Source of the DNA: Daphnia carinata
Lineage: Eukaryota > Arthropoda > Branchiopoda > Diplostraca > Daphniidae
Direction of reading: 5' to 3'
DNA length: 64,000 nt
NCBI RefSeq assembly: GCF_022539665.2
Contig: NC_081337.1
Coordinates: 776,239 to 840,238 of the forward strand
Shown: piece after piece, positions 1 to 64,000 of the stretch
Numbering within the stretch: the first letter of the stretch is position 1
Layout: each line of letters begins with the position of its first letter
Translations under genes and position numbers: made by a program
The notes under the pieces: generated by a model
What the model was told of the DNA's origin: nothing
The model's input: the letters and a program-made list of their open reading frames with translations, nothing else
Databases searched by the model: none

Positions 1-2010
1 GCAATCCTCAGTCAGAAACTCGGTAAATACGTAATTTTGTTATCTAAATATTTCTAAACATTAGAGATTACACGACGGAGAAAACTGATTTGAAAACAAT
101 AGATCAAATAGCTGCGCTAACGAAGTCAACAGTATGTTCGGCTATGCAGTGGGCGCAAAATATGTAGAAAAACATTTTCAAGGAAGTATCAAGACGCAGG
201 TAGATCTACCAATCTATTAAACATTTTTTCCCATATTTACTTAACATATTTTAGTATCAGTTGTAAATAAGCTATTACACTAATCGAGTTAATAATAAAC
301 AAATAAAAACGTTTCAGGTTGAATCAATGATCAAATACCTCAAGGCCGCATTTGTGACATTGATTGACGAAGCCGAATGGATGGATGCTACAACAAAAGC
401 TATCGCCAGAGAAAAAGTAGATGCTATGGTTGAACTAGTGGCTTTTCCAAACTGGATTAAAAAGAAAGAAGATGTGGAGTCATTTTATTCCGATCGGGTA
501 TTTATTTAATGAACCTTAGAATTCTAAATGAAAATAAAAAATAAAAACGGCCAATTTACACTTTAAATAAAAAGGGGCTAATAATTGTCTTGTTGCTAGC
601 CACCCGTCTCTAAGGAGGAACATTTCGAAAACATTCAAAGTGTTAATGCCTGGCTGACGAAAAATGGGCTTATGAGCCTGCGACGTAAAACAAACCGAAC
701 TCGGTAGGCTAAACGATAATCGAACAACATTTTACCACTTGAAACTCTGTTTACATTGTTCCGCAGCAGTTGCAGGAAATAAGCTGAAATTTTTTTTATT
801 CCGTTATATTTCAGATGGATTACTTTTCCTTCAATAGTCAACGCTTTTTACGCCCCAAAATACAATTCTATTAGTATATTATCTTTTGTTTTTCCCTTCT
901 GCATCTATTGTACCTAAAGTAAAGTTAAATTTTTCTAACTAGGTTTCCCAGCAGGAATCTTACAACCACCATACTTTGGGTTGAACGGGAGATCTTCGTG
1001 AGTATGCGATTTTTGGTTAAATAAGATATTTCTGCCATATGATTTCATAAAAAAGCCTCTAACTTTATCGGACATTCAAAATCTAGTTCGATGAATTACG
1101 GTGGTATTGGAGTCGTCATTGGTCATGAAATAACACACGGTTTCGACGACAAAGGTATGGTAGGAAAATGAACTTGGCAAGGGTTTGGCAACTCTCTGGC
1201 AAAGTATACGGGATTCTAAATTTTAGACTAGATTCACCAGACATTTTGGATTAAGATTCGTAACTTGGATTAAGGTTCACACAAGCTGTGGCTTAGGTTC
1301 CAAATGGTTCTTGGAAGGTGTGTAGGAAAATTAAATCAGTTGCCAAACCTTCGAGATTGGCCTTCAACCCATTTTTGTCACATTGACGCCAGAATGCATC
1401 CGAGAAATTCTTTAACTAATCTGTTTTCTATATGTCTGCGTGAGATGTATAGGCCGCCAAAACGATAAGTACGGCAATACTGCTAACTGGTGGACGGAGA
1501 ACACATTGGCGCAATATCAATCGAGAGCAAAATGTTTCGAAGACAAATACAATAATTACCTTGTTTTAAATGGAACTCAAGTAAGAAATTTGATACGTTT
1601 CGAAATCTAGACCTTTCTACAAAAATATCCACGTTCTTTTAATAGAAACATTTTTTTATTTTCAGTTGAACGGCCTTACCACGCTAGGGGAAAATATTGC
1701 TGATTACGGTGGAATACGCGAGGCATTCGTTGCCTATCGTAACTACGTCGCAGCCAATGGAATCGAGTCTGTTCTGCCAGGTTTGGAAAGGTTTACTTCC
1801 GAGCAGATATTTTTCCTATCCTTCGCTAATACTTATTGCGGCATCGAAACTCCAGAAAAGCTTCTGAATCAAATAATGAATGACCCGCATAGTCCCAACC
1901 GTTACAGAGTTATAGGGACTCTCTCCAATTCAGAAGATTTCGTTCGCGAATTTAACTGTGTGCCTGGTACTCCAATGAACCAACTTAGAAAATGCACCCT
2001 TTGGCGCTGA
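1..2010 (+). CDS. neprilysin-like M13 zinc metallopeptidase, 3' part
   Basis: C-terminal portion of an M13 (neprilysin/ECE) peptidase, normally a type II membrane ectoenzyme cleaving small peptides; the 5' end lies outside the window. Phase-compatible exons: about 1-22, 112-199, 318-497, 600-703, 815-873, 943-997, 1087-1154, 1453-1580 and 1666-2010. Visible signatures in order: [14 protein letters not shown], the zinc motif HEITH with GFDD just after it (1087-1154), NWWT, then GENIADYGG with the third zinc-ligand Glu in the last exon. It ends in the family's C-terminal Cys-x-x-Trp-like tail (CTLWR), with the stop at 2008-2010. All internal phases join cleanly, so the visible part looks intact. 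Exon 112-199 appears to lack the Trp-Arg that usually precedes its Cys, so its start is the least certain boundary. Confidence 0.88.
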
Positions 2011-4186
2011 TTCTGTCATTATGTGTTACAAGTTATTCTACAAATAAATTGTTTTCGTTAAAGTGATCGTCACAGTTTAATACTATATAACCGTATATAA
2101 TTTTTCTCATTAGGCATTATTGCTTTAATATTATGGAATGGGCATCGAGAATCAAATTGGTGAAATCAATGATTTCATCTGCACTGATGGTTAATTTGTC
2201 AGCTCAAATCTCATCCAGTTTAAGAAGAGGCCCGTGTATAACAGGCGGCTAATAAATGGTTTTTCATTTTTTTTTGCTCGAACGTGGCTCCTGGCCCATT
2301 TCACACAGTGATAGGCGCTGCTTTTAAATATGATAAAATCAGGGTAAAAAAAAATCGTTTACACGACAAATCCTGGTTATCTGTGTAATGGGGAAAAAGC
2401 TCCAGGATAACTCAAAAACTTTTAGTCTAAGACATCAAATTTTTTCTAAAAAATAAACAGCCTAAATTACTGTTAGTCCAAATTTTTGTACGAAATCCAT
2501 GTCGTACTTCCAGAGGTAGAATTTTTGTTTCATTTGCCCGAGTTCCATTTACGCCCATCTTCATCTATCTTGCTTGGTGCGGATGGAAGCATCATTCAAA
2601 AGAAGTGTGATCACTTTCAGAGCTTCGTAGCGAAGACGTTGGAAAAATCATAACTGTAAAAAATAATATGAGTTAAATGAAGACTAAATAACAGCAAAAG
2701 AAATACTGAATGAAAGATTGCTTAAAAAGCTATATACCTCCTACGCTACTTGTTCTTTTAACGTTAGGGTCCAATGTCCGTTCATAATGGAAGAAGTAGG
2801 GGAGACCGGACCCATCTTGGACAGTTACGATTTTAGTCCATTATCTACCATCCCACTTACGCAAAATTTCGAAAATTTGTTTGAATAAATCTAGAACGCT
2901 CCCGACACCTCCTGAATTTTTTTCAAAGATGATATGTAATTTTTTTTTAAATTTATAACGATTTTTACCTAACGGTGAACTTAGACCGAATCGGCGTGAC
3001 TTTGGGCGGACCCCTGTCCCACTTTGGACGGGGTCAAAAGAGGTAGAATGAGTTGTGTAAAAATTTTGCTTTTATTTCTAGTTTTTGCTGTTAACTTAGC
3101 GAACAATTGAAATGCAATCTTCAAAGAGATTACCAGAAATAAATGACTTTTATTATGCCTGAAATATTTTCATTTTACTGATAGAGAAGACATAAGAGGA
3201 GGCGCAGCCACCACAGTATCGATAATTTAGTTATTTCAATTTATCGATCGATTTCCCTGATTCATTATTTGTAATGTCATGGCTGCGTCAGTTGACGAAA
3301 CTTTGAAATTGTTGAAACAGTTGAATAATACAGAAAAGTATTACATTTTTTTCCAAAATAAAATGTTTTTATGTAAGATTAAAAATATAAATAAGCATTA
3401 GCTATATCATAAATGTGCCGTTAAATATTTAAAACTTCCGCGCTTTGACTTGACTCCTCCCTTGCACGCCCAATTCATGTCCAATACAACACATGCCGTT
3501 TGTACAATTTAGCCCCCAAAAGTAGTTTCACAGAACAACTAATGTGTTTATAATTCAATAGCTAAGATTATTTTGATTTACAAATATTATTAAGAAACCT
3601 CTGCTCTACATACTGCCAACATCTACAAGCGTATAATGATAAAACAACATAGGAAAAAATTATCGACAAAGAACAAAGAAAAATACAGATTTATTCTAAT
3701 TTTTATTATTTGTTAAAAACTCAATAAATAATTTACTCTGTTCAAATAATAAACTCCTGTTGTGGCCATTCGTTAAGTTTCTTAACCAGTCACTCACGGA
3801 ATGTGTGAAGTTTGTACAGAAAGAAACCTTTGGGATGTCTTAACCGACGACGAAGCGTGGTCTTTTCTACAATACTTCACTTACCGCAATGACTGGAGGC
3901 ATCCCTTCTATTTCGAGGAAGGAATTTGGTTCACTGAATGGAGTATCGTACAAAACATTTCCACTAAAGAACCCTGCAAGCCTTGCCAGGTCACTGAATC
4001 CTACCATCACAGTGTTCTTAAGTGTATGTTAAGTAGGAAAAATCTCCCTTCGGTCTGCCCGTCTCACTTTGGGTAAAGTAACATTCAGAACACAAGTAAT
4101 TTGCTTAAACGAATTGGGGAAATAAATTTCTTTTCCATTTGTTAAACTCCTGTTGTGGCCCTTGGTTAAGTTTCTTAACTAGTCAC
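2011..4186. other. intergenic, no supportable gene
   Basis: AT-rich sequence with no convincing gene. A 91-codon frame at 3801-4076 is rich in Trp and Cys and lies between two direct repeats, but I do not recognise it and see no flanking exon that extends it. Confidence 0.4.
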
Positions 4187-4189
4187 TCA
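3751..4189 (+). repeat. pair of 46-bp direct repeats
   Basis: Copies at 3751-3796 and 4144-4189 start AAACTCCTGTTGTGGCC and end with TTTCTTAAC, A/C, AGTCACTCA; only a few bases differ. They bracket a 350-bp segment holding the Trp-rich frame 3801-4076. The second copy stops about 12 bp before the tRNA-like sequence. They could be a small duplication or the ends of a short mobile unit. Confidence 0.7.
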
Positions 4190-5201
4190 TAATTCGCCAG
4201 TGGATGTGTGGCGCAATGGATAACGCGCCTGACTACGGATCAGGAGATTCCAGGTTCGATCCCTGGCAGGTTCATTGAAAACATGGAACGTAAAGAACAT
4301 TGATTGATAATGGGTTTTGAAGCCGTGTTTAACTTCAGGGATGGTGTGGTTCGTATGGCGTCGATTTTTATTCGGTTGTTGACAGGCTATCTCTCTGGAA
4401 GACGCACCGGGTTCAATAAGCTGTTGTTCACTAGGGTGAAATCCATGGCCATCATTTACATTCAATGGTTGACGGGATTTTGCAACAGAAGATGGCCCTG
4501 GCACGATATTTTGTTGTTGATAAGGCTCACTAATACGGCCAATGCTTGTGTTCAATTGGAGACGTGAAATTTCCCAGAAAGATAAACTAGGTAGCATATC
4601 CGATAGCCCGTCCGGCTCGCTTACATAATTTCCCTTTTGAATCGATTGCTGATGGGTATGGTTCAAGCCCAATTGATTTTCTGGTGATTGAAGTGTCATG
4701 AGTTCTGGTTCACTGTCTGTTTCTCTCTGGTGGTAATTAGTTGTAGATTCGTTACTTGTCTCGTGATGTTGTATTGCCCGTGGGCCTATAGGTAAGGATT
4801 CTTCATCACTCAGAGTACCATGGCCACTATCAGAAAAAGACCACAGTGCAGTATCTTGGCTCGTTTGCTGAGTGCGGCGAAACACCGGGCTACTAGCATT
4901 ACCGTATTTTGGGCCTAGAAAAAAAAATTTAATAAAATACGAAAATGATCTGAAAAACAACACTTACCAGTACTACACAATTCCTGTGAGGTTTGAGCTT
5001 CATTTGAGTTCTTCACGTATTTTGGTGGTCGTCCCCTACTTTGATGGCCACGGGTATTTTTGATTACATTTGGTCCAGCACTAAATAAAGAGATTCTAAT
5101 TACCTTTGGGGATCCACAAGCTCAAATTGCAGGCAACAGAAAAACGGCAAATTAGCTGGGGACCGCAGCAAATTAACGAACGCTTGGTGAGAGCAGCACA
5201 T
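4187..5201 (-). CDS. hypothetical spliced protein with AT-hook-like motif
   Basis: Minus-strand model of three exons whose phases agree: 5201-5104 (ATG with an in-frame stop directly upstream), 5080-4968 and 4914 downwards. Donors and acceptors are canonical (GGTAATT, TTTAG, GGTAAGTG, CCTAG). Exon 2 contains SRGRPPK, similar to an AT-hook. Exon 3 is rich in Ser, Gln and acidic residues and has no fold I recognise. The frame runs through the antisense of the tRNA-like sequence to a stop at 4187; that last stretch is probably fortuitous, so the true 3' end is unknown. It could be a lineage-specific nuclear protein or chance. Confidence 0.3.
4202..4274 (+). tRNA. tRNA-Arg(ACG)-like, degenerate acceptor stem
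   Basis: Cloverleaf of 73 nt: D-arm GCGC...GCGC, anticodon arm CCTGA-CTACGGA-TCAGG with anticodon ACG, T-arm CCAGG-TTCGATC-CCTGG. Internal A and B boxes match eukaryotic tRNA-Arg(ACG). The acceptor stem is poor: GGATGTG against CAGGTTC leaves a G-G mismatch and two wobble pairs. It may be a drifting gene, a pseudogene or a tRNA-derived repeat. No intron. Confidence 0.7.
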
Positions 5202-5830
5202 TTAAGGCAAAACAGTTGCCGATAGCAACAAATTGTTCGAAAGAACGAAGGTGGAATAAGCCAGAGAAGGTAAAGGTCTGGATCAGACAAAATCATAATT
5301 CATAATGGTCACTGGTAAGTTTGAAATTATATTTACAAGCCTGTTATCCACAAACACTCGCGGGAGTAGAAAATGCGATGGTTAAGCCTCTGAACTTGAA
5401 TGCACACTGGTGGTCTGAACTAGAATGCACAGACGCATTCAGGACTACCAGCTTTCTTCATTCCCTGAACAGAATTCTATTTATCTCGAAAACATGTTTG
5501 TTATGTAACAATATCTATGTGTTATTAGATGTTAAAAATTCGGTATTTACGACGTCAAAATTTTAACTTAATTTAAACTTAAATTTTATTTTGCTTCTTA
5601 AAATAATTTGTGTCAACTTATTCATTTGGCAACTTCCATAGCAATGTAAACATTGCATTTGGCAGCCATTGTTAGTCTAATGCTTAAGGAAAGACGCTGC
5701 GGTTTATGAAAACAAGGTGAGTTTATGTTGATTAGGATTACATTGCTCTAGACTGAAGGTAAATTTTTTTTTGCAGTTCATCTCATATATATACAGGATA
5801 GGATAGGAGTATAGGAGTGGACATAATCTT
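5202..5830. other. intergenic, nothing recognised
   Basis: Short frames only and no protein similarity that I can see. It ends at the left target-site duplicate of the non-LTR element. Confidence 0.4.
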
Positions 5831-5842
5831 ATTTTGCCAGTA
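5831..5842 (+). repeat. target-site duplication, left copy (ATTTTGCCAGTA)
   Basis: Identical to 11527-11538 at the other end of the non-LTR element. Flanking bases differ, so the duplication is 12 bp. Confidence 0.85.
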
Positions 5843-6048
5843 GTAGTAGTAGTAGCTTTGAGTGCGGCTGGTGCGTCTGCACCAGCTTCCCGGGGTTGCC
5901 TAGCAGTCCCTTACGCACGGGTGATTGTTGTTTCAAGTTTTGTTTTAGAGTTGTTATTGTAGTTTTGTATCGCTTGTTTGTTTGTTGTTGATTGCTTTAG
6001 TTTTTGTTAGTTTGTTTTGTTTTTTCTTGTTCCGAGTGTCTTCGATTT

Positions 6049-9000
6049 TTAGATGCGATTTGTGAGATCGCTCTTTTTGATTTGGTTGAGGATGATGTTT
6101 CTGAGGGCGGCTTTATGTTTTGTTTCTACTTCTTCAGTGAGGCCAAGGATGTTTGATATTGTTAGGTTGATGTTTTCCCTTTGACAGAAAAGGATTAGGT
6201 CGGTGCGCTCTTTACAGTAAGTCGGGCAATGTAGGATGACATGTCCCACTGTTTCGATTTCCGGACATCCGTTCGGGCATAGGGGGTCTATTAGTGGATC
6301 ATATTTGCTGAGATTGTAGTTTAGTTTGGTTTTGCCAGTGCGAAGTCTGTGGAGGATTAGGGTTTCTTCCGTGTTTCTTCCTATTTCCCAACTTTTCATC
6401 CCCAGTTTAGGCCAGATTGGGTTCCACCTCTTGAGCAATTTCATGTCGCACATAAGTTCGCTGTTCCATCCTTTTTTCATGATGGCATAGATTTCATTTA
6501 TGGTGAGTTTGTTTTGGATGGTTTCCGCTCGAGGGTTGGTCAGAGTTTCTTTGGCTACCCCGTCTGCTATTTCGTTGCCCTCGATGGCTGTGTGACTTGG
6601 GATCCAGAAGATCGTTGTTTCAATCCCTGCTGCTGCTAGGTTGCTGGCAGACCTGTTGATGCTGAGGAGGACACTATGGGTACGCCAATTTTTGTTGGCA
6701 TTTGCAATTGTGAGGATGGCCGATAAGGAGTCCGTATATATTGTTACTCCGCTTTCCGTTGCATCGTAGCAGATGTCGAGGGCTTTGTTGATGGCATTTA
6801 GTTCTGCGGACAGGATGGAGGAGTACTTTTTTAGCTTCCAGCCTTTTTGTAATTTGATTCCGGGTACGTAAATTGCGGAAGAGGCGTTTCCAGATTTGGG
6901 GTCTACGGAGCCGTCAGTGTAGGCTACGAGCTCTCCTGGTTGTAGGTTGTCGAGGTTTTCCAAGAACTGGTTACGCGCTAGGTGTTGGGCGCTTGTGGCG
7001 GTTTTTTTGTCAATCTTTAGGCGACCGAGGTTGATTTTGGCAAATTCCCACGGAGCCGGCGGGTAGAGGTTGGTTGGCGCAAGTTTTTCCATCAAATGGG
7101 GTGTGTTTTTTTCGATGGCTGCCATTGACATATGCCAGGATGGTTTATAAGAGGTTTTGAATTTGTTTATTACTTTCCAGCATGAGTTTATGACTTCTCT
7201 CGTGGGATTTTCCGTGTCTCGCCAGATCCTAGCTATGTAGGCTTGAAGGATCCACTTGCTTCTGTTTATTATTGGTTCCACGCCTGAGTCTTTGTAAAGG
7301 GCCGCTAGGGGGGTCGTCTTCTGTGCTCGAAGCACCGTTCTTAATGCGCTATTTTGCACAATTTCAATTTTTTTCCTTCTGTGTTTTGTTGCACTGGTTA
7401 TGGTGAATGCACTGTAGTCGGCTAGGCTTCTCACGAGTGCTTTGTAGACTGAAGTGAGGGTTTGCAGCTCAATTTCATTTGGTTTGGAGGCTAAAATTTT
7501 TAGTAGGTTTGCATTTGACAGCATTTTGGTTGCGAGTTCCTCTAGATGGCACTGCCAGTTTAACTTAGCGTCGAAGGTAACTCCTAGAAATTTTGCTTTG
7601 TTGGCAACCGGGATTGGTTGGCCTTCTATATATAGTTTCGGAGCTTGTTGTGGCGTGTGTTTTCTGGAGAAGACGACAAGCATGGATTTGTCGATCGACA
7701 TTTTGAATCCCCATTTTTTAGTCCAGCTGCTTACTCGGTTGCAATATTGTTGCATTCTTGTTTTTGCTTTGTTTACGTCGGCAGTTTGGAAGTGACTTTT
7801 GATGTCATCTGCAAAGAAGCTAGTGTTATTTTCAAGGCGTGGCAAGTCGGCTATCATTACGTTGAAGAGAGTTGGACTGAGTACTGAGCCTTGGGGTACT
7901 CCCAGTTCCAGAGGCTTTCGGCTTGACAAGGTATCATGAATTTTTACGTACACGTATCTATTTTGCAGGAAGCTGATCAGCCATCTCAGGATGTTGCCAT
8001 GCAATTTGGCTGTGGTTAGTTTGTGAATAAGTCCGGTGATCCATGTTGAGTCATAAGCTTTCGAGATATCCAGGAAAAGAGCATAAGTATTTTGATTTTT
8101 CGAAAAGCCTTGTTTAATTTCGGTTTCCAATCTTATTAGGTTGTCTGCTGTGCATCTGGATTTTCTAAAACCGGATTGTGACCATGGGATGAATTTTTGC
8201 TTTTCCAGGAACCATATGATTCGTTCATTGACCATCTTTTCCATAAGTTTTCCTACACATGATGTGAGGGAGATGGGTCTGTACGATGAGGGTAAGTGTT
8301 TAGGTTTACCTTTCTTGGGTATGCAAATAACGACTGCCTCTTTCCATTGTTCAGGAACTATCCCTTCAGCGTATAGCTTATTCATGCAGGTAAGGAGTTT
8401 GGCTTTGTTTTCACTTGAGAGTAGTCTAATCATTTGGTTAGACACACCGTCTTTTCCTGGGGCTGTGTTTTTCAGGTTATTTATTGCCCTTTCGAATTCT
8501 TGGGGTGTAAATGGTCTGTCAAGTGGGTGCGGACCTTCTGCTTCTAGAATTCTTGAGATTTCCTTAATCATGTCCCCTTCTCTACGTTGCAGTTCGAGCA
8601 TTGCTCGGTCGTCGGTTGCCGTGAAGTAATTCACCATGGCTTTGGCGATCTTCTTAGGGTCGGTGGTGATGGCTTTGTTTTCAAGTTCGATGGAGTCTAT
8701 GGAGCTGATCCCCGCTTTCTTCCCGTTCATTCTGCCTATGAACTGCCAGACGTTTTTTGCATTCCTTGAGGTGAGAGTTTTTGTGAATTGCTTCCAGCTT
8801 TCTCTTTTGCTATTTCGGAATGTTTTCCTTTGAATTGCTTCTGCTCTGTTCAGATGGGTTTTGAGCTCAGGGAGCTTGTATATTTTCCACAATCTCCAGG
8901 CCTTTAAGGTTAGGTTGTGGGCTTTTTGGCACTCTTGGTTCCACCAAGGCTTCCTTGGTTCCGCCCTTTTGGCTGCCCTGGGCTGTCGAAGGTGTTTGTC

Positions 9001-9846
9001 AGACGCTATTTCGACAGCTTCGTAAATCTTTCCGTAGATCTCCGTGGCTGGGGTTTTCTCTTTTATGTTCTGTAGAGAACTATGGATTTCTTCGTTCCAT
9101 TTTTCTATGTGTCTGGGTCTAATTGTCCATCTTCTCTGGTTTTGAGGTCTGATTCTTGGGTTTGTATCCGTTTGGAAGAAGATTGCTTCGTGGTCGCTGC
9201 CCCATGATCCCAGAGTTGAAGGTGGGCGGGTTACTTGAACATCTACTGTTGTTAGGGTAAGGTCAATCGTGGATTTTTCATTGTTTTTGGGATCGGGTCT
9301 TGTGTCTAGGTCCTTCGGTGTTATGAGCTGGATGTTTGGGGAGGTGTAAAGTAGTGAAGCTATTGTGTTTCCTGCCATATTTTTGGGCTTGTAAGAGTCC
9401 CACAGTTCATGGTGAGCGTTTAGGTCTCCGCCGACTATAACTTGTTCGCCATTTTTCCGGTGGAAGAGTTTCTGTATTTCTTCCATGTAGCAGTTGCCTT
9501 TTGGGCAGTAGACAGAGAAGACGTTGAGTTGGGACTTTACTGTGTTGCGGCGGGTAGTGAATGATGCTCCTATGACTTCTAGGTTTTCCGAGTTATGAGT
9601 ATGGATCTTTTTGTATATCAGGTTCTTTCTGTAAAGAATTGCTACGCCGCCTCGTTCGTCTGTTCTAGGGTTACTGAGCACTTCGTAGTTTTTTAATGGG
9701 AATTTTGTATTTATTGACCAGTGGGTTTCGCTAATGAGGACTACATCTGGGTTCAGTTCGTGTAATTTTCTTGTAAGAATGTCCTTTTTGCTGTTGTTTA
9801 GCCCGTTCGGGTTCCACTGGATGAGGCTCAGTTTGTCCGGCGCTAG
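6049..9846 (-). CDS. LINE ORF2: endonuclease-RT-RNase H polyprotein
   Basis: Open from the codon after the ORF1 stop (9846) to 6049, about 1,265 codons. The apurinic-like endonuclease domain begins almost at once (IQWNPNGLN about 9 codons in) and carries GGDLNAH and SDHEAIF. The reverse transcriptase follows with the catalytic FADD and PQGSVLSP. RNase H has YTDGS, AELNA, YTDSLSA and GNEIAD. A terminal Cys/His cluster (CPNGC...HVILHC) follows. There is no ATG in the first 55 codons, and the first Met lies deep inside the endonuclease, so independent initiation would lose the catalytic core. It is in the same frame as ORF1, separated only by TGA. Confidence 0.9.
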   Translation of the reverse strand, partial: LAPDKLSLIQWNPNGLNNSKKDILTRKLHELNPDVVLISETHWSINTKFPLKNYEVLSNPRTDERGGVAILYRKNLIYKKIHTHNSENLEVIGASFTTRRNTVKSQLNVFSVYCPKGNCYMEEIQKLFHRKNGEQVIVGGDLNAHHELWDSYKPKNMAGNTIASLLYTSPNIQLITPKDLDTRPDPKNNEKSTIDLTLTTVDVQVTRPPSTLGSWGSDHEAIFFQTDTNPRIRPQNQRRWTIRPRHIEKWNEEIHSSLQNIKEKTPATEIYGKIYEAVEIASDKHLRQPRAAKRAEPRKPWWNQECQKAHNLTLKAWRLWKIYKLPELKTHLNRAEAIQRKTFRNSKRESWKQFTKTLTSRNAKNVWQFIGRMNGKKAGISSIDSIELENKAITTDPKKIAKAMVNYFTATDDRAMLELQRREGDMIKEISRILEAEGPHPLDRPFTPQEFERAINNLKNTAPGKDGVSNQMIRLLSSENKAKLLTCMNKLYAEGIVPEQWKEAVVICIPKKGKPKHLPSSYRPISLTSCVGKLMEKMVNERIIWFLEKQKFIPWSQSGFRKSRCTADNLIRLETEIKQGFSKNQNTYALFLDISKAYDSTWITGLIHKLTTAKLHGNILRWLISFLQNRYVYVKIHDTLSSRKPLELGVPQGSVLSPTLFNVMIADLPRLENNTSFFADDIKSHFQTADVNKAKTRMQQYCNRVSSWTKKWGFKMSIDKSMLVVFSRKHTPQQAPKLYIEGQPIPVANKAKFLGVTFDAKLNWQCHLEELATKMLSNANLLKILASKPNEIELQTLTSVYKALVRSLADYSAFTITSATKHRRKKIEIVQNSALRTVLRAQKTTPLAALYKDSGVEPIINRSKWILQAYIARIWRDTENPTREVINSCWKVINKFKTSYKPSWHMSMAAIEKNTPHLMEKLAPTNLYPPAPWEFAKINLGRLKIDKKTATSAQHLARNQFLENLDNLQPGELVAYTDGSVDPKSGNASSAIYVPGIKLQKGWKLKKYSSILSAELNAINKALDICYDATESGVTIYTDSLSAILTIANANKNWRTHSVLLSINRSASNLAAAGIETTIFWIPSHTAIEGNEIADGVAKETLTNPRAETIQNKLTINEIYAIMKKGWNSELMCDMKLLKRWNPIWPKLGMKSWEIGRNTEETLILHRLRTGKTKLNYNLSKYDPLIDPLCPNGCPEIETVGHVILHCPTYCKERTDLILFCQRENINLTISNILGLTEEVETKHKAALRNIILNQIKKSDLTNRI

Positions 9847-11190
9847 TCATTTTTGCTTTGGAGGAGGTCCTTTCCACCTTCCTCTCTGGTAGTTTTCACC
9901 AGGTTGTGGGATGCGATGAGGATCTTGCGTGTCCAGGCTGCTTCCTAGTACTGTTGGGAAGTTAGTAATTGGGGGATTTGATGGCGAACTGTCACACGTT
10001 ACCTCGTCGAGGACGGACTCTTCCATGCGTTCCATTTGATCTGAGGGTATATTCTGTTCTTGGTTTTGACTGTGCCATGTTTGGTTGTTGTAAATGCGTG
10101 GATTTTGCATATTTATCAGCATATTTTTTATTTCCTCCAGGGAGCTGCTATTCTTCTTTACATCTTTTTGGATTTCTTGGAGTTGTTTAACGTCGGTTTT
10201 GATTACGGTTAGTTCATTTTCTAGTTTTTTTATTCTTGTTTCCATGTTTGCCATCTTGCTGGAGAACTTCGCGCTGACGTTGGTTTGGAGAACTTGTGGG
10301 AATTTGGGGCTAATTTCAATTTCTTTGTCTATTATTTTTGCAGCCACATGAAAAGGAATGTTTTTTTCTCTTGATTTTTCCAGGATTTTGATCCTGGTAA
10401 CAATTGATGGGCATCTGGAGTCGTCAGCTTCGTGGTCGGTGTTTGCGCAATTGGTGCATTTCTTTTCCCTTGTGCACACTGCCAGTTGTTGGTGCTCCAT
10501 GCCGCATCTTTTACATTTTCTTTTTGCGCTGCAATTTCTTTCCCTGTGACCAAGGGCCCAGCAGTTCGTACATTGGTATGGTCTGATTTTAGGTTTTTCC
10601 GGTACGAAGACTCTGCCTGCTAATTTCACTTCAATGGGGAGTTCAATTGAGTTGAAAGTAAGTAGCACTGCCGAGGTGTCAACCACTGTACCATCAGGGT
10701 GTCTCTTTCTAAAACGTTCTGCTTTCAATACACCTTGGTTGCTAAGCAGGTGTTGAATTGTCATTTCGTTTTCTGTAGTGGGGACTCTTGTAATCACCCC
10801 TTGAGCCAAGTTGGTGGCAAGGGAAATTTTCTTCTTTATTGGGAATCCTCCCACTTCCTTTAGATTGACTAGGAGGTCTTGCTGCTCTGGGGAGTGTGGG
10901 TAAACGGTGATATTACCGTTGCTCTCAACGCGGCTGTCGTCTATTGGTCCTATAACTGTCGTGAGCGATGTTATCCAGTTTTCCACCACACTGAAAGATA
11001 GATCGTTGAAGTCGATTGATTGATGGGAAGTCTTTTCTAGGATTTGCACTTCTACAGGTAGGATGGCGGGGGAAAGAACCTGTGCCACTCTAACTTTGTT
11101 GTTGCTGACGTCGAGGTGCGCTCTTTTATTACGGGACAGGTGCTCACTCCCAGTATCGTCGTTGCGCATATCGGAGTTTATCATTGCCAT
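9847..11190 (-). CDS. LINE ORF1: gag-like nucleic-acid chaperone
   Basis: 447 residues starting at ATG 11190. The N-terminal half resembles the RRM-like region of I-type gag proteins. Three zinc knuckles follow at roughly residues 205-260 (CTNCWALGHRERNC, CKRCGMEHQQLAVC, CTNCANTDHEADDSRC). A coiled coil follows (METRIKKLENELTVIK), then a Pro/Asn-rich tail. Its expected role is to coat the element RNA. The stop is TGA followed by CTAG, and the frame stays open beyond it through the whole of ORF2. Confidence 0.9.
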   Translation of the reverse strand: MAMINSDMRNDDTGSEHLSRNKRAHLDVSNNKVRVAQVLSPAILPVEVQILEKTSHQSIDFNDLSFSVVENWITSLTTVIGPIDDSRVESNGNITVYPHSPEQQDLLVNLKEVGGFPIKKKISLATNLAQGVITRVPTTENEMTIQHLLSNQGVLKAERFRKRHPDGTVVDTSAVLLTFNSIELPIEVKLAGRVFVPEKPKIRPYQCTNCWALGHRERNCSAKRKCKRCGMEHQQLAVCTREKKCTNCANTDHEADDSRCPSIVTRIKILEKSREKNIPFHVAAKIIDKEIEISPKFPQVLQTNVSAKFSSKMANMETRIKKLENELTVIKTDVKQLQEIQKDVKKNSSSLEEIKNMLINMQNPRIYNNQTWHSQNQEQNIPSDQMERMEESVLDEVTCDSSPSNPPITNFPTVLGSSLDTQDPHRIPQPGENYQRGRWKGPPPKQK

Positions 11191-11264
11191 CTTGGCGGCT
11201 CACCACTAACTTTTTTGCGCATAGAATTTTCCAGGAAACGAGGAACAATCACACTTTGTTGGAG

Positions 11265-11293
<29 letters not shown>
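11265..11293 (+). repeat. A29 homopolymer in the LINE 5' UTR
   Basis: 29 consecutive A on the plus strand, that is poly-T in the sense of the element, about 75 nt upstream of the ORF1 ATG. A purine-only stretch follows. Confidence 0.9.
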
Positions 11294-11295
<2 letters not shown>

Positions 11296-11526
11296 AAGAA
11301 AAAAGACGAGAGATTGGCTAGAAATCACTATTTCCGACAGACAGTGGGTGGTAGTAGTAGTAAGTCGTAGTGTCCTTGTGTGCGACTCCAGATCAGGTAT
11401 CGAGCGACACGCCTGTGGCTATAGTCTGGAATTAAGGTCTAGAGACGCACGAAGAGGCACGGATGGCGGGTATCGGGCGATGGCACGTAACGAGAACTTG
11501 CCTCCGTGGCGGTTCGAATCGAACTC

Positions 11527-11538
11527 ATTTTGCCAGTA
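11527..11538 (+). repeat. target-site duplication, right copy (ATTTTGCCAGTA)
   Basis: Matches 5831-5842. It marks the 5' terminus of the minus-strand element at 11526. Confidence 0.85.
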
Positions 11539-12185
11539 ATTGAAGAAAAAAAATAGCACATTGCTTCGAATTGTATATGGAGCCTGTTCACTACGAAAAC
11601 GATTTATGAGTTCTGGTTCTCACGTTTATCTGCCTCTCTACTTCCAACTGTAAAAGGTTTTTTGCATTTTATCAATCATTTAAAATGTTTTTCCTTTGTA
11701 GCTTCATATAATACTGTTTGTCAACAACAGTGTTAGTGGCTGTGGTTCAAGATTCCTGTTTCGCATTGAAGAATATCTGGGTGACTGACCTTTTAGCCTG
11801 CACATGTATTGCATGCAACCGGATTGAACAAGTTACTTGACCACTATCCGTTGTAGAAGGTTTTATATTGCTTAGGATTTGAGGTGGGTTATTAACGATA
11901 TTCTTAGGTCATAATTTTTATACGTTTATTCAGTATGTGTTTTTTTTCTTAGTTATTGATGGTATTTGCTTTTTTACGAACCAAACAATTTGATGTTTCT
12001 TCTGAAAGTGCGCACACAATGCATTTACTTAAAAAATCATTGAGTATTTTAAAGAATCTAGCAAATCTTTTTTCGTTTTTCTTTGTCGTTTGCATTACAG
12101 TTCTATTGATGGAAATTGATGGGAAGGAGGACTGGCTAAAAGGCGGGATAAAAATATTGGCTGCTACGTCATTACCTGTAATTTA
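11539..12185. other. intergenic, possible upstream region of the YYT gene
   Basis: A 76-codon frame (11956-12186) has a hydrophobic stretch that could have been a signal-peptide exon for the downstream repeat protein. No clean splice link is visible. Confidence 0.25.
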
Positions 12186-12188
12186 GAC

Positions 12189-13487
12189 GTGTCGTCGGTG
12201 GACCCATGGGCCCGTGTTCTTCTGAATACTACACTACTCCGGTGCCTTACTACACCACGATATATGTGCGCTAGCTACTACAACACCCATGCTCCCGAGT
12301 ACTACACCACCAAGGCTCTAGAACACTACATCACGACGTATGCAGCCCCCATTTACTACACTATAAAGGCACCCGAATATTACACCACGACATATGCAGC
12401 TCCGGCTTACTATACTAACGATCCTCAATACTACACCACCATTTACGCCGCCGCAGTGTACTACATTGAAGCTCCTCAATACTACGCCACAAAGGCCGTG
12501 GAATATTACACTACTGCAGCCGCGGAGTATTACAAAAAGAAAGATGGGTACTACACAAGCACTTGCGCAGCTCCAGCTTACTACACTGCTGCTCCTCAAT
12601 ACTACACTAGAAAGGCACCCAAGTACTACATCCTACCGCATGCTATACCAAGCTATTACACTGAAGTTCCAACATACTACCCAACAACATATGCTACTCC
12701 CACCTACTAAACCGAGGCAATGAAGTACTACTCATCTCCAAGCTACTACCAGACTGAAGCCTCCCAAATACTACACCACAAAAGCGCCAGAGTACTACAC
12801 TACCATTGACGCCGCTCCCAGTTACTACACTACCACTAACGCCGCTCCCAGTTACTACATAGAGGCTCCATCTTATTACTACATCACGACGTATGCAGCC
12901 CCCATTTACTACACTATAAAGGCACCCGAATATTACACCACGACATATGCAGCTCCGGCTTACTATACTAACGATCCTCAATACTACACCACCATTTACG
13001 CCGCCGCAGTGTACTACATTGAAGCTCCTCAATACTACGCCACAAAGGCCGTGGAATATTACACTACTGCAGCCGCGGAGTATTACAAAAAGAAAGATGG
13101 GTACTACACAAGCACTTGCGCAGCTCCAGCTTACTACACTGCTGCTCCTCAATACTACACTAGAAAGGCACCCAAGTACTACATCCTACCGCATGCTATA
13201 CCAAGCTATTACACTGAAGTTCCAACATACTACCCAACAACATATGCTACTCCCACCTACTAAACCGAGGCAATGAAGTACTACTCATCTCCAAGCTACT
13301 ACCAGACTGAAGCCTCCCAAATACTACACCACAAAAGCGCCAGAGTACTACACTACCATTGACGCCGCTCCCAGTTACTACACTACCACTAACGCCGCTC
13401 CCAGTTACTACATAGAGGCTCCATCTTATTACAAAAACAACGTACGCCACTCAAAGCTATTACCCTAAGCCATTGAAGTACTATTAA
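12189..13487 (+). pseudogene. decayed Tyr-rich YYT-repeat structural protein gene
   Basis: Repeats of the type APEYYTTxYAAPxYYT run throughout, a low-complexity secreted or structural family I associate with Daphnia; the function is unknown to me. The frame is broken: a shift near 12260-12270, a TAA at 12708-12710 where an intact repeat would continue, and another shift near 12765. The second half (12880-13432) repeats the first, and because the unit is 553 bp (not a multiple of three) the duplication also changes frame. Both copies carry the same TAA and shift, so those lesions predate the duplication. The antisense open frames here are artefacts of the repeat. Confidence 0.65.
12327..13432 (+). 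repeat. two 553-bp tandem copies
   Basis: Sequence from about 12327 recurs at +553 (for example TCACGACGTATGCAGCCCCC at 12331 and 12884) up to CCATCTTATTAC at 12868 and 13421. I saw no difference by eye. It is a recent segmental duplication or an assembly artefact. Confidence 0.85.
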
Positions 13488-13899
13488 TCATGGAAATTCC
13501 CTTGTCCTTCAAGTTCGATGACGGGGTATTTGGGTGTTGTTTTGTCACATCTCCTAGTTCCAAAATGAATATTTCTCTGTTACATATTTATGAGTTCACC
13601 AGTCGTTCCATACGAATATGGTTTATTACATGGAAATTTTGAATACAGCTCTAATATCGTTACCAAATCCATTTGTTTCTTTTTATCACATAAAGGGCAT
13701 GAAGCGATTCAAATTTATGTTTTACAACATCGAAATTTCTGAAATGCAATATGTATTAGAACATTAGTAAGAACAACATCTGGGTAATTTATAAAATTAC
13801 CATGAAATTACATGTTCAGTTACGTAGCATGGAGGAGGAATATGTTAGTCCATAGGCAATTTTTAGCTGGTAAGATGAAATTGATTTATTTTTCCTATT
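13488..13899. other. no gene seen
   Basis: AT-rich sequence without a supportable frame between the YYT pseudogene and the truncated end of the Pao element. Confidence 0.4.
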
Positions 13900-13995
13900 A
13901 TTTCAACGCACGAGTCTTACTTTCATGAAGGGAGCTCCTAAAATACTCCTGAGAATATCACCAACAAATTTCTTGAATTGCAAATATTGGCATGC

Positions 13996-15696
13996 TCATC
14001 GACAAATTTTCCACCTGCTTGTGGCCTTCCTCAGTACTTCCCAACGGCATGGTTGATGCGCTGGGGAGGCTAAGAACCTTTTAGGAGGCTCCCAGGAAGG
14101 AGATGTGTCGTGTGGGTTTTCCAACCTCCACTTATCGGTTTTCCAGGGGATTGGGGTGCAGTATCGCCCATCTTCTTGACGGGTGATTTTGTCTCCAAAG
14201 GAGCCTAGAGGGTCGTCTGGCTCCACTGCATCGCAATCATCTAAGATGGCGAAGTGCTCCAGCTTCCAAAACAAAGATAGATCAAAATCCGTCTGCCGTT
14301 TTAATTCTTCTTTTACAATCTTCTTTTTTTCTTTTTTATTTGTGGAGTTCACTATGGAAATTTTTTCCATAGACGTCGAATGGGAAGATGAAGCTTCCTT
14401 TGTCTCATGTCCATCCGGCATTTTCTCCTTTTCTTCGGGAAGGGTTGTAAAAGTGTTGTTTGAATTAAGGCAGGCGGCTGCATATGAAGCTACTGTTTGG
14501 GCTGAGAAGCTGCTGCATTGCAGCATTTGCTGGATTAGTGCTTTGCCTTTCTTCGAATTTTTTTCCTTAGAAGGTCCAGCTATCATCCGCCCAAGCTTTG
14601 TGTTCTAGGCCCTTAGGCAACACGGGCTTTGGATAGCTGCTTCGTTGGGGATGATTTCAAACATCTGGTCGACTCCTATTAAAATCCCGACATCTTTTTC
14701 TTGGCTGTTTGTTTCAAACCTGTCGTCAGCCATTTTTTCATTGTTCAGCCACAATTTTCGTGCGAATGTTGTGTGGGCATATGATCCAGTGTCTCCAATC
14801 TAGTCCGTTTCCAGTGCTGTAATTTTGACGAGGGGGGCACCATGCCAGGTGCCCCTAAATGTCAGCTCGACTGAATTAGTCTTCTCCATTGGATTGGGTT
14901 TTCGTTGTTTGAAAACTCTGGTACCAATGTTCTCCACTGTTAACACTTTGAGGTCCAACAATTTTGAGATAGATGTTGTAACCCAAGATCTATGGCTGCC
15001 GTCGTCGATAAATAAAATGGCTCTTGTTTGTTTGCCATTTGGGCCTACTACATATACTGTAGCTGTCTTCACCACGAGATCGCCGGGGGCGTTTGCGCTT
15101 GCAGCAGACGCCGTAAAGTTTTTGATGGCACTGTTGCCATTAACGGTTTGATGCGCGAAGCGTGTCTGCTTTTTGTCGCAGAGAGCTGTGTGGTGGATAG
15201 CTTGACAATTCTTGCATGTGTAGTTTGTGGTGCAGTTCAGAGTTTCGTGATTTGCGCTGAAACATCTGACGCACCTTTTCTGCTTAGCAATGATGGCCTT
15301 TTTTTTCTTTTAGGTTCACTGGACAAGCCGTGGGGTAGTGAACTTCCCCGCAGAAGATGCATGGTCTTGTGCATCCTGCATGACAAAGTTGTCCTGTCTC
15401 CTAACAGGTGTGTTTGACGGTGGCAAAAATTGTCTGGAATTTTTGCTGGTGTGTGGAGCTGGTTGTGACCTGGCTCCAATCGCTAGCTGTGATGCTGTGG
15501 CAGCATGTAGTTGTTTTGCTGTACTTGGCGGTGTCGACTGCTGTGGCGTTTTCGTGGTTTCCGATTTCCATCGGCTGTACCTTTCCGCTACGTCAACTTG
15601 ATCCCTGATGAAAGCCAGTAGGGATGTGATGTCCGTGATGTCGTTCTCTTCAGAGCTCGACCATTCTTTCTGCAATTCTGCAGGAAGCAATTTCAT
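13996..15696 (-). pseudogene. Pao gag C-terminus, zinc knuckles, protease and pol start
   Basis: Gag continues with LLPAELQKEW. A Pao-type cysteine array follows in a frame open from about 15330 (CVRCFSANHETLNC, then CKNCQAIHHTALC). The aspartic protease core follows, with FIDDGSHRSWV in place of the usual DSG, then a LIGVDQ motif. The pol entry region (FWKLE...GRYCTPIPWK) ends near 14000. In-frame TAG codons interrupt the frame at about 14800 and 14605, and a frameshift separates it from the upstream gag. No reverse-transcriptase core follows. Confidence 0.75.
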
Positions 15697-15779
15697 TAAT
15701 TTTGTGCCAAGAGTCCTCCAAATGATTCTTTTCGAACCCCGAGGGTTTTCAAGGCATTAATGTGAGACTGGACTGTGAG

Positions 15780-16700
15780 TTACAGTTTTCTCAGCGCCGA
15801 TACGTCTGCCATTGTTTTGACAGGAGCTAGGTTGTCAAACTTACACAAATGAGTTTGAATAAGAGCCTTTGGTTTAGCGTAGACTCTTTTCAGCTCTGCT
15901 ATGGCGATGTTGTAGTTTGCAGCAGTAAGTTCGAGATTTTCAACGCACAAGTACGCTTCCCCCTTCAAGTATTCTTTTAAGTAGTCGAATTTTTGAACAT
16001 CCAACATTGTGGACGAGTGAATGGAGGCATAGAAGCTCTCCCAAAATGATGTCCACTCAAGAATATCTCCTTTAAAGTGTTTGATTTGTCTTTGGGGGAG
16101 ACGTGTCGCTTGTTGAACTGGAGCTGCTGCTGCTGCTACCTGAACTGGTGCTTGGTTTTGCGCCATAAGTTGTTGTATTTGTAAGGCGTAGGCTTGCTGT
16201 TGTTGGAGGATCTGATTTGCAAAGAGTTGCTGCTGTTGAGTAAGCAGGTCTTGGAGCAATCTGTTTCTGTCCTCATCTATCTGGCGCTGTTCTTTCCTCT
16301 GCAACTCTTGAAATTCCAAGTCTTGTTGTCTTTTATACTCGTCTCATTTGTTTTTAACGAAGGCGAGTATACTGCTCATTTCTTCTTCTACTTCTGCTAC
16401 TGTGGAGTAATCTTGCTCGATTTGCTCCTCGGTAGCGTTCGTAGTTTGCAAGGCCCAGCGTACTTGGTCGCTTGCTTTAATAAATTTCTGGTAACGTTGC
16501 TTGAGGAGTTCTGTATCCGTTGCAATGTCGTTATCCAGTTCCGCCGTCATCGTAAGATCCTTGTATCCTTTGATCTTCTCCATTGTCCTCGTAAGGTGGT
16601 ATTTCAGGCCCGCTCGTGTTGCTGCAACCGATCGTGACATTTTTTTGTTTTGCTGGAATTGGAAAGTTGATTTTTCTTTGCAAACCTCAGAGGGGTTCAC
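15780..16700 (-). pseudogene. Bel/Pao gag N-terminal part (DUF1759)
   Basis: Frame from 16700 (or Met at 16640) through a helical, Gln-rich region to a DUF1759 core (FKGDILEWTSFWESF, then FDYLKEYLKGEAY). One in-frame TGA (16344-16346) and a terminal TAA (15780-15782) interrupt it; the same frame resumes after each, so they look like point lesions. Intact members make the virus-like-particle capsid. Confidence 0.75.
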
Positions 16701-17079
16701 TTCTGGATTTCCCTTGAAGAAGAGAAAAAAAAGAAAAAAGAAAAACTTGGAAAAAAGTTTTACTTTTAGGGCTTCTATTAAATTGTGAGTGAATGGAAAG
16801 GGAGCAGCGCTGACGCCGTGCTCCAGTCAGTGGGCGTGTTTTTTGAACTCCACTGGTTGAGGTTTCTCCCCTTGCTATGTCAGACAATTTTTTGAAAAGT
16901 GGAAGCTTAAATTGTTTGCACTTAGTTAGCTTTCGGTAAATTTCGAGCGAATAAACTGACTTTGTTGTCAGTAAAAATAAGAAAAATGTCAAGTTTTGGT
17001 TAGTTGTTAGCACGATGCTCAATGGGTAAGCATAGGAAAGGTCTATTTCAGATGATTTGGAAAATAAGGTTGCTTATTT

Positions 17080-17400
17080 GGCCGTTAGGCTGCATAAGCT
17101 TTCAGTTTTAAGAAGAGATGAGAAAAAAAAAGAAAAAGTTTTACCATCCTTTGGTTCTTGACCGCCAGATGGTGTTTGTGTTCAGTTTCTATTTACTCTT
17201 CTATTTTTTTTTGACCGCTAGACGGTGCGGGTCTTCAGTTTTAAGAGAAAAAGAAAGGAAATTTTGAATTAGTGGATTTTTAGTTTGCTTATAACCACTA
17301 GGTGGCGTAAGCTTGTAGTTCTGAAAAGAAAATAACTTTTTTGAAAAAGGAAAAATTAAAGTTTGTAATTTTTAGCGCTAGATGGCGCTAGTTGTTTTTT
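17080..17400 (+). promoter_or_regulatory. array of CTCF-like motifs in the Pao leader
   Basis: Four CTCF-like cores (ACCGCCAGATGGTG at 17161, ACCGCTAGACGGTG near 17214, ACCACTAGGTGGCG near 17294, GCGCTAGATGGCGC near 17375) plus a weaker one near 17081, all in the same orientation at 53-80 bp spacing. At least three are followed by a TTCAGTTT-like tag, and purine-rich spacers separate them. They sit 450-750 bp upstream of the gag start. Resemblance to the insect CTCF core is my inference. Confidence 0.45.
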
Positions 17401-17575
17401 TTTTTTTTTAGGAAAGAACAGGTAAGGAAATAGTGGGAGTTTTTGGTTTAGAACCTAACTCCGAAAAGATGTAAGAAAGTTTTTTCTTTTGTGGAGTACG
17501 GTTGAACCGTTTTCTCCTGCTGAAAGTAAGTGAAAAAAGGGTTAGTGATCAATTATTTTATTGTAACATGGGGAA

Positions 17576-18217
17576 TTACAACTTTTTATAAAGATCAATA
17601 AGATCCATTGGATCGGCATCAATCCGAAGGATGTCTTCGTCGTCTTCTTCCTCTTCTTCAGCTGCGCGCTCCACTTCTCTGGTTGGTGCCAACTCCGGGG
17701 TTGGATCTTGAATTGGAGCATCCAGCGGGTTTTCCTTTTCGGAGAGTAATGGCCGACCGCGTCCGCGTGAGTTACCTGGCCCTGACTTGAAAGGTGCAAA
17801 TTTAGTGAGCAACGCGTTGTTACGCCTCCCGCTTGGGGTGGGTAACAGCTGATCAAATGGCTCGAGGTGGTTGACGACAATGAAAATTTGTCCACCACGA
17901 CCGCGTGCTCTACCAAGTTTGATTTTGGGCTGTTCAGGAACACTGGCGACTGGAGAGATTGGTTGATCAGCTCCAAATGCGGCTACTACTCCGACTTCGG
18001 ACTCTTTACTCTGGTTGACAAATGTGGAGAGTCGCCACTCTCGTCCGCGCGAAAATCCTATCTTTGCTGCTGTTGTTGGAGAGTTACTCAACCCACTTGG
18101 AGTTGGCAAAGCAATGGCTCCCTCCTCTTCTCTCTCCACAACCTGGTTGACCGGGCGGTACCTGATGTCTCCGCAATACTTCGGCTCGAGCGCTTCCTTA
18201 ATGGCCGCTAAGGGCAT
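17576..18217 (-). CDS. hypothetical ORF in the Pao 5' leader
   Basis: 213 codons from ATG 18217; the frame stays open upstream to about 18,400 without another ATG. The protein is Pro/Gly-rich with RGRG clusters and an acidic C-terminus (EEEEEDDEDI). I do not recognise it. It lies between the putative LTR and gag, an unusual place for a gene in Bel/Pao. It could be an accessory gene of the element or unrelated sequence. Confidence 0.4.
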   Translation of the reverse strand: MPLAAIKEALEPKYCGDIRYRPVNQVVEREEEGAIALPTPSGLSNSPTTAAKIGFSRGREWRLSTFVNQSKESEVGVVAAFGADQPISPVASVPEQPKIKLGRARGRGGQIFIVVNHLEPFDQLLPTPSGRRNNALLTKFAPFKSGPGNSRGRGRPLLSEKENPLDAPIQDPTPELAPTREVERAAEEEEEDDEDILRIDADPMDLIDLYKKL

Positions 18218-18919
18218 GTGACGAATGGCTATCGGGAGTATGGAGTTCAGCGGTGAGGCAGCTTGTTCAGTTTCAGGTGCGGCTGCTGCAAGGCGGTTAA
18301 AGAGACTAATTTTGCCGCCTTCCTTCCGGGGTGTTCCGAAATTTCCTCGGCTGTTGTTGACCAGTCCACAGCCTCTCCAAGCCCTCAGCCCTCCTCTTTG
18401 CCCTCTTTATCTTCTCGGCGTCACGAATTCTTGAAGTTGTGGTGGAGACCTTACCGGTGCTCCGCTAAAGCGGAGAAGAAAAGAGTAGTAGTGGAGGATA
18501 TAAATATCCTCCAGAAAGAGGGGATTCCAAAAAAGCAAAAAAGAGAAAATTGGCCCTAAATGTGAAGCAACAAAGGTGGCCGGCAAGGCGAAGCAGTGTA
18601 TTTGAAAAGAAAAAAAAGAAAGAAAAAATTGGAGGTGGAGTTATCAATGGCCGCCGGCCACGCGACCGAAATCGAAAAAGAAAAAAAAATTTTCCACCCT
18701 ACTCAACCATAACCTTACTCGAAGTAAATGAAAAAGGAGAGGAGAGAAAGAGAGAGAAAAAAAAGAGTAAAACGTGCCTCCAAATCACGTTGAGAGAGAA
18801 GAAAAAAATTTTTACCAAAAATTCAAAATTTGAAAAAAAGGACGACCAAATTAATGGCCGCCGACCACGTGTTTGCCCTAACAGTTGAAAGGCAAAAACA
18901 GGAAAAAAGTTTTTTAAGT

Positions 18920-19100
18920 GCCTACACACTCTACACGTGGTGAAACAAAAAAAATTCACACGGTAGCTCAACGAGTGGTGAAAAGCGAAAGAAAAAAATT
19001 CACAAGCTTAACTAAACAAGTGGTGAAAAAAAGGAAAAGAAAATTTAACACGCTAGCTCACCACGTGGTAAAGGAAAAAAAAATTTCACACGCGGTGTCT
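18920..19100 (+). repeat. degenerate ~50-bp minisatellite with E-boxes
   Basis: Four units of the form CACGTGGTGAAA, A-rich spacer, TTCACACG-GTAGCTCA. Two keep a perfect CACGTG and two are degraded (ACGAGTGG, ACAAGTGG). A related single copy lies at 18866. Confidence 0.6.
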
Positions 19101-19149
19101 AGGGACTAAAAGGGGTGAGCCAAAAAAAAACTCCCCCACAGTGCTCAAC

Positions 19150-19519
19150 AAGTAAATACTTAAAGTAAGAAATTTTAACTTAAATTAAGAAAGAATAGGT
19201 TCGAAAAACCATGAAGGGAAATAGTCAGCCCGTTCTCTGACTTTACCTTTAACAAGTTGAAGTTGAAGAATTGAAACACACGGGAGGCACTGGTGATATT
19301 CGTTGTTAACTGTAGGAGATGTATTTTGCGACTAACTGCCCCTTGCCATCTCTTGCGAGACGGCCAATAGGCCTAGGGCGGGGCTTACATACAAGAAAAT
19401 GTACAATGTTGGCCCTCTATCGAGGGCCACCCAATTCAAAGGCATTAAAACGGCTGGGCAGCCTTGTGCGGCGTCCAGTCCGCGTCATCTGCTGTTGGGA
19501 ACTTAATATATTTCCAACA
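19150..19519 (-). repeat. putative 5' LTR of the Pao element
   Basis: Read on the minus strand it opens TGTTGGAAATATATTAAG and its first 27 bp form an imperfect palindrome closing in CCCAACA, as in many Bel/Pao LTRs. The 3' boundary is uncertain and no second LTR is present. Confidence 0.35.
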
Positions 19520-19548
19520 ACCTTGCACCAGTCGGTTGCTCTTCCGGG

Positions 19549-21526
19549 ATGTTAAAGAATGCCTTAGCTCAGATAAAGACAGACATTGCAGAAGGAACAC
19601 ACGACCAAGATGTAACGCTTAGTCTCAATGAAATGTCTATCAAGAAGGCGTTGTGCTACGACCCACAATTTAAGAAATATATGGGATTTACCGATTTCCC
19701 AGATGACAAACCTTTCAGTCGGGAAACAGATCATCAAATTCTTGCTACACAAGTGTTTTATGCTGTAGGATTAGATGGAAAATGGAGATCGCCTTTGGCT
19801 TATTACTTTACGAACCATTTAACCGGGCTGGGCCAGTCCAAAGTGCTGAACGATGTCATTATTTCTTCTCACGAATTCAACGTAAATGTAAAAGTAGTTA
19901 CTTTCGATGGGTTGGCGGCAAATCTAACGATGGTCAATACCCTTGGAGCGAACATCAGGATTCCCCAAAAACCACCAAAATCTGTTCCTAGCCGGCGCAC
20001 AAATAACACTCCAGAGCAAATGAAAACCGAACATCCTAAGACCAAAGAAGACATTTACGTGATGTTAGATACCTGCCATATGTTAAAATTGGCTCGTAAC
20101 CTTAAAGCACAGACACCGAAAGGAATTCTTATACCTGGCTTTCCGAAACCGGCAAAATGGTCGTACATTATCGAGCTCTTTGAATACCAGAACCGTCTAG
20201 GATTTCGTCTTGGTAACAAGTTAACTAAAAACCACGTCGATATTGGCACACACAAGATGAAAGTAGTTCTGGCTGCTCAAGTCTTGAGCAATTCAACTGC
20301 GGATACTCTTCGCCATTTACGGAAGGATCTGAAAGACCCAAACGTAAAGTTATATTTTCACTGTGGTATACAAATGATTTGAACTTTTTAATATGGCGTT
20401 TTTTGCAGTTTACGGGAAGTGAGGCCACTGAGGAATACTGCTGAAAATTCAACTAGATTTTCGACATGCTGAACTCGTGGAATCCAAAACAAACAGATGA
20501 CAGAGCACCACTGACACTTTCCAACCTGTTGGAAAAAGAAAAAGAACTTAAAGGATTACAAAATTTTGTTAAATCTTTGACATTTACTTCCCGCAAGTTA
20601 GTAAGTGCTAGTAAACGGAAGGCTGTGATTATCGGCTTCACTACCACAATAAAATCAACAATATCACTTGCTTGGAATCTGCTAACACAAGAAAAGCCTT
20701 TGGATTATGTACTGTATGCACGAGACTTACCGAACGGGATCCACTGGAGCATTTCTTTAGCATAGTCCGATTAAGGGGTGGGTTATATAACAATCCCACA
20801 GCAATTCAAGTGAAGTATATCATGAGAAAACTTTTAGTTTTAAAAAGTAGTGGTCTTACAGCTTCTTTGTCATCTAACTGTTCACCTCTTCCATTTGCAA
20901 TATTAAAGAACCTTAATTGTGAAAAAGAAAATGATGCTATTGCGACACAGAGATGGAGGTAGATGTTGAGCTTTTCAGTAATGTAATAGAGTTAAATGCT
21001 TCCAACATGAATGATACTTTTACAAACCAGTGTCTTGCCTACATTACTGGATATTGTGTTTTAAAAATTGAACGTCTCTTTAACTGTGTCATGTGTAGAA
21101 AGCCTTATTTGACTCCATTGATGATCCATTGGAAGAACTCACAGCAAACATTTAAAATTTAAGAAAGAGCAGAAGGGTATGCATTCCTTCAAACTCTGCG
21201 TACACAATTGCATTATCATGCAAATCTGTTTTTCAATCGATGTTGGCCCAAGGATTAAAACTCCAGTGTGATATAGCCTAGTTGCCATGTTAAACCAGAA
21301 AGTCCTAAAGAAAATTAATATTAATTAAATGTTTCCTACTCTTGCAGCTCACTCAGAAAATTGTGATGTTACTTACCTCAAACAAACTGTTCCTTACAGA
21401 TTCTTAAAACTCAGATGTTTATCCTATGTCAAACTGTTCAATCAAAACATGTGTGAAGAAACTTCAAAAGGTAATCAGTTAACTAAGTTCATATTATACA
21501 AAATTTATAAAAAGTTTATTGGTTAG
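19549..21526 (+). pseudogene. P-element/THAP9-like transposase
   Basis: Starts inside the catalytic region (NEMSIKKALCYD, then TFDGLAANL and NTLGANI); the N-terminal THAP zinc finger is absent. An intron 20344-20408 joins DPN to a TGSEATEEY segment that contains TGA (20442) and TAG (20454). A later acceptor at 20456 would bypass both and join directly to IFDMLNSWNP. A frameshift near 20720 precedes DPLEHFFSIVRLRGG, and further breaks precede the C-terminal Cys pair and the closing RFLKLRC...KGNQLTKFILYK region. It abuts the putative Pao LTR, so Pao may have inserted into it. Confidence 0.75.
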
Positions 21527-21989
21527 TTACTTTATTTCCGAATGTCACATTTTAACTTTTAAGACAAACTACAAAACACACAGAAGCATGCAGTAACCAA
21601 ATGACATCTAAAAAAAACAAAAAAATGTTGTTTGCTATTGAAATAGAGAGGGAATTCGTCTGCTAACGATGACCGGAGGGAATTAGCCGCTAGATGGTGG
21701 GCCGAAATCTGTCATGGCGGCTTTCCCTATTCCGTGTCCCATCTCCTTATCTCTGGCATACCACCTAAAAAATGCCTGGACTAACGTATTGCACCTCCTC
21801 CGTAACTAGACATGTAATTTCATGGTATTTAATATATAATTAATAAAATACTAGTGCAGCAAAATCAGAATATGTAAGAGCTCTATATGATGTAATGATA
21901 GTAGTATGAAATAGTAAAACATTAGTGCAATTGGAAAAGTTTGTTATGACCACATAAAGTGCAATATAAGTAATAAATATTTCTGATTT

Positions 21990-22350
21990 TGTTCTAATGG
22001 TATTTTGTTAAATGAACTCTATTAAATACAATATAGTTCATGTTCTCCTGTAATTTTAATTAAAATAGCATAAGAAAAAAGGTTTTGTGAACCATTTAAG
22101 TACTGAGTAAACACCATCGGTATTTTAAAAAGGAAAATGGATATAACCCGATGCTTTTACGCAACATATTACCACCTATCGAATTGGAGGTATATCGTTG
22201 CAATTGGAACAATTTTAGAAAATAGGACAGTCTCTAAATAGAAATAGGACTAATGCCTTGGAAAAATAGGACTGACCTAAAATATTTAAAAAGTCAGTCC
22301 TATAACTCCCACTCCTATTTCGGTTCATTCCTATTTCACCGCCAATCCCA
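21990..22350. repeat. dispersed hairpin-rich repeat, copy 1
   Basis: Contains AAATAGGACT units in both orientations (22210-22345) beside a unique flank with ATGGATATAACCCGATGC. The same arrangement occurs inverted at 61165-61590. Confidence 0.7.
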
Positions 22351-22452
22351 ATAAAAGATGAAGATTTTGAAATTGAATATACAATCTCTAAAATTCTGTT
22401 GTCGTTTAATATCCATTTTATGTTTTAAGTACATTAATTAAGACAATAATAT

Positions 22453-22607
22453 TGTCACGGGGTCAATGACCACGTTATGTGATCCGGTTAGTATGCAATG
22501 CTACCCGGACGTGTGACGTCAGTGTTTTCCCCTTATATAGTCCCCCGTGGTCGTGTATCAGGTCTCAGTCTTAGTCTTGTGAACCGTCAATACAACATAC
22601 TGCTACA
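22453..22607 (+). repeat. gypsy 5' LTR
   Basis: Begins TGTCACGGGGTCAATGACC and ends CATACTGCTACA. TATATAG near 22540 may be the TATA element. The primer-binding site TGGTGGAGATGC follows immediately. Confidence 0.9.
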
Positions 22608-22987
22608 TGGTGGAGATGCAGAACCTCTGGTAAGTCTACTTTTGTGGTTGTATTTCTGTTCGATTCTGTGCTACGGAGGCGGTGGCTGTCAGGGACCCCT
22701 GAGAGTCGACGACCCAACTGGTCTTAGCACCTTAAATTGTTGGGGTACGGGGTCACGGCTCCGACCGTAGGGCAATAGGGGGAAGCATAACGAAGGAGAG
22801 ACGCCGGGGAAAAAACGGGGAAAAGGGCTAAGGCGGGGCAGTGAACCGTGAGCCGAAGAGTTCGGCAAGAAGCGGAGAAGTAACCGTGAGCCGAAGTGTT
22901 CGGCAAGAATCGGGGCAGTGAACCGTGAGCCGAAGTGTTCGGAAAGAAGCGGAAAGTAACCGTGAGCCGAAGTGTTGGGCAAGAAGC

Positions 22988-22995
22988 GGAGGAGT
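22988..22995 (+). repeat. hAT target duplication GGAGGAGT, left
   Basis: Identical 8 bp at 26224-26231. Confidence 0.95.
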
Positions 22996-25900
22996 CAGAG
23001 CTGCCGTAATCGCGATTGAAAATTAATCGCGATTGCGATTTTGATTAAAAATTTGATCGGCGATCAAATTATTTTAAAATAATCGAAATCGGCGATTGAA
23101 GTGTAAAAAAATTAATTTTTAATCGCGATTGTTTTCCGATTATTTTGCGACATCTATTGACGGTACATGACATTACATGAAAATACTCATAGCCTTTTCT
23201 CGTGTCCCTTTTCAGCTGTCAGTTATTTTTAGTGTGTTCTTGTGTGACAGTGTGAGATGGCTGCTCCAGAAACATCAGAAAGTGAAAGCAATAGCTCAAC
23301 TTCATTAAATAATAAAAGATAACGCAAAGAATTCAAAGCATTGTTTTTTAATGTTGTTTAATGATATGCTAAAATTTTCTCATACCTCTTAAAAGTAGTT
23401 CACAGGGTACAAAACGACTTAAATTACCTCCTGAGTATTTCGAGTTTGTTGGAGAAGTACCATGTAAGAACGCTGCATATTATAGGTGTACATTTCAAAA
23501 CTGTGGCGTCAAAAAAGACAAACATGGAAAAGAGAAGCATCTTATTGTCTACAACGACACAAGAGCAAATGCAAAGCGTCACTTCTGTGTAAGGTTAACT
23601 ATTATGGTGTATTGTAGCTACAATAATATTGCTTTATTTGTATTCTTAGGAACACGATCCAACCAAGGAATTAAACCATGAAGAAAAATGGAAAACTTCC
23701 TGTTCAAACCTGAATGAGAAATTATCCGGCAAACAGATTCGCAATGTCTCCCCTGGTATTGCTGCAAGACCATTCATAACACAAACAGATTTGGATGATT
23801 GGGTTTTGGTATGTAAACATTATTTCGTTATAAGAATATGTTTCACAAAAGTTATATTTCATTTGATTATAGAACTGGCTCATTGTGGACATACTACCTC
23901 TCCATTCTGTTGAGAAACCTGGCTTTAAACAGCTGGTGGCTCGTTTGGCTCCAAATCTACAACTACATGGAAGAACGTTCTTCACTGAACTCCTTGAAAA
24001 GAAGTACAACCTCAGACGACAGACCTTGTGTGACGAGCTAGAAAAATCAACGGATGCTAGCACAACGATTGATGCTTGGACATCTCGACGGAAAAGTTAT
24101 CTCGGGGAAACTGTACATTGGTTTGACAAGTACAGCACCAAAAGAAAAAATGCATGCTTGGCGATTAGAAGAATCCGAGGAAGCCACACGTATGACGTGT
24201 TAGCAACAGTGATAGAGGATATTCATGTTGAATTCAATATCACAAACAAGCTTCGCGCCTCAACTACGGATAATGGGACCAATTTTTGCAAGTGCTTAAG
24301 GGATAGAGGTAAAAAATGTTTCCTTTTTATTCTTTTATTTGCAATTCATAATAATTATTGCTTTTGTTTACGTTAGGGGAATCAAGTAACCTCACCCATG
24401 ATTTTGAAGACGTGCAATTTTCCGATGACGACAACGACGAAGATATGGTGTATATAGAAATTGGCGACATTCTTGACCAGCGTCAGTCAACAACAACACC
24501 CAGAAGCAGCCGGCAAATAACTTTACCAGTGCATCGACGATGCGCATGCCACCTGCTTAACCTTGTCTCCAAGGTGGACGTCTCCAAAATAACAGATACG
24601 TTATTCGTGGATCTGCGATTCAATGTGGAAGAAAAGCTACAAATGCTTTGGAATAAGCAGTCTTCTAGTGCAAACAACTCGGATACCATCCGCCGACATC
24701 TTGGTCAGTTATTTATTGTTAAAAACGATACCAGGTGGAATACCTGGTATTTCGGAATAGCTTGCGTTGTCCGAATTATGCGCAAAAAAGCTAAATGTTT
24801 GAAAAAATTAATGGAAGAACTAAAAATACCATTTTTTACGCCAAGCGAAGAACAATATATGAAGGAGTACACAAACATCATGAAGTCGGTCGTACAGGCA
24901 TTGGAAATTTTGGAAGGAGAAAAAAATATTGGTTTAGGCTACTTGCTACCTACTATAAGAGTACTAATATCAAATCTTCGCCTTCTACAAGACGATTCGA
25001 ACATTGTGCATTGTCAACCTCTTATTTCAGGAATACTGGATGCCTTTCATTTCAGGTAAAATTCTACTTTGCAGTTTGTTAGTCCTCTTGCTAATATTCA
25101 GTATTGTATAAGTAAAGTTATTTTCTTTCTCCGATCCAACAGATTCAGTCATATGTTTGATGATAAAGAACTATGGCTAGCTGCCATTTCCAATCCAATG
25201 TTTAAGACGTCGTGGCTTGAAGACGACGCTGACGTACGAAAAGCCCTGGCTATAATTCGTTGTGAATTTCAGCGCCATAAGGATAACGTTGATGGTGACT
25301 CTGAAATGTAAGTTTTCCTTTTTGTATATAATTAGTTTATGCTAACAAGAAGGGGCTTTGTTATGGTTCCTAATAATTTCTATTAATTTTTTTTGTTAAA
25401 ATGTCGCATGGGAGCAGCGACGAAACTTCATCTTCAAAATCTGATATCAGCCCTGCCAAACGTTCAAAACCTGCGAAAATTTTTTTTGCCAAATTTACAA
25501 AACAAAACGCGAAGAACAAAGTAGTCGAGGTCGATGCCTTCTTGAAAGATTGTTCAACCTTAGAGGAACTGCAGAAGTATCCAACGATACTTACAATTTA
25601 CAAGTAACTTAAAAGTCGTAATAGGTTTTATAATTAAAATATCATATTCATTGATTTTTTTTAATGGCATTGCTAAATTAGACGCTTTAATGTAGCACTT
25701 CCATCATCTGCCTCGGTAGAGAGACTTTTTAGTCAAGGGGGCCTCATATATACCCCAAAACGCTCAAGCCTAACAGATACGCATTTTGAAATGCTGTTGT
25801 TCTTAAAAGTGAACAATCCGGTTTTTACAACTTGGTAAAACCATGAATTTGTATTAACAATTGTTTCATGTTTGATAACACAATACAACTAATTTGTTAA

Positions 25901-26223
25901 TTAACTAAGCATTTTTTGCATTACTTTACTGTTTTCATGTATGAGAAATGAGGTTAATACACCATTTTATAATACCATATATTTCAATTGAATTCTTAAT
26001 AGTTTGGTTACGTTTATTTTCATTATATACAATTTGTAACGTGCCTGTTATGGTAAGTTATTTTCCAACAGATAGATGGCGCCCAAAAATAATCGAAAAA
26101 ACAATCGCAAAAATTTAATCGAAAATCAAATTTTTTCAATAGACGAATGATCGCCGATTATTTTTTTTGCGATTATCGACGGCTACCGATGATCGCCCAA
26201 GAAATAATCGGACGGCAAGTCTG
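22996..26223 (+). mobile_element. autonomous-type hAT transposon nested in gypsy
   Basis: 3,228 bp with imperfect TIRs (CAGAGCTGCCGTAATCGCG left; CAGACTTGCCGTCCGATT right, inverted) and a perfect 8-bp duplication. Both ends are packed with GATCGGCGATCA-type palindromes and AATCGCGATT motifs, probable transposase-binding sites. It carries one spliced transposase gene. Confidence 0.93.
23257..25838 (+). CDS. hAT transposase (BED finger, RNase-H-like core)
   Basis: Eight exons in consistent phase: 23257-23318, 23396-23588, 23650-23808, 23873-24308, 24377-25055, 25143-25307, 25415-25603, 25682-25838. The BED-like finger is in exon 2 (CTFQNC...RHFCEH). Core motifs are TIDAWTS and TTDNGTNF for the catalytic Asps, RRCACHLLNL, DTRWNTWY, and the C-terminal dimerisation signature SSASVERLFSQGG. 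No stop or frameshift is seen. The only lesion is the first intron's donor, which reads AAAAG|ATAACG instead of GT. The exon-7 acceptor is weak. Confidence 0.85.
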
Positions 26224-26231
26224 GGAGGAGT
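26224..26231 (+). repeat. hAT target duplication GGAGGAGT, right
   Basis: Matches 22988-22995; the gypsy leader resumes here. Confidence 0.95.
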
Positions 26232-26289
26232 GAACCGGGAGCCGAAGAGTTCGGCAAGAAACAAGCGGTGCGAGGATTGCGGGAGGTAG

Positions 26290-29200
26290 ATGATAGGAGA
26301 AGAGGACGTAAGGAGCGGGGAGAGAATCCGAGACGCTCGGGGACGGTTCGTGGCACGGGGTAGTTGGGAGATACCCGAGATCGGGAGTACATCTCAGGGG
26401 CGGACGAGGACGCGCAGTCGACCGCTGAGGGAAAGCGGACCGGAAGGGCGAGGAGAAATAGAGGACGGGGCTAACGAACAGGAGCAGCGACCGGCATCCG
26501 TTCGGCAGGAGTATCATCTCACATTCAGTGAGGAGGAAACTGAGCGGTGGGAGGACGACGAAGAGGAAGAAGGATCGGGTGAACACGGAGAAGAGCAGCC
26601 AGAGTGGGATTTCGCGGATTTCAGAAGAAGATCATCGAATATCAGCAGCTTCATCCGGGGATTCAGAGCAGCTCAACAGCAAGGGGGCGCAAGGCACGCG
26701 ATGGCCGCACAGATGAAATTCCAATCCCCACCCACCTTCGGGGGGAAGGACGGGGAAGACGTCGTGCAGTGGATGCATCGATACGAGAGAATCGGAAGGT
26801 ATAATCGAGGGGGAAATGATGAACTTCGCGACCACGTGGAGCTGTCGCTGTCCGGGGCAGCGCAGAAGTGGTACTCATACAAAGAGGCCGCGGGACAACT
26901 AGCAGCCGAATGGGAGGATGTTGCAGGACCACCAGTTGTACCAGGAATTAAAACACAGATGTTGGAGCAATTCAAGCCAGTCAATCAGAACCGATTCAAT
27001 GAAGCGAATCTGAGAGAACGTAAACAAGGAATCGAGGAATCCACGATCGAGTATTTTTACGACATCCTGGATTTATGCCGCAGAGTAGACCCGAATATGA
27101 CCGAAGCTACGAAATTGGCGCACCTATGGAGAGGACTCAAGCCGAGTTTACTAGAGAAACTCTGGAGTTTGAAACCCAACTCATGTGACGAATTCCTCCA
27201 AGAAACTAAGCGGTATCAGGAAATGACGTCCCGAGCGAGACACGAGGAATGGGCGATGGGCGTGGTCGGAAAACAAACACCAACGACGGGAAGTGAGAGA
27301 ATGGACCGAATAGAAAAATTGCTAGAGGGACTAATGGGAGCCGTGGCATCAAGGAACGCATCAGGGGCAGCCGCACAGCAAGGAGAAAGAGCGGAGAGTC
27401 AACAGTATCGGTCGGATAACCGATCGATACTGAAATGGACTCCGGAGGGAAAACCTATCTGCAGCAGATGTAAGACGGAGGGGCACATCGGGAGAGAGTG
27501 TCCAACAAGAGCAAACGGTCAGGGAGGCCTGAGGGGTCGGACGCCGGACGGACAGGTCGTATGCTACGGGTGTGAAGGGATAGGACACATACGTCGCGAC
27601 TGCCCGAGCTCCCAGCGAGAAGGAGGGGCACCACAACAGCAACGGCAGGTGCGATTCGCTGGAGAGGGTAAGCAAGTAATTGGTCTAGTAGGGACAGAGC
27701 ATGGAGACCCGGAGGTGCTAGCATGGCCAATTCTGAAAATCGACATCCAGAGGATGGTAGTACTGGATGTGTTGTGCTGGGGAAAACGGGTGGCTGCCGT
27801 GATAGACAAAGGGGCGGTAGTGTCCGTGTGTTCGCCCAAATTAGTGAGAGAACTAGGGATAACAGTGACACCATGGCGCGCAAGTCGTCTAGTATCAGTT
27901 GACGGCAAGGAGATTCGACCGGGAGGAGCCGCAAGACTGTCAGTATCGGATGGGAGGATGACCGTCGAGGGGGAGGCTTTGGTCCTGGACGGCGACATCG
28001 ACTTACTTCTGGGGAAGGACATGTTGGAAAAGTTTGGAACTCGGATGAAGATTGGGGCGCTACCGGAGATCTTCATTGGAGACATTGCCCTCGGAGCACT
28101 GGTGGAGGAGACGATGGAGGAAGCACCGAAACTAGTAGTCCAGAAAGGATGCTGGGTCCCACCCCGATCGATGAAAGTGGTCGCAACTCAACCACTAGAT
28201 TTGAAAGGGTTTGGCGAAAGTCCACTGGTGGAGCCATCCCAAGCATTGCAGAGGACGAAAAGGGTGTCGACGGGAAAGGTCCTGGTTAGCGGCATGGGAA
28301 CAATCGGACAGATGGCGATAACCAACTTATCGGACCACCAACAATGGATTGAAGAGGGGACGGTGTTAGGAATAATCGAGCCGGTGACCGAAATCAAGGA
28401 AGGAAACACGCCAGGAGCCGTCGTGACAGCAGGAGCAGAGAAGGGAGCGCTTCGGGAACACAAATTTGAAAGCAGGATTAGAGAAGGATTAACGCCGACA
28501 GACAGAGAAAAGATCCGAGAAGTGTTAGTAGAATATGGCGACTGTTTTTCGTGGCCCGAAGACCAACTAGGACTGTGTACGGCAGCAGAGCATACAATAG
28601 ATACCGGGGAAACAAAACCAATTCGGCAATCACCCCATGCTCGGGCATGGAAGGAGAGAATCATTATAGAAGCTCAGTGCAAGGAAATGGAGAAAGCAGG
28701 AGTTATCGAACCCTCGAACAGTCCATGGGGAGCGGCGGTGGTCCTGGTCAGAAAGAAGGATGGGACGTGGAGATTTTGTGTTGATTACCGGCGCCTAAAT
28801 GCAGTGACAATAAGTGATGTGTATCCGCTACCGAGGATAGAGGAGACTCTGGCACGATTGGAAGGTGCGGCGTTCTTTTCAATCATGGATTTGCAGTCAG
28901 GATACTGGCAAGTGCCCATTAAGGAAAGTGACCGTCCGAAAACGGCGTTCGTCACAGCGGATGGGCTGTACCAGTTTAAGGTGATGGCAATGGGGCTGTG
29001 TTCGGCACCCGGAACTTTTCAAAGCATGATGGACGTGGTATTAAGTGGTCTCAGATGGACAACGTGTCTAGTTTATCTGGACGATATTGTAGTGTACTCT
29101 CGGTCGGTGGACGAACACGTGCAAGGGCTGCGCGGGGTACTGGGACGTCTGAGAGGGGCAAATCTAAAAGTGAAGGTGGAAAAATGTACGTTTGCCCAGC

Positions 29201-29361
29201 CACAACTACGGGCGTTGGGACATATCGTGGATAAAAATGGGGTTTCACCGGATCCGAAGCAAGTGCAGGCAGTGAGAGACCCCGCACCCTTCGGTGGATG
29301 GTTCCAGAGCGTCGAAAGTGAAGAACATAAGGGCGTTTCTAGGCATGTGTTCGTACTATAG
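26290..29361 (+). CDS. gypsy gag-pol: gag, protease, reverse transcriptase
   Basis: 1,023 residues, gag fused to pol. The capsid-like region is followed by two CCHC knuckles near residues 390-440 (CSRCKTEGHIGREC, CYGCEGIGHIRRDC). The protease core reads AAVIDKGAVVS, where the usual catalytic DTG/DSG is DKG. The reverse transcriptase has WRFCVDYRRLN, FSIMDLQSGYWQ and the YLDD box. A frameshift near 29290 diverts the frame to a stop at 29361; the rest of pol continues in other frames. Confidence 0.85.
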   Translation: MIGEEDVRSGERIRDARGRFVARGSWEIPEIGSTSQGRTRTRSRPLRESGPEGRGEIEDGANEQEQRPASVRQEYHLTFSEEETERWEDDEEEEGSGEHGEEQPEWDFADFRRRSSNISSFIRGFRAAQQQGGARHAMAAQMKFQSPPTFGGKDGEDVVQWMHRYERIGRYNRGGNDELRDHVELSLSGAAQKWYSYKEAAGQLAAEWEDVAGPPVVPGIKTQMLEQFKPVNQNRFNEANLRERKQGIEESTIEYFYDILDLCRRVDPNMTEATKLAHLWRGLKPSLLEKLWSLKPNSCDEFLQETKRYQEMTSRARHEEWAMGVVGKQTPTTGSERMDRIEKLLEGLMGAVASRNASGAAAQQGERAESQQYRSDNRSILKWTPEGKPICSRCKTEGHIGRECPTRANGQGGLRGRTPDGQVVCYGCEGIGHIRRDCPSSQREGGAPQQQRQVRFAGEGKQVIGLVGTEHGDPEVLAWPILKIDIQRMVVLDVLCWGKRVAAVIDKGAVVSVCSPKLVRELGITVTPWRASRLVSVDGKEIRPGGAARLSVSDGRMTVEGEALVLDGDIDLLLGKDMLEKFGTRMKIGALPEIFIGDIALGALVEETMEEAPKLVVQKGCWVPPRSMKVVATQPLDLKGFGESPLVEPSQALQRTKRVSTGKVLVSGMGTIGQMAITNLSDHQQWIEEGTVLGIIEPVTEIKEGNTPGAVVTAGAEKGALREHKFESRIREGLTPTDREKIREVLVEYGDCFSWPEDQLGLCTAAEHTIDTGETKPIRQSPHARAWKERIIIEAQCKEMEKAGVIEPSNSPWGAAVVLVRKKDGTWRFCVDYRRLNAVTISDVYPLPRIEETLARLEGAAFFSIMDLQSGYWQVPIKESDRPKTAFVTADGLYQFKVMAMGLCSAPGTFQSMMDVVLSGLRWTTCLVYLDDIVVYSRSVDEHVQGLRGVLGRLRGANLKVKVEKCTFAQPQLRALGHIVDKNGVSPDPKQVQAVRDPAPFGGWFQSVESEEHKGVSRHVFVL

Positions 29362-30308
29362 AAGATTTATCGACGGATTCGCGAAAATCGCCAGACCGCT
29401 ACACGATCTTGGGGGCGAAAAAAAAAACATTTACCTGGGGGGAGGAGGCCATGGAAAGCTTCGAGGCTCTAAAGAACGCGCTAATGGGAGCTGCGCAGTT
29501 GGCGTACCCGGATAACACAAAGCCCTTCGAAATCCATCCCGACGCTTGCGAATACGGGATCGGGGAGGCCTTAGTACAGAAGGGGGAGAAAGGGGAGAGG
29601 CCAGTTGCCTTTGCCAGCAGGCTATTATCCCGAACAGAGCGAAATTATTCCATTACGGAGAAGGAGTGCTTAGCCCTGGTTTGGGCGGTGAAGAAATTCC
29701 ACAGCTACATCTGGGGGACAAAGGTGAAAGTGGTGACGGACCATCACGCCCTTTGTTGGTTAACAACAAAGAAGGATTTGGCGGGCAGATTGGCACGGTG
29801 GGCATTGTCCATACAGAACTATCAGCCCGAAATTGTGTATCAAAGAGGGCGGCTCCATGAGGACGCTGATGCACTATCTCGGTATCCGATGGATGGGATA
29901 GAAGACAAGGACGACGAAGAGGACCTGCTACCGGTATACACGACAGCATGGGAGGAGGAGCGTCGTTGGACGAGGGAGATGCAAGGAGCAGTCCCGGGAT
30001 GGGTGGAGGTACGCAGGCAACTGGAAAGGAGTACAGCCGTAGCCTACAAAAATTTCGTGCTGATTAATGGACTACTGCATCGCCGAACCTTGGGTAAACA
30101 AGGAATGCGGTTGTGTCTATGCGTACCCCCGGATCAACGGTTGGAGATTTTAGACGCATACCATGGCGATCGTTGGGCTGCGCACTTAGGGGTGAAGAGG
30201 ACGCTAGGGCGGATAGAGGAAAGATACTACTGGCCACGCTTACGACAGCAGGTACTAAACTACGTGCGGGCATGTCCGCAGTGTCAGGCAAGAAAAATCC
30301 GCCAGTAG
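29294..30308 (+). pseudogene. gypsy pol continuation: RT thumb, RNase H, integrase zinc finger
   Basis: After the break near 29290 the thumb continues (FLGMCSYYRRFI), then shifts again at an A-rich run near 29418-29427. The RNase H domain follows (FEIHPDAC, TEKECLALVWAVKKF, VVTDHHALCWL, HEDADALSR). The integrase HHCC finger ends CPQCQARK before a stop at 30308. Confidence 0.8.
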
Positions 30309-30721
30309 AACCTCAGGGACACATGGAAATCATCCGCGTGGAGAGACCTCTCGAAAAAGTTGGGATGGACATATTGGGGCCTTTTCCCGTGTCGGTGGGG
30401 GGCAAAAAGAATATCATCGTTGCGGTAGATTATCTCACCAAGTGGGCAGAGACGAGGGCCGTTCCAACTGCGACGGCCCGGGACGCGGCTGAGTTCTTCG
30501 TCGAGGAGATTGTCTTACGGCATGGGGCGCCGGAGGGGGTGGTTACCGACTGTGGAAAGTGTTTCGTCGCGGAGTTCACAAAGGAAGTCATGCGTCTAAT
30601 GGAGGTGGACCATAGAACGACAACTCCTTATCATCCCCAGGCAAACGGCCTGGTAGAAAGACTAAACCACACATTGGGGGTAAAGCTATCTACCGGAAAA
30701 ATTTTAAGAAGACTTGTGTGA
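30296..30721 (+). pseudogene. gypsy integrase catalytic core, truncated
   Basis: A third shift near 30295 opens the DDE core: GMDILGPF (first Asp), VVTDCGKCF (second Asp) and HPQANGLVERLNH (Glu). It ends at a stop soon after the Glu helix, so the C-terminal domain is missing. Confidence 0.75.
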
Positions 30722-30834
30722 TGGCGCTGTTCCTGCAGGATACTGACAAAAAGAAGACGGAGTGCGATCATGTTGTAGTAGAATGAAGAGGACCTGAAGC
30801 CATTTACCTGGGCCACCGGAGATGGGCAGTATCA

Positions 30835-31536
30835 ATGAATAATCTACGCTCTCTTGTAATGGAGTGTCCTCAACAGACAGATTCAAGGGATTCTTCGAGA
30901 GCAGAGCTGCCGTTGGTCGGCATTGTCGAAATCCCACACGGTTGCTCCATTCAAACTGATGAGTGGATTTTGCAGGCCAGTAGGCAACACTCGTTATCAT
31001 CCACTAGGATGGGGAACGACTTTGTGCCACGTCTAGAAGGGGTAAACTGGGCTGTAGCTACAGACGCCCAACAACAAGGAAGCATGACGAGCGGGAAATC
31101 TACGAACTCATCGCTGTAGGCTTCATTAGAGGCGTCCTTGAAACGGATCGGCGTTAGTCTGACGAACGCAGCTAGTTTTGGTAAAACTATCCGTGCTTTG
31201 TAAGTAGACGACTCGGAGAGGGAAAAACGAGCAGCGGAACATCATAAATATCCATTCGAGCTATGGGGTGTGGGAGCAGCGTTGTTTATGGTCAGTGTGG
31301 CTGTGTGCAGTATCCAGTGGTGCCGGGGGAGAAAAGGAGACGTTAATATGGCCGACCTTCGGGAACGCCTACGGATGGTGGAGGAGTTCGTCGAGGAAGA
31401 AGCTGAGAAGCGACGCGCGCGGCGGTGGAGTACCATGCATTGCCTTACGGAAATAGACAATCGTATGGCAGCGCATGAAGAGGCTTGCTTGACGACACTG
31501 CGCAAGCTGGAATCGTCCCTTGAGCATCTGGCATGA
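30835..31536 (+). pseudogene. env-like/accessory remnant with transmembrane segment
   Basis: Two separate frames. 30835-31119 contains a PHGCSIQTDEW-like stretch reminiscent of insect errantivirus envelope proteins. 31268-31536 begins with a hydrophobic segment of about 20 residues and ends in a charged cytoplasmic-type tail. Stops separate them. Assignment is by position and general character only. Confidence 0.35.
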
Positions 31537-31671
31537 GGATGATTTTTTTGTGGGGGGGGGGGGGTGTCATGTGGCCTGTACCATGTAGCAGTGTCCCCGG
31601 TTTTCTTTCGGTTTATACCTTTTTTTTGTGTTGTTTGTTTTTTAGTAATGCATTCGGGGACGAATGCAGCT

Positions 31672-31681
31672 AGAGGGGGGA
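31672..31681 (+). promoter_or_regulatory. polypurine tract
   Basis: AGAGGGGGGA directly precedes the 3' LTR and is the expected plus-strand primer. Confidence 0.8.
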
Positions 31682-31837
31682 TGTCACGTGGTCAATGACC
31701 ACGTTATGTGATCCGGTTAGTATGCAATGCTACCCGGACGTGTGACGTCAGTGTTTTCCCCCTTATATAGTCCCCCGTGGCCGTGTATCAGGTCTCAGTC
31801 TTAGTCTTGTGAACCGTCAATACAACATACTGCTACA
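31682..31837 (+). repeat. gypsy 3' LTR
   Basis: 156 bp; differs from the 5' LTR by G/T near its start, one extra C in the C-run and one C/T. Followed by ATAT. Confidence 0.9.
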
Positions 31838-31841
31838 ATAT

Positions 31842-32525
31842 TAATTAATTACATTAATGCTATAAAACGTATATAAAGCCGCTGGGTATATCGAAGACAT
31901 ATGTCACAAAATTTTTTTCATCATGGAAAGTTCTAGGTACTAGCTGAGGATGATGTAAGAGGGACTGACGAGCCTGTCAGGCAGCTACCAGGCAACCAAA
32001 AAGAGGGTTCTAAGAGGAATTTAGGACGGTTATGGAGAAGACTGAGGAGGAAAGTAGGAAGTTCTGCAGAGGTACTGAGAAGCCCGTCGTGCCGTGTGGG
32101 GTTGTTTTCGTAGCTGTAGCAGGTGTTAAATTTCTGGGGAAGAATAGAGGTAAAAATCGGGGCAAACGTAGTAGAACCCGTAGCCGCACCGAAATTCCAA
32201 ACGACTCAGTGTTATACGAAATTAAAAATTATTTTCGGGGATATTATTCAGCATTACTAAATGTTAATTATAATCTGTTAATCAAGCAGACCTTTCACAA
32301 TGCAAAAAGCATGGAATTTTCCATGCAGCAACACGAGCTTGGCCTATAGGCTTGCCTATAGACTACCCTAATCTCCCCTTTCATTACAGTTTTTCTCTAA
32401 TTTTACTATAAATTATCGTGACATTTTGTTTGATTTGAGGGAGAAGAGAGGGAAACTATTCCTCGATTGACCAATAACATTTTAATTTATTTTTATTATA
32501 TTTAACCAAGAAAATATTTTAATAT
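31842..32525. other. intergenic, no gene seen
   Basis: AT-rich sequence between the gypsy target site and the second hAT. The frame at 32032-32349 is basic and unrecognised. Confidence 0.35.
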
Positions 32526-32533
32526 TAACTTGT
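32526..32533 (+). repeat. target duplication TAACTTGT, left
   Basis: Identical to 43424-43431. Confidence 0.95.
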
Positions 32534-32731
32534 CAGTGTATTGGATTTGGTACTTTTTTATACTTAAAATCAAATCCTTGAAAAAAAAGGCCCGGCAAAT
32601 CATTCCAAATCAAATCAGGGTGAAAAACCGGTTTTTCAAATCAAATCTTTGAAAATATGGCTGAAATCCAAATCATTTTATATTTTTAAAAATCCAAATC
32701 AAATCCAAATCAAATCCAAATCAAATCAAAT

Positions 32732-35700
32732 TTATTTTACTTTTTTCTCTTGCCGATTGTCAGTTTCCAAAAGATGAGCATTTCGTTTAATGAATACAAG
32801 CATGTCAAACAATATGGGTTTTATCTTGTTTCTTTTTGCTGACAAAATGTCAACTGCCGTGCTAAATGTACGCTCAATATTAGCGGAAGAACATGGAATT
32901 CCCATGATATCCCTTGCAATTGGGGCTAAGGCTAGGAATCTATGTTGATTAAGATTCCAATATTCACATGGACTAAACTCAAGACCAAACTGACCCTTTT
33001 CATTCACAATTGGGGGTTCTTTCAGATAGTTATCAAATTCATCGAGCACTTTCGACACACCCCTTGACAAAGTTCGTGGGCGAACGAGCACGCTGGCAAG
33101 TAGAGGACGGATGGATTGTCTTGCTCGCTTATGAACAGGTGTAGCTGATGGATTTTCATTTGCTTTACGTGTTCTTTCATCTTCAGCACCACTGCCAGAG
33201 TTGTCTTCATTGTCTCCCCCTTCTTCATTACCACCTAAAATTTCAAATAATAAATTCAACCATATAAAACAGCTTACCTAAGACACAAATCTGCATAAGA
33301 CGCATGAATGTTAAAGTGGTTTTCATACCGACTGTACGATAGCGCAATCTCAGTAATTCCTTAGCAGTAGCAATGACGTCTTCTTCGTCTTCTCCGGCTG
33401 CTGTTATCCACGTTCCCTTTATTCTTGGGTCAAGCAGTGATCCTGCAATAGTTAAGAAAGTTAAAGAAATAGTATCATAACCATATCAGTGACTTCAACG
33501 TTAATACATACCCAATACAAAAAAGGTGTCTTTTGTAACCCATCCCAATCGTTTAGTGAGAGATGTGCTTAATTCTTCTGCCATGCTTTTGCAAGAAATT
33601 ATGAATTTTGCTTCGTGATTCATTTTTGGGTCCGAAGAACATTGGTTTACCAAATCCAAATAAAATGGAATTACCAATCCTACTGTTTCCGTATCCTTCT
33701 GGAAAACGTCTGTTGCAATTTTGAAGGGCTCTAGTAGGGTAACGAACTCTTTTAAACATTTCAGTTGCAGAGATGAAAGTGATCCGTGAGCTTTGCAAGC
33801 ATTCAGTTTAGACTGAAGGGTTGGGTCAATATCGATGGCGTTGAGGAAGTACTTCACCATTGAAAATTGCGAATTCCATCTAGTAAGATTCATCATTGGT
33901 ATTTTAAATCCGACGGAATCTACCAGAACCTTAGTATCTACGACACTTCGCCGAACCCCTCCTACTATCTTACACAACAAATCCAGGGCCTCCGAAACTA
34001 ATTTCTAAAAAAAATTGAGAACTGGTTAGGGGACAGCAAACAAGGAAATTGAAACAATGAACTGATACTTACATCGAGTGCCTTAAGTCCATCTTTAATG
34101 ACTAACTGTGCCTGATGAGGCAAACATCCTGCGTGAGACGAAGTGGCTGTGACAAAACCCGTCTCGTTGATTTTCCAGCTGTTTTCTTGTATCAGCTCTG
34201 CGAGGTCAATTTCTAATGCAGATACTAGATTTTCAATGACGATATCTTCATTTTGCGAACCGTCAGCTGATGACGTACACTCTAAGTATTCTGGAATCAA
34301 AACGTAATTTGGTACTTCCATCCCGGCTTCGAGTTCTAGTTCAATGAATTCATCTTCCTTGTCTTCTCTGATGAAATTTGAGAGTTGTAATTGAAATGCA
34401 GCAGTCATGTTTGACGCATTATCAGTCACAGTGCGAACAACCTGGAAATATAAATGAATCATTATGCAGAATCGTAGAAATACAAAGATAAGGTACTAAC
34501 CTTTCCATTCAGTTCCCAGTCGGAAACGACGCATTCGGACTCTGAGAGAATTGCTGCGGCTGTGTGATGTTTTGGCATCTCCTGCATGCTTAAAAAGCAG
34601 GTAAATGGAACGTAGTCGGCAGTTACTGAAGAACAAGAGACCCCCATAAATCCAGTCATGCTGTTTGATGACCAAAGATCAAGCATAATGGTAACAACAT
34701 CACAAGACTTCAGCACTGTTTTTACTACTTCCGCAGTCCTTGAGTAGATTGATGGTATGATACCATCTCTCATTTTTTCATAGCTCGGAATTTGATATGT
34801 AGGTGCGAGAAATGAGATCAGCTTCCGAAATCCCTCTCGTTGCACTATTGTTAAAGGCAAATTGTCTGAAACAATCATTTCGCCTAAAAGAGTGTCAATT
34901 TTCTTTTGAGTATCTTTTGGTATTTTTGGTGTTGCTATGAAATTCTTCATGGAAGACTGGTTTGTTAGGTTTGGTTTCCCTCCTCCTTTTACTTTGTTAT
35001 AATCTTCTTCGTGGCATCTTCTTAAATGTCGGATGAAATTGGAAAAGGAATCTGCATGTCCGTGGTGATATTTCCCGTTGTTGCAATACTTACATTGCGC
35101 GAAGACCTTTCCGCTTGCGTAATCAGTATGCCAGTTCTTCCAGCAATTAGTTCTCCAGAGAGGCCACTTCGTTTGATCAAAGGTTGGCGTTTTCACAGCG
35201 TTTTTTGGTAGTTCTACTGGGATGGATCTTACTCCCTTGTCCAGAACATCTTCGTCTTCAGATGACAATCTATCTCCATCAGGAGCACTTGCCTCCCCTT
35301 CATATTGGGTTTCTGTAATAGTGTCTTCTTCCTCCTCTTCGTACAATAATCCCACATAGCACATCTCAGCCGTCGGATGTCCGATCCATGGCCGAATGTC
35401 CGTGTCTTCTATGGGCTGGCCCACGGATGTCCTTCGGCTAGTCTGGTTGGATGTCCGATGGATGTGCAAAAATGATGTCCTAACAACATCCCTCGAGCAG
35501 ACAAGAAGATCTTCAACAAATTTTTTTGAATATATTGAAAATAAAAATATTTTTAATAAATTTTTACTAAGTAGTTGCATTTAACTCTAGAACCGTACAT
35601 ACCTTTTTTTGTTGTAGTGTGTAGGGAACACACAACCCTGAATGAAAGTGACGGCATACAAACAGAATTATTTAAAAGATCCAATCTATTTTCGTCAACT

Positions 35701-38700
35701 TGTAATAAAAAAAAAAGGTGAGGCAGTACGAGGGGGACATAGCCAACTGTCGTTTGCTCATTATGGACGGAAACATCGAATTAACAACCATGGACTACAT
35801 CCTTGACCTCTGCCGCTCTACCAGAGTTCCAGGTAAGACCCCAAACAAGTTTCTGGTAAAACTACTTTACATTTAAAAAAAAGAGAAACATTACAGCTCA
35901 CTCAACGATTTAAATTTAAGCAATGGACGGAGGTGACATTGTGGAACGGAATGATGGATAAAGAGATTCACAGTTGCAACTGTTTGTAGCCCAAATATTT
36001 GAGGGTGAGGCACACATTTTCAGATGTAAATCTGGCTGCCGTGTGATTGCATCTGAACAACTAGATTGCTGTTGGCTTTCTTGCGTTCCACTGTCCTCTT
36101 GGCGTCCTATTTAGAATAGTTTGCTTGGTTTAGAATTATTTCATGGTGAATTGCATGATGAGAACTTACGAAGTAGAAACTGGCTGTGGCAGCCATTCCG
36201 ATGAACATGGCGATTACGGCAAACGCGTACGACCAAGAGAGGTAGTTGAAATTTGGGTAGAGCATCCAGTCACGTCTCCAACATTGTCCACCAAAGACAG
36301 CCACCAACAGGAAGAGGCAAAAGGATTTCAAACCATTCATTAGTGCACAGGCAGACAGGATCTGCCACTGGTATCGGAATGTGAAGTTGAGCGGCCAACG
36401 AACAAGAAGCATTGTTGAGGCAATGTGGGCAGAGCAGGAAAATATCAAGGCCAGCGTCATAAAAGCCTGCACTGCCATCAGCCAACCTTTGGAGAGCAAA
36501 TGAAAGAGTTGTGAAGTAGCCGGCAAAGGAAAGTGTGACTCTAAATTTACCTGGCAGCAACCATTCCCAAATCACAAAGTATGTCTTGCTGAAGACATAG
36601 TGGCAACCATCAACGAGGTCATCAAATTGGTAGTTTGGGTAACGGAATCTGCTAAAACAAAACTCCCAGAGACCCATGTTCTTGAACGGGCTGTATGTGT
36701 CTTGCCAAGAGACCAGCCAATGTGGACTGTAAACAAAGGGTAAATTGGCATATGAATGTTTGACAGAGAATTGGTTGGGATTACCTGGCAAATGACATAA
36801 CCAACAGCATAAGTGATATAAAAGACAGAATGGATCCCAACATCAGTAAACCTGTTAACGAAATAATTTCATTCACGTCATGTTGACAGTTACAGGCGCA
36901 AATCCCACTTGTCGTATTTGTGAAAAACACATATAATACATGGTATTTAGAAAAATAATGGCCGCCTTTTTCCCCTATATATTAAATCAGCATTGTCAGA
37001 TAACTTAAATGGCAGTGATATGTTCCAGCAGTTTATTAAATTTAAATTTACTTGAAATTACTATTTAATATGTAACGTAAAAACATCTACTTAAATTTCA
37101 ACAGTGTTTTTATATAAGATAACTGTTTTATTAATAATAATTATTTGATAAGCAATTTTAGGAGAAGATACCATTTACCTGTGTTTAGGGAATGAACACC
37201 AAAAGCAAAAAAAATGGTAGTTCCGACTTCTTTCGAATGGGGATCTAGCGATTCAGGCATTCGTTTGGTAGCTGCCTTTGAGTCATGTGCTTTGTATGGT
37301 GTGGTTTGAATTTTTTGAAAATTAGCAGAACTTGGATTTTAAAGTGTGCATGAAAGACTTGCGAAACGTGTTCATCGCGCTGCCCAGCTGCCTTGCCGTA
37401 CCCGCCCAGTTGGATTACCGAACCTGCCCAGTTGGCTTACCGGTCCTGCCCAGCTGCCTTGCCGTACCCGCCCAGTTGGCTTACCGGTCCTGCCCAGCTG
37501 CCTGGCTCTTCCAGCTCCCCTGCTGCCATCATTCTGTGGATAAATGGATTCCCAAAACGTAAGTTAATCTTAACCGGAATTTACCTTTTCAATATATTTT
37601 TCCATTTGAATTCCCGATTCCTTTTTTTACAATCGCCTCTTTAAGTTCGGCTTTTTCAGTTATTCCATTCCGTCGTCGCAAAAATTTTTTTCTCGCAATT
37701 GGAGCTTTTTTTTGCAGGGTATTTATTTTCCTTGTCCAAGTTTATACTTTCTTATAGACATTTTTTCTAACGCTAACTTTTTGAGCTTACCGTTATGAGT
37801 AACAATGGAATTTTACCGAGCTCTCGAACAAAGAGGCGTCGGATTCAGAAAGATTTACAACAACTTCGTTTAAGTTTAGTTAATGTTGAGGATATTGAAG
37901 TAGTAAGGGAGTCGTCGGACGAAGAGCGTTTTCCAAACGGCAATAATGGCATAGATTTTACTGAGGAAGAACACGCTGAAAATCTTTTCAGTGGTTTCGA
38001 CGACGAGGTGTTAGCTTCTACTGAAGACGCATTTTCTATCGATAGCGATGTTTTTCCGGTTTCTTCTGAATCTGAATCTGAATCGACAGTTGACAGGGAC
38101 GATGGTGCACAACCTGATGAAAGTGATTACGATGAGGAACACAACGGGTCGCATAATTTACGCCATTTGCTTGCTTTATGGGCAGTTACATGGGGGGTTC
38201 ATCAAAACGCAATTGATGCATTGCTAGCCATACTCCGTTTATTTCAATGGGGATTAGATTTACCAAAAACCTGCCGAACCCTTCTGAAAACGCCTCGCAA
38301 TGTCGACGTAAAATCACTTTCTCCCGGCAAGTATTACCACCATGGAATTTTAAAAGGTCTGGAATCAGTTTTAAACGTTATGCCGGCTTGTAGTGCTCTT
38401 GATCACGTCGACATTTTTGTTAATATTGATGGTCTCCCCATTTCCAAAAGCAGCGGTGGACAGTTTTGGCCAATTTTAGGCATCATCACCAATGCTAAAT
38501 CTAGAAAAGTATTTCTTATTGGACTTTACCATGGTGATGCCAAACCTGATTCCACAGAAGAATACCTTACAGACTTTATTTTGGAAGCTAAGGCTTTAAG
38601 TGAAAGTGGTTTTATTTTTCATGGCCGGCGCTTATCATTCAGAATATCCGCATTCGTATGCGACGCGCCTGCGCGTTCGTTCATTTTGAATACTAAAGGC

Positions 38701-41700
38701 CACACAGGTTATTTCGGTTGTGGGAGATGTATCCAACAAGGGGAATTTGAAGGTAGGGTAGTTTTCTTGGAAAGAAATTCGACTCTAAGAACTGATTACT
38801 CCTTTAGAAACCGCATTTATGAGGAGCATCACCATGGTGATAGTATTCTTGAGAACTTAGATTACCTTGATATGGCGAGGGATTTCCCAGGTGATCCAAT
38901 GCACTTAATTGATTTAGGGGTGACGAGAAAGCTTTTATTGACGTGGATTAGAGGTCCACTCCCAAGAAGACTTCACAAAAGTTTAATAGACTCCATAAGC
39001 TCCCGCCTGGAAACTTTAAGCAAATTTATTCCAAGAGAATTCGCACGGCGTACGAGATCATTGAAGTTTGTTGATCGCTTCAAGGCTACAGAATTTGGAT
39101 TATTTAATAGCTGTGTTGGTCCTGTGGTTCTTTTGGGGATTTTGCCCAATCGATTGTATAATAACTTTATCGTTTTTCATGTTGCAGTGCGAATTCTGTC
39201 ATCATTCGCGTATTGCATAACGCACAATGATTATGCAAGGGAATTATTAGATTTATTTGTTAGGGAGTGTGAATCAATTTATGGCACATACTTCTTGTCC
39301 TTCAATGTCCATTCTTTGATTCACACTTGTGATGATGTTTTGCGTTTTGGTGCTTTGCCAAACTATTCAGCCTACGCTTTCGAAAATTATCTTTTTTCTT
39401 TAAAGAATCTTTTGCGCAAGTCCAATCAGGCATTGCAACAGGTAGTTAAACGTATTCTGGAAATAGGACAATTCCAGAATGCGTGTTACAATGCAAAATC
39501 ATCTAAAACTGGACGTTTTTTTAAACAACATGATAGTGGTCCTTTAATTCCCCACCTCGTATTTTCCAAGCAATTTAAGGAAATGCAATTGGGTCCCTGG
39601 TTTCTAAGTTGTAAGGGACCTGATCATTGTGTTTATCTTGATTCTTCTATTGTTTTGGTCGAAAACATCATTCGCGGCAAGAATGGTGATTTCATTATTG
39701 GCAGGCGTTTTCAAGTAAAACGTTCACTCTTCTCTTATCCTCTACCGTCGTCGTCGTACGAAATATATACGGTGGGAGCTATATCAGAATTACTTGAAGC
39801 GTGGCCAGTGGCTGAAATTAAATGCAAGGCGGTCATGTTGCCAACTTTTTCGGGAAACAGTTGCGCAATGGACGGTACGTTTTCGGTTTTTCCTCTTTTG
39901 ATGGAGGCACACACTTAGGGAGTGAAGCAATTGGGGTGAAGGGGGGAGTAATGAACTTTATTCTGATTTTACTTTTCTTTTATTTAGTCTAAACTTTTTT
40001 ATTTTTCCCTTTTTATTGCGCAATACTCTCTAATTAGACCGGTGTAACGATACACATCCACTAGGAGTAGAATAAATGTACGATGTTGCAAAAAATAGGG
40101 GTGGTGCTATAAGCTGGTGAGCTACACCGTCTTTTTTTTGTTTTGTTTTTTATTGTGGAATAGCACCATTTCTTATTATTGGAAGGGCCGGACGACGATC
40201 CATGGGTGCAATCAGTTCCTATTTCATGGTACGACAATGGATTCTGCTGGTGGCCTCCTAAGTCCAAGTCTAAGGATGTGTCCCGCTTTATAAACTTAGG
40301 CTACGAACCTAACAAGAAAACTTGGGAGTCTTATCCAGCTAGGGTCAGGAAAACCTACGGTATTTTTTTATATTTTTTATCTCTACTTTTCGTTAATTTT
40401 GATAAAAATTAGCAACATATGCTGAAGCTAGAAGACATGAAAATAAAGTAGTACAAAATGAGGACATCGCAACAACAGAAGATGAAAAGGACAGGAGAAT
40501 CAGGAGAACTAGGAAGATCAAACTCCCGTTCGACAACAGTGTTTCGAATTCAACAGTGTTGTGTTGAAGTCAAGATATAGGGAAATTGTGTCTTCTTCGG
40601 ATGACGACAGTTGTCCTATTCCTCCAGTTCCTCCACGTAAAATAATTTTAAGTAGGTTTATTAATCTTTACTTTCAATCAATTCTGCGTTAATTCAATGT
40701 ATTATTTTTTTTTAGATAGATTGAGCGTTGCTGGAAGCCCGGCCAATAAAAGTGGGAATGGTGGGAATGCACTACCAACGTGCTCCGAGCTTATGCTTCC
40801 CCATTCAAATCCCGATGCGCAATCAGATGATAGTATTGACCATTATTCACCTGCAGGTAATATTTCGTTTGATTTATAGTAATTTTATTAATAACAACTA
40901 TTAATAATACACTGTTTTCCTTTTCAAATGAAAGGCACATCCAAGTCCATTACATGTACAGCTCCACCTGTTTCTGTAGTTCCAATAAGAAGCTCCACTA
41001 CGACTAAAAGGAGTAGCTTTGTCGAGATCAGAAATGGAGGTAAGCTTTAAAGTTTAGATTTTTATTAATTTCATTTATATATTTTTAATATACTTTTAGA
41101 ATCCCGCGACGAGTTTCTTCAGCGTGGCATTATAACCATTGGCCATGGCACACGCGACAACAACGCCATCAGTGCAGCTTTACTGGAACGTCTCGATCGT
41201 ATTGAGACTGCGTTTGTCGCCATGAGAAAGTCAGATGGAGATGCCGACGAGGATTTCATGCAAATGCTGCCCCTCAACTCTATGGATGATTTTTACATAT
41301 TCAACGACGATTTGAAAAGCAAATCAATGTCACAACGTTTGGTAATTTTTTTTAAATTATTAAAATTTGAATTAAATTAAACTTCAGGTGTTGTCTGTTT
41401 GTTTGTTTTTTAAATGTTTTCTAGAAAACACACCTGATCGCAATAGGGGGAAACACCCCAAGAACAATTGTTAGATCGATCGCCCGGCGGCTTATGACCA
41501 ACGAACTAGGCAAATCTTTCAGCTGGTTTGGACATCGTAATAACAAAAAGCTAGCCGATACCAACATCGGAAAAGTGATAATTGGTATTTATTTTAAATA
41601 TTCATGTTATCCGTTTCATTCGTTTATAATACGTATTGATCTTTCAGCTGCATCGGTACGTAACACGCCATTGATTACAGAGGCAGATGTTAAATCAGCC

Positions 41701-42494
41701 ATGATTGACATGCTGCGACACTGTAAAGACAAACCTCGCACGGTCCCTGTCCTATGAGTCCCATCATCATTCCATTCATCATCCATTCACAAAGAAAAAC
41801 ATTGTTTTTTTTTTATGTTTCTCGTCTATATTCACAGTCAGTCACAGTCACACAGATACAGTCAGCCCGAATAATGTTGAAGCAATGTTTTGTTTTTGTT
41901 TTTGTAGTCAGACAAATGATTTCTTTATGAATCTGTTTTCCTTTTTTTGTTTTTGATCTGCATATGGTTGTGCAACACAAGGTTTCTCATGTTCATTAAT
42001 CTGGTCATGTTTCAATACAAAGATCAAAAAATAACAACAGTCTTTTCTATTTCACGATTTTATTTTATTAATCAATAAAACGAATGAATATGCAGATATC
42101 CCTTACATGTCCAAATTATAGCCGTAAGAAGTCCGGTCAGATATCCTTCGGATGTCTGACGGCGCTGTTTTGGGCGGTCAAAACCAACAAAAAAAACATC
42201 CGTCGGACATCCAAATCGGATTTCGGGCTGTCCGACGGATGTCAACAGGATGTACCTTATATCCGACCTCAACATCTAGCGGACATCCCACGGCCAGACT
42301 TGTGCTATGTGGGATGGATCCTGAATGGAAGGGGCTATTGCACGGTTACATTCTCTAACTTGCGATGCACCTCTTGATGCCCCTCTTGATCCAGCTCTTG
42401 ATCCAGCTCTTGATCCAGCTCTTGATCCACCTCTTGATCCACCTCGTGATCCTCTTGAAGCACCACGCTTGCTGCCACTACCTGGTCCACCCAT
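32732..42494 (-). CDS. hAT transposase, interrupted by the nested element
   Basis: Minus-strand exons: 42494-42314 (Met, then RGASRGS-type repeats), [insertion 42313-35351], 35348-34501, 34441-34073, 34004-33512, 33442-33329, 33234-32732. Phases agree throughout, including across the insertion. A BED-type finger lies in the second part (CKYCNNG...FIRHLRRCH). Core motifs include VTIMLDLWSS and VTDNASNM (catalytic Asps) and NLTRWNSQ. The C-terminal dimerisation segment has SSANIERTFSTA. Apart from the insertion I see no stop or shift. With the insert present, transcripts need to splice around 7 kb of foreign DNA. Confidence 0.85.
36061..37260 (-). CDS. claudin-superfamily four-TM protein (pasiflora-like)
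   Basis: Complete five-exon gene: 37260-37179, 36851-36785, 36726-36551, 36486-36170, 36123-36061; 705 nt, 234 residues, all GT-AG and in phase. TM1 lies near residues 30-48. The first extracellular loop has the family signature W...MGLWEFCF...DGCHYVF (W-GLW-C-C). EWLLPGWLMAVQAFMTL leads into TM2; TM3 and TM4 follow, then a short basic tail. Drosophila pasiflora proteins of this kind act in septate junctions. The gene lies wholly inside a DNA transposon, divergent from the transposase with a promoter region between them. No lesion is visible. Confidence 0.8.
37378..37515 (+). repeat. minisatellite of GCCCAGCTGCCTTGCCGTAC type
   Basis: Roughly six units of 20-22 bp (CTGCCCAG followed by CTGCC or TTGGC, ending in CCGTAC/CCGGTC/CCGAAC). 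It falls between the divergent claudin-like and transposase genes; a short related piece occurs near 62010-62040. Confidence 0.7.
37795..39918 (+). CDS. transposase of the DUF4806-associated family
   Basis: 707 residues in one uninterrupted frame from ATG 37795. An acidic N-terminus is followed by the core seen in proteins usually annotated as transposase domain-containing: LPKTCRTLLKTPR, FVNIDGLPISKSS with GQFWPILG, VCDAPARSF then GHTGYFGCGRC, DFPGDPMHLIDLGVTRKLL, and a C-terminal NVHSLIHTCDD motif. Conserved Asps in NIDG and CDAPAR are plausible catalytic residues. The intact frame suggests recent activity. Divergent from the claudin-like gene and followed by the DUF4806 gene in the same orientation. 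Confidence 0.8.
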   Translation: MSNNGILPSSRTKRRRIQKDLQQLRLSLVNVEDIEVVRESSDEERFPNGNNGIDFTEEEHAENLFSGFDDEVLASTEDAFSIDSDVFPVSSESESESTVDRDDGAQPDESDYDEEHNGSHNLRHLLALWAVTWGVHQNAIDALLAILRLFQWGLDLPKTCRTLLKTPRNVDVKSLSPGKYYHHGILKGLESVLNVMPACSALDHVDIFVNIDGLPISKSSGGQFWPILGIITNAKSRKVFLIGLYHGDAKPDSTEEYLTDFILEAKALSESGFIFHGRRLSFRISAFVCDAPARSFILNTKGHTGYFGCGRCIQQGEFEGRVVFLERNSTLRTDYSFRNRIYEEHHHGDSILENLDYLDMARDFPGDPMHLIDLGVTRKLLLTWIRGPLPRRLHKSLIDSISSRLETLSKFIPREFARRTRSLKFVDRFKATEFGLFNSCVGPVVLLGILPNRLYNNFIVFHVAVRILSSFAYCITHNDYARELLDLFVRECESIYGTYFLSFNVHSLIHTCDDVLRFGALPNYSAYAFENYLFSLKNLLRKSNQALQQVVKRILEIGQFQNACYNAKSSKTGRFFKQHDSGPLIPHLVFSKQFKEMQLGPWFLSCKGPDHCVYLDSSIVLVENIIRGKNGDFIIGRRFQVKRSLFSYPLPSSSYEIYTVGAISELLEAWPVAEIKCKAVMLPTFSGNSCAMDGTFSVFPLLMEAHT
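40155..41757 (+). CDS. DUF4806-type accessory protein of the same transposon
   Basis: Exon chain from about 40155: SWYDNGFCWWPP...RVRKTY (ends near 40359), TYAEARRHENKVV (from 40413), RLSVAGSP, GTSKSITC, ESRDEFLQR...MLPLNSMDDFYIF, KTHLIAIGGNTPRTIVRSIARRLM, and a last exon ending at 41757. The C-terminal half matches DUF4806 (LPL-x-S, then GG...VR-I-R-LM...W-G). Near 40560 the frame ends at TGA while a downstream frame (RYREIVSSSDDD) continues, so a small frameshift or unrecognised splice exists there. The first exon is not identified. Such proteins commonly neighbour this transposase family; their role is unknown. Confidence 0.6.
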
Positions 42495-42544
42495 GTTTAA
42501 TCATCTAAGAATGAAACCTGATAAATATGAGGACTTAAATCTTA

Positions 42545-43180
42545 TACAAAGATAAGATCAGAAATGCAAACCCTATGTATCCGTGGGATGTTAGAATGAG
42601 GACCCACAAACTCACTCGAAGACTTTTGCTGTCTTAAATGTGACACTTGACAGTGGCTGTCTGTGGCTATGGTACAAATTAGAGGCAAAGTCAGCAAAAA
42701 CTGGAAATAGAATATATGGGAGAGTCAACCAATTAGGCGCAAACAAAAATTGCAAGAAACTTACCGATCAGAATTGGCAGGTATCTGTAGAATGATAGAA
42801 AGAGGATGACAGAACAATACCCTCACTTGAGGACTTCTTGCTGCCTTCCCGGGGCCAAATGATAGTGACTATTTAGAGCCTAATTAGAGGCAAAGCCAAG
42901 TAAGAAGACAGCTTGTCAACCGTCACTTCAGCAACAACTAGAAGTAAAATATTTTCCATAGAAGACAATAAGGTATATGCGAACAAATGTAGCAAATAAG
43001 TAACTTACCAATCAGAAAGGGAAGGTATCTGTAGGACGTGGAATGATGAGATAAAATTAGGATGATAAGTTGATAACACGATATATTAGCTGAGAACTGT
43101 TGTTGTCATGCGTGTGACAAATGGGCAATGACTGCTAGTGACGATGAACGACGAAATTTACCCCACTGGCTACTTAATAG
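42545..43180 (+). repeat. three diverged ~235-bp tandem units in hAT-2
   Basis: Units share AACTTACC(G/A)ATCAGAA, GGTATCTGTAG(A/G)A and (C/T)TTGCTG(C/T)CTT anchors and the TTAGAGGCAAAG(T/C)CA block. They lie upstream of the transposase Met, inside the 5' leader of the element. Confidence 0.6.
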
Positions 43181-43439
43181 GCCTATAACTATGGCCCCTA
43201 AAACATCGGAAAACGTGCGAATCGCTCATGTCACTAGCGACATCTGCAAAGCAATTTTTGGAAGTAATGATTTGGATTTGATTTGGATTTTTCACGATAT
43301 TTCAAATCAAATCCAAATCCAAAGCATCATTATAAAAAATTTTTGAAATCCAAATCAAATCAGCAAAATGATTTGATTTGATTTGGATTTGATTTGAATT
43401 GCGGGCAAAAATCCAATACACTGTAACTTGTGCAAGGGT

Positions 43440-43750
43440 TTGCTTACTACCCCGACTGGAAGATGCCAAAACTGGCGCGGCGCTTACAAAATTAAAATAT
43501 TTTTACGCGTGTTACGCTAATAACGACTTTATATTACTCAAACATATTATTTCTACCTAAAACAAGCAATTATCCTCATTGTTATTAGAATGGTTTGAGT
43601 AATATAAGTCGTTGTTGGTTGTTGCGGTGTGAAAATAATACACAATATCAATTTTATGTTACTCAAACATATTATTTATACCTAAAACACGCAATCATTC
43701 TAATTGTTATTAGAATTACATTCATTATATTTGCTCCAGTAAGAAATGGA
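43440..43750 (+). repeat. two ~100-bp direct repeats with inverted ends
   Basis: TACTCAAACATATTATTT(C/A)TACC...GTTATTAGAAT occurs near 43533 and 43671; an inverted GTTTGAGTAATATAA lies between them at about 43594. It could be a small MITE duplication. Confidence 0.55.
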
Positions 43751-43989
43751 AAGATAATAGTTAATAGTAATAATAACTAAGTTAAGTAAGTAGAATAAAA
43801 CAAAATAATTACTGTGTACTTATATTTTATTCAAATAAAGTTATTCATTTAAAAAATTATATACTTATTTGGCTAGAATGAGTTAAGTTGTATTTAGAAA
43901 ATTAAATAGGAATCTGGCCGATAGATGGCCATAGCTGTAAAAAAGAAAAAAAGGCCGAAATTTTCTTGTTTTTTGGAGGGGGGTAAAAC

Positions 43990-44421
43990 CAGACCTGCCG
44001 TAATCGCGATTGAAAATTAATCGCAATTGCGATTTCGATTAATATTTTAATCGGTGATCAAATTATTTTAAAATAATCGAAATCGGCGATTAAAGTGAAA
44101 AGAAATTATTTTTTAATCGCGATTATTTTCGATTATTTGGCGACATCTATGAACCGCAGATGAAACTATATGAAAGTCTACTCATAGCTGTGTCACTTTT
44201 CTAGCAGACGCTTTTTTGAAATGTTCACTTATTTCAATTGAAACAATGGCAAGTTATTTCCTTGCTGCTAGATGGCGTCCAAAAATAATCGGAAAAACAA
44301 TTGCTAAAATTTAATCGAAAATAAAATTTTTTCAACAGACGAATGATCGCCGATTATTTTTTTTGCGCGATTATCGACGGTTACCGATAATCGCCCAAGA
44401 AATAATCGGACGGCAAGTCTG
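43990..44421 (+). mobile_element. 432-bp non-autonomous hAT (MITE) of the 22,996 family
   Basis: Termini CAGACCTGCCGTAATCGCG and (inverted) CAGACTTGCCGTCCGATT match the 3.2-kb hAT, including subterminal palindromes. A perfect 8-bp duplication GGTAAAAC lies at 43982-43989 and 44422-44429. No coding capacity. Confidence 0.92.
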
Positions 44422-44429
44422 GGTAAAAC

Positions 44430-45174
44430 GGATTGCCATATATATATCTGTGAAAAAAATGTTTTTTTTCGCGATTTTTTCGATTTTGACATTGCATTAG
44501 GGTTCGCGGCATCTAGTGCTAGAAAATCTAAGTTATTCGCTGAGTTGTTCCCTTTTCCCTGATTTTCTTTAAAAGTTTTTCAACAAAAAATACTGGACGT
44601 TTACATGCTCGGGTGGTAAACTTTTAATATAATCAGCTGTAGCTCCGTGTAATCGGTTCTTAGAGTTGAGTCAAAACAATACGTACTTTTTAAAAATCTT
44701 AACCTGGTTTAGGTCTGCTTACCCATGGGCTGAAATACGGACCATCTGTGATCTGGAAGAACCGCACCGAAAACCAAAATGACGCGACCCGATAGAAGCA
44801 AGGGCGCTCGCTATAAAGACAGACAGAAAAAGGAAAGAGCTGGCAACATTTGGCAAAGATGTCAGCCTCCACAGCAATCAGAGAGGGCGCGTTTGTACAT
44901 TGTGGACCATTAGATTTGTTTGCCACTCCTCCATGCCGTTTAGCCTATGTGTATAGAAGATTTTCAAAAAGCTCCGCCAAGGAGTTCGTGCCTCTTGTGA
45001 TCGTAGTAAGACAAAAAAAGAAAGAGAAGAAAAACAGACAAAAAAACAAAAAAATGATAAGATGTGCAGAGTTCTTAAAAACCACTCATCCTACACATCT
45101 GTTATTCTAATTTTTAGATGTGCTTAATCCTCAGATAAACAATAAAAATTTTAAAACGCCGAAGAGAAGACGTC
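44430..45174. other. upstream region of USP24
   Basis: No supported gene; a short A-rich frame (44850-45110) is probably 5' UTR or promoter sequence. Confidence 0.4.
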
Positions 45175-48100
45175 ATGGACGTCGAAGATGAAAATATCAG
45201 CACCTTAATGGCCATGGGATTTCCAGACATTGGGGAAATTAAAAGGGCACTGCGTTTATCAAAAAATGATTTGAATGAAGCTGTTGCCATTCTCACCAAC
45301 GATCAATCTGTGTCTTCCTATGGGCCTGTTAGTGATTTAAATATTGATGTTGATATGAAAGAGGTAGCTGGTGTTTCTAAAGGATCAAGTGAAGAAGCAT
45401 CTGTGGCTGAAGTGAAATTTTCTTTTTGCAAACATTTTATTTGTTTCCCTAAAACTTAAATTTATAACTCCTAGAGTGGAAATGATGGCTTTCCTGAAAC
45501 CCACCTGTATGAGTTGGAGTCAAGGGTCTTTACAGACCAATGGTCTATACCCTACAAGAAAGATGAAAGTTTACACAAATGCCTTGCAGCTGCCACAAAG
45601 CTGATAGAAGAAGGTATTCAGCTAAAATTTTCTCTACATTATTTTTTTTTTTCATTTTTGTTAGTTTTACTCACTTTTTTAATTCAATGAAGGTTTTGGA
45701 GAGAATGATGAAAACATGCAGAGGTTTCTAAATAAATGCATGCCTGAAGCATTCAGAAAATTACTAAATTCTACAGCAGTGCAAAGATGGAACTCTGAAA
45801 TCCAAAAGGGAATCTTTAATATGCTGGAGCTATTTGTTGATCTTCTTGTTGTTCGTATGAAGCACAAACCAGTTCCTGTTCAAATGCTTAATCAGGTGTT
45901 TACATTGGCCTGTGATTTGGATTGTGAATGGAATTGCAAGAATAAAGGACAGCAAAGTGAAGAAAAGCATTGGGAAGATTTGTTTGGTCCAGGGGAAATA
46001 TTTGCAAGATCCCCTGAAAATTTTAACCAGGTAATTTCTGTATTGTATCAACCCTTTTTTTGTTGTTATGTTTTTGATTGTCTTGTGTAAGTTGAAAAGG
46101 GCCAGTTTACAAATCTTTGTTTGTTTTGAAGGACCCTTATGGCTGGCTTGTAGATCTTCTGAATCATTTTGGAGTAAAGAATGGATTTGGAATGATTCAG
46201 GATAGTTTTGAAGATGATCTAGATCCTGTTTCTATGTCAGCAATATTAAGACCATTGGGAAATTGTGCTGAATTTTTGAACCCGTCGGCTGTGTGTCCAA
46301 TGCTTACAAAGTGCCTGAATCAAGCCCTTAATCATGTTACTAAATTAGATGAAAAAGATTTAAAGAACAAGGTTAGCTCAACTAGGCCGTTAAGCTAACA
46401 TTCTTTTGTAGGAAAATTTTATAAGAATTTTTGTTTCAGGATATTGGAGCTGTTCTTGAACTGCTGGTTGCATTAAAGTTACTCTGCAAGTGTTTGTGGC
46501 CTGATCTTGCTGACAGGATGAACAACATCCGCCTTGAAGTTATATTGCGTATGTTGAAAACACCTCATTTTAGCACACGGATGAATGCCCTAAAAGTAAT
46601 TTTTCCTTTCTTCTTCGTTACTGAGATACCAGCAACTTAATTCAAAAGATAACTATGTGTTATTTTACAGGAGGTATCAAAGCTGGTTGAAGAAGCGGAA
46701 TCCACATCACCAAAGAAGTCTTCAATTCCTGGAGACCAGTTGGCGGAATGGTTGTCCGATCATCAGGTGTTGTCCGTTGCTCTTGAAGGCAATATTGATC
46801 ATGTACAGTACACCGATCGAATTAAAGGTTAGCTAATGTTTGTTTTTTTCTTTCTTCTTCTACCATTTTGCTTACTGTAGACCAACTTTATACCTAGGCC
46901 TTGTCGAATTTTTGGGCCCACGCCTAAGCTCCGATGAACTGAGCCAAATCTGGGCTATGGGAGAAAAAAGTTTTCATGTTGTCGATAATCTTCACAGTGT
47001 TCTAGCTGCGGCCGCCCCAAAGCTCGCACCGGCACAATTGGATCATTTGTTGCTTCTTGTCCAAGAGGTAAAATTTGCCTTATTACGGTTGTCAACTACT
47101 GTTATTGCTATCCCTGATATTAGTTTACTATTATGGTTTCTTGTTACAAGAGGATTGCATTTCAAACTCCATAACTAGATTACTAAAAAAAAAAAAAAAA
47201 TTAATAATAGATAAGAAATAATAAAGCAAATGTGGTAACACTAATTAATGTCTTGAAAAATGGTTGTAAATGTTTTCTATAGAAATGGCAGCGCAACTCG
47301 AATGATCGAATGCGAGAAAAGCTACTCAGCTTTCTTGGACAGCTAGGGAAAGAGTGTCGAGTATCAAAAACCGGTTCGAAAATATTGGAAACGTTATGGG
47401 ATTTGGCCCGCTACGCCGGACTTCCGTGTCACTTGGTAGAGAGAGCCCTTGATGAACATTTGAGTGTGTTGGCGGAAATACCGAACAAGGAGCAATTGAG
47501 AAAAACATACGTTTTACGCTGTATCGACGATTTGAAAAAAGGGAATCAGGTAATTTGTTTTTCATGGATTGAAAAAAAATGAGCGTGATTCGTTTGTTAA
47601 CTATTTTAATATTAAATATTATGCTTCATTTATTTCCATTTTTGTAGGGTACTCTTCCATTGCTTCGACATTTATTGAATGTTGCTCGAAGCATGGTAAA
47701 AGGAAGTGGGACTTACCATAAACCAGATAAAGCTGCCTTGGCAGAGTGGAATGCGAGTCACGAAATTGTTAAACTTCTCCTAGTCTCCCTTGGAAAATGT
47801 CATCTACAGGCTGTTGCTTCAGCCAAACTTTTGTGCAAATCGTTAACTCAAGAGACGATTGTAGATACAAGATATGGCTATCGACACGGGCAACTTGTTC
47901 AGGCACATCTTGATTTGTTGCAAATGCTTTTGAAAGAAGCTGACTTATATCTTCCATGGGCTCGGTGTAAGGAGATGTGGGACGTTCTTGTAACGAATCC
48001 AGATGGATGTGAAGCCGACAGAGAGGTTCGTTTACTTCACTGCTAGAAATATTTATAATAATTCTAACGTATATTTACCCCTGCTCAATTTATTTCACAG

Positions 48101-51100
48101 TGTTGTTTCCAGTGGTTTGCATCCTGCTTGGGTGACATGCAGCCTGATACACAAAGTGCTCTATTTCGAGAAAAAATCTTAAAAAGTGACCCTGTTCATC
48201 TTACTTTGAAAGGATTTGAATGCGTAAAAACGTTTTTCGAATCTGTAAATGTGTCAGATGGTAAAATGCGAAGGTTTGGAACGCAAGCGGTAAGAATAAT
48301 AGGTGTTGCATACAATAGGTCACAATGATTTATTTTTGGGTTCTGTAATAGATGGTGGAGAAATTAGATCCAGTTGGTACTGATTATTTTTGGCAAGTTG
48401 CCTTGGAGTCTCCAAATGAAGATTTAGCCAAGGAAGCCATGACACACATTTTGGATATCTCATATTTGCATCTTGCACCTCGGTTGAAGAAAGATCCTGC
48501 GGTGTTGCATAGGAAATTTATTAATGATTGCTACAAGCGGCTAGAAACTCAAGTTCCCTGTTCCAAAGCTACGGGCTCAACCACTCCTACCATTGCATTG
48601 GCTCAGTTAAAGTCATTGGCACCTGATAAAAAGTAATCAGATCAGGAAATGCATCCGTATCATAGGACTGTTTTTGATGCATCTCTTTTTCTTTCTAGAT
48701 CTGGCTGTCTCCAGCACATCAGGCGACTGTTGGAACTAGTGGAGAAATATATAAGTGTCATTGAAGAAAGCCACCCAGCTCCAAGGACAATTCTACCTCA
48801 TGGACTATCATTCAAAGGGGAACCATTAGGGTTGCATATAAAAACCGAAGACTCCAAAACGGACATTGATTTATTGGTAAAAAAAAATTTTTAGGACCAT
48901 GTAATAGTCAAGTTCCAAGTTGTGAAAAACAAAGATCGTTAATAGGTCCATAGCCATGAAACTGTATGGGCGGTAAAACAAAAAATAGCTTCCCTTCTAC
49001 GCCTGAATGCTGAACAGCTAATGTTAGTCATTGGTGATCGTCCCTCTATCCTAGGTAACTCAGAAACAAGTGATTAGGATACTTCAAATGCGATAGTGTA
49101 ACAGAACCCGCCGTCTACGTTTTGCGACTAGGTCGGGAACAAAAATCATTAAGTCAACTGGGTTGTACTGACAAACAAACGTGGGTCGTTAAATCAACAT
49201 CTGGGGCTGGGACTGTATCGAGTGGTGCGCAGCTTACTGAGGTATACGCTGAACCCTCAGGTTGAGGCACAATTTCATTTCGTTATTTCATGCATTGCAT
49301 CTTGCTGTGACCTCAGTTGAAAGAAAATTGGGATGAACTACCTAGCACCCCATCCCCAGTTGTTGGAGCTTTGTCGCCAGAAGCAGGTGAAAACGAAATG
49401 GAGGAGGCTGCTGCTGTTTGCACTTCCAATACATCTGCTGCTCGCATGTCTTTCCACATAGAACAAGAGCGATCCTTACCTGGCATCGTTATGGCTAATG
49501 GTGGTCAAGTCTTCACCATGCTTTATCAACTCTCAGAAATTAATGATTTAAAGTAATAAACCATATTGGCATTAACCTACTATAGGTACTTATCGCCCTT
49601 ATTTGTGATTACCAGAATTCAAGAAACTATTCGGAGGCTATTGCATTTAATTCCAACAGATCCAGCAGTGCTAGAAGTTCTGGAAAAGGTTGCTTCAAGA
49701 CGTTCTGCTGCTTCTGCTTTCTCGACCGCCGCCTCGTATGACGCCGATAAGCGTCCACGGCCTTCCGTTGCCTTGAATGCCAGTAACCCGAGTACCTTGA
49801 CACCTCCTGTGCGTGGAAGTGGGTCGAATATTGTGGGACATGCAGCGATCGCGACGTCTCCGACAAAAAGTACCATACATTCATCCTCTTTGCTTTAGTT
49901 TTCGTTTCTTCTTTTTCCTGTTTTTCTTTTTTAGATTTTTGATTTTTAGCAATAAGGGGTGTTTTTACTTTTCAGGCATACCTGCACTTCCTGTGTCCCA
50001 CAGGCCGGGCGGATTGACTAGTACTATACGTTCTGCGAGCTTCCGGCGTATTCCCCATCATCTTCCTGTAGATAAAAATGATTCCAAGGAATCTGTGGAA
50101 GATATGCTTCGAGGTTTATTAAATCCGACTGCCCCATCCATGTCTCCATTTCGAGTACTTTATAATCTTGAGGTAAATAACTGAAATTTTTGCCATGTCT
50201 TGAATATAGATGTTACAACTCTTGTGAATCCTAGGTTCTATCCGGGCGGTTAATGCCAACGTTCTTCGACAGTACTGCGGTGAACAACAGTAATGTCTTC
50301 AAGCAAGAATTTCTGTCAGCTTGTGGACTGAACTTTGTGTCTCGTGTTCTCCGCAAAGACTATTTTTCTCAAGATGTAAATTATGAAATTCGACAGGGTT
50401 GCTGTCTAATTGCGTTACAGTTGGCACGTTTTTTGTTGTGTGGGGAAGTGGATGAGGCGGCTTCAAGCATGGCAACGAAATCGCAAATGACTCCCTCAAA
50501 GTTACAATTAACGCCAACCAAAATGACGCCCACGAAAATTTCTCCTATGCGCCAGACAACACCGATGAAAATTCAGCTTTCGCCTATAAAGTTGCAATCC
50601 GTCACCACTTCGTTGAGCTTTTCCTGTAGCCCCGTGAAAGAAACTTCCTTAGAGACGGCTAAAGCAGCTTTGCAGGTGTTGCAAACTCTGAGCGAGGCCG
50701 AATTCCTAGACATGATTTCTTGCTTCGTCCGCGTCTGTTGGGCAGCCGCTGCAGGGAAGTTGTACCTGGCTGCAGCACCTGGATCATCCTCTCTACCAAA
50801 CAAAGACTTTGGTGGCACAGGCGAAAGTGGCGCTGGCAGCAATTGTAGCATCCCATCGTCTCAATCGAATCCTGGTAGAAGAAGTCGTCAGAGTAGCACG
50901 GGTAGCACTAGCAGCAGTAGTAGCTCTGGAGATACCGACACTACTGGTTTATATTTTGGAATATGCGCTTCTAACAAAGAACTGTGTAGTAAAGACATTC
51001 TCATCGCCTGTGAAGCTCTTGAGTTGTTGATAACGTGTCTCGAAGTACGAGGCACGAAAGAGCTAACGGCATTTTTCTCCTTCCCATACGTAAAAGGTAA

Positions 51101-54100
51101 GCATTTTCTAGCACTTGCGTAAATTCTTAACAGCTAAATTGCCTTCATTTTATATTTTGTTCATTCAGATTTCATTATCGACATTCTTCTTGGTTGTGCC
51201 AGTTCAGAGGTGAGAGACAAAGCTTCGGCTCTGTTTTTCAGACTCAGCCAAGCACAAAATCAATTTAGTAAGCATTCGCTAACTCAGGTAAGAGTTCTTG
51301 AAATTATTTTGTCATAGACAAGCTTATGAAGTGAAAAATTGTTTTACCGAAAATCCAGATATTAGTTAAGGCCCCAGTTCCACTATGGATAACATCTTGT
51401 ACCACGCGAGGGGCATCCCAGCGACTTCTAGCGCAGTGTAGTCAATATTTTAATCTACGCTGTCGCTTGTTATCATCACTGTCTTCAGCTGATCAGCGCA
51501 GTTTAGGGCTTGTGGCTGTATCGATGCTCAACGATGAAGTTGCATGGTTATCAAATTTTACTCCGTATAGTGGAACCTATTCCAACGAAATGGAACAAGC
51601 TGATAATGCTTTGTTGGCTGGCCATTTGAATGTGGTGAGAGGACTGCTAAATTGCGAAGGCGTAAGTACAATGGCAACATTGTTTTTAAAATGAAAGATA
51701 AATACTAATACCAAATACTAATACCGATCATAATTTATCCAGCATGTACTGAAATCTTCGACATTTAAGCTCCTATTTCCTCTTTAGTTTCACAATAATT
51801 TAGCGATTAATTTATGTCCTAACGCAAATTTCTTCATATTTTAGGTAAATCGAAAAGAAGCAGGAAAACTTTTGATTCCTGACCTTCTTAACCAATACCT
51901 TTTCCCGGCGTCGAAATTAATCGCTGAGGGATTGAAGCGCTCCAGCTTCTTATCCACGCCCACGAATATCAATCCGAAATGCAGTCAAGCGGAATCGAGA
52001 CTTGCGGCGTACGCATTAATCATTGAATTGGTGTTTGACTGCAGAGAAAATCTTGAAGCCATCGTCAAACAGTTAATATCAATGCATCATAGATTCAACC
52101 CAGATTTAGCGAAAGAATTTGAGGTAAGTCTATCTTTTTATGTATTGTACACATTGACGAATTGTATGTTACGATCTGCATACCTTTTTCTCGGGTTAGC
52201 AAAGTAGAGGGAAGTTTCACTTACCGCTCTTTGCTCGCTCTTCGCTTACCCGAGGGAAAAATTAATGCTATAGGCGCAATAAAAACAACTTTGCCGCGAT
52301 AAAACATTTTACTAATGATTTATATATGAAATCTAGTTCGAACCAGCTGTGGAAGGTCGAGCTACTTGTAATTATGTGGGGTTAAAAAATGCAGGAGCAA
52401 CTTGTTATATGAATTCAGTTATCCAGCAACTCCTTCTCATCCCAGGCCTCAAAGAAAGCCTTTTGGCAATCGATGATGAAGACTCGGACGAAGACACACT
52501 TTTTTTTCAGTTCCAAATGGTCATGGGGCACTTGCAGGTATCTACCACGATTTTCGTTTCCATGTTTATGCATAAAAATTTTCATTTTCTCACTATTTAG
52601 GATTCTAAGCTGCAACACTATGTCCCTGAGAAGTTTTGGCGTTGCTTACGACTTCGTGGTCAACCAGTTAACGTTCGTGAACAGCAAGACTCTTTTGAAT
52701 TCTTCACACATCTGGCTGATAGTATCGACGAACATCTCTTCAGAAGTGAGCGTGAAAAATTATTTCAGAATACGCTTGGTGGCGTTTTCAGCGACCAAAT
52801 GATCTGCAAAGAATGCCCGCATCGATACGAACGAGAGCAAATCTTCCTTGCTTTGAATCTTACTGTAAAGAGCCACAATCTGGTAGACTCACTAGAGCAG
52901 TTTGTTAAAGGAGAACTTTTAGAAGGGGATAATGCCTACTTTTGTGAAGAGTGTGGCGTGAAGGTAAATAATGAAAAACATTTAGTTGTCCGTTACGTAA
53001 ATTTTTTAACATTTGGTTTCCAAAATAGAGGAACACGGTTAAACGCATGTGTATTAAAACACTGCCATCAACCTTGGTAATTCAACTTAAGCGTTTCTAC
53101 TATGACTGGGATGCGGGAAGGTCCCTCAAGTTTGATGATTATTTTCAGGTTGGTTTGTCATTTTCGAAATCATAAGGTTAATTACAAGATTTTTTTCTTT
53201 CCTCTGTAGTTTCCGTGGGATTTAGATATGGCACCGTACACGTCAGAAGGCATCCAAGAGCGAGAACGAACTGACAGTCCTAGTGTGGATGTAACTTTAA
53301 CGTCTTCCTCCAAGAATCGCAACAGCCTAACTTTAAAGAGTACCCGAATGTCGTCAAGCAACTATGAGCTCGTCGGTGTCGTTGTACACAGTGGGCAAGC
53401 TAGCGCGGGACATTATTATTCGTTTATCAAAGAAAGGAAGCGTTCGGACAGCACTTCTCGTAATCGATGGCTGAAATTCAACGATACGACAGTTGAAGAA
53501 TTTGAAATGAATGATACAACGCTAGAAGCTGAATGCTTTGGTGGGACCTATAAAGCAAAAAGCTACGATACCAGTAATTTAGCTCCGTCACCTTTATTGC
53601 CTAACTTTGTTTCATGTCTCTTTTGTTTTTCTAAATTTTTGTGTGTGTGTGTGTGTGTTTGTTTTCTATAATTATCTGTATTTTGTTTTGTCGTTCAGCG
53701 AATGGTTTTCCAGAAACACGACAGCGGTACTGGAACGGCTACATTCTCTTCTATGACAGAGTGGAAGATCCCACAAAAACACCGCGAACTCCACGTAAGG
53801 GAACTATCAACTCAGTTACAAATTCCAGTATTGTGACTAGAAGCCGATCCTTCCGTGCTGTTGGATCACTATCGACCACACCCAATAAACTTTCATCAGC
53901 TTCGGTAATTACTATTTCTGCGCAAGCATAGAGTAGACGAACATCATAACATTTTTGGTTCTTCAGATTGGATGCGTCCCGCAACGTGACAGCCTGAGTC
54001 AGTTGTCAGAATTGCTCAACCATGGAGAAAGGCAAGGTGTTTTTGGAGGCAAAATGCCTGCTCGCGTACAGCAAGCTGTCAGAGAAGAAAATCTTCGTTT

Positions 54101-56539
54101 TCTGAAATCTCGGGATGTATATTGTCCCGACTATTACGAATTTATCTACGAATTGTGTCAAGTAGGAACAATTGAAATAGTTCATTATTTTCGATGTTCC
54201 AAAACAGTGTTTTTAATCTACTCTTCTTAAATAGGCTAATGCATCTAAGGACGTGACAACCGGCACGTGCGCAATACCATCAGTGAATCTTGCGGTTCAC
54301 TTCCTTTGTCACACCTATTTACGAATACGTGCAAAAGAATCCAGTCGGCTTTCTTCTTGGGTGGATCTTATCAACAATTACACATCCGAATTTAAGGAGT
54401 GTTCTCTCTGGATCGTTGATTTTTGGTCAGGGGAAGAGGGCACCAAGCATATCAAATCCTTCCTATTGGAATGTCCATCGCGCAGTGTACGTCATCAATT
54501 TTCGAGGATATTGGAAAACTCTTTATCGAGTTTCTTTAACCATGGAGGTCAAACGGTATTAAATCATAGAAGGAGCAGAGCAACAATTCTTACAAATTCA
54601 GCTGCGCTGGCTGCGATCCTTTTTCAATGTGACTAAAACACGTGTCTGTATTGTTCCAGACTGAGCTGTGTTTAATTAAGCTGGTTGAATCCCTGCTGTC
54701 GATGCTAGACAAAGATGTTCCAGACAATTGCAAAACGTGCCCTCAATTTTTTTACCTTCTTTCATCCTATGCGAATATGGTACCTAATGCACATGTTTAT
54801 TAATTAATTAATTTTCTTTTTGTTTGTTTTTGTTTTATATTATTTTTATTATCACTATAATTTTTTTATAAAGTATTGACCATTCTTGTTTTAGGGAGTT
54901 AAACAATGTCAACATTTATTTCAACTTGGTGCATTCCGTAAGCTTCTGGTGTTCCTTTTGGGAGCCGACAGGGTTGGACAAAGTCCGCCATCGCCTTCAT
55001 GTTCTCCGCGAGAAAACCATTCTAAGCCAACAACTATGAGTCAAAAAGGTCTTGCAATTCCTTTGCCAGCTCCTTCACCAACCTCTACATTGCAAAGAAG
55101 ATGGAGCCAAACACAAGCCAAGGATTTCCATGATCTTCATACGACATTGGCGACGATGATCCTTCAGTGTGATTTGCAAGACGAAGACGCCGTAGTTCAC
55201 GAAGCTGACAATAGCGGAAAGTTTGCTGCACCCTCTGATGTGACAGCAGCTCTATATGGACAAAACTCAGTTTTTTACCTCCAAGTATTTTCCATTCAAT
55301 CAATGGCATTACTTCACGTATTCGACACTGCTATATTCTCTTTTAGGAATTAGTCGTAGCGTGCTGCCATTTGAATAACATCAGTTGTACGTCAGCAGTA
55401 ATCCGAATGTTGCTGTATGCCGCCCGGGGCAAATTGGATTTTTCACGTGCTCTTCTTCGTGAAACTCTGGTTGGTTTTCTAACTTGTTGTGAAATTTCAG
55501 CAAAACCTTATTACAATTTGGTCTACTTTTATATAGCACCAGTGCGCGGTTGTTTCCGCAAGCGAACTAAAAAATTTGACACAACTACTTCAAGAAATTC
55601 TGGTACTGTATCGCTCACCAAATTGTACATATGTCACTTTGTTTGCTTATTCAAATTTCGGTTTTTCGAATAACGTCTTAGGTTTTGGAAGATGGCCAGC
55701 AGTTTAATCGACTTCAGTGCGTTATAGATGGTTTTACCGACAAGGATGGCCAATCAGTTGAAGGCGTTCTAGGTAAAGTAGTATCATAAGGGGTTCAGAA
55801 AAACGAGATATTTCCAATGCCTATATCAGCTGGTGGAAGACAAATAATACGAAACACGTCTATTCTATAGAATTTCATTACGTAATACGGAGCACTGATA
55901 GTCTATAGAATTTCGTAATTCTTAATCTTCCATTTTATTATTCTTACTGAACTTGATGCACCGTGTTTAATTTTCGTTTGTTAGATTAGATTAGCAATTC
56001 TATTTAGCGTATCCGTAACCGCCGACTGCAGGTGGCTTAAGGTTTTTTATTTTCTCTAGCGTTGATACAATCGCAGCAGAATAATGACAGTCGGCGGGCC
56101 TATCAGCTAATGAAATTCCTGGTCAGCCTAGCCAATCGCTTGCAGGTTGCGAAAGACTACTTGTTACAGTCACCAAGCAAGTGGCAATGGTCTGTAAACT
56201 GGCTGAAACAGAAGATAGAACAAAGCTACTGGTCACCGCACGCTGACTTGAGCAATGAAAACTCGAACACTCGAATATTTCAGCGAACAACGTCTGCTCA
56301 GGTAAGAAGCTATTTTGAATAATGGCTTGGTTCACAGAAGTATATGAACATTGATTTATCTCTGTTAGGTTACGCTGGAGGAAGCTACAGCACTATTGAC
56401 CGAGTTCGAATCATCAGACATGGAAACAGAAACTGACCTCGAGTTTGGATTAGCCCAGTCTGCCGAGAATGATGAGACGTCCACTACCCTAGAATCAGCC
56501 TCGATGTCGAAGTGTCGTTTCAGCTTAGGTCCCTCTTAA
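45175..56539 (+). CDS. USP24: USP24 ubiquitin carboxyl-terminal hydrolase
   Basis: Large deubiquitinase of about 35 exons (first 45175-45411, last 56369-56539), nearly all with clear GT-AG junctions in phase. An N-terminal UBA domain (MGFPDIGEIKRALRLSKND) is followed by long helical repeats including YELESRVFTDQWSIPYKK and SVALEGNIDHVQY, as in animal USP24. The catalytic USP domain has the Cys box VGLKNAGATCYMNSVIQQL (exon 52337-52537), zinc pairs CKEC and CEEC, and the His box GHYYSFIK with WLKFND (exon 53210-53573). The C-terminal region is USP24-like (KFLVSLANRL, WQWSVNWLKQKIEQSYW, FQRTTSAQ). The first donor (GAA|GTGAAA) and the junctions between 55347 and 55682 are my weakest calls. No lesion seen. 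Confidence 0.92.
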
Positions 56540-57045
56540 ATTGGTTATGGTGCCCATTTAAGTTGCCTGTTATGAAGCCAGCTGTTGTCGATTTTTGTGC
56601 ATTGAAAGATCTGTATCGTTAAGTGCATGTGCCTGTCGTTACAGCAGTCCAAACCCCCTCTAAAAGCTGTTTGAATATGTGCCAACTTTACATGTCCGCT
56701 TCACGTAGACAGACGGACGTGATCACCTTTCTTTGAAGCTAACGAATTACCTTGTAAGCGTGATGCAAATACAGTTTCAATAGCCACTGGCGTTTATTTC
56801 TTTAAATAACGAATCTCATGGACTTGTAGGAAATCAGTTGGTGCCATGTCACTGAGTATGCTTTACAACAGGACGGGGATGTTACTAATTCCATCACGAC
56901 AAAGACGAAGGGAAGAGGAACAAATGAAGCATGTTAAGTATATACATCAAGGACAGTCTCTTGGTGAAAACGATGAAGCCCGTTTGGTTAATGAATTGTA
57001 TTTCCAACACTGGGAAACTGTAAGATATGGTCGAGAGAATGATTG
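56540..57045 (+). other. USP24 3' flank with small ORF
   Basis: A 102-codon frame (56846-57154) reads protein-like (RQRRREEEQMKHVKYIHQG) and overlaps the antisense 3' end of CFDP1. I cannot assign it; it could be a tiny gene, a retained fragment or chance. Confidence 0.25.
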
Positions 57046-58001
57046 TTACGAATTGGATTTTCGCCCAGCACGTAAAGTTTTTTCGATTTCAAACTGTTTT
57101 ACGTCGGCTCGTTCCAGAAAAGCTTGTCTCTCCAAAAATCCCTTTTTGCCTTGATTAAAGGATTTCAGATCTTCTGCTATTCCTTCATCATGCTTAAATT
57201 TGTCCCAATCAAGTTTAGATTTCTCCAAGGTGCTCAGCTTAGATTTTTTGTTAGATAACTGACTGGTCAAGCTAGAAAGGCCACCAGCTCTCAAAGCAGG
57301 TCTTTTTCCTTTAATCTCCTGTGAACTTATGGATGCAATCTTCTGATTTTTCTCTGAGATTCTGAATTGAACAATAATAGTCAAATAACCAATTGAATAA
57401 GAACAAGGATTAGCTTTGGTTACAGCTTGACATTTCTATGATGTAATGATAAAAAATTTAATACTCAATTTTTTCTCCAGCAAATTCGTAGATTTTTGAG
57501 GTTGCTGGTGATGCAATAGAAGGTGTCACTATTTCCTTTGCTTTTTTTAATTCAGACACATCCTTAAAAGAAGCCCAAAGACTATCCACTCTTTCTTTGT
57601 TATCTGCAGCAGCATAAATGGTTTTTATTTTGTCTTCTTTATCTTGCACAGCAGAATTTCTTGCTTTGCTAGAAAATCAATTAACAGTTGAAAGGAAAAA
57701 TGTCATATCACATTGGATGTATTAACAGAAGGAATATTTACGTTTTAATTTTTTTTTTTTTTGAACACAATTTTTGTTTCTTCGAAACAGATCCATGTTC
57801 CACAACTTGATCACCATCACTGCTGGAACTATGTTCAGGTTCATCTGTTAATTCTTCAACATCACTTTCAGCACCTAAATAAAATTAAGCAGGTCAGACA
57901 TGCTAGGTTGGAAGTTTCAAGGAGTCATTTCCGAAAAAATCACCAGTTGGAATGTAGTCCTCGTCACTGGAATCAGAAGAATAGTTTTCTTCATTTAACA
58001 T
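57046..58001 (-). CDS. CFDP1: CFDP1/Bucentaur (BCNT-C) chromatin protein
   Basis: Minus strand, four exons: 58001-57944, 57874-57742, 57668-57465, 57361-57046; 711 nt, 236 residues, phases all agree. The acidic N-terminus has SDEDYIPTG, as in vertebrate CFDP1. The middle has LWASF and KIYEFAGEKIE. The C-terminal BCNT domain has STLEKSKLDWDKFK, GFLERQAFLERAD and QFEIEKTLR. Yeast Swc5 and Drosophila Yeti are relatives acting in SWR1/SRCAP-type H2A.Z loading. I chose ATG 58001 because the open frame upstream has no ATG and the acidic motif then sits at the N-terminus as in homologues. Tail-to-tail with USP24. Confidence 0.9.
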
Positions 58002-58371
58002 TTCGGCCACACTTGTGCTATCGTTAATTTGAAAAGAAGCAAGAGGTAAATGCTCGAATAGCTCGTTACCCTTTTGCTCGTGCCTGAATTTGTCAGCCAC
58101 AACGATGAAATTTTAGTCGTCTGCTTCATGAGCTCGATGGATTTGTTGGGGGCTGGATCTTCGATCATTGGATGCCGAGGTGTGCGTTTCTTATAACGTT
58201 TTACCGGTAGTTAACACCAACGTGAATAATTTTACCAATAGTTAACTTCGTAAGCGTAAATTACCGCATATCTCTACGAATAACGCGTTAATTTTAAAAA
58301 CAATTAGATTTGTTTAATAGCCGTAATTAATTTAACGCATTACCTTTCCAATAATATTCATCTCCTCAAAG

Positions 58372-58762
58372 CAGTCTTGCCGCGATCGCGATTATCGATC
58401 ACGATTAAGGTAAAAAATGATCGCCGATCAAATCTTTTGAGGTTGATCTTGGTTTGATCGGCGATCAAAAAACCCGTTGATCGGCAACAATAAATTTTGC
58501 GATTGAATTTAGTGCCACCAAACGTAAGAATTTAGAATTTACATAAATTTTCGCGGAGGAAGCTGTTTATCCTTCGTTCGCAGCAGACGCCTTTTCGTCT
58601 AAAAGTCTGAAGTGAAGACATTGACTTGCAATGATGACAAGTTTAATGCAAATTCCACTACTAGATTTCTCCCAAAAACGATCGGATCGCCAATAATTTG
58701 ATCGCCGATCAAATCATTCTCAAATGATCGAATCGGCAATGAAAACCAAATGGTCAATCGGA
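58372..58762 (+). mobile_element. decayed relative of the hAT MITE family
   Basis: Begins CAGTCTTGCCGCGATCGCG and contains several GATCGCCGATCA/GATCGGCGATCA palindromes and the internal GCAGACGC motif shared with 43990-44421. The right terminus is lost where an unrelated inverted repeat begins. Confidence 0.6.
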
Positions 58763-58764
58763 GC

Positions 58765-60000
58765 GGGTCAACCCTATTGCCATATAAGGACAAGGCAAAT
58801 TCGCCTACCACGGCTATTGCCATGTCTTATGAAATTACATACGCCTGATGTCAAGGGTATGTATATATATATTGAAATAATAACAAGTGTCATACAATTC
58901 TATAACTCTCCTTGAAGAGTATAAAATTAAATGGTAATTTTGTGTGGATCTGTAGATATATCTTTTTGTTTTTTCAAAAGTTTCTCTTAACTTGTTGCAT
59001 GTAATTTATTGTTTACCGAGTTCTAAATACTAAACAAAAATTAGCTAGATTGGAACTGCAATACAATTTCACCGATTTTAACGAAGTCGCAACGATGTTT
59101 ATGATGTGTCTATAGCAGACGCTTTAGTCGCACGTTAAATGTTTATGCTTAACACATTGAGTCATAACTATATTTTATTTGTACATATCAAACATAGCAA
59201 ATTTACAAAACAGTGTCACAGTGTAACCAAGGCACGACATGTGGAACATTTGAAATACTTGGATAAATCAGATTGTTTTTGAATATTCTCACAAGCCCAG
59301 TGACACCACTTCAAGCAACTGTCACAGAGCACATTTGGTGTGGTTTTATTACTAATCTTTTTACAGTCACCACATTTGTATCGCGAATGTTTTTTCTTAA
59401 AATCAACTGTAAGGAAGTATTATATTATAGATTACCTTTGTTATACTATATCACATGTTTCACTGCTGACTAACTCAAGTTTATTGTGGCTATCCAGGCT
59501 TCCTCTGTAAATAATTTCTGAAATTTTGGAAGTTCCACTGCTAAATCTTCTTCTGTTACTGTGCTGCTAACCATTTCAGGCATAGGGCTGATATCATGTC
59601 CCTCCACTAACTTCTTAGTAAGAAGAATTTTAGCAGCTGCCTCACTTCCAATAACCCATGTGAAAAAATTATCTTTATTTCGCAATACTTTGTATGCAGT
59701 GTAGGATGTCTTTGGCAAATGGAGTTCCTCTTCAAAAAGTTATTGTTATTGTGTCATTTATTATTATTTCAAAATATACATATATATATATGATACCCTT
59801 GACATCAGGGGTATGCAATTTCATTAGACATGGCAATAGCCTTGGTGGGCGAATTTTCCATGTCGCCCCTGACGTAGAAGCATCCATGGTCATTGGGCAA
59901 TAACCAATGGGGGAGGAGCCACCATGTCCCCGAATATAGGCCTGACATGGCAATAGCCACTTCGTATCTTACTGCCATGTCAGCCTAACATGGCAATAGA
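58765..60000. repeat. inverted repeats of ~105 bp flanking a PHD-finger ORF
   Basis: The left arm 58765-58885 (CTATTGCCAT...CTGATGTCAAGGGTAT...TTGAAATAAT) is the approximate reverse complement of 59760-59865. Beyond the right arm, ATGGCAATAG recurs several times to 60000. Confidence 0.65.
59216..59730 (-). CDS. PHD-finger fragment, possibly a transposase C-terminus
   Basis: Two minus-strand exons (about 59730-59475 and 59406-59216) join in phase. The second encodes a C4HC3 PHD pattern: CGDCKK, VLCDSC, WCHWAC, KCSTC, then a TGA stop. The first is acidic with TVTEEDLAVELPKFQKLF. Many arthropod pogo/Tigger transposases end in such a finger and a Tigger core lies just upstream (60180-60980), so this may be its tail. 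It could instead be an independent gene. No start codon identified. Confidence 0.5.
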
Positions 60001-60179
60001 TTTTTCGATCGAGGCGACGATTATAGATATAGATAATTCTAAATGTATATATCTTTATTATTTGTATATTATTTCAGGCTTTGTATATATTATTTGCTTA
60101 CTTGAGTTAATTTATGTATGCTTCTTATTGTTATTTATATAATTACTTCATCTACTGTTTACCTTTTTTTGCTAATTCT

Positions 60180-60980
60180 TGAAGCTCGTCGAATTTTTCG
60201 TACGCCTCAATATATCTTTTCAACATTTCCTTTTTTGTTGAGGGTCTTCAACGCAGGAATTGTACCCTGGTCAAGTAGTTAGTAAAGTGAGGTGCATTTC
60301 GGTGGGAAAAAACCTATTTCGACTTGTCCATTTGGGCCAAGGCACGTTGCGTCATGTCCAGAGCAGCTGTCCATTAAAAGAGAAACTGGTTCGTTGGTAA
60401 ATTTGCGTACGGAACGTAGGTCAAAATACATTATTCCACCACCCCTTGTATAGTTCACGATCGACCCAGGCCTTTCTTTGCCATACGTAATGGATTAGAG
60501 ACGATTGATCACGAAAGCAGTGAGGATTTTTGGAACTTCGAAACAAAAGAGGGCCTATTTTAGAAGAGCCTGTAGCTTTTTCGCAAAAAACAAGCTTAAG
60601 TCCATCTTTTGCACCCATAGCCTTTTTATCCCTAAAGGATTTTCGACATCCTTTCTCATTGCTAACGTACGTACGAGTAGGTAAAGCACAATAGCACAAA
60701 CCCGTTTCGTCTATGTTAAAAACATTGCAAGCTCTGTAGCAGACCAATTTTTCACTAAACGCCTACGAAAATCGACGGGAAAGAACCTTAATGATGGTCC
60801 CAGTTCTGTGATGCTCCAGCCTCTCCAAAAGACGAATACTAGGCCCGATCGAGCAACGCTGCTTCCAGTTCCGGAATCACCCGTCATACGCTTTCAAATC
60901 AAAATCCTCCTAGCCTTAGCTTCGTGTGATTCCCGATCTTAGATGTGAGCTCGTGAAAGACAGAGGATTTTGCATTTGGA
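60180..60980 (-). pseudogene. pogo/Tigger-type DDE transposase
   Basis: Minus strand. The DDE_1 core has FNIDETGLCY (first Asp), RKSFRDKKAMGAKDG, CEKATGSSKIGPL, KNPHCF and KAWVDRELYKGWW in 60747-60421, then LLMDSCSGHDAT (second Asp) and LDQGTIPALKT further on. The upstream HTH part is interrupted by stops, and a stop falls before LDQGT. Inactive remnant. Confidence 0.7.
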
Positions 60981-61164
60981 AGTAGGATTGCGCATTGCAT
61001 TAAACCAATTCAAAACAGCATGGTCCGATTTTGTATATTGAGACTCATTTGCCATCAGTTGTTTTGACGGCTTAAACACTTTGTTCGCTGAAAGAACTTA
61101 ATGTTTTCTTTGTTCATACTTATTTAAGATTTGGGAACACCAAACAAAGGAGCAATATGGTAGC

Positions 61165-61590
61165 CGGTGAAATAGGACTGAAACGAAATAGGACTGGAGA
61201 AATAGGACTGAAAATTTCCAGTCCTATTTCTACCGGAGAAATAGGACTGGGAGAAATAGGACTGACTTTTTTAAACTTTTAGGACAGTCCTATTTCTCCA
61301 TGCCAGCAGTCCTATTTCTCCTTGCCACCAGTCCTATTTCTCCTTAGAAATAGTCCTATTTATTTTATTTTGTTCCTATAGGAACGATATGCCTCCAATC
61401 CGGTAGGCAACTTATTGCGTAAGAGCGTCGGGTTATATCCATTTCTCTTTGTAAAAAGCCGATGGTGTTAACTCATTAATTAAATGGTTCACCATACATT
61501 TATCTTTTATCCTATTTTAATTTAAATTGCAGGGGTCCATTAAATATGGTATATCTAATATAGTTCATTTAATAAAATACTTCTACGGCC
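61165..61590. repeat. dispersed hairpin-rich repeat, copy 2
   Basis: About ten GAAATAGGACTG / CAGTCCTATTTC units in opposing blocks form a large potential hairpin at 61165-61345. The adjoining flank is the reverse complement of 21990-22210. Confidence 0.75.
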
Positions 61591-61827
61591 ACACCAGAAA
61601 TATTTATTAAATTTTTCTTACTTTTTAGCGAATAAATAATTTTTCCAGTTGCACTCATGTTGTACTTGCTCATACAACTATCAGCAACGATTAACAAGCA
61701 AGTCTTACCATATCGGTAGCGCTCTAAGCTGTGACACGGGTAGTCCTGTGTTCGATTCTCCGTGGTTGCATGTCTTTGGAGGTTTTTAATAATTATTCTA
61801 TGAAAGAATTTTTGGGAAGAAAACAAT

Positions 61828-62170
61828 TACTGGTGTTTAGGGTAATACTACTGAAATGGCAAATAATGGTAGTTCTGACTTCCAAATTTTCACATGCGGT
61901 TTCAGCATTTCAGCCAGTCAGTATTTAGATCTTCATGGTGTAGGTTGTCGACGGTGCTTCGAATGTGCTGTGAATGTGCTGTGAATGTGCTAATCATCTG
62001 TTGTTCGTGTCCAGCGGCCTGCCCAGTTCCTGCCCAGCTGCGGATTGTTTCTAAGGAGTCGCAAACCGTAAGTACATTTTATATTTCACTAGTGCTGGGC
62101 CGTACCCGGACACATTGTATCAGGCTCGGAACGGATAGGCAACGGTTCGAGTGCTGGCATTGTTAATTTA
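61828..62170 (-). pseudogene. decayed copy of claudin-like exon 1 and its promoter region
   Basis: Minus strand from 61908 (ATG) shows GAAGTC(A/G)GAACTACCATT and CCCTAAACAC exactly as in the claudin-like exon 1 at 37260-37179, ending at a damaged donor. Plus-strand sequence beyond it (to about 62070) has the GCCCAGCTGC motif and a CCGTAAGT donor-like site at the positions seen beside the intact copy. Confidence 0.55.
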
Positions 62171-62982
62171 AGTATAAGGGCATTGAGACTTGTCACCTCA
62201 ATGGGCACAGGTATCGGGATTGGTTTCACAGTGTCGTCGTGAAACCAATTGTCTGACCCAGGTCAGTGGACCTTCAGTTAAATAGATATCTTAGTCGGGA
62301 CGTAGGCCGACTAGGATTAAAAATATTTACGATAGTTATTTAATTATATCTGCAAATTATGGGTATGCTACCTAACTATACTTCACGTCACTTAATGCTT
62401 TTTCTTTTTTTTTATTGTGTTTCAACTGAACTTTGCTTATGTTTTACTAATTTTTTTTTCTTCTTTTTCTTCTTTGTAGGTTTTGCCTGGCAATTTCTAT
62501 ACAGTTTACTCAGGCCGGTTTAACGTTTTTTTATTTCTTAAGTTCTTTTTTTTGCCTTTTTCATTAATTTTATTTTCTTTTTTCATAGGGAGCTCTGATC
62601 AACGAATTTTTAAACCGTTCTTCCGGACAATTAAAAGGTTTTGCTTTCTCTTATCACTCGTTTGGTAAATGGTTGGAAGGATTTAAACATGCAAGGTAAA
62701 TTCATTTATAGTTATATGGTGTACATTGGTATAATTATTGCAATTTTATTTTTTTTAGAACAATCATATTCTAGGGAATTGTGGCCACGAACCAAAACCA
62801 TCAATCGGCACATTAGTCGTCGCTTGCACAACAAGTATTGTTGTAATAATTCAAGCATAATGTATTACATTACATATTACATTAAAATAAAAAACTCAAT
62901 TGAGATTATGTAAGTTTATTTATAAAGTATGTTAATTTGTAAACATTCGTCAAATAAAATACATGTTACAAACAAACAAATG
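62171..62982. other. no supportable gene
   Basis: AT-rich; short frames only. It could hold further decayed parts of the element related to 35351-42313. Confidence 0.3.
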
Positions 62983-64000
62983 TTATTCAATTATAGACAT
63001 ATCTAGTTCATCATTAATATTATTTATAGCAACATTAAGGGCATGTGAGGAAACAATAGCGGGAAAAGATGATCTAAGCTCTAAAACTATTTCTTCTAGT
63101 AGATCCATTGTAGATAGCTGCAAAAACAATGATTAGTTATAGGGAAACTTTTTTTTCTTGTAAATTTAGAAAACATACCTCATTATTTTGATAGCGCGCC
63201 CAAAGCTGGAACAGTACGGAATTCTTAAGTTGGGTCTCTTTCTTCCGGTGAGCCCTTATTTTGTCATGGCAGAGTAGCGTGCTAGTAAGGGAAACTTCTT
63301 CGGCCAGTTTCCGCAATACCATTGTCATCTTGTAGAATTTTAAATTAGATCCGCCTGCCAACTACAAACATTTTTTTTATTAATTATTCATTACATATTA
63401 TTGTTCAAATTTAAATTACCTTGTTCCATTGGTGGTGCATTCCTTCGCAGTCGTTATTGGTACGCGTTAAGATGTTGAAGCATGACCAGTTCTCAGGAGT
63501 CCAGAACTTGCCCCGAATCCAATTCCGCTCCATATAATCCATGAGTGCTGAAAGTTCGCTAGGTGCTGAGCTCTTCAACGCGTCAAACACACCAGGAATT
63601 TTACCAGCTACAAAAAATTAAAGTTCACAAATGTTATTTATGACAATTAAATATAACATTTGTGTGCTATTTACCTGGAAGATATGCAAGGCATAGCAGG
63701 CGAAACACAAAGTCTCGCACTGGATTCGGTCCCTTGTTGTTGTAGAGGGTGGAAAGGTGAAGATCCCGGACCTTTTTCAGAACGGCTTGGCACCAGTGGA
63801 AATTGCAGCCAAAGTGCTGGCAATCCACAAAGTGCCTGCGGACAGCCGTAAATATAGCACGTTCGAAATCGGTCACGATCCGCTGGACTCTAGGAAGGGG
63901 GATTATATCCTATTACAATATAAAATTTATTATTTTTACATAACAAACTATTTGTAAATGAGATAGTATCTATACCTTTATCTTCTCGAAGACAGCGCTA
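62983..64000 (-). CDS. MULE-type transposase-like protein, 3' exons
   Basis: Minus strand; 5' end outside the window. Exons: 64000-63976, 63887-63675, 63607-63420, 63361-63179, 63117-62983 (stop TAA), all GT-AG and in phase. The second contains the MULE transposase core RIVTDFERAIF (catalytic Asp) and FGCNFHWCQAVLKKV, and the third FWTPENWSCFNILTRTNNDCEGMHHQWN, both typical of this family. No zinc finger is seen in the visible part. No lesion found; it could be a recent transposon or a domesticated copy. Confidence 0.8.

Follow-up and report, generated by a model that had tools for sequence, protein, structure and literature searches.

A transposon of Daphnia carinata carrying a captured piece of a pickel ortholog

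A DNA transposon of Daphnia carinata harbors a spliced, claudin-like host gene segment, and it is highly probable that a recently active cut-and-paste element took up this piece of pickel together with a fragment of a kinase gene and subsequently spread. The element was found in a window of 64,000 nucleotides (the whole stretch of DNA analysed), where a first-pass annotation had already recognized a transposon with a spliced claudin-like cargo. In this animal, transposons thus shuffle host genes: most of pickel has been copied from its home chromosome and now occurs at several sites, while fragments of further host genes are found in sister elements.

Results

Ends and target sites of the element

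The termini, which had been described as matching, indeed delimit a DNA transposon, with exact TIRs at both ends and an AT TSD (Table 1). The terminal motif CCCACATAGCACA has 72 exact matches genome-wide (34 on the plus and 38 on the minus strand) compared to one match for the reversed-pattern control, and by our own count 24 convergent pairs across the genome are less than 14 kb apart. A 2-bp TSD flanks 18 of the 21 elements read, for which the chance expectation is about 2e-19 if the sites are independent; it is absent in three, including the cargo-bearing copy L019. In the window element, for which alone they were scored, GGATGT-type subterminal repeats are concentrated in the two terminal 250-bp stretches (5 and 6 motifs) versus 0.6 per kb inside.

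Table 1. Coordinates of features of the transposon and its insertion site in the window.
Feature	Position	Strand	Basis or remark
Whole DNA transposon, 6,963 bp	35351..42313	.	TIRs, TSD, alignment with five other cargo-bearing copies
TIR, left, 13 bp, CCCACATAGCACA	35351..35363	+	exact match
TIR, right, 13 bp, CCCACATAGCACA	42301..42313	-	exact match
TSD AT, left copy	35349..35350	.	
TSD AT, right copy	42314..42315	.	
Insertion target, ORF	34462..35350	-	marginal BED-zinc-finger match (20.8 bits, cut-off 20.6)
Captured host segment, 1,320 bp	35604..36923	.	94% identical to C6:1631975 region (L035)
Single co-captured exon of the PfkB-kinase gene surrounding pickel on the chromosome	35718..35832	+	
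pickel exon 5, coding part including stop codon	36020..36106	-	
pickel exon 4	36170..36486	-	
pickel exon 3, extracellular loop	36551..36726	-	W-GLW-C-C motif
pickel exon 2, first coding exon captured, TM1	36785..36851	-	
16-bp filler at right capture junction	36924..36939	.	ends ATAC, repeating the ATAC preceding the left junction; comparison with insert-free L025, L037
Exon 1 of the first-pass annotation	37179..37260	-	transposon-derived, only mechanically in phase
Transposon-derived stretch	37485..37605	-	L019 counterpart forms first two exons of RefSeq model LOC130701875
Transposase, 707 aa, open frame	37795..39918	+	
DUF4806-like multi-exon accessory gene	40187..41755	+	approximate span by eye; frame lesion in exon 2, window copy

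The captured segment

Four spliced exons of the host gene (exons 2-5, 36020-36851, minus strand) are open in the window copy. Their predicted protein matches Claudin_2 with 48.8 bits (cut-off 29.1), and exon 3 contains the W-GLW-C-C motif of the proposed claudin signature. Among the listed arthropod matches to this protein, at least ten bear the name pickel or pck, and on the strength of these matches the cargo is considered a captured copy of a pickel ortholog, pickel being a member of the claudin superfamily. The gene pickel (pck) has a role in septate junctions of Drosophila. In common with arthropod pickel the cargo has the Claudin_2 domain, but it is devoid of the native N-terminal exon and the upstream part. 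The kinship to pasiflora suggested at first was not recovered among the relatives shown, the named ones being pickel or pck, which is a comparison of names rather than a direct comparison of pickel with pasiflora.

The gene had furthermore been described as complete, with five exons and its promoter, all exons in phase and without lesion. The capture comprises exons 2-5 only; at the donor locus, native exon 1 starts 14 bases past the captured edge, and neither this exon nor the upstream region was taken. The intact reading holds for exons 2-5 of the window copy, but the sequence proposed as exon 1 belongs to the transposon and also occurs in the cargo-free element L025, and exons 2-5 are open in only two of the six cargo copies, both full-length. 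The proposed exon 1 was also considered as a conserved exon of the transposon and rejected: 14 distant sister elements match it at the DNA level by 71-78%, but the peptide is kept in none of the frames read, and the GT splice donor is retained in 4 of the 14.

Donor locus and direction of copying

The donor is located on contig C6 (C6:1631975, L035), where pickel lies within an intron of a PfkB-kinase gene; PfkB was confirmed on the joined chromosomal exons of this surrounding gene. The locus contains no element, and it has native exon 1 as well as kinase exons on both sides of pickel. Since a kinase exon is found inside the element, the direction of copying was from the chromosome into the element. 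The first-pass annotation had left room for a local host gene, with relatives of the element never carrying it and a chromosomal locus holding it without TIRs; the gene was in fact found in relatives of the element, and the locus on the chromosome proved to be a donor distinct from it.

A genome search with 25 scored candidates yielded one chromosomal pickel and one distant paralog (30-39% per piece). Window cargo and donor differ at 27 of 556 noncoding sites (4.9%), and the cargo is distinguished from chromosomal pickel in 32 codons, by 1 nonsynonymous and 31 synonymous changes. This 1:31 ratio would reflect either a divergence older than the capture or a cargo that was constrained for a time. 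The silent changes are far in excess in exon 3 (22 in 58 codons versus 9 in 156 elsewhere). A second pickel paralog as a source of this odd exon was not found in the genome search, which gave the distant paralog only, and the excess is left unaccounted for by any step of the best explanation.

Transposase, accessory gene, and element class

The transposase previously noticed inside the element is present as an open reading frame, and the cargo is oriented head-to-head with it, in line with the divergent arrangement proposed earlier. No Pfam family matched the window transposase. Seven transposase relatives were scanned, five of which showed DUF4218, one of them Transposase_21 as well, all below cut-off; the remaining two matched no family. 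The nearest transposases found elsewhere are an ENA sequence (68% identical) and, as the nearest named one, a sequence of D. magna (54%). A DUF4806 gene had also been reported: a multi-exon gene exists, with a weak match below cut-off for two joined exons as query (E 0.034, 14.9 bits versus 25) and no family match for a shorter piece. It is broken in the window copy by a frame lesion in exon 2, the one exon checked.

Termini of EnSpm/CACTA elements begin with CACTA or CACTG, and their TSD is 3 bp, or 2-4 bp in the wider group. A likeness to this group (CMC) lies in the clustered subterminal repeats, here scored in the window element only, and a possible one in the weak Transposase_21 and DUF4218 matches, all below cut-off, of some transposase relatives. 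The present element differs in its ends, CCCACATAGCACA instead of CACTA, in the prevailing 2-bp TSD, and in a window transposase that itself has no Pfam match.

Spread and decay of the cargo-bearing copies

Of the 21 elements read, six contain the cargo; they occupy five insertion sites, with the TSDs AT, TA, AG, AA/TT, and CT. Both TIRs and a TSD are present in five of these six copies, the sixth (L019) having TIRs and no matching TSD. Three copies are full-length, two of them with an open transposase, and three are 3.07-kb forms without transposase. Copies were seen on contigs C1, C3, C5, and C7. Recent movement is indicated by the copies L012 and L016, which lie at different sites and have 99.97% identity across 3,070 bp. 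Except for L019, the cargo-bearing elements are about 0.6-1.4% different from the window element. L019 looks like a duplicate of the window insertion, because its flanks equal those of the window element as far as read (500 bp on each side).

A common frameshift is found in the three short copies, and exons 2-3 of L019 are scrambled. Among the cargo copies, 5 nonsynonymous and no synonymous changes were counted in addition to the shared frameshift, as opposed to 1:31 between cargo and chromosome (p 1.4e-5), and thus no constraint is seen after capture; the changes among the copies are few and partly common by descent. The gene model LOC130701875 was set aside as support for expression, since its position is on L019, the scrambled copy.

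Other host pieces in sister elements

Sister elements contain pieces of other host genes in the corresponding arm, namely of uex/CNNM, an Ig-domain gene, a Ser/Pro-rich gene, and transportin. Donors of other host fragments were located at C8:5224828, C3:12811085, and C3:10307709; for the transportin exon, none of 14 matches was demonstrable as the chromosomal gene, and searches yielded no name for the Ser/Pro-rich gene. Two further candidates were rejected. The extra sequence of the cargo-free L025 recurs in the same subfamily at C9:9410208 and C7:1660989 and is therefore taken as element sequence. The insert of L015, 5 kb long, shows a 9-bp overlap of the alignment coordinates at its edges, and 801 bp of it occur at 15 more full-length places with 98-100% identity, which marks it as a nested repeat of separate origin from the element.

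Discussion

Proposed history and alternatives

In the history we favor, a 1.32-kb piece of contig C6 with pickel exons 2-5 and one kinase exon was taken up by the element. The likely route is break repair within an element copy with a template switch to the pickel locus, as the insert lies between two adjacent bases of a sequence that is unbroken in the cargo-free L025 and L037, with the 16-bp filler and zero element bases lost. The loaded element then reached at least five sites, partly as the short transposase-less form, which would require transposition in trans. Given the head-to-head arrangement of cargo and transposase, any transcript of the cargo would be chimeric, beginning within the transposon. 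The cargo is most likely a passenger with no kept function.

That an ordinary local host gene came to lie by chance between TIR-like sequences has virtually no probability left; splicing and the open exons 2-5 of the window would suit such a gene, but the six TIR-to-TIR copies at five sites already refute it, and the donor locus on another contig and the stray kinase exon within the element argue against it as well. The sharp edges of the pickel segment and the short ATAC direct repeat would suit a nested mobile element of its own. This is very improbable, as no inverted repeat links the two edges (the sole pair found is a T/A run in the left 130 bp) and the genome search found the segment nowhere outside the element except in the donor gene.

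The cargo might instead be a kept, translated pickel paralog whose spread is of benefit to the host or the element, which has been proposed for fly Ssk-FB4 (PMC8277862). Such a role would agree with the open exons in two full-length copies, the nearly silent difference between cargo and chromosome, and the NCBI gene model on L019, but that model lies on a copy scrambled in exons 2-3, the three short copies spread with a common frameshift, and the changes within the cargo are 5N:0S. The two open copies are 99.4% identical and hence too young for selection to show, and we regard a kept paralog as improbable. Compatible with the favored history, and possible although somewhat doubtful, is a capture that took place long ago or in another Daphnia lineage, followed by arrival through introgression or horizontal transfer. 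It would account for the 5% by which the cargo has diverged from today's chromosomal pickel, with a noncoding divergence greater than the difference of the cargo elements other than L019 from the window element, and for a stem constrained as expected of a chromosomal gene; an old divergent allele of the same species does equally well, however, and the identities of the nearest transposases reveal no recent transfer partner. Going beyond uptake and spread, the transposon lineage could be a standing gene-capture vehicle, in which host exons are repeatedly copied into the arm behind the divergent promoter, replaced or layered, and expressed as chimeras with transposon 5' exons, so that open copies would yield a mobile pickel-like junction protein able to reach the membrane; this we consider unlikely.

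Comparison with known systems

Gene capture by cut-and-paste transposons is familiar in plants, and its record in animals is sparse. Tan et al. (PMC8277862) list 370 Pack-TIR cases from 100 reference genomes; 87.2% of them belong to hAT or TcMariner, the captures have a median length of 224 bp, four cases are multicopy, and insect reference genomes contain none, to which the authors add Ssk-FB4 from fly populations. In one crustacean element superfamily, the donor, cargo-free elements, and full-length and short carriers are now all available in one genome, with several host genes in the corresponding arm. It thereby becomes possible to test directly, in an animal amenable to clonal culture, how capture proceeds and whether transposons supply animals with new genes.

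Plant Pack-TYPE elements, as far as covered by the consulted part of PMC8903248, are likewise TIR elements that capture and spread gene fragments, and CACTA is used 58 times in that text; they are non-autonomous, whereas the arthropod element described here partly has its own transposase. Animal Pack-TIRs (PMC8277862) resemble it as TIR transposons enclosing host sequence of which a parental copy lies elsewhere. In the present case, TIRs and a TSD in five of six copies, a parental copy at C6:1631975 (94%), and multiple copies with distinct target sites were found. The difference lies in a multicopy capture of 1.3 kb and in several different host genes within one element superfamily.

Among published systems, Ssk-FB4 of Drosophila melanogaster, a Pack-MULE with Snakeskin as its cargo (Tan et al. 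2021, PMC8277862), comes closest, and a septate-junction membrane protein as cargo, which was new to the first-pass annotation, consequently has a precedent. That a second gene of this kind should turn up is curious and could be coincidental or not. The Daphnia cargo is described here from its sequence. The two systems differ in that FB4 (PMC8277862) is non-autonomous, has a TSD of 9-10 bp instead of 2 bp, and captured the gene with its 5' upstream region, short of about 200 bp of the 3' UTR, whereas exon 1 was left out here and half of the carriers are full-length, two with open transposase. In both cases (PMC8277862 for Ssk-FB4), an animal TIR transposon present in several copies that differ in their TSDs carries the greater part of a gene for a septate-junction membrane protein, one capture junction contains additional bases (45 bp in Ssk-FB4, 16 bp here), and amino-acid changes outnumber silent ones among the copies.

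Ends and affinity of the element

The motif CCCACATAGCACA was found at each end of the window element, in agreement with the matching termini described in the first-pass annotation. Across the 108-Mb genome this motif gave 72 matches against a single one for the reversed-pattern control, with 24 convergent pairs less than 14 kb apart by our own count. Elements were read at 21 of the 24 pairs (20 plus the window element; L-numbers denote copies elsewhere in the genome, C-numbers contigs), and 18 of the 21 have a 2-bp target site duplication (TSD), the exceptions being L019, L021 and L022. At the ends of this element GGATGT motifs are concentrated within the last 250 bp in the window copy. An open reading frame next to the element and a GC-rich tandem repeat inside it are listed in the table; sequence resembling this repeat is also visible in the cargo-free copy L025.

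The window, L010 and L025 have an open transposase frame; that of L019 is broken. A domain search gave no Pfam match for the window transposase. A protein search, with scoring limited to candidates sharing most words, returned 412 relatives, and the nearest named one among the best 120 of these is a D. magna transposase with 54% identity. Seven of the 120 were scanned for domains: five have weak DUF4218 matches, one of them together with Transposase_21, all below the cut-off, and neither domain was matched in the other two. Judged from the transposase, and by this protein only, the element appears to be EnSpm/CACTA-related, whereas neither its ends nor the length of its TSD agree with CACTA. 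The gene downstream of the transposase, first annotated as a DUF4806 gene, can be retained as DUF4806-like at a weak E of 0.034; its exon 2, the part compared, is open in L010 and L025, but both the window and L019 have a broken version.

Coordinates of the element, its cargo and related loci
Feature	Location	Remark
Window element	window 35351-42313	6,963 bp
ORF interrupted by the element	window 34462-35350	marginal BED-zinc-finger match
Captured piece	window 35604-36923	94% identity to C6
Kinase exon	window 35718-35832	strand opposite to claudin gene
Cargo exon 3	window 36551-36726	
GC-rich tandem repeat	window 37380-37503	period 22 or 44 bp; cargo on one side, transposase on the other
Transposase ORF	window 37795-39918	
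Donor locus of the cargo (L035)	C6:1631975 region	
L019, cargo copy	C7:213015-219936	
Donor of uex piece	C8:5224828-5225529	90%
Donor of Ser/Pro-rich piece	C3:12811085-12812667	90%
Matches of Ig piece	C3:10307709; C3:10123624	92%; 91%
Layered capture in L020	element 480-2402	
Nested insert in L015	element 928-6094 (C5:6009066-6016338)	5.17 kb

Origin and capture of the cargo

The cargo protein gave 175 matches; among the best 120, the nearest is a Daphnia galeata protein (93% identity over 90% of the query) and several arthropod relatives are named pickel or pck, which identifies the cargo as the ortholog of pickel. When the genome was searched for the claudin-like region, 11 matches were returned, the window itself being one of them. 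The first-pass annotation had asked whether related elements carry the gene, and it was indeed found in L010 and L019 as well as in L011, L012 and L016, which are 3.07-kb elements without a transposase. The remaining matches are one chromosomal locus on C6 and four sites that match the transposon part of the query only. In the portions read of the close-subfamily members L025, L037 and L038 the cargo is absent.

The C6 match is limited to the captured piece, which sits there within a PfkB-kinase gene (PF00294, 63.1 bits for the joined exons). Because a kinase exon was co-captured and the native exon 1 of the claudin gene starts just past the captured edge, at a distance of 14 bases, the direction was from chromosome to element. 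The peptide of this native exon matches the D. galeata protein. By this comparison nothing but exons 2-5 of the claudin gene was captured, and the earlier description of a whole captured gene has to be abandoned.

The exon 1 originally proposed for the cargo is likewise discarded, as it consists of transposon DNA that L025, which has no cargo, contains as well. This DNA is 71-78% alike in 14 more distantly related sister elements, with the GT splice donor kept in 4 of the 14 and the peptide in none of the frames examined; nor was the peptide seen in 18 proteins examined of the best 120 cargo-protein matches. The RefSeq gene LOC130701875, among the cargo-protein matches, maps to L019, and its model has transposon-derived first exons different from the one proposed. 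Cargo exon 2 has its own in-frame ATG, and therefore a product with all four TM segments might still be possible.

The cargo-free L025 and L037 read CCGTACATAC/ATGGTATTTAG unbroken, while in the loaded element the C6 piece and a 16-bp filler ending in ATAC are placed between CCGTACATAC and ATGGTATTTAG, with no element bases lost at this point. A search at the edges of the captured piece found no inverted repeat joining them. Since this junction structure fits template switching during break repair, we infer that this route may have brought the C6 piece into the element. At a different point, the loaded elements lack some 750 bp of sequence that L025 contains.

Spread of the cargo and selection

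The outer flanks of the window element and L019 are 98% identical over 503 bp on the left and 92% over 511 bp on the right. As these flanks are common to both as far as read, the two are taken to represent one insertion that was duplicated later, and five cargo insertion sites are therefore counted. L012 and L016 are 99.97% identical across 3,070 bp. Exons 2-3 in L019 are scrambled by numerous mismatches and small gaps, either in reality or through an assembly fault.

Selection was assessed on exons 2-5 of five cargo copies and the chromosome, with L019 omitted for its scrambled exons. Fixed cargo-chromosome differences comprise 1 nonsynonymous and 31 synonymous changes, as against 5 and 0 among the copies (Fisher p 1.4e-5); a 1-bp deletion is common to the three short copies. 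The 115-bp kinase exon has 1 nonsynonymous fixed difference, with 2 nonsynonymous and 1 synonymous among copies, and 27 of 556 noncoding sites differ between the window cargo and the donor. The simplest reading of these counts would be that most of the divergence from the present chromosomal copy accumulated while the sequence was constrained, either prior to capture or in a different allele or lineage, and that the constraint has since been lost; this reading is suggested rather than proven, because the among-copy changes are scarce and some of them were inherited together. Exon 3 is anomalous, with silent differences from the donor in 22 of its 58 codons, compared with 9 of 156 for the remaining exons (p 3.4e-8), an excess also far above the flanking introns (4/58 and 5/64 sites).

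Further host gene pieces in sister elements

Several sister elements contain other host gene pieces in the arm equivalent to that of the window cargo. L013 holds uex/CNNM exons with an in-frame stop (PDB match to 'Unextended protein', 5e-53), and a remnant of about 40 bp of this piece occurs at nine places. L020 and L026 hold 1.6 kb of a Ser/Pro-rich gene; the whole stretch including this piece occurs at nine places in total, L017 and L027 included. In L009 the host piece is 1.9 kb long and comes from an Ig-domain gene, with an I-set match that exceeds the cut-off, and a further Ig exon lies beyond the captured piece at the C3 matches. A third Ig match, C4:391011, contains transposon sequence too and is thus another element copy. 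The long transposase frame is gone from L009, L013 and L026. A transportin-1 exon is present in 5 of the 21 elements (PDB match 5e-31); a genome search did not locate its donor. Given these uex, Ser/Pro-rich, Ig and transportin pieces, capture is recurrent in this superfamily, and the common arm may perhaps be the sole place where an insert breaks no element gene. In L020, the transportin exon, a 39-bp uex remnant and the Ser/Pro-rich piece lie side by side.

The edges of the nested insert in L015 overlap by 9 bp, probably a TSD. An 801-bp part of it recurs at 15 further full-length places (98-100%), and it contains a GABA-transaminase (ABAT) exon (PDB match 7e-14), so that part of a host gene may likewise be carried by another repeat family, one unrelated to the present superfamily.

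Comparison with known gene captures

Among the titles and abstract openings listed from the open-licence literature, no report on this element family or on gene capture in D. carinata was found. A survey of animal Pack-TIRs (PMC8277862) describes 370 such elements, four of which are multicopy, across 100 genomes, with 87.2% belonging to hAT or TcMariner and a median captured piece of 224 bp. The same paper reports Ssk-FB4 in flies, a TIR element carrying a septate-junction membrane gene, so that cargo of this type, initially regarded as new, has a precedent. With its claudin-type membrane gene the window element is a striking parallel to Ssk-FB4, for which template switching in break repair was argued too (PMC8277862). 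Gene capture by animal TIR elements is already known, and the window element adds a new variant.
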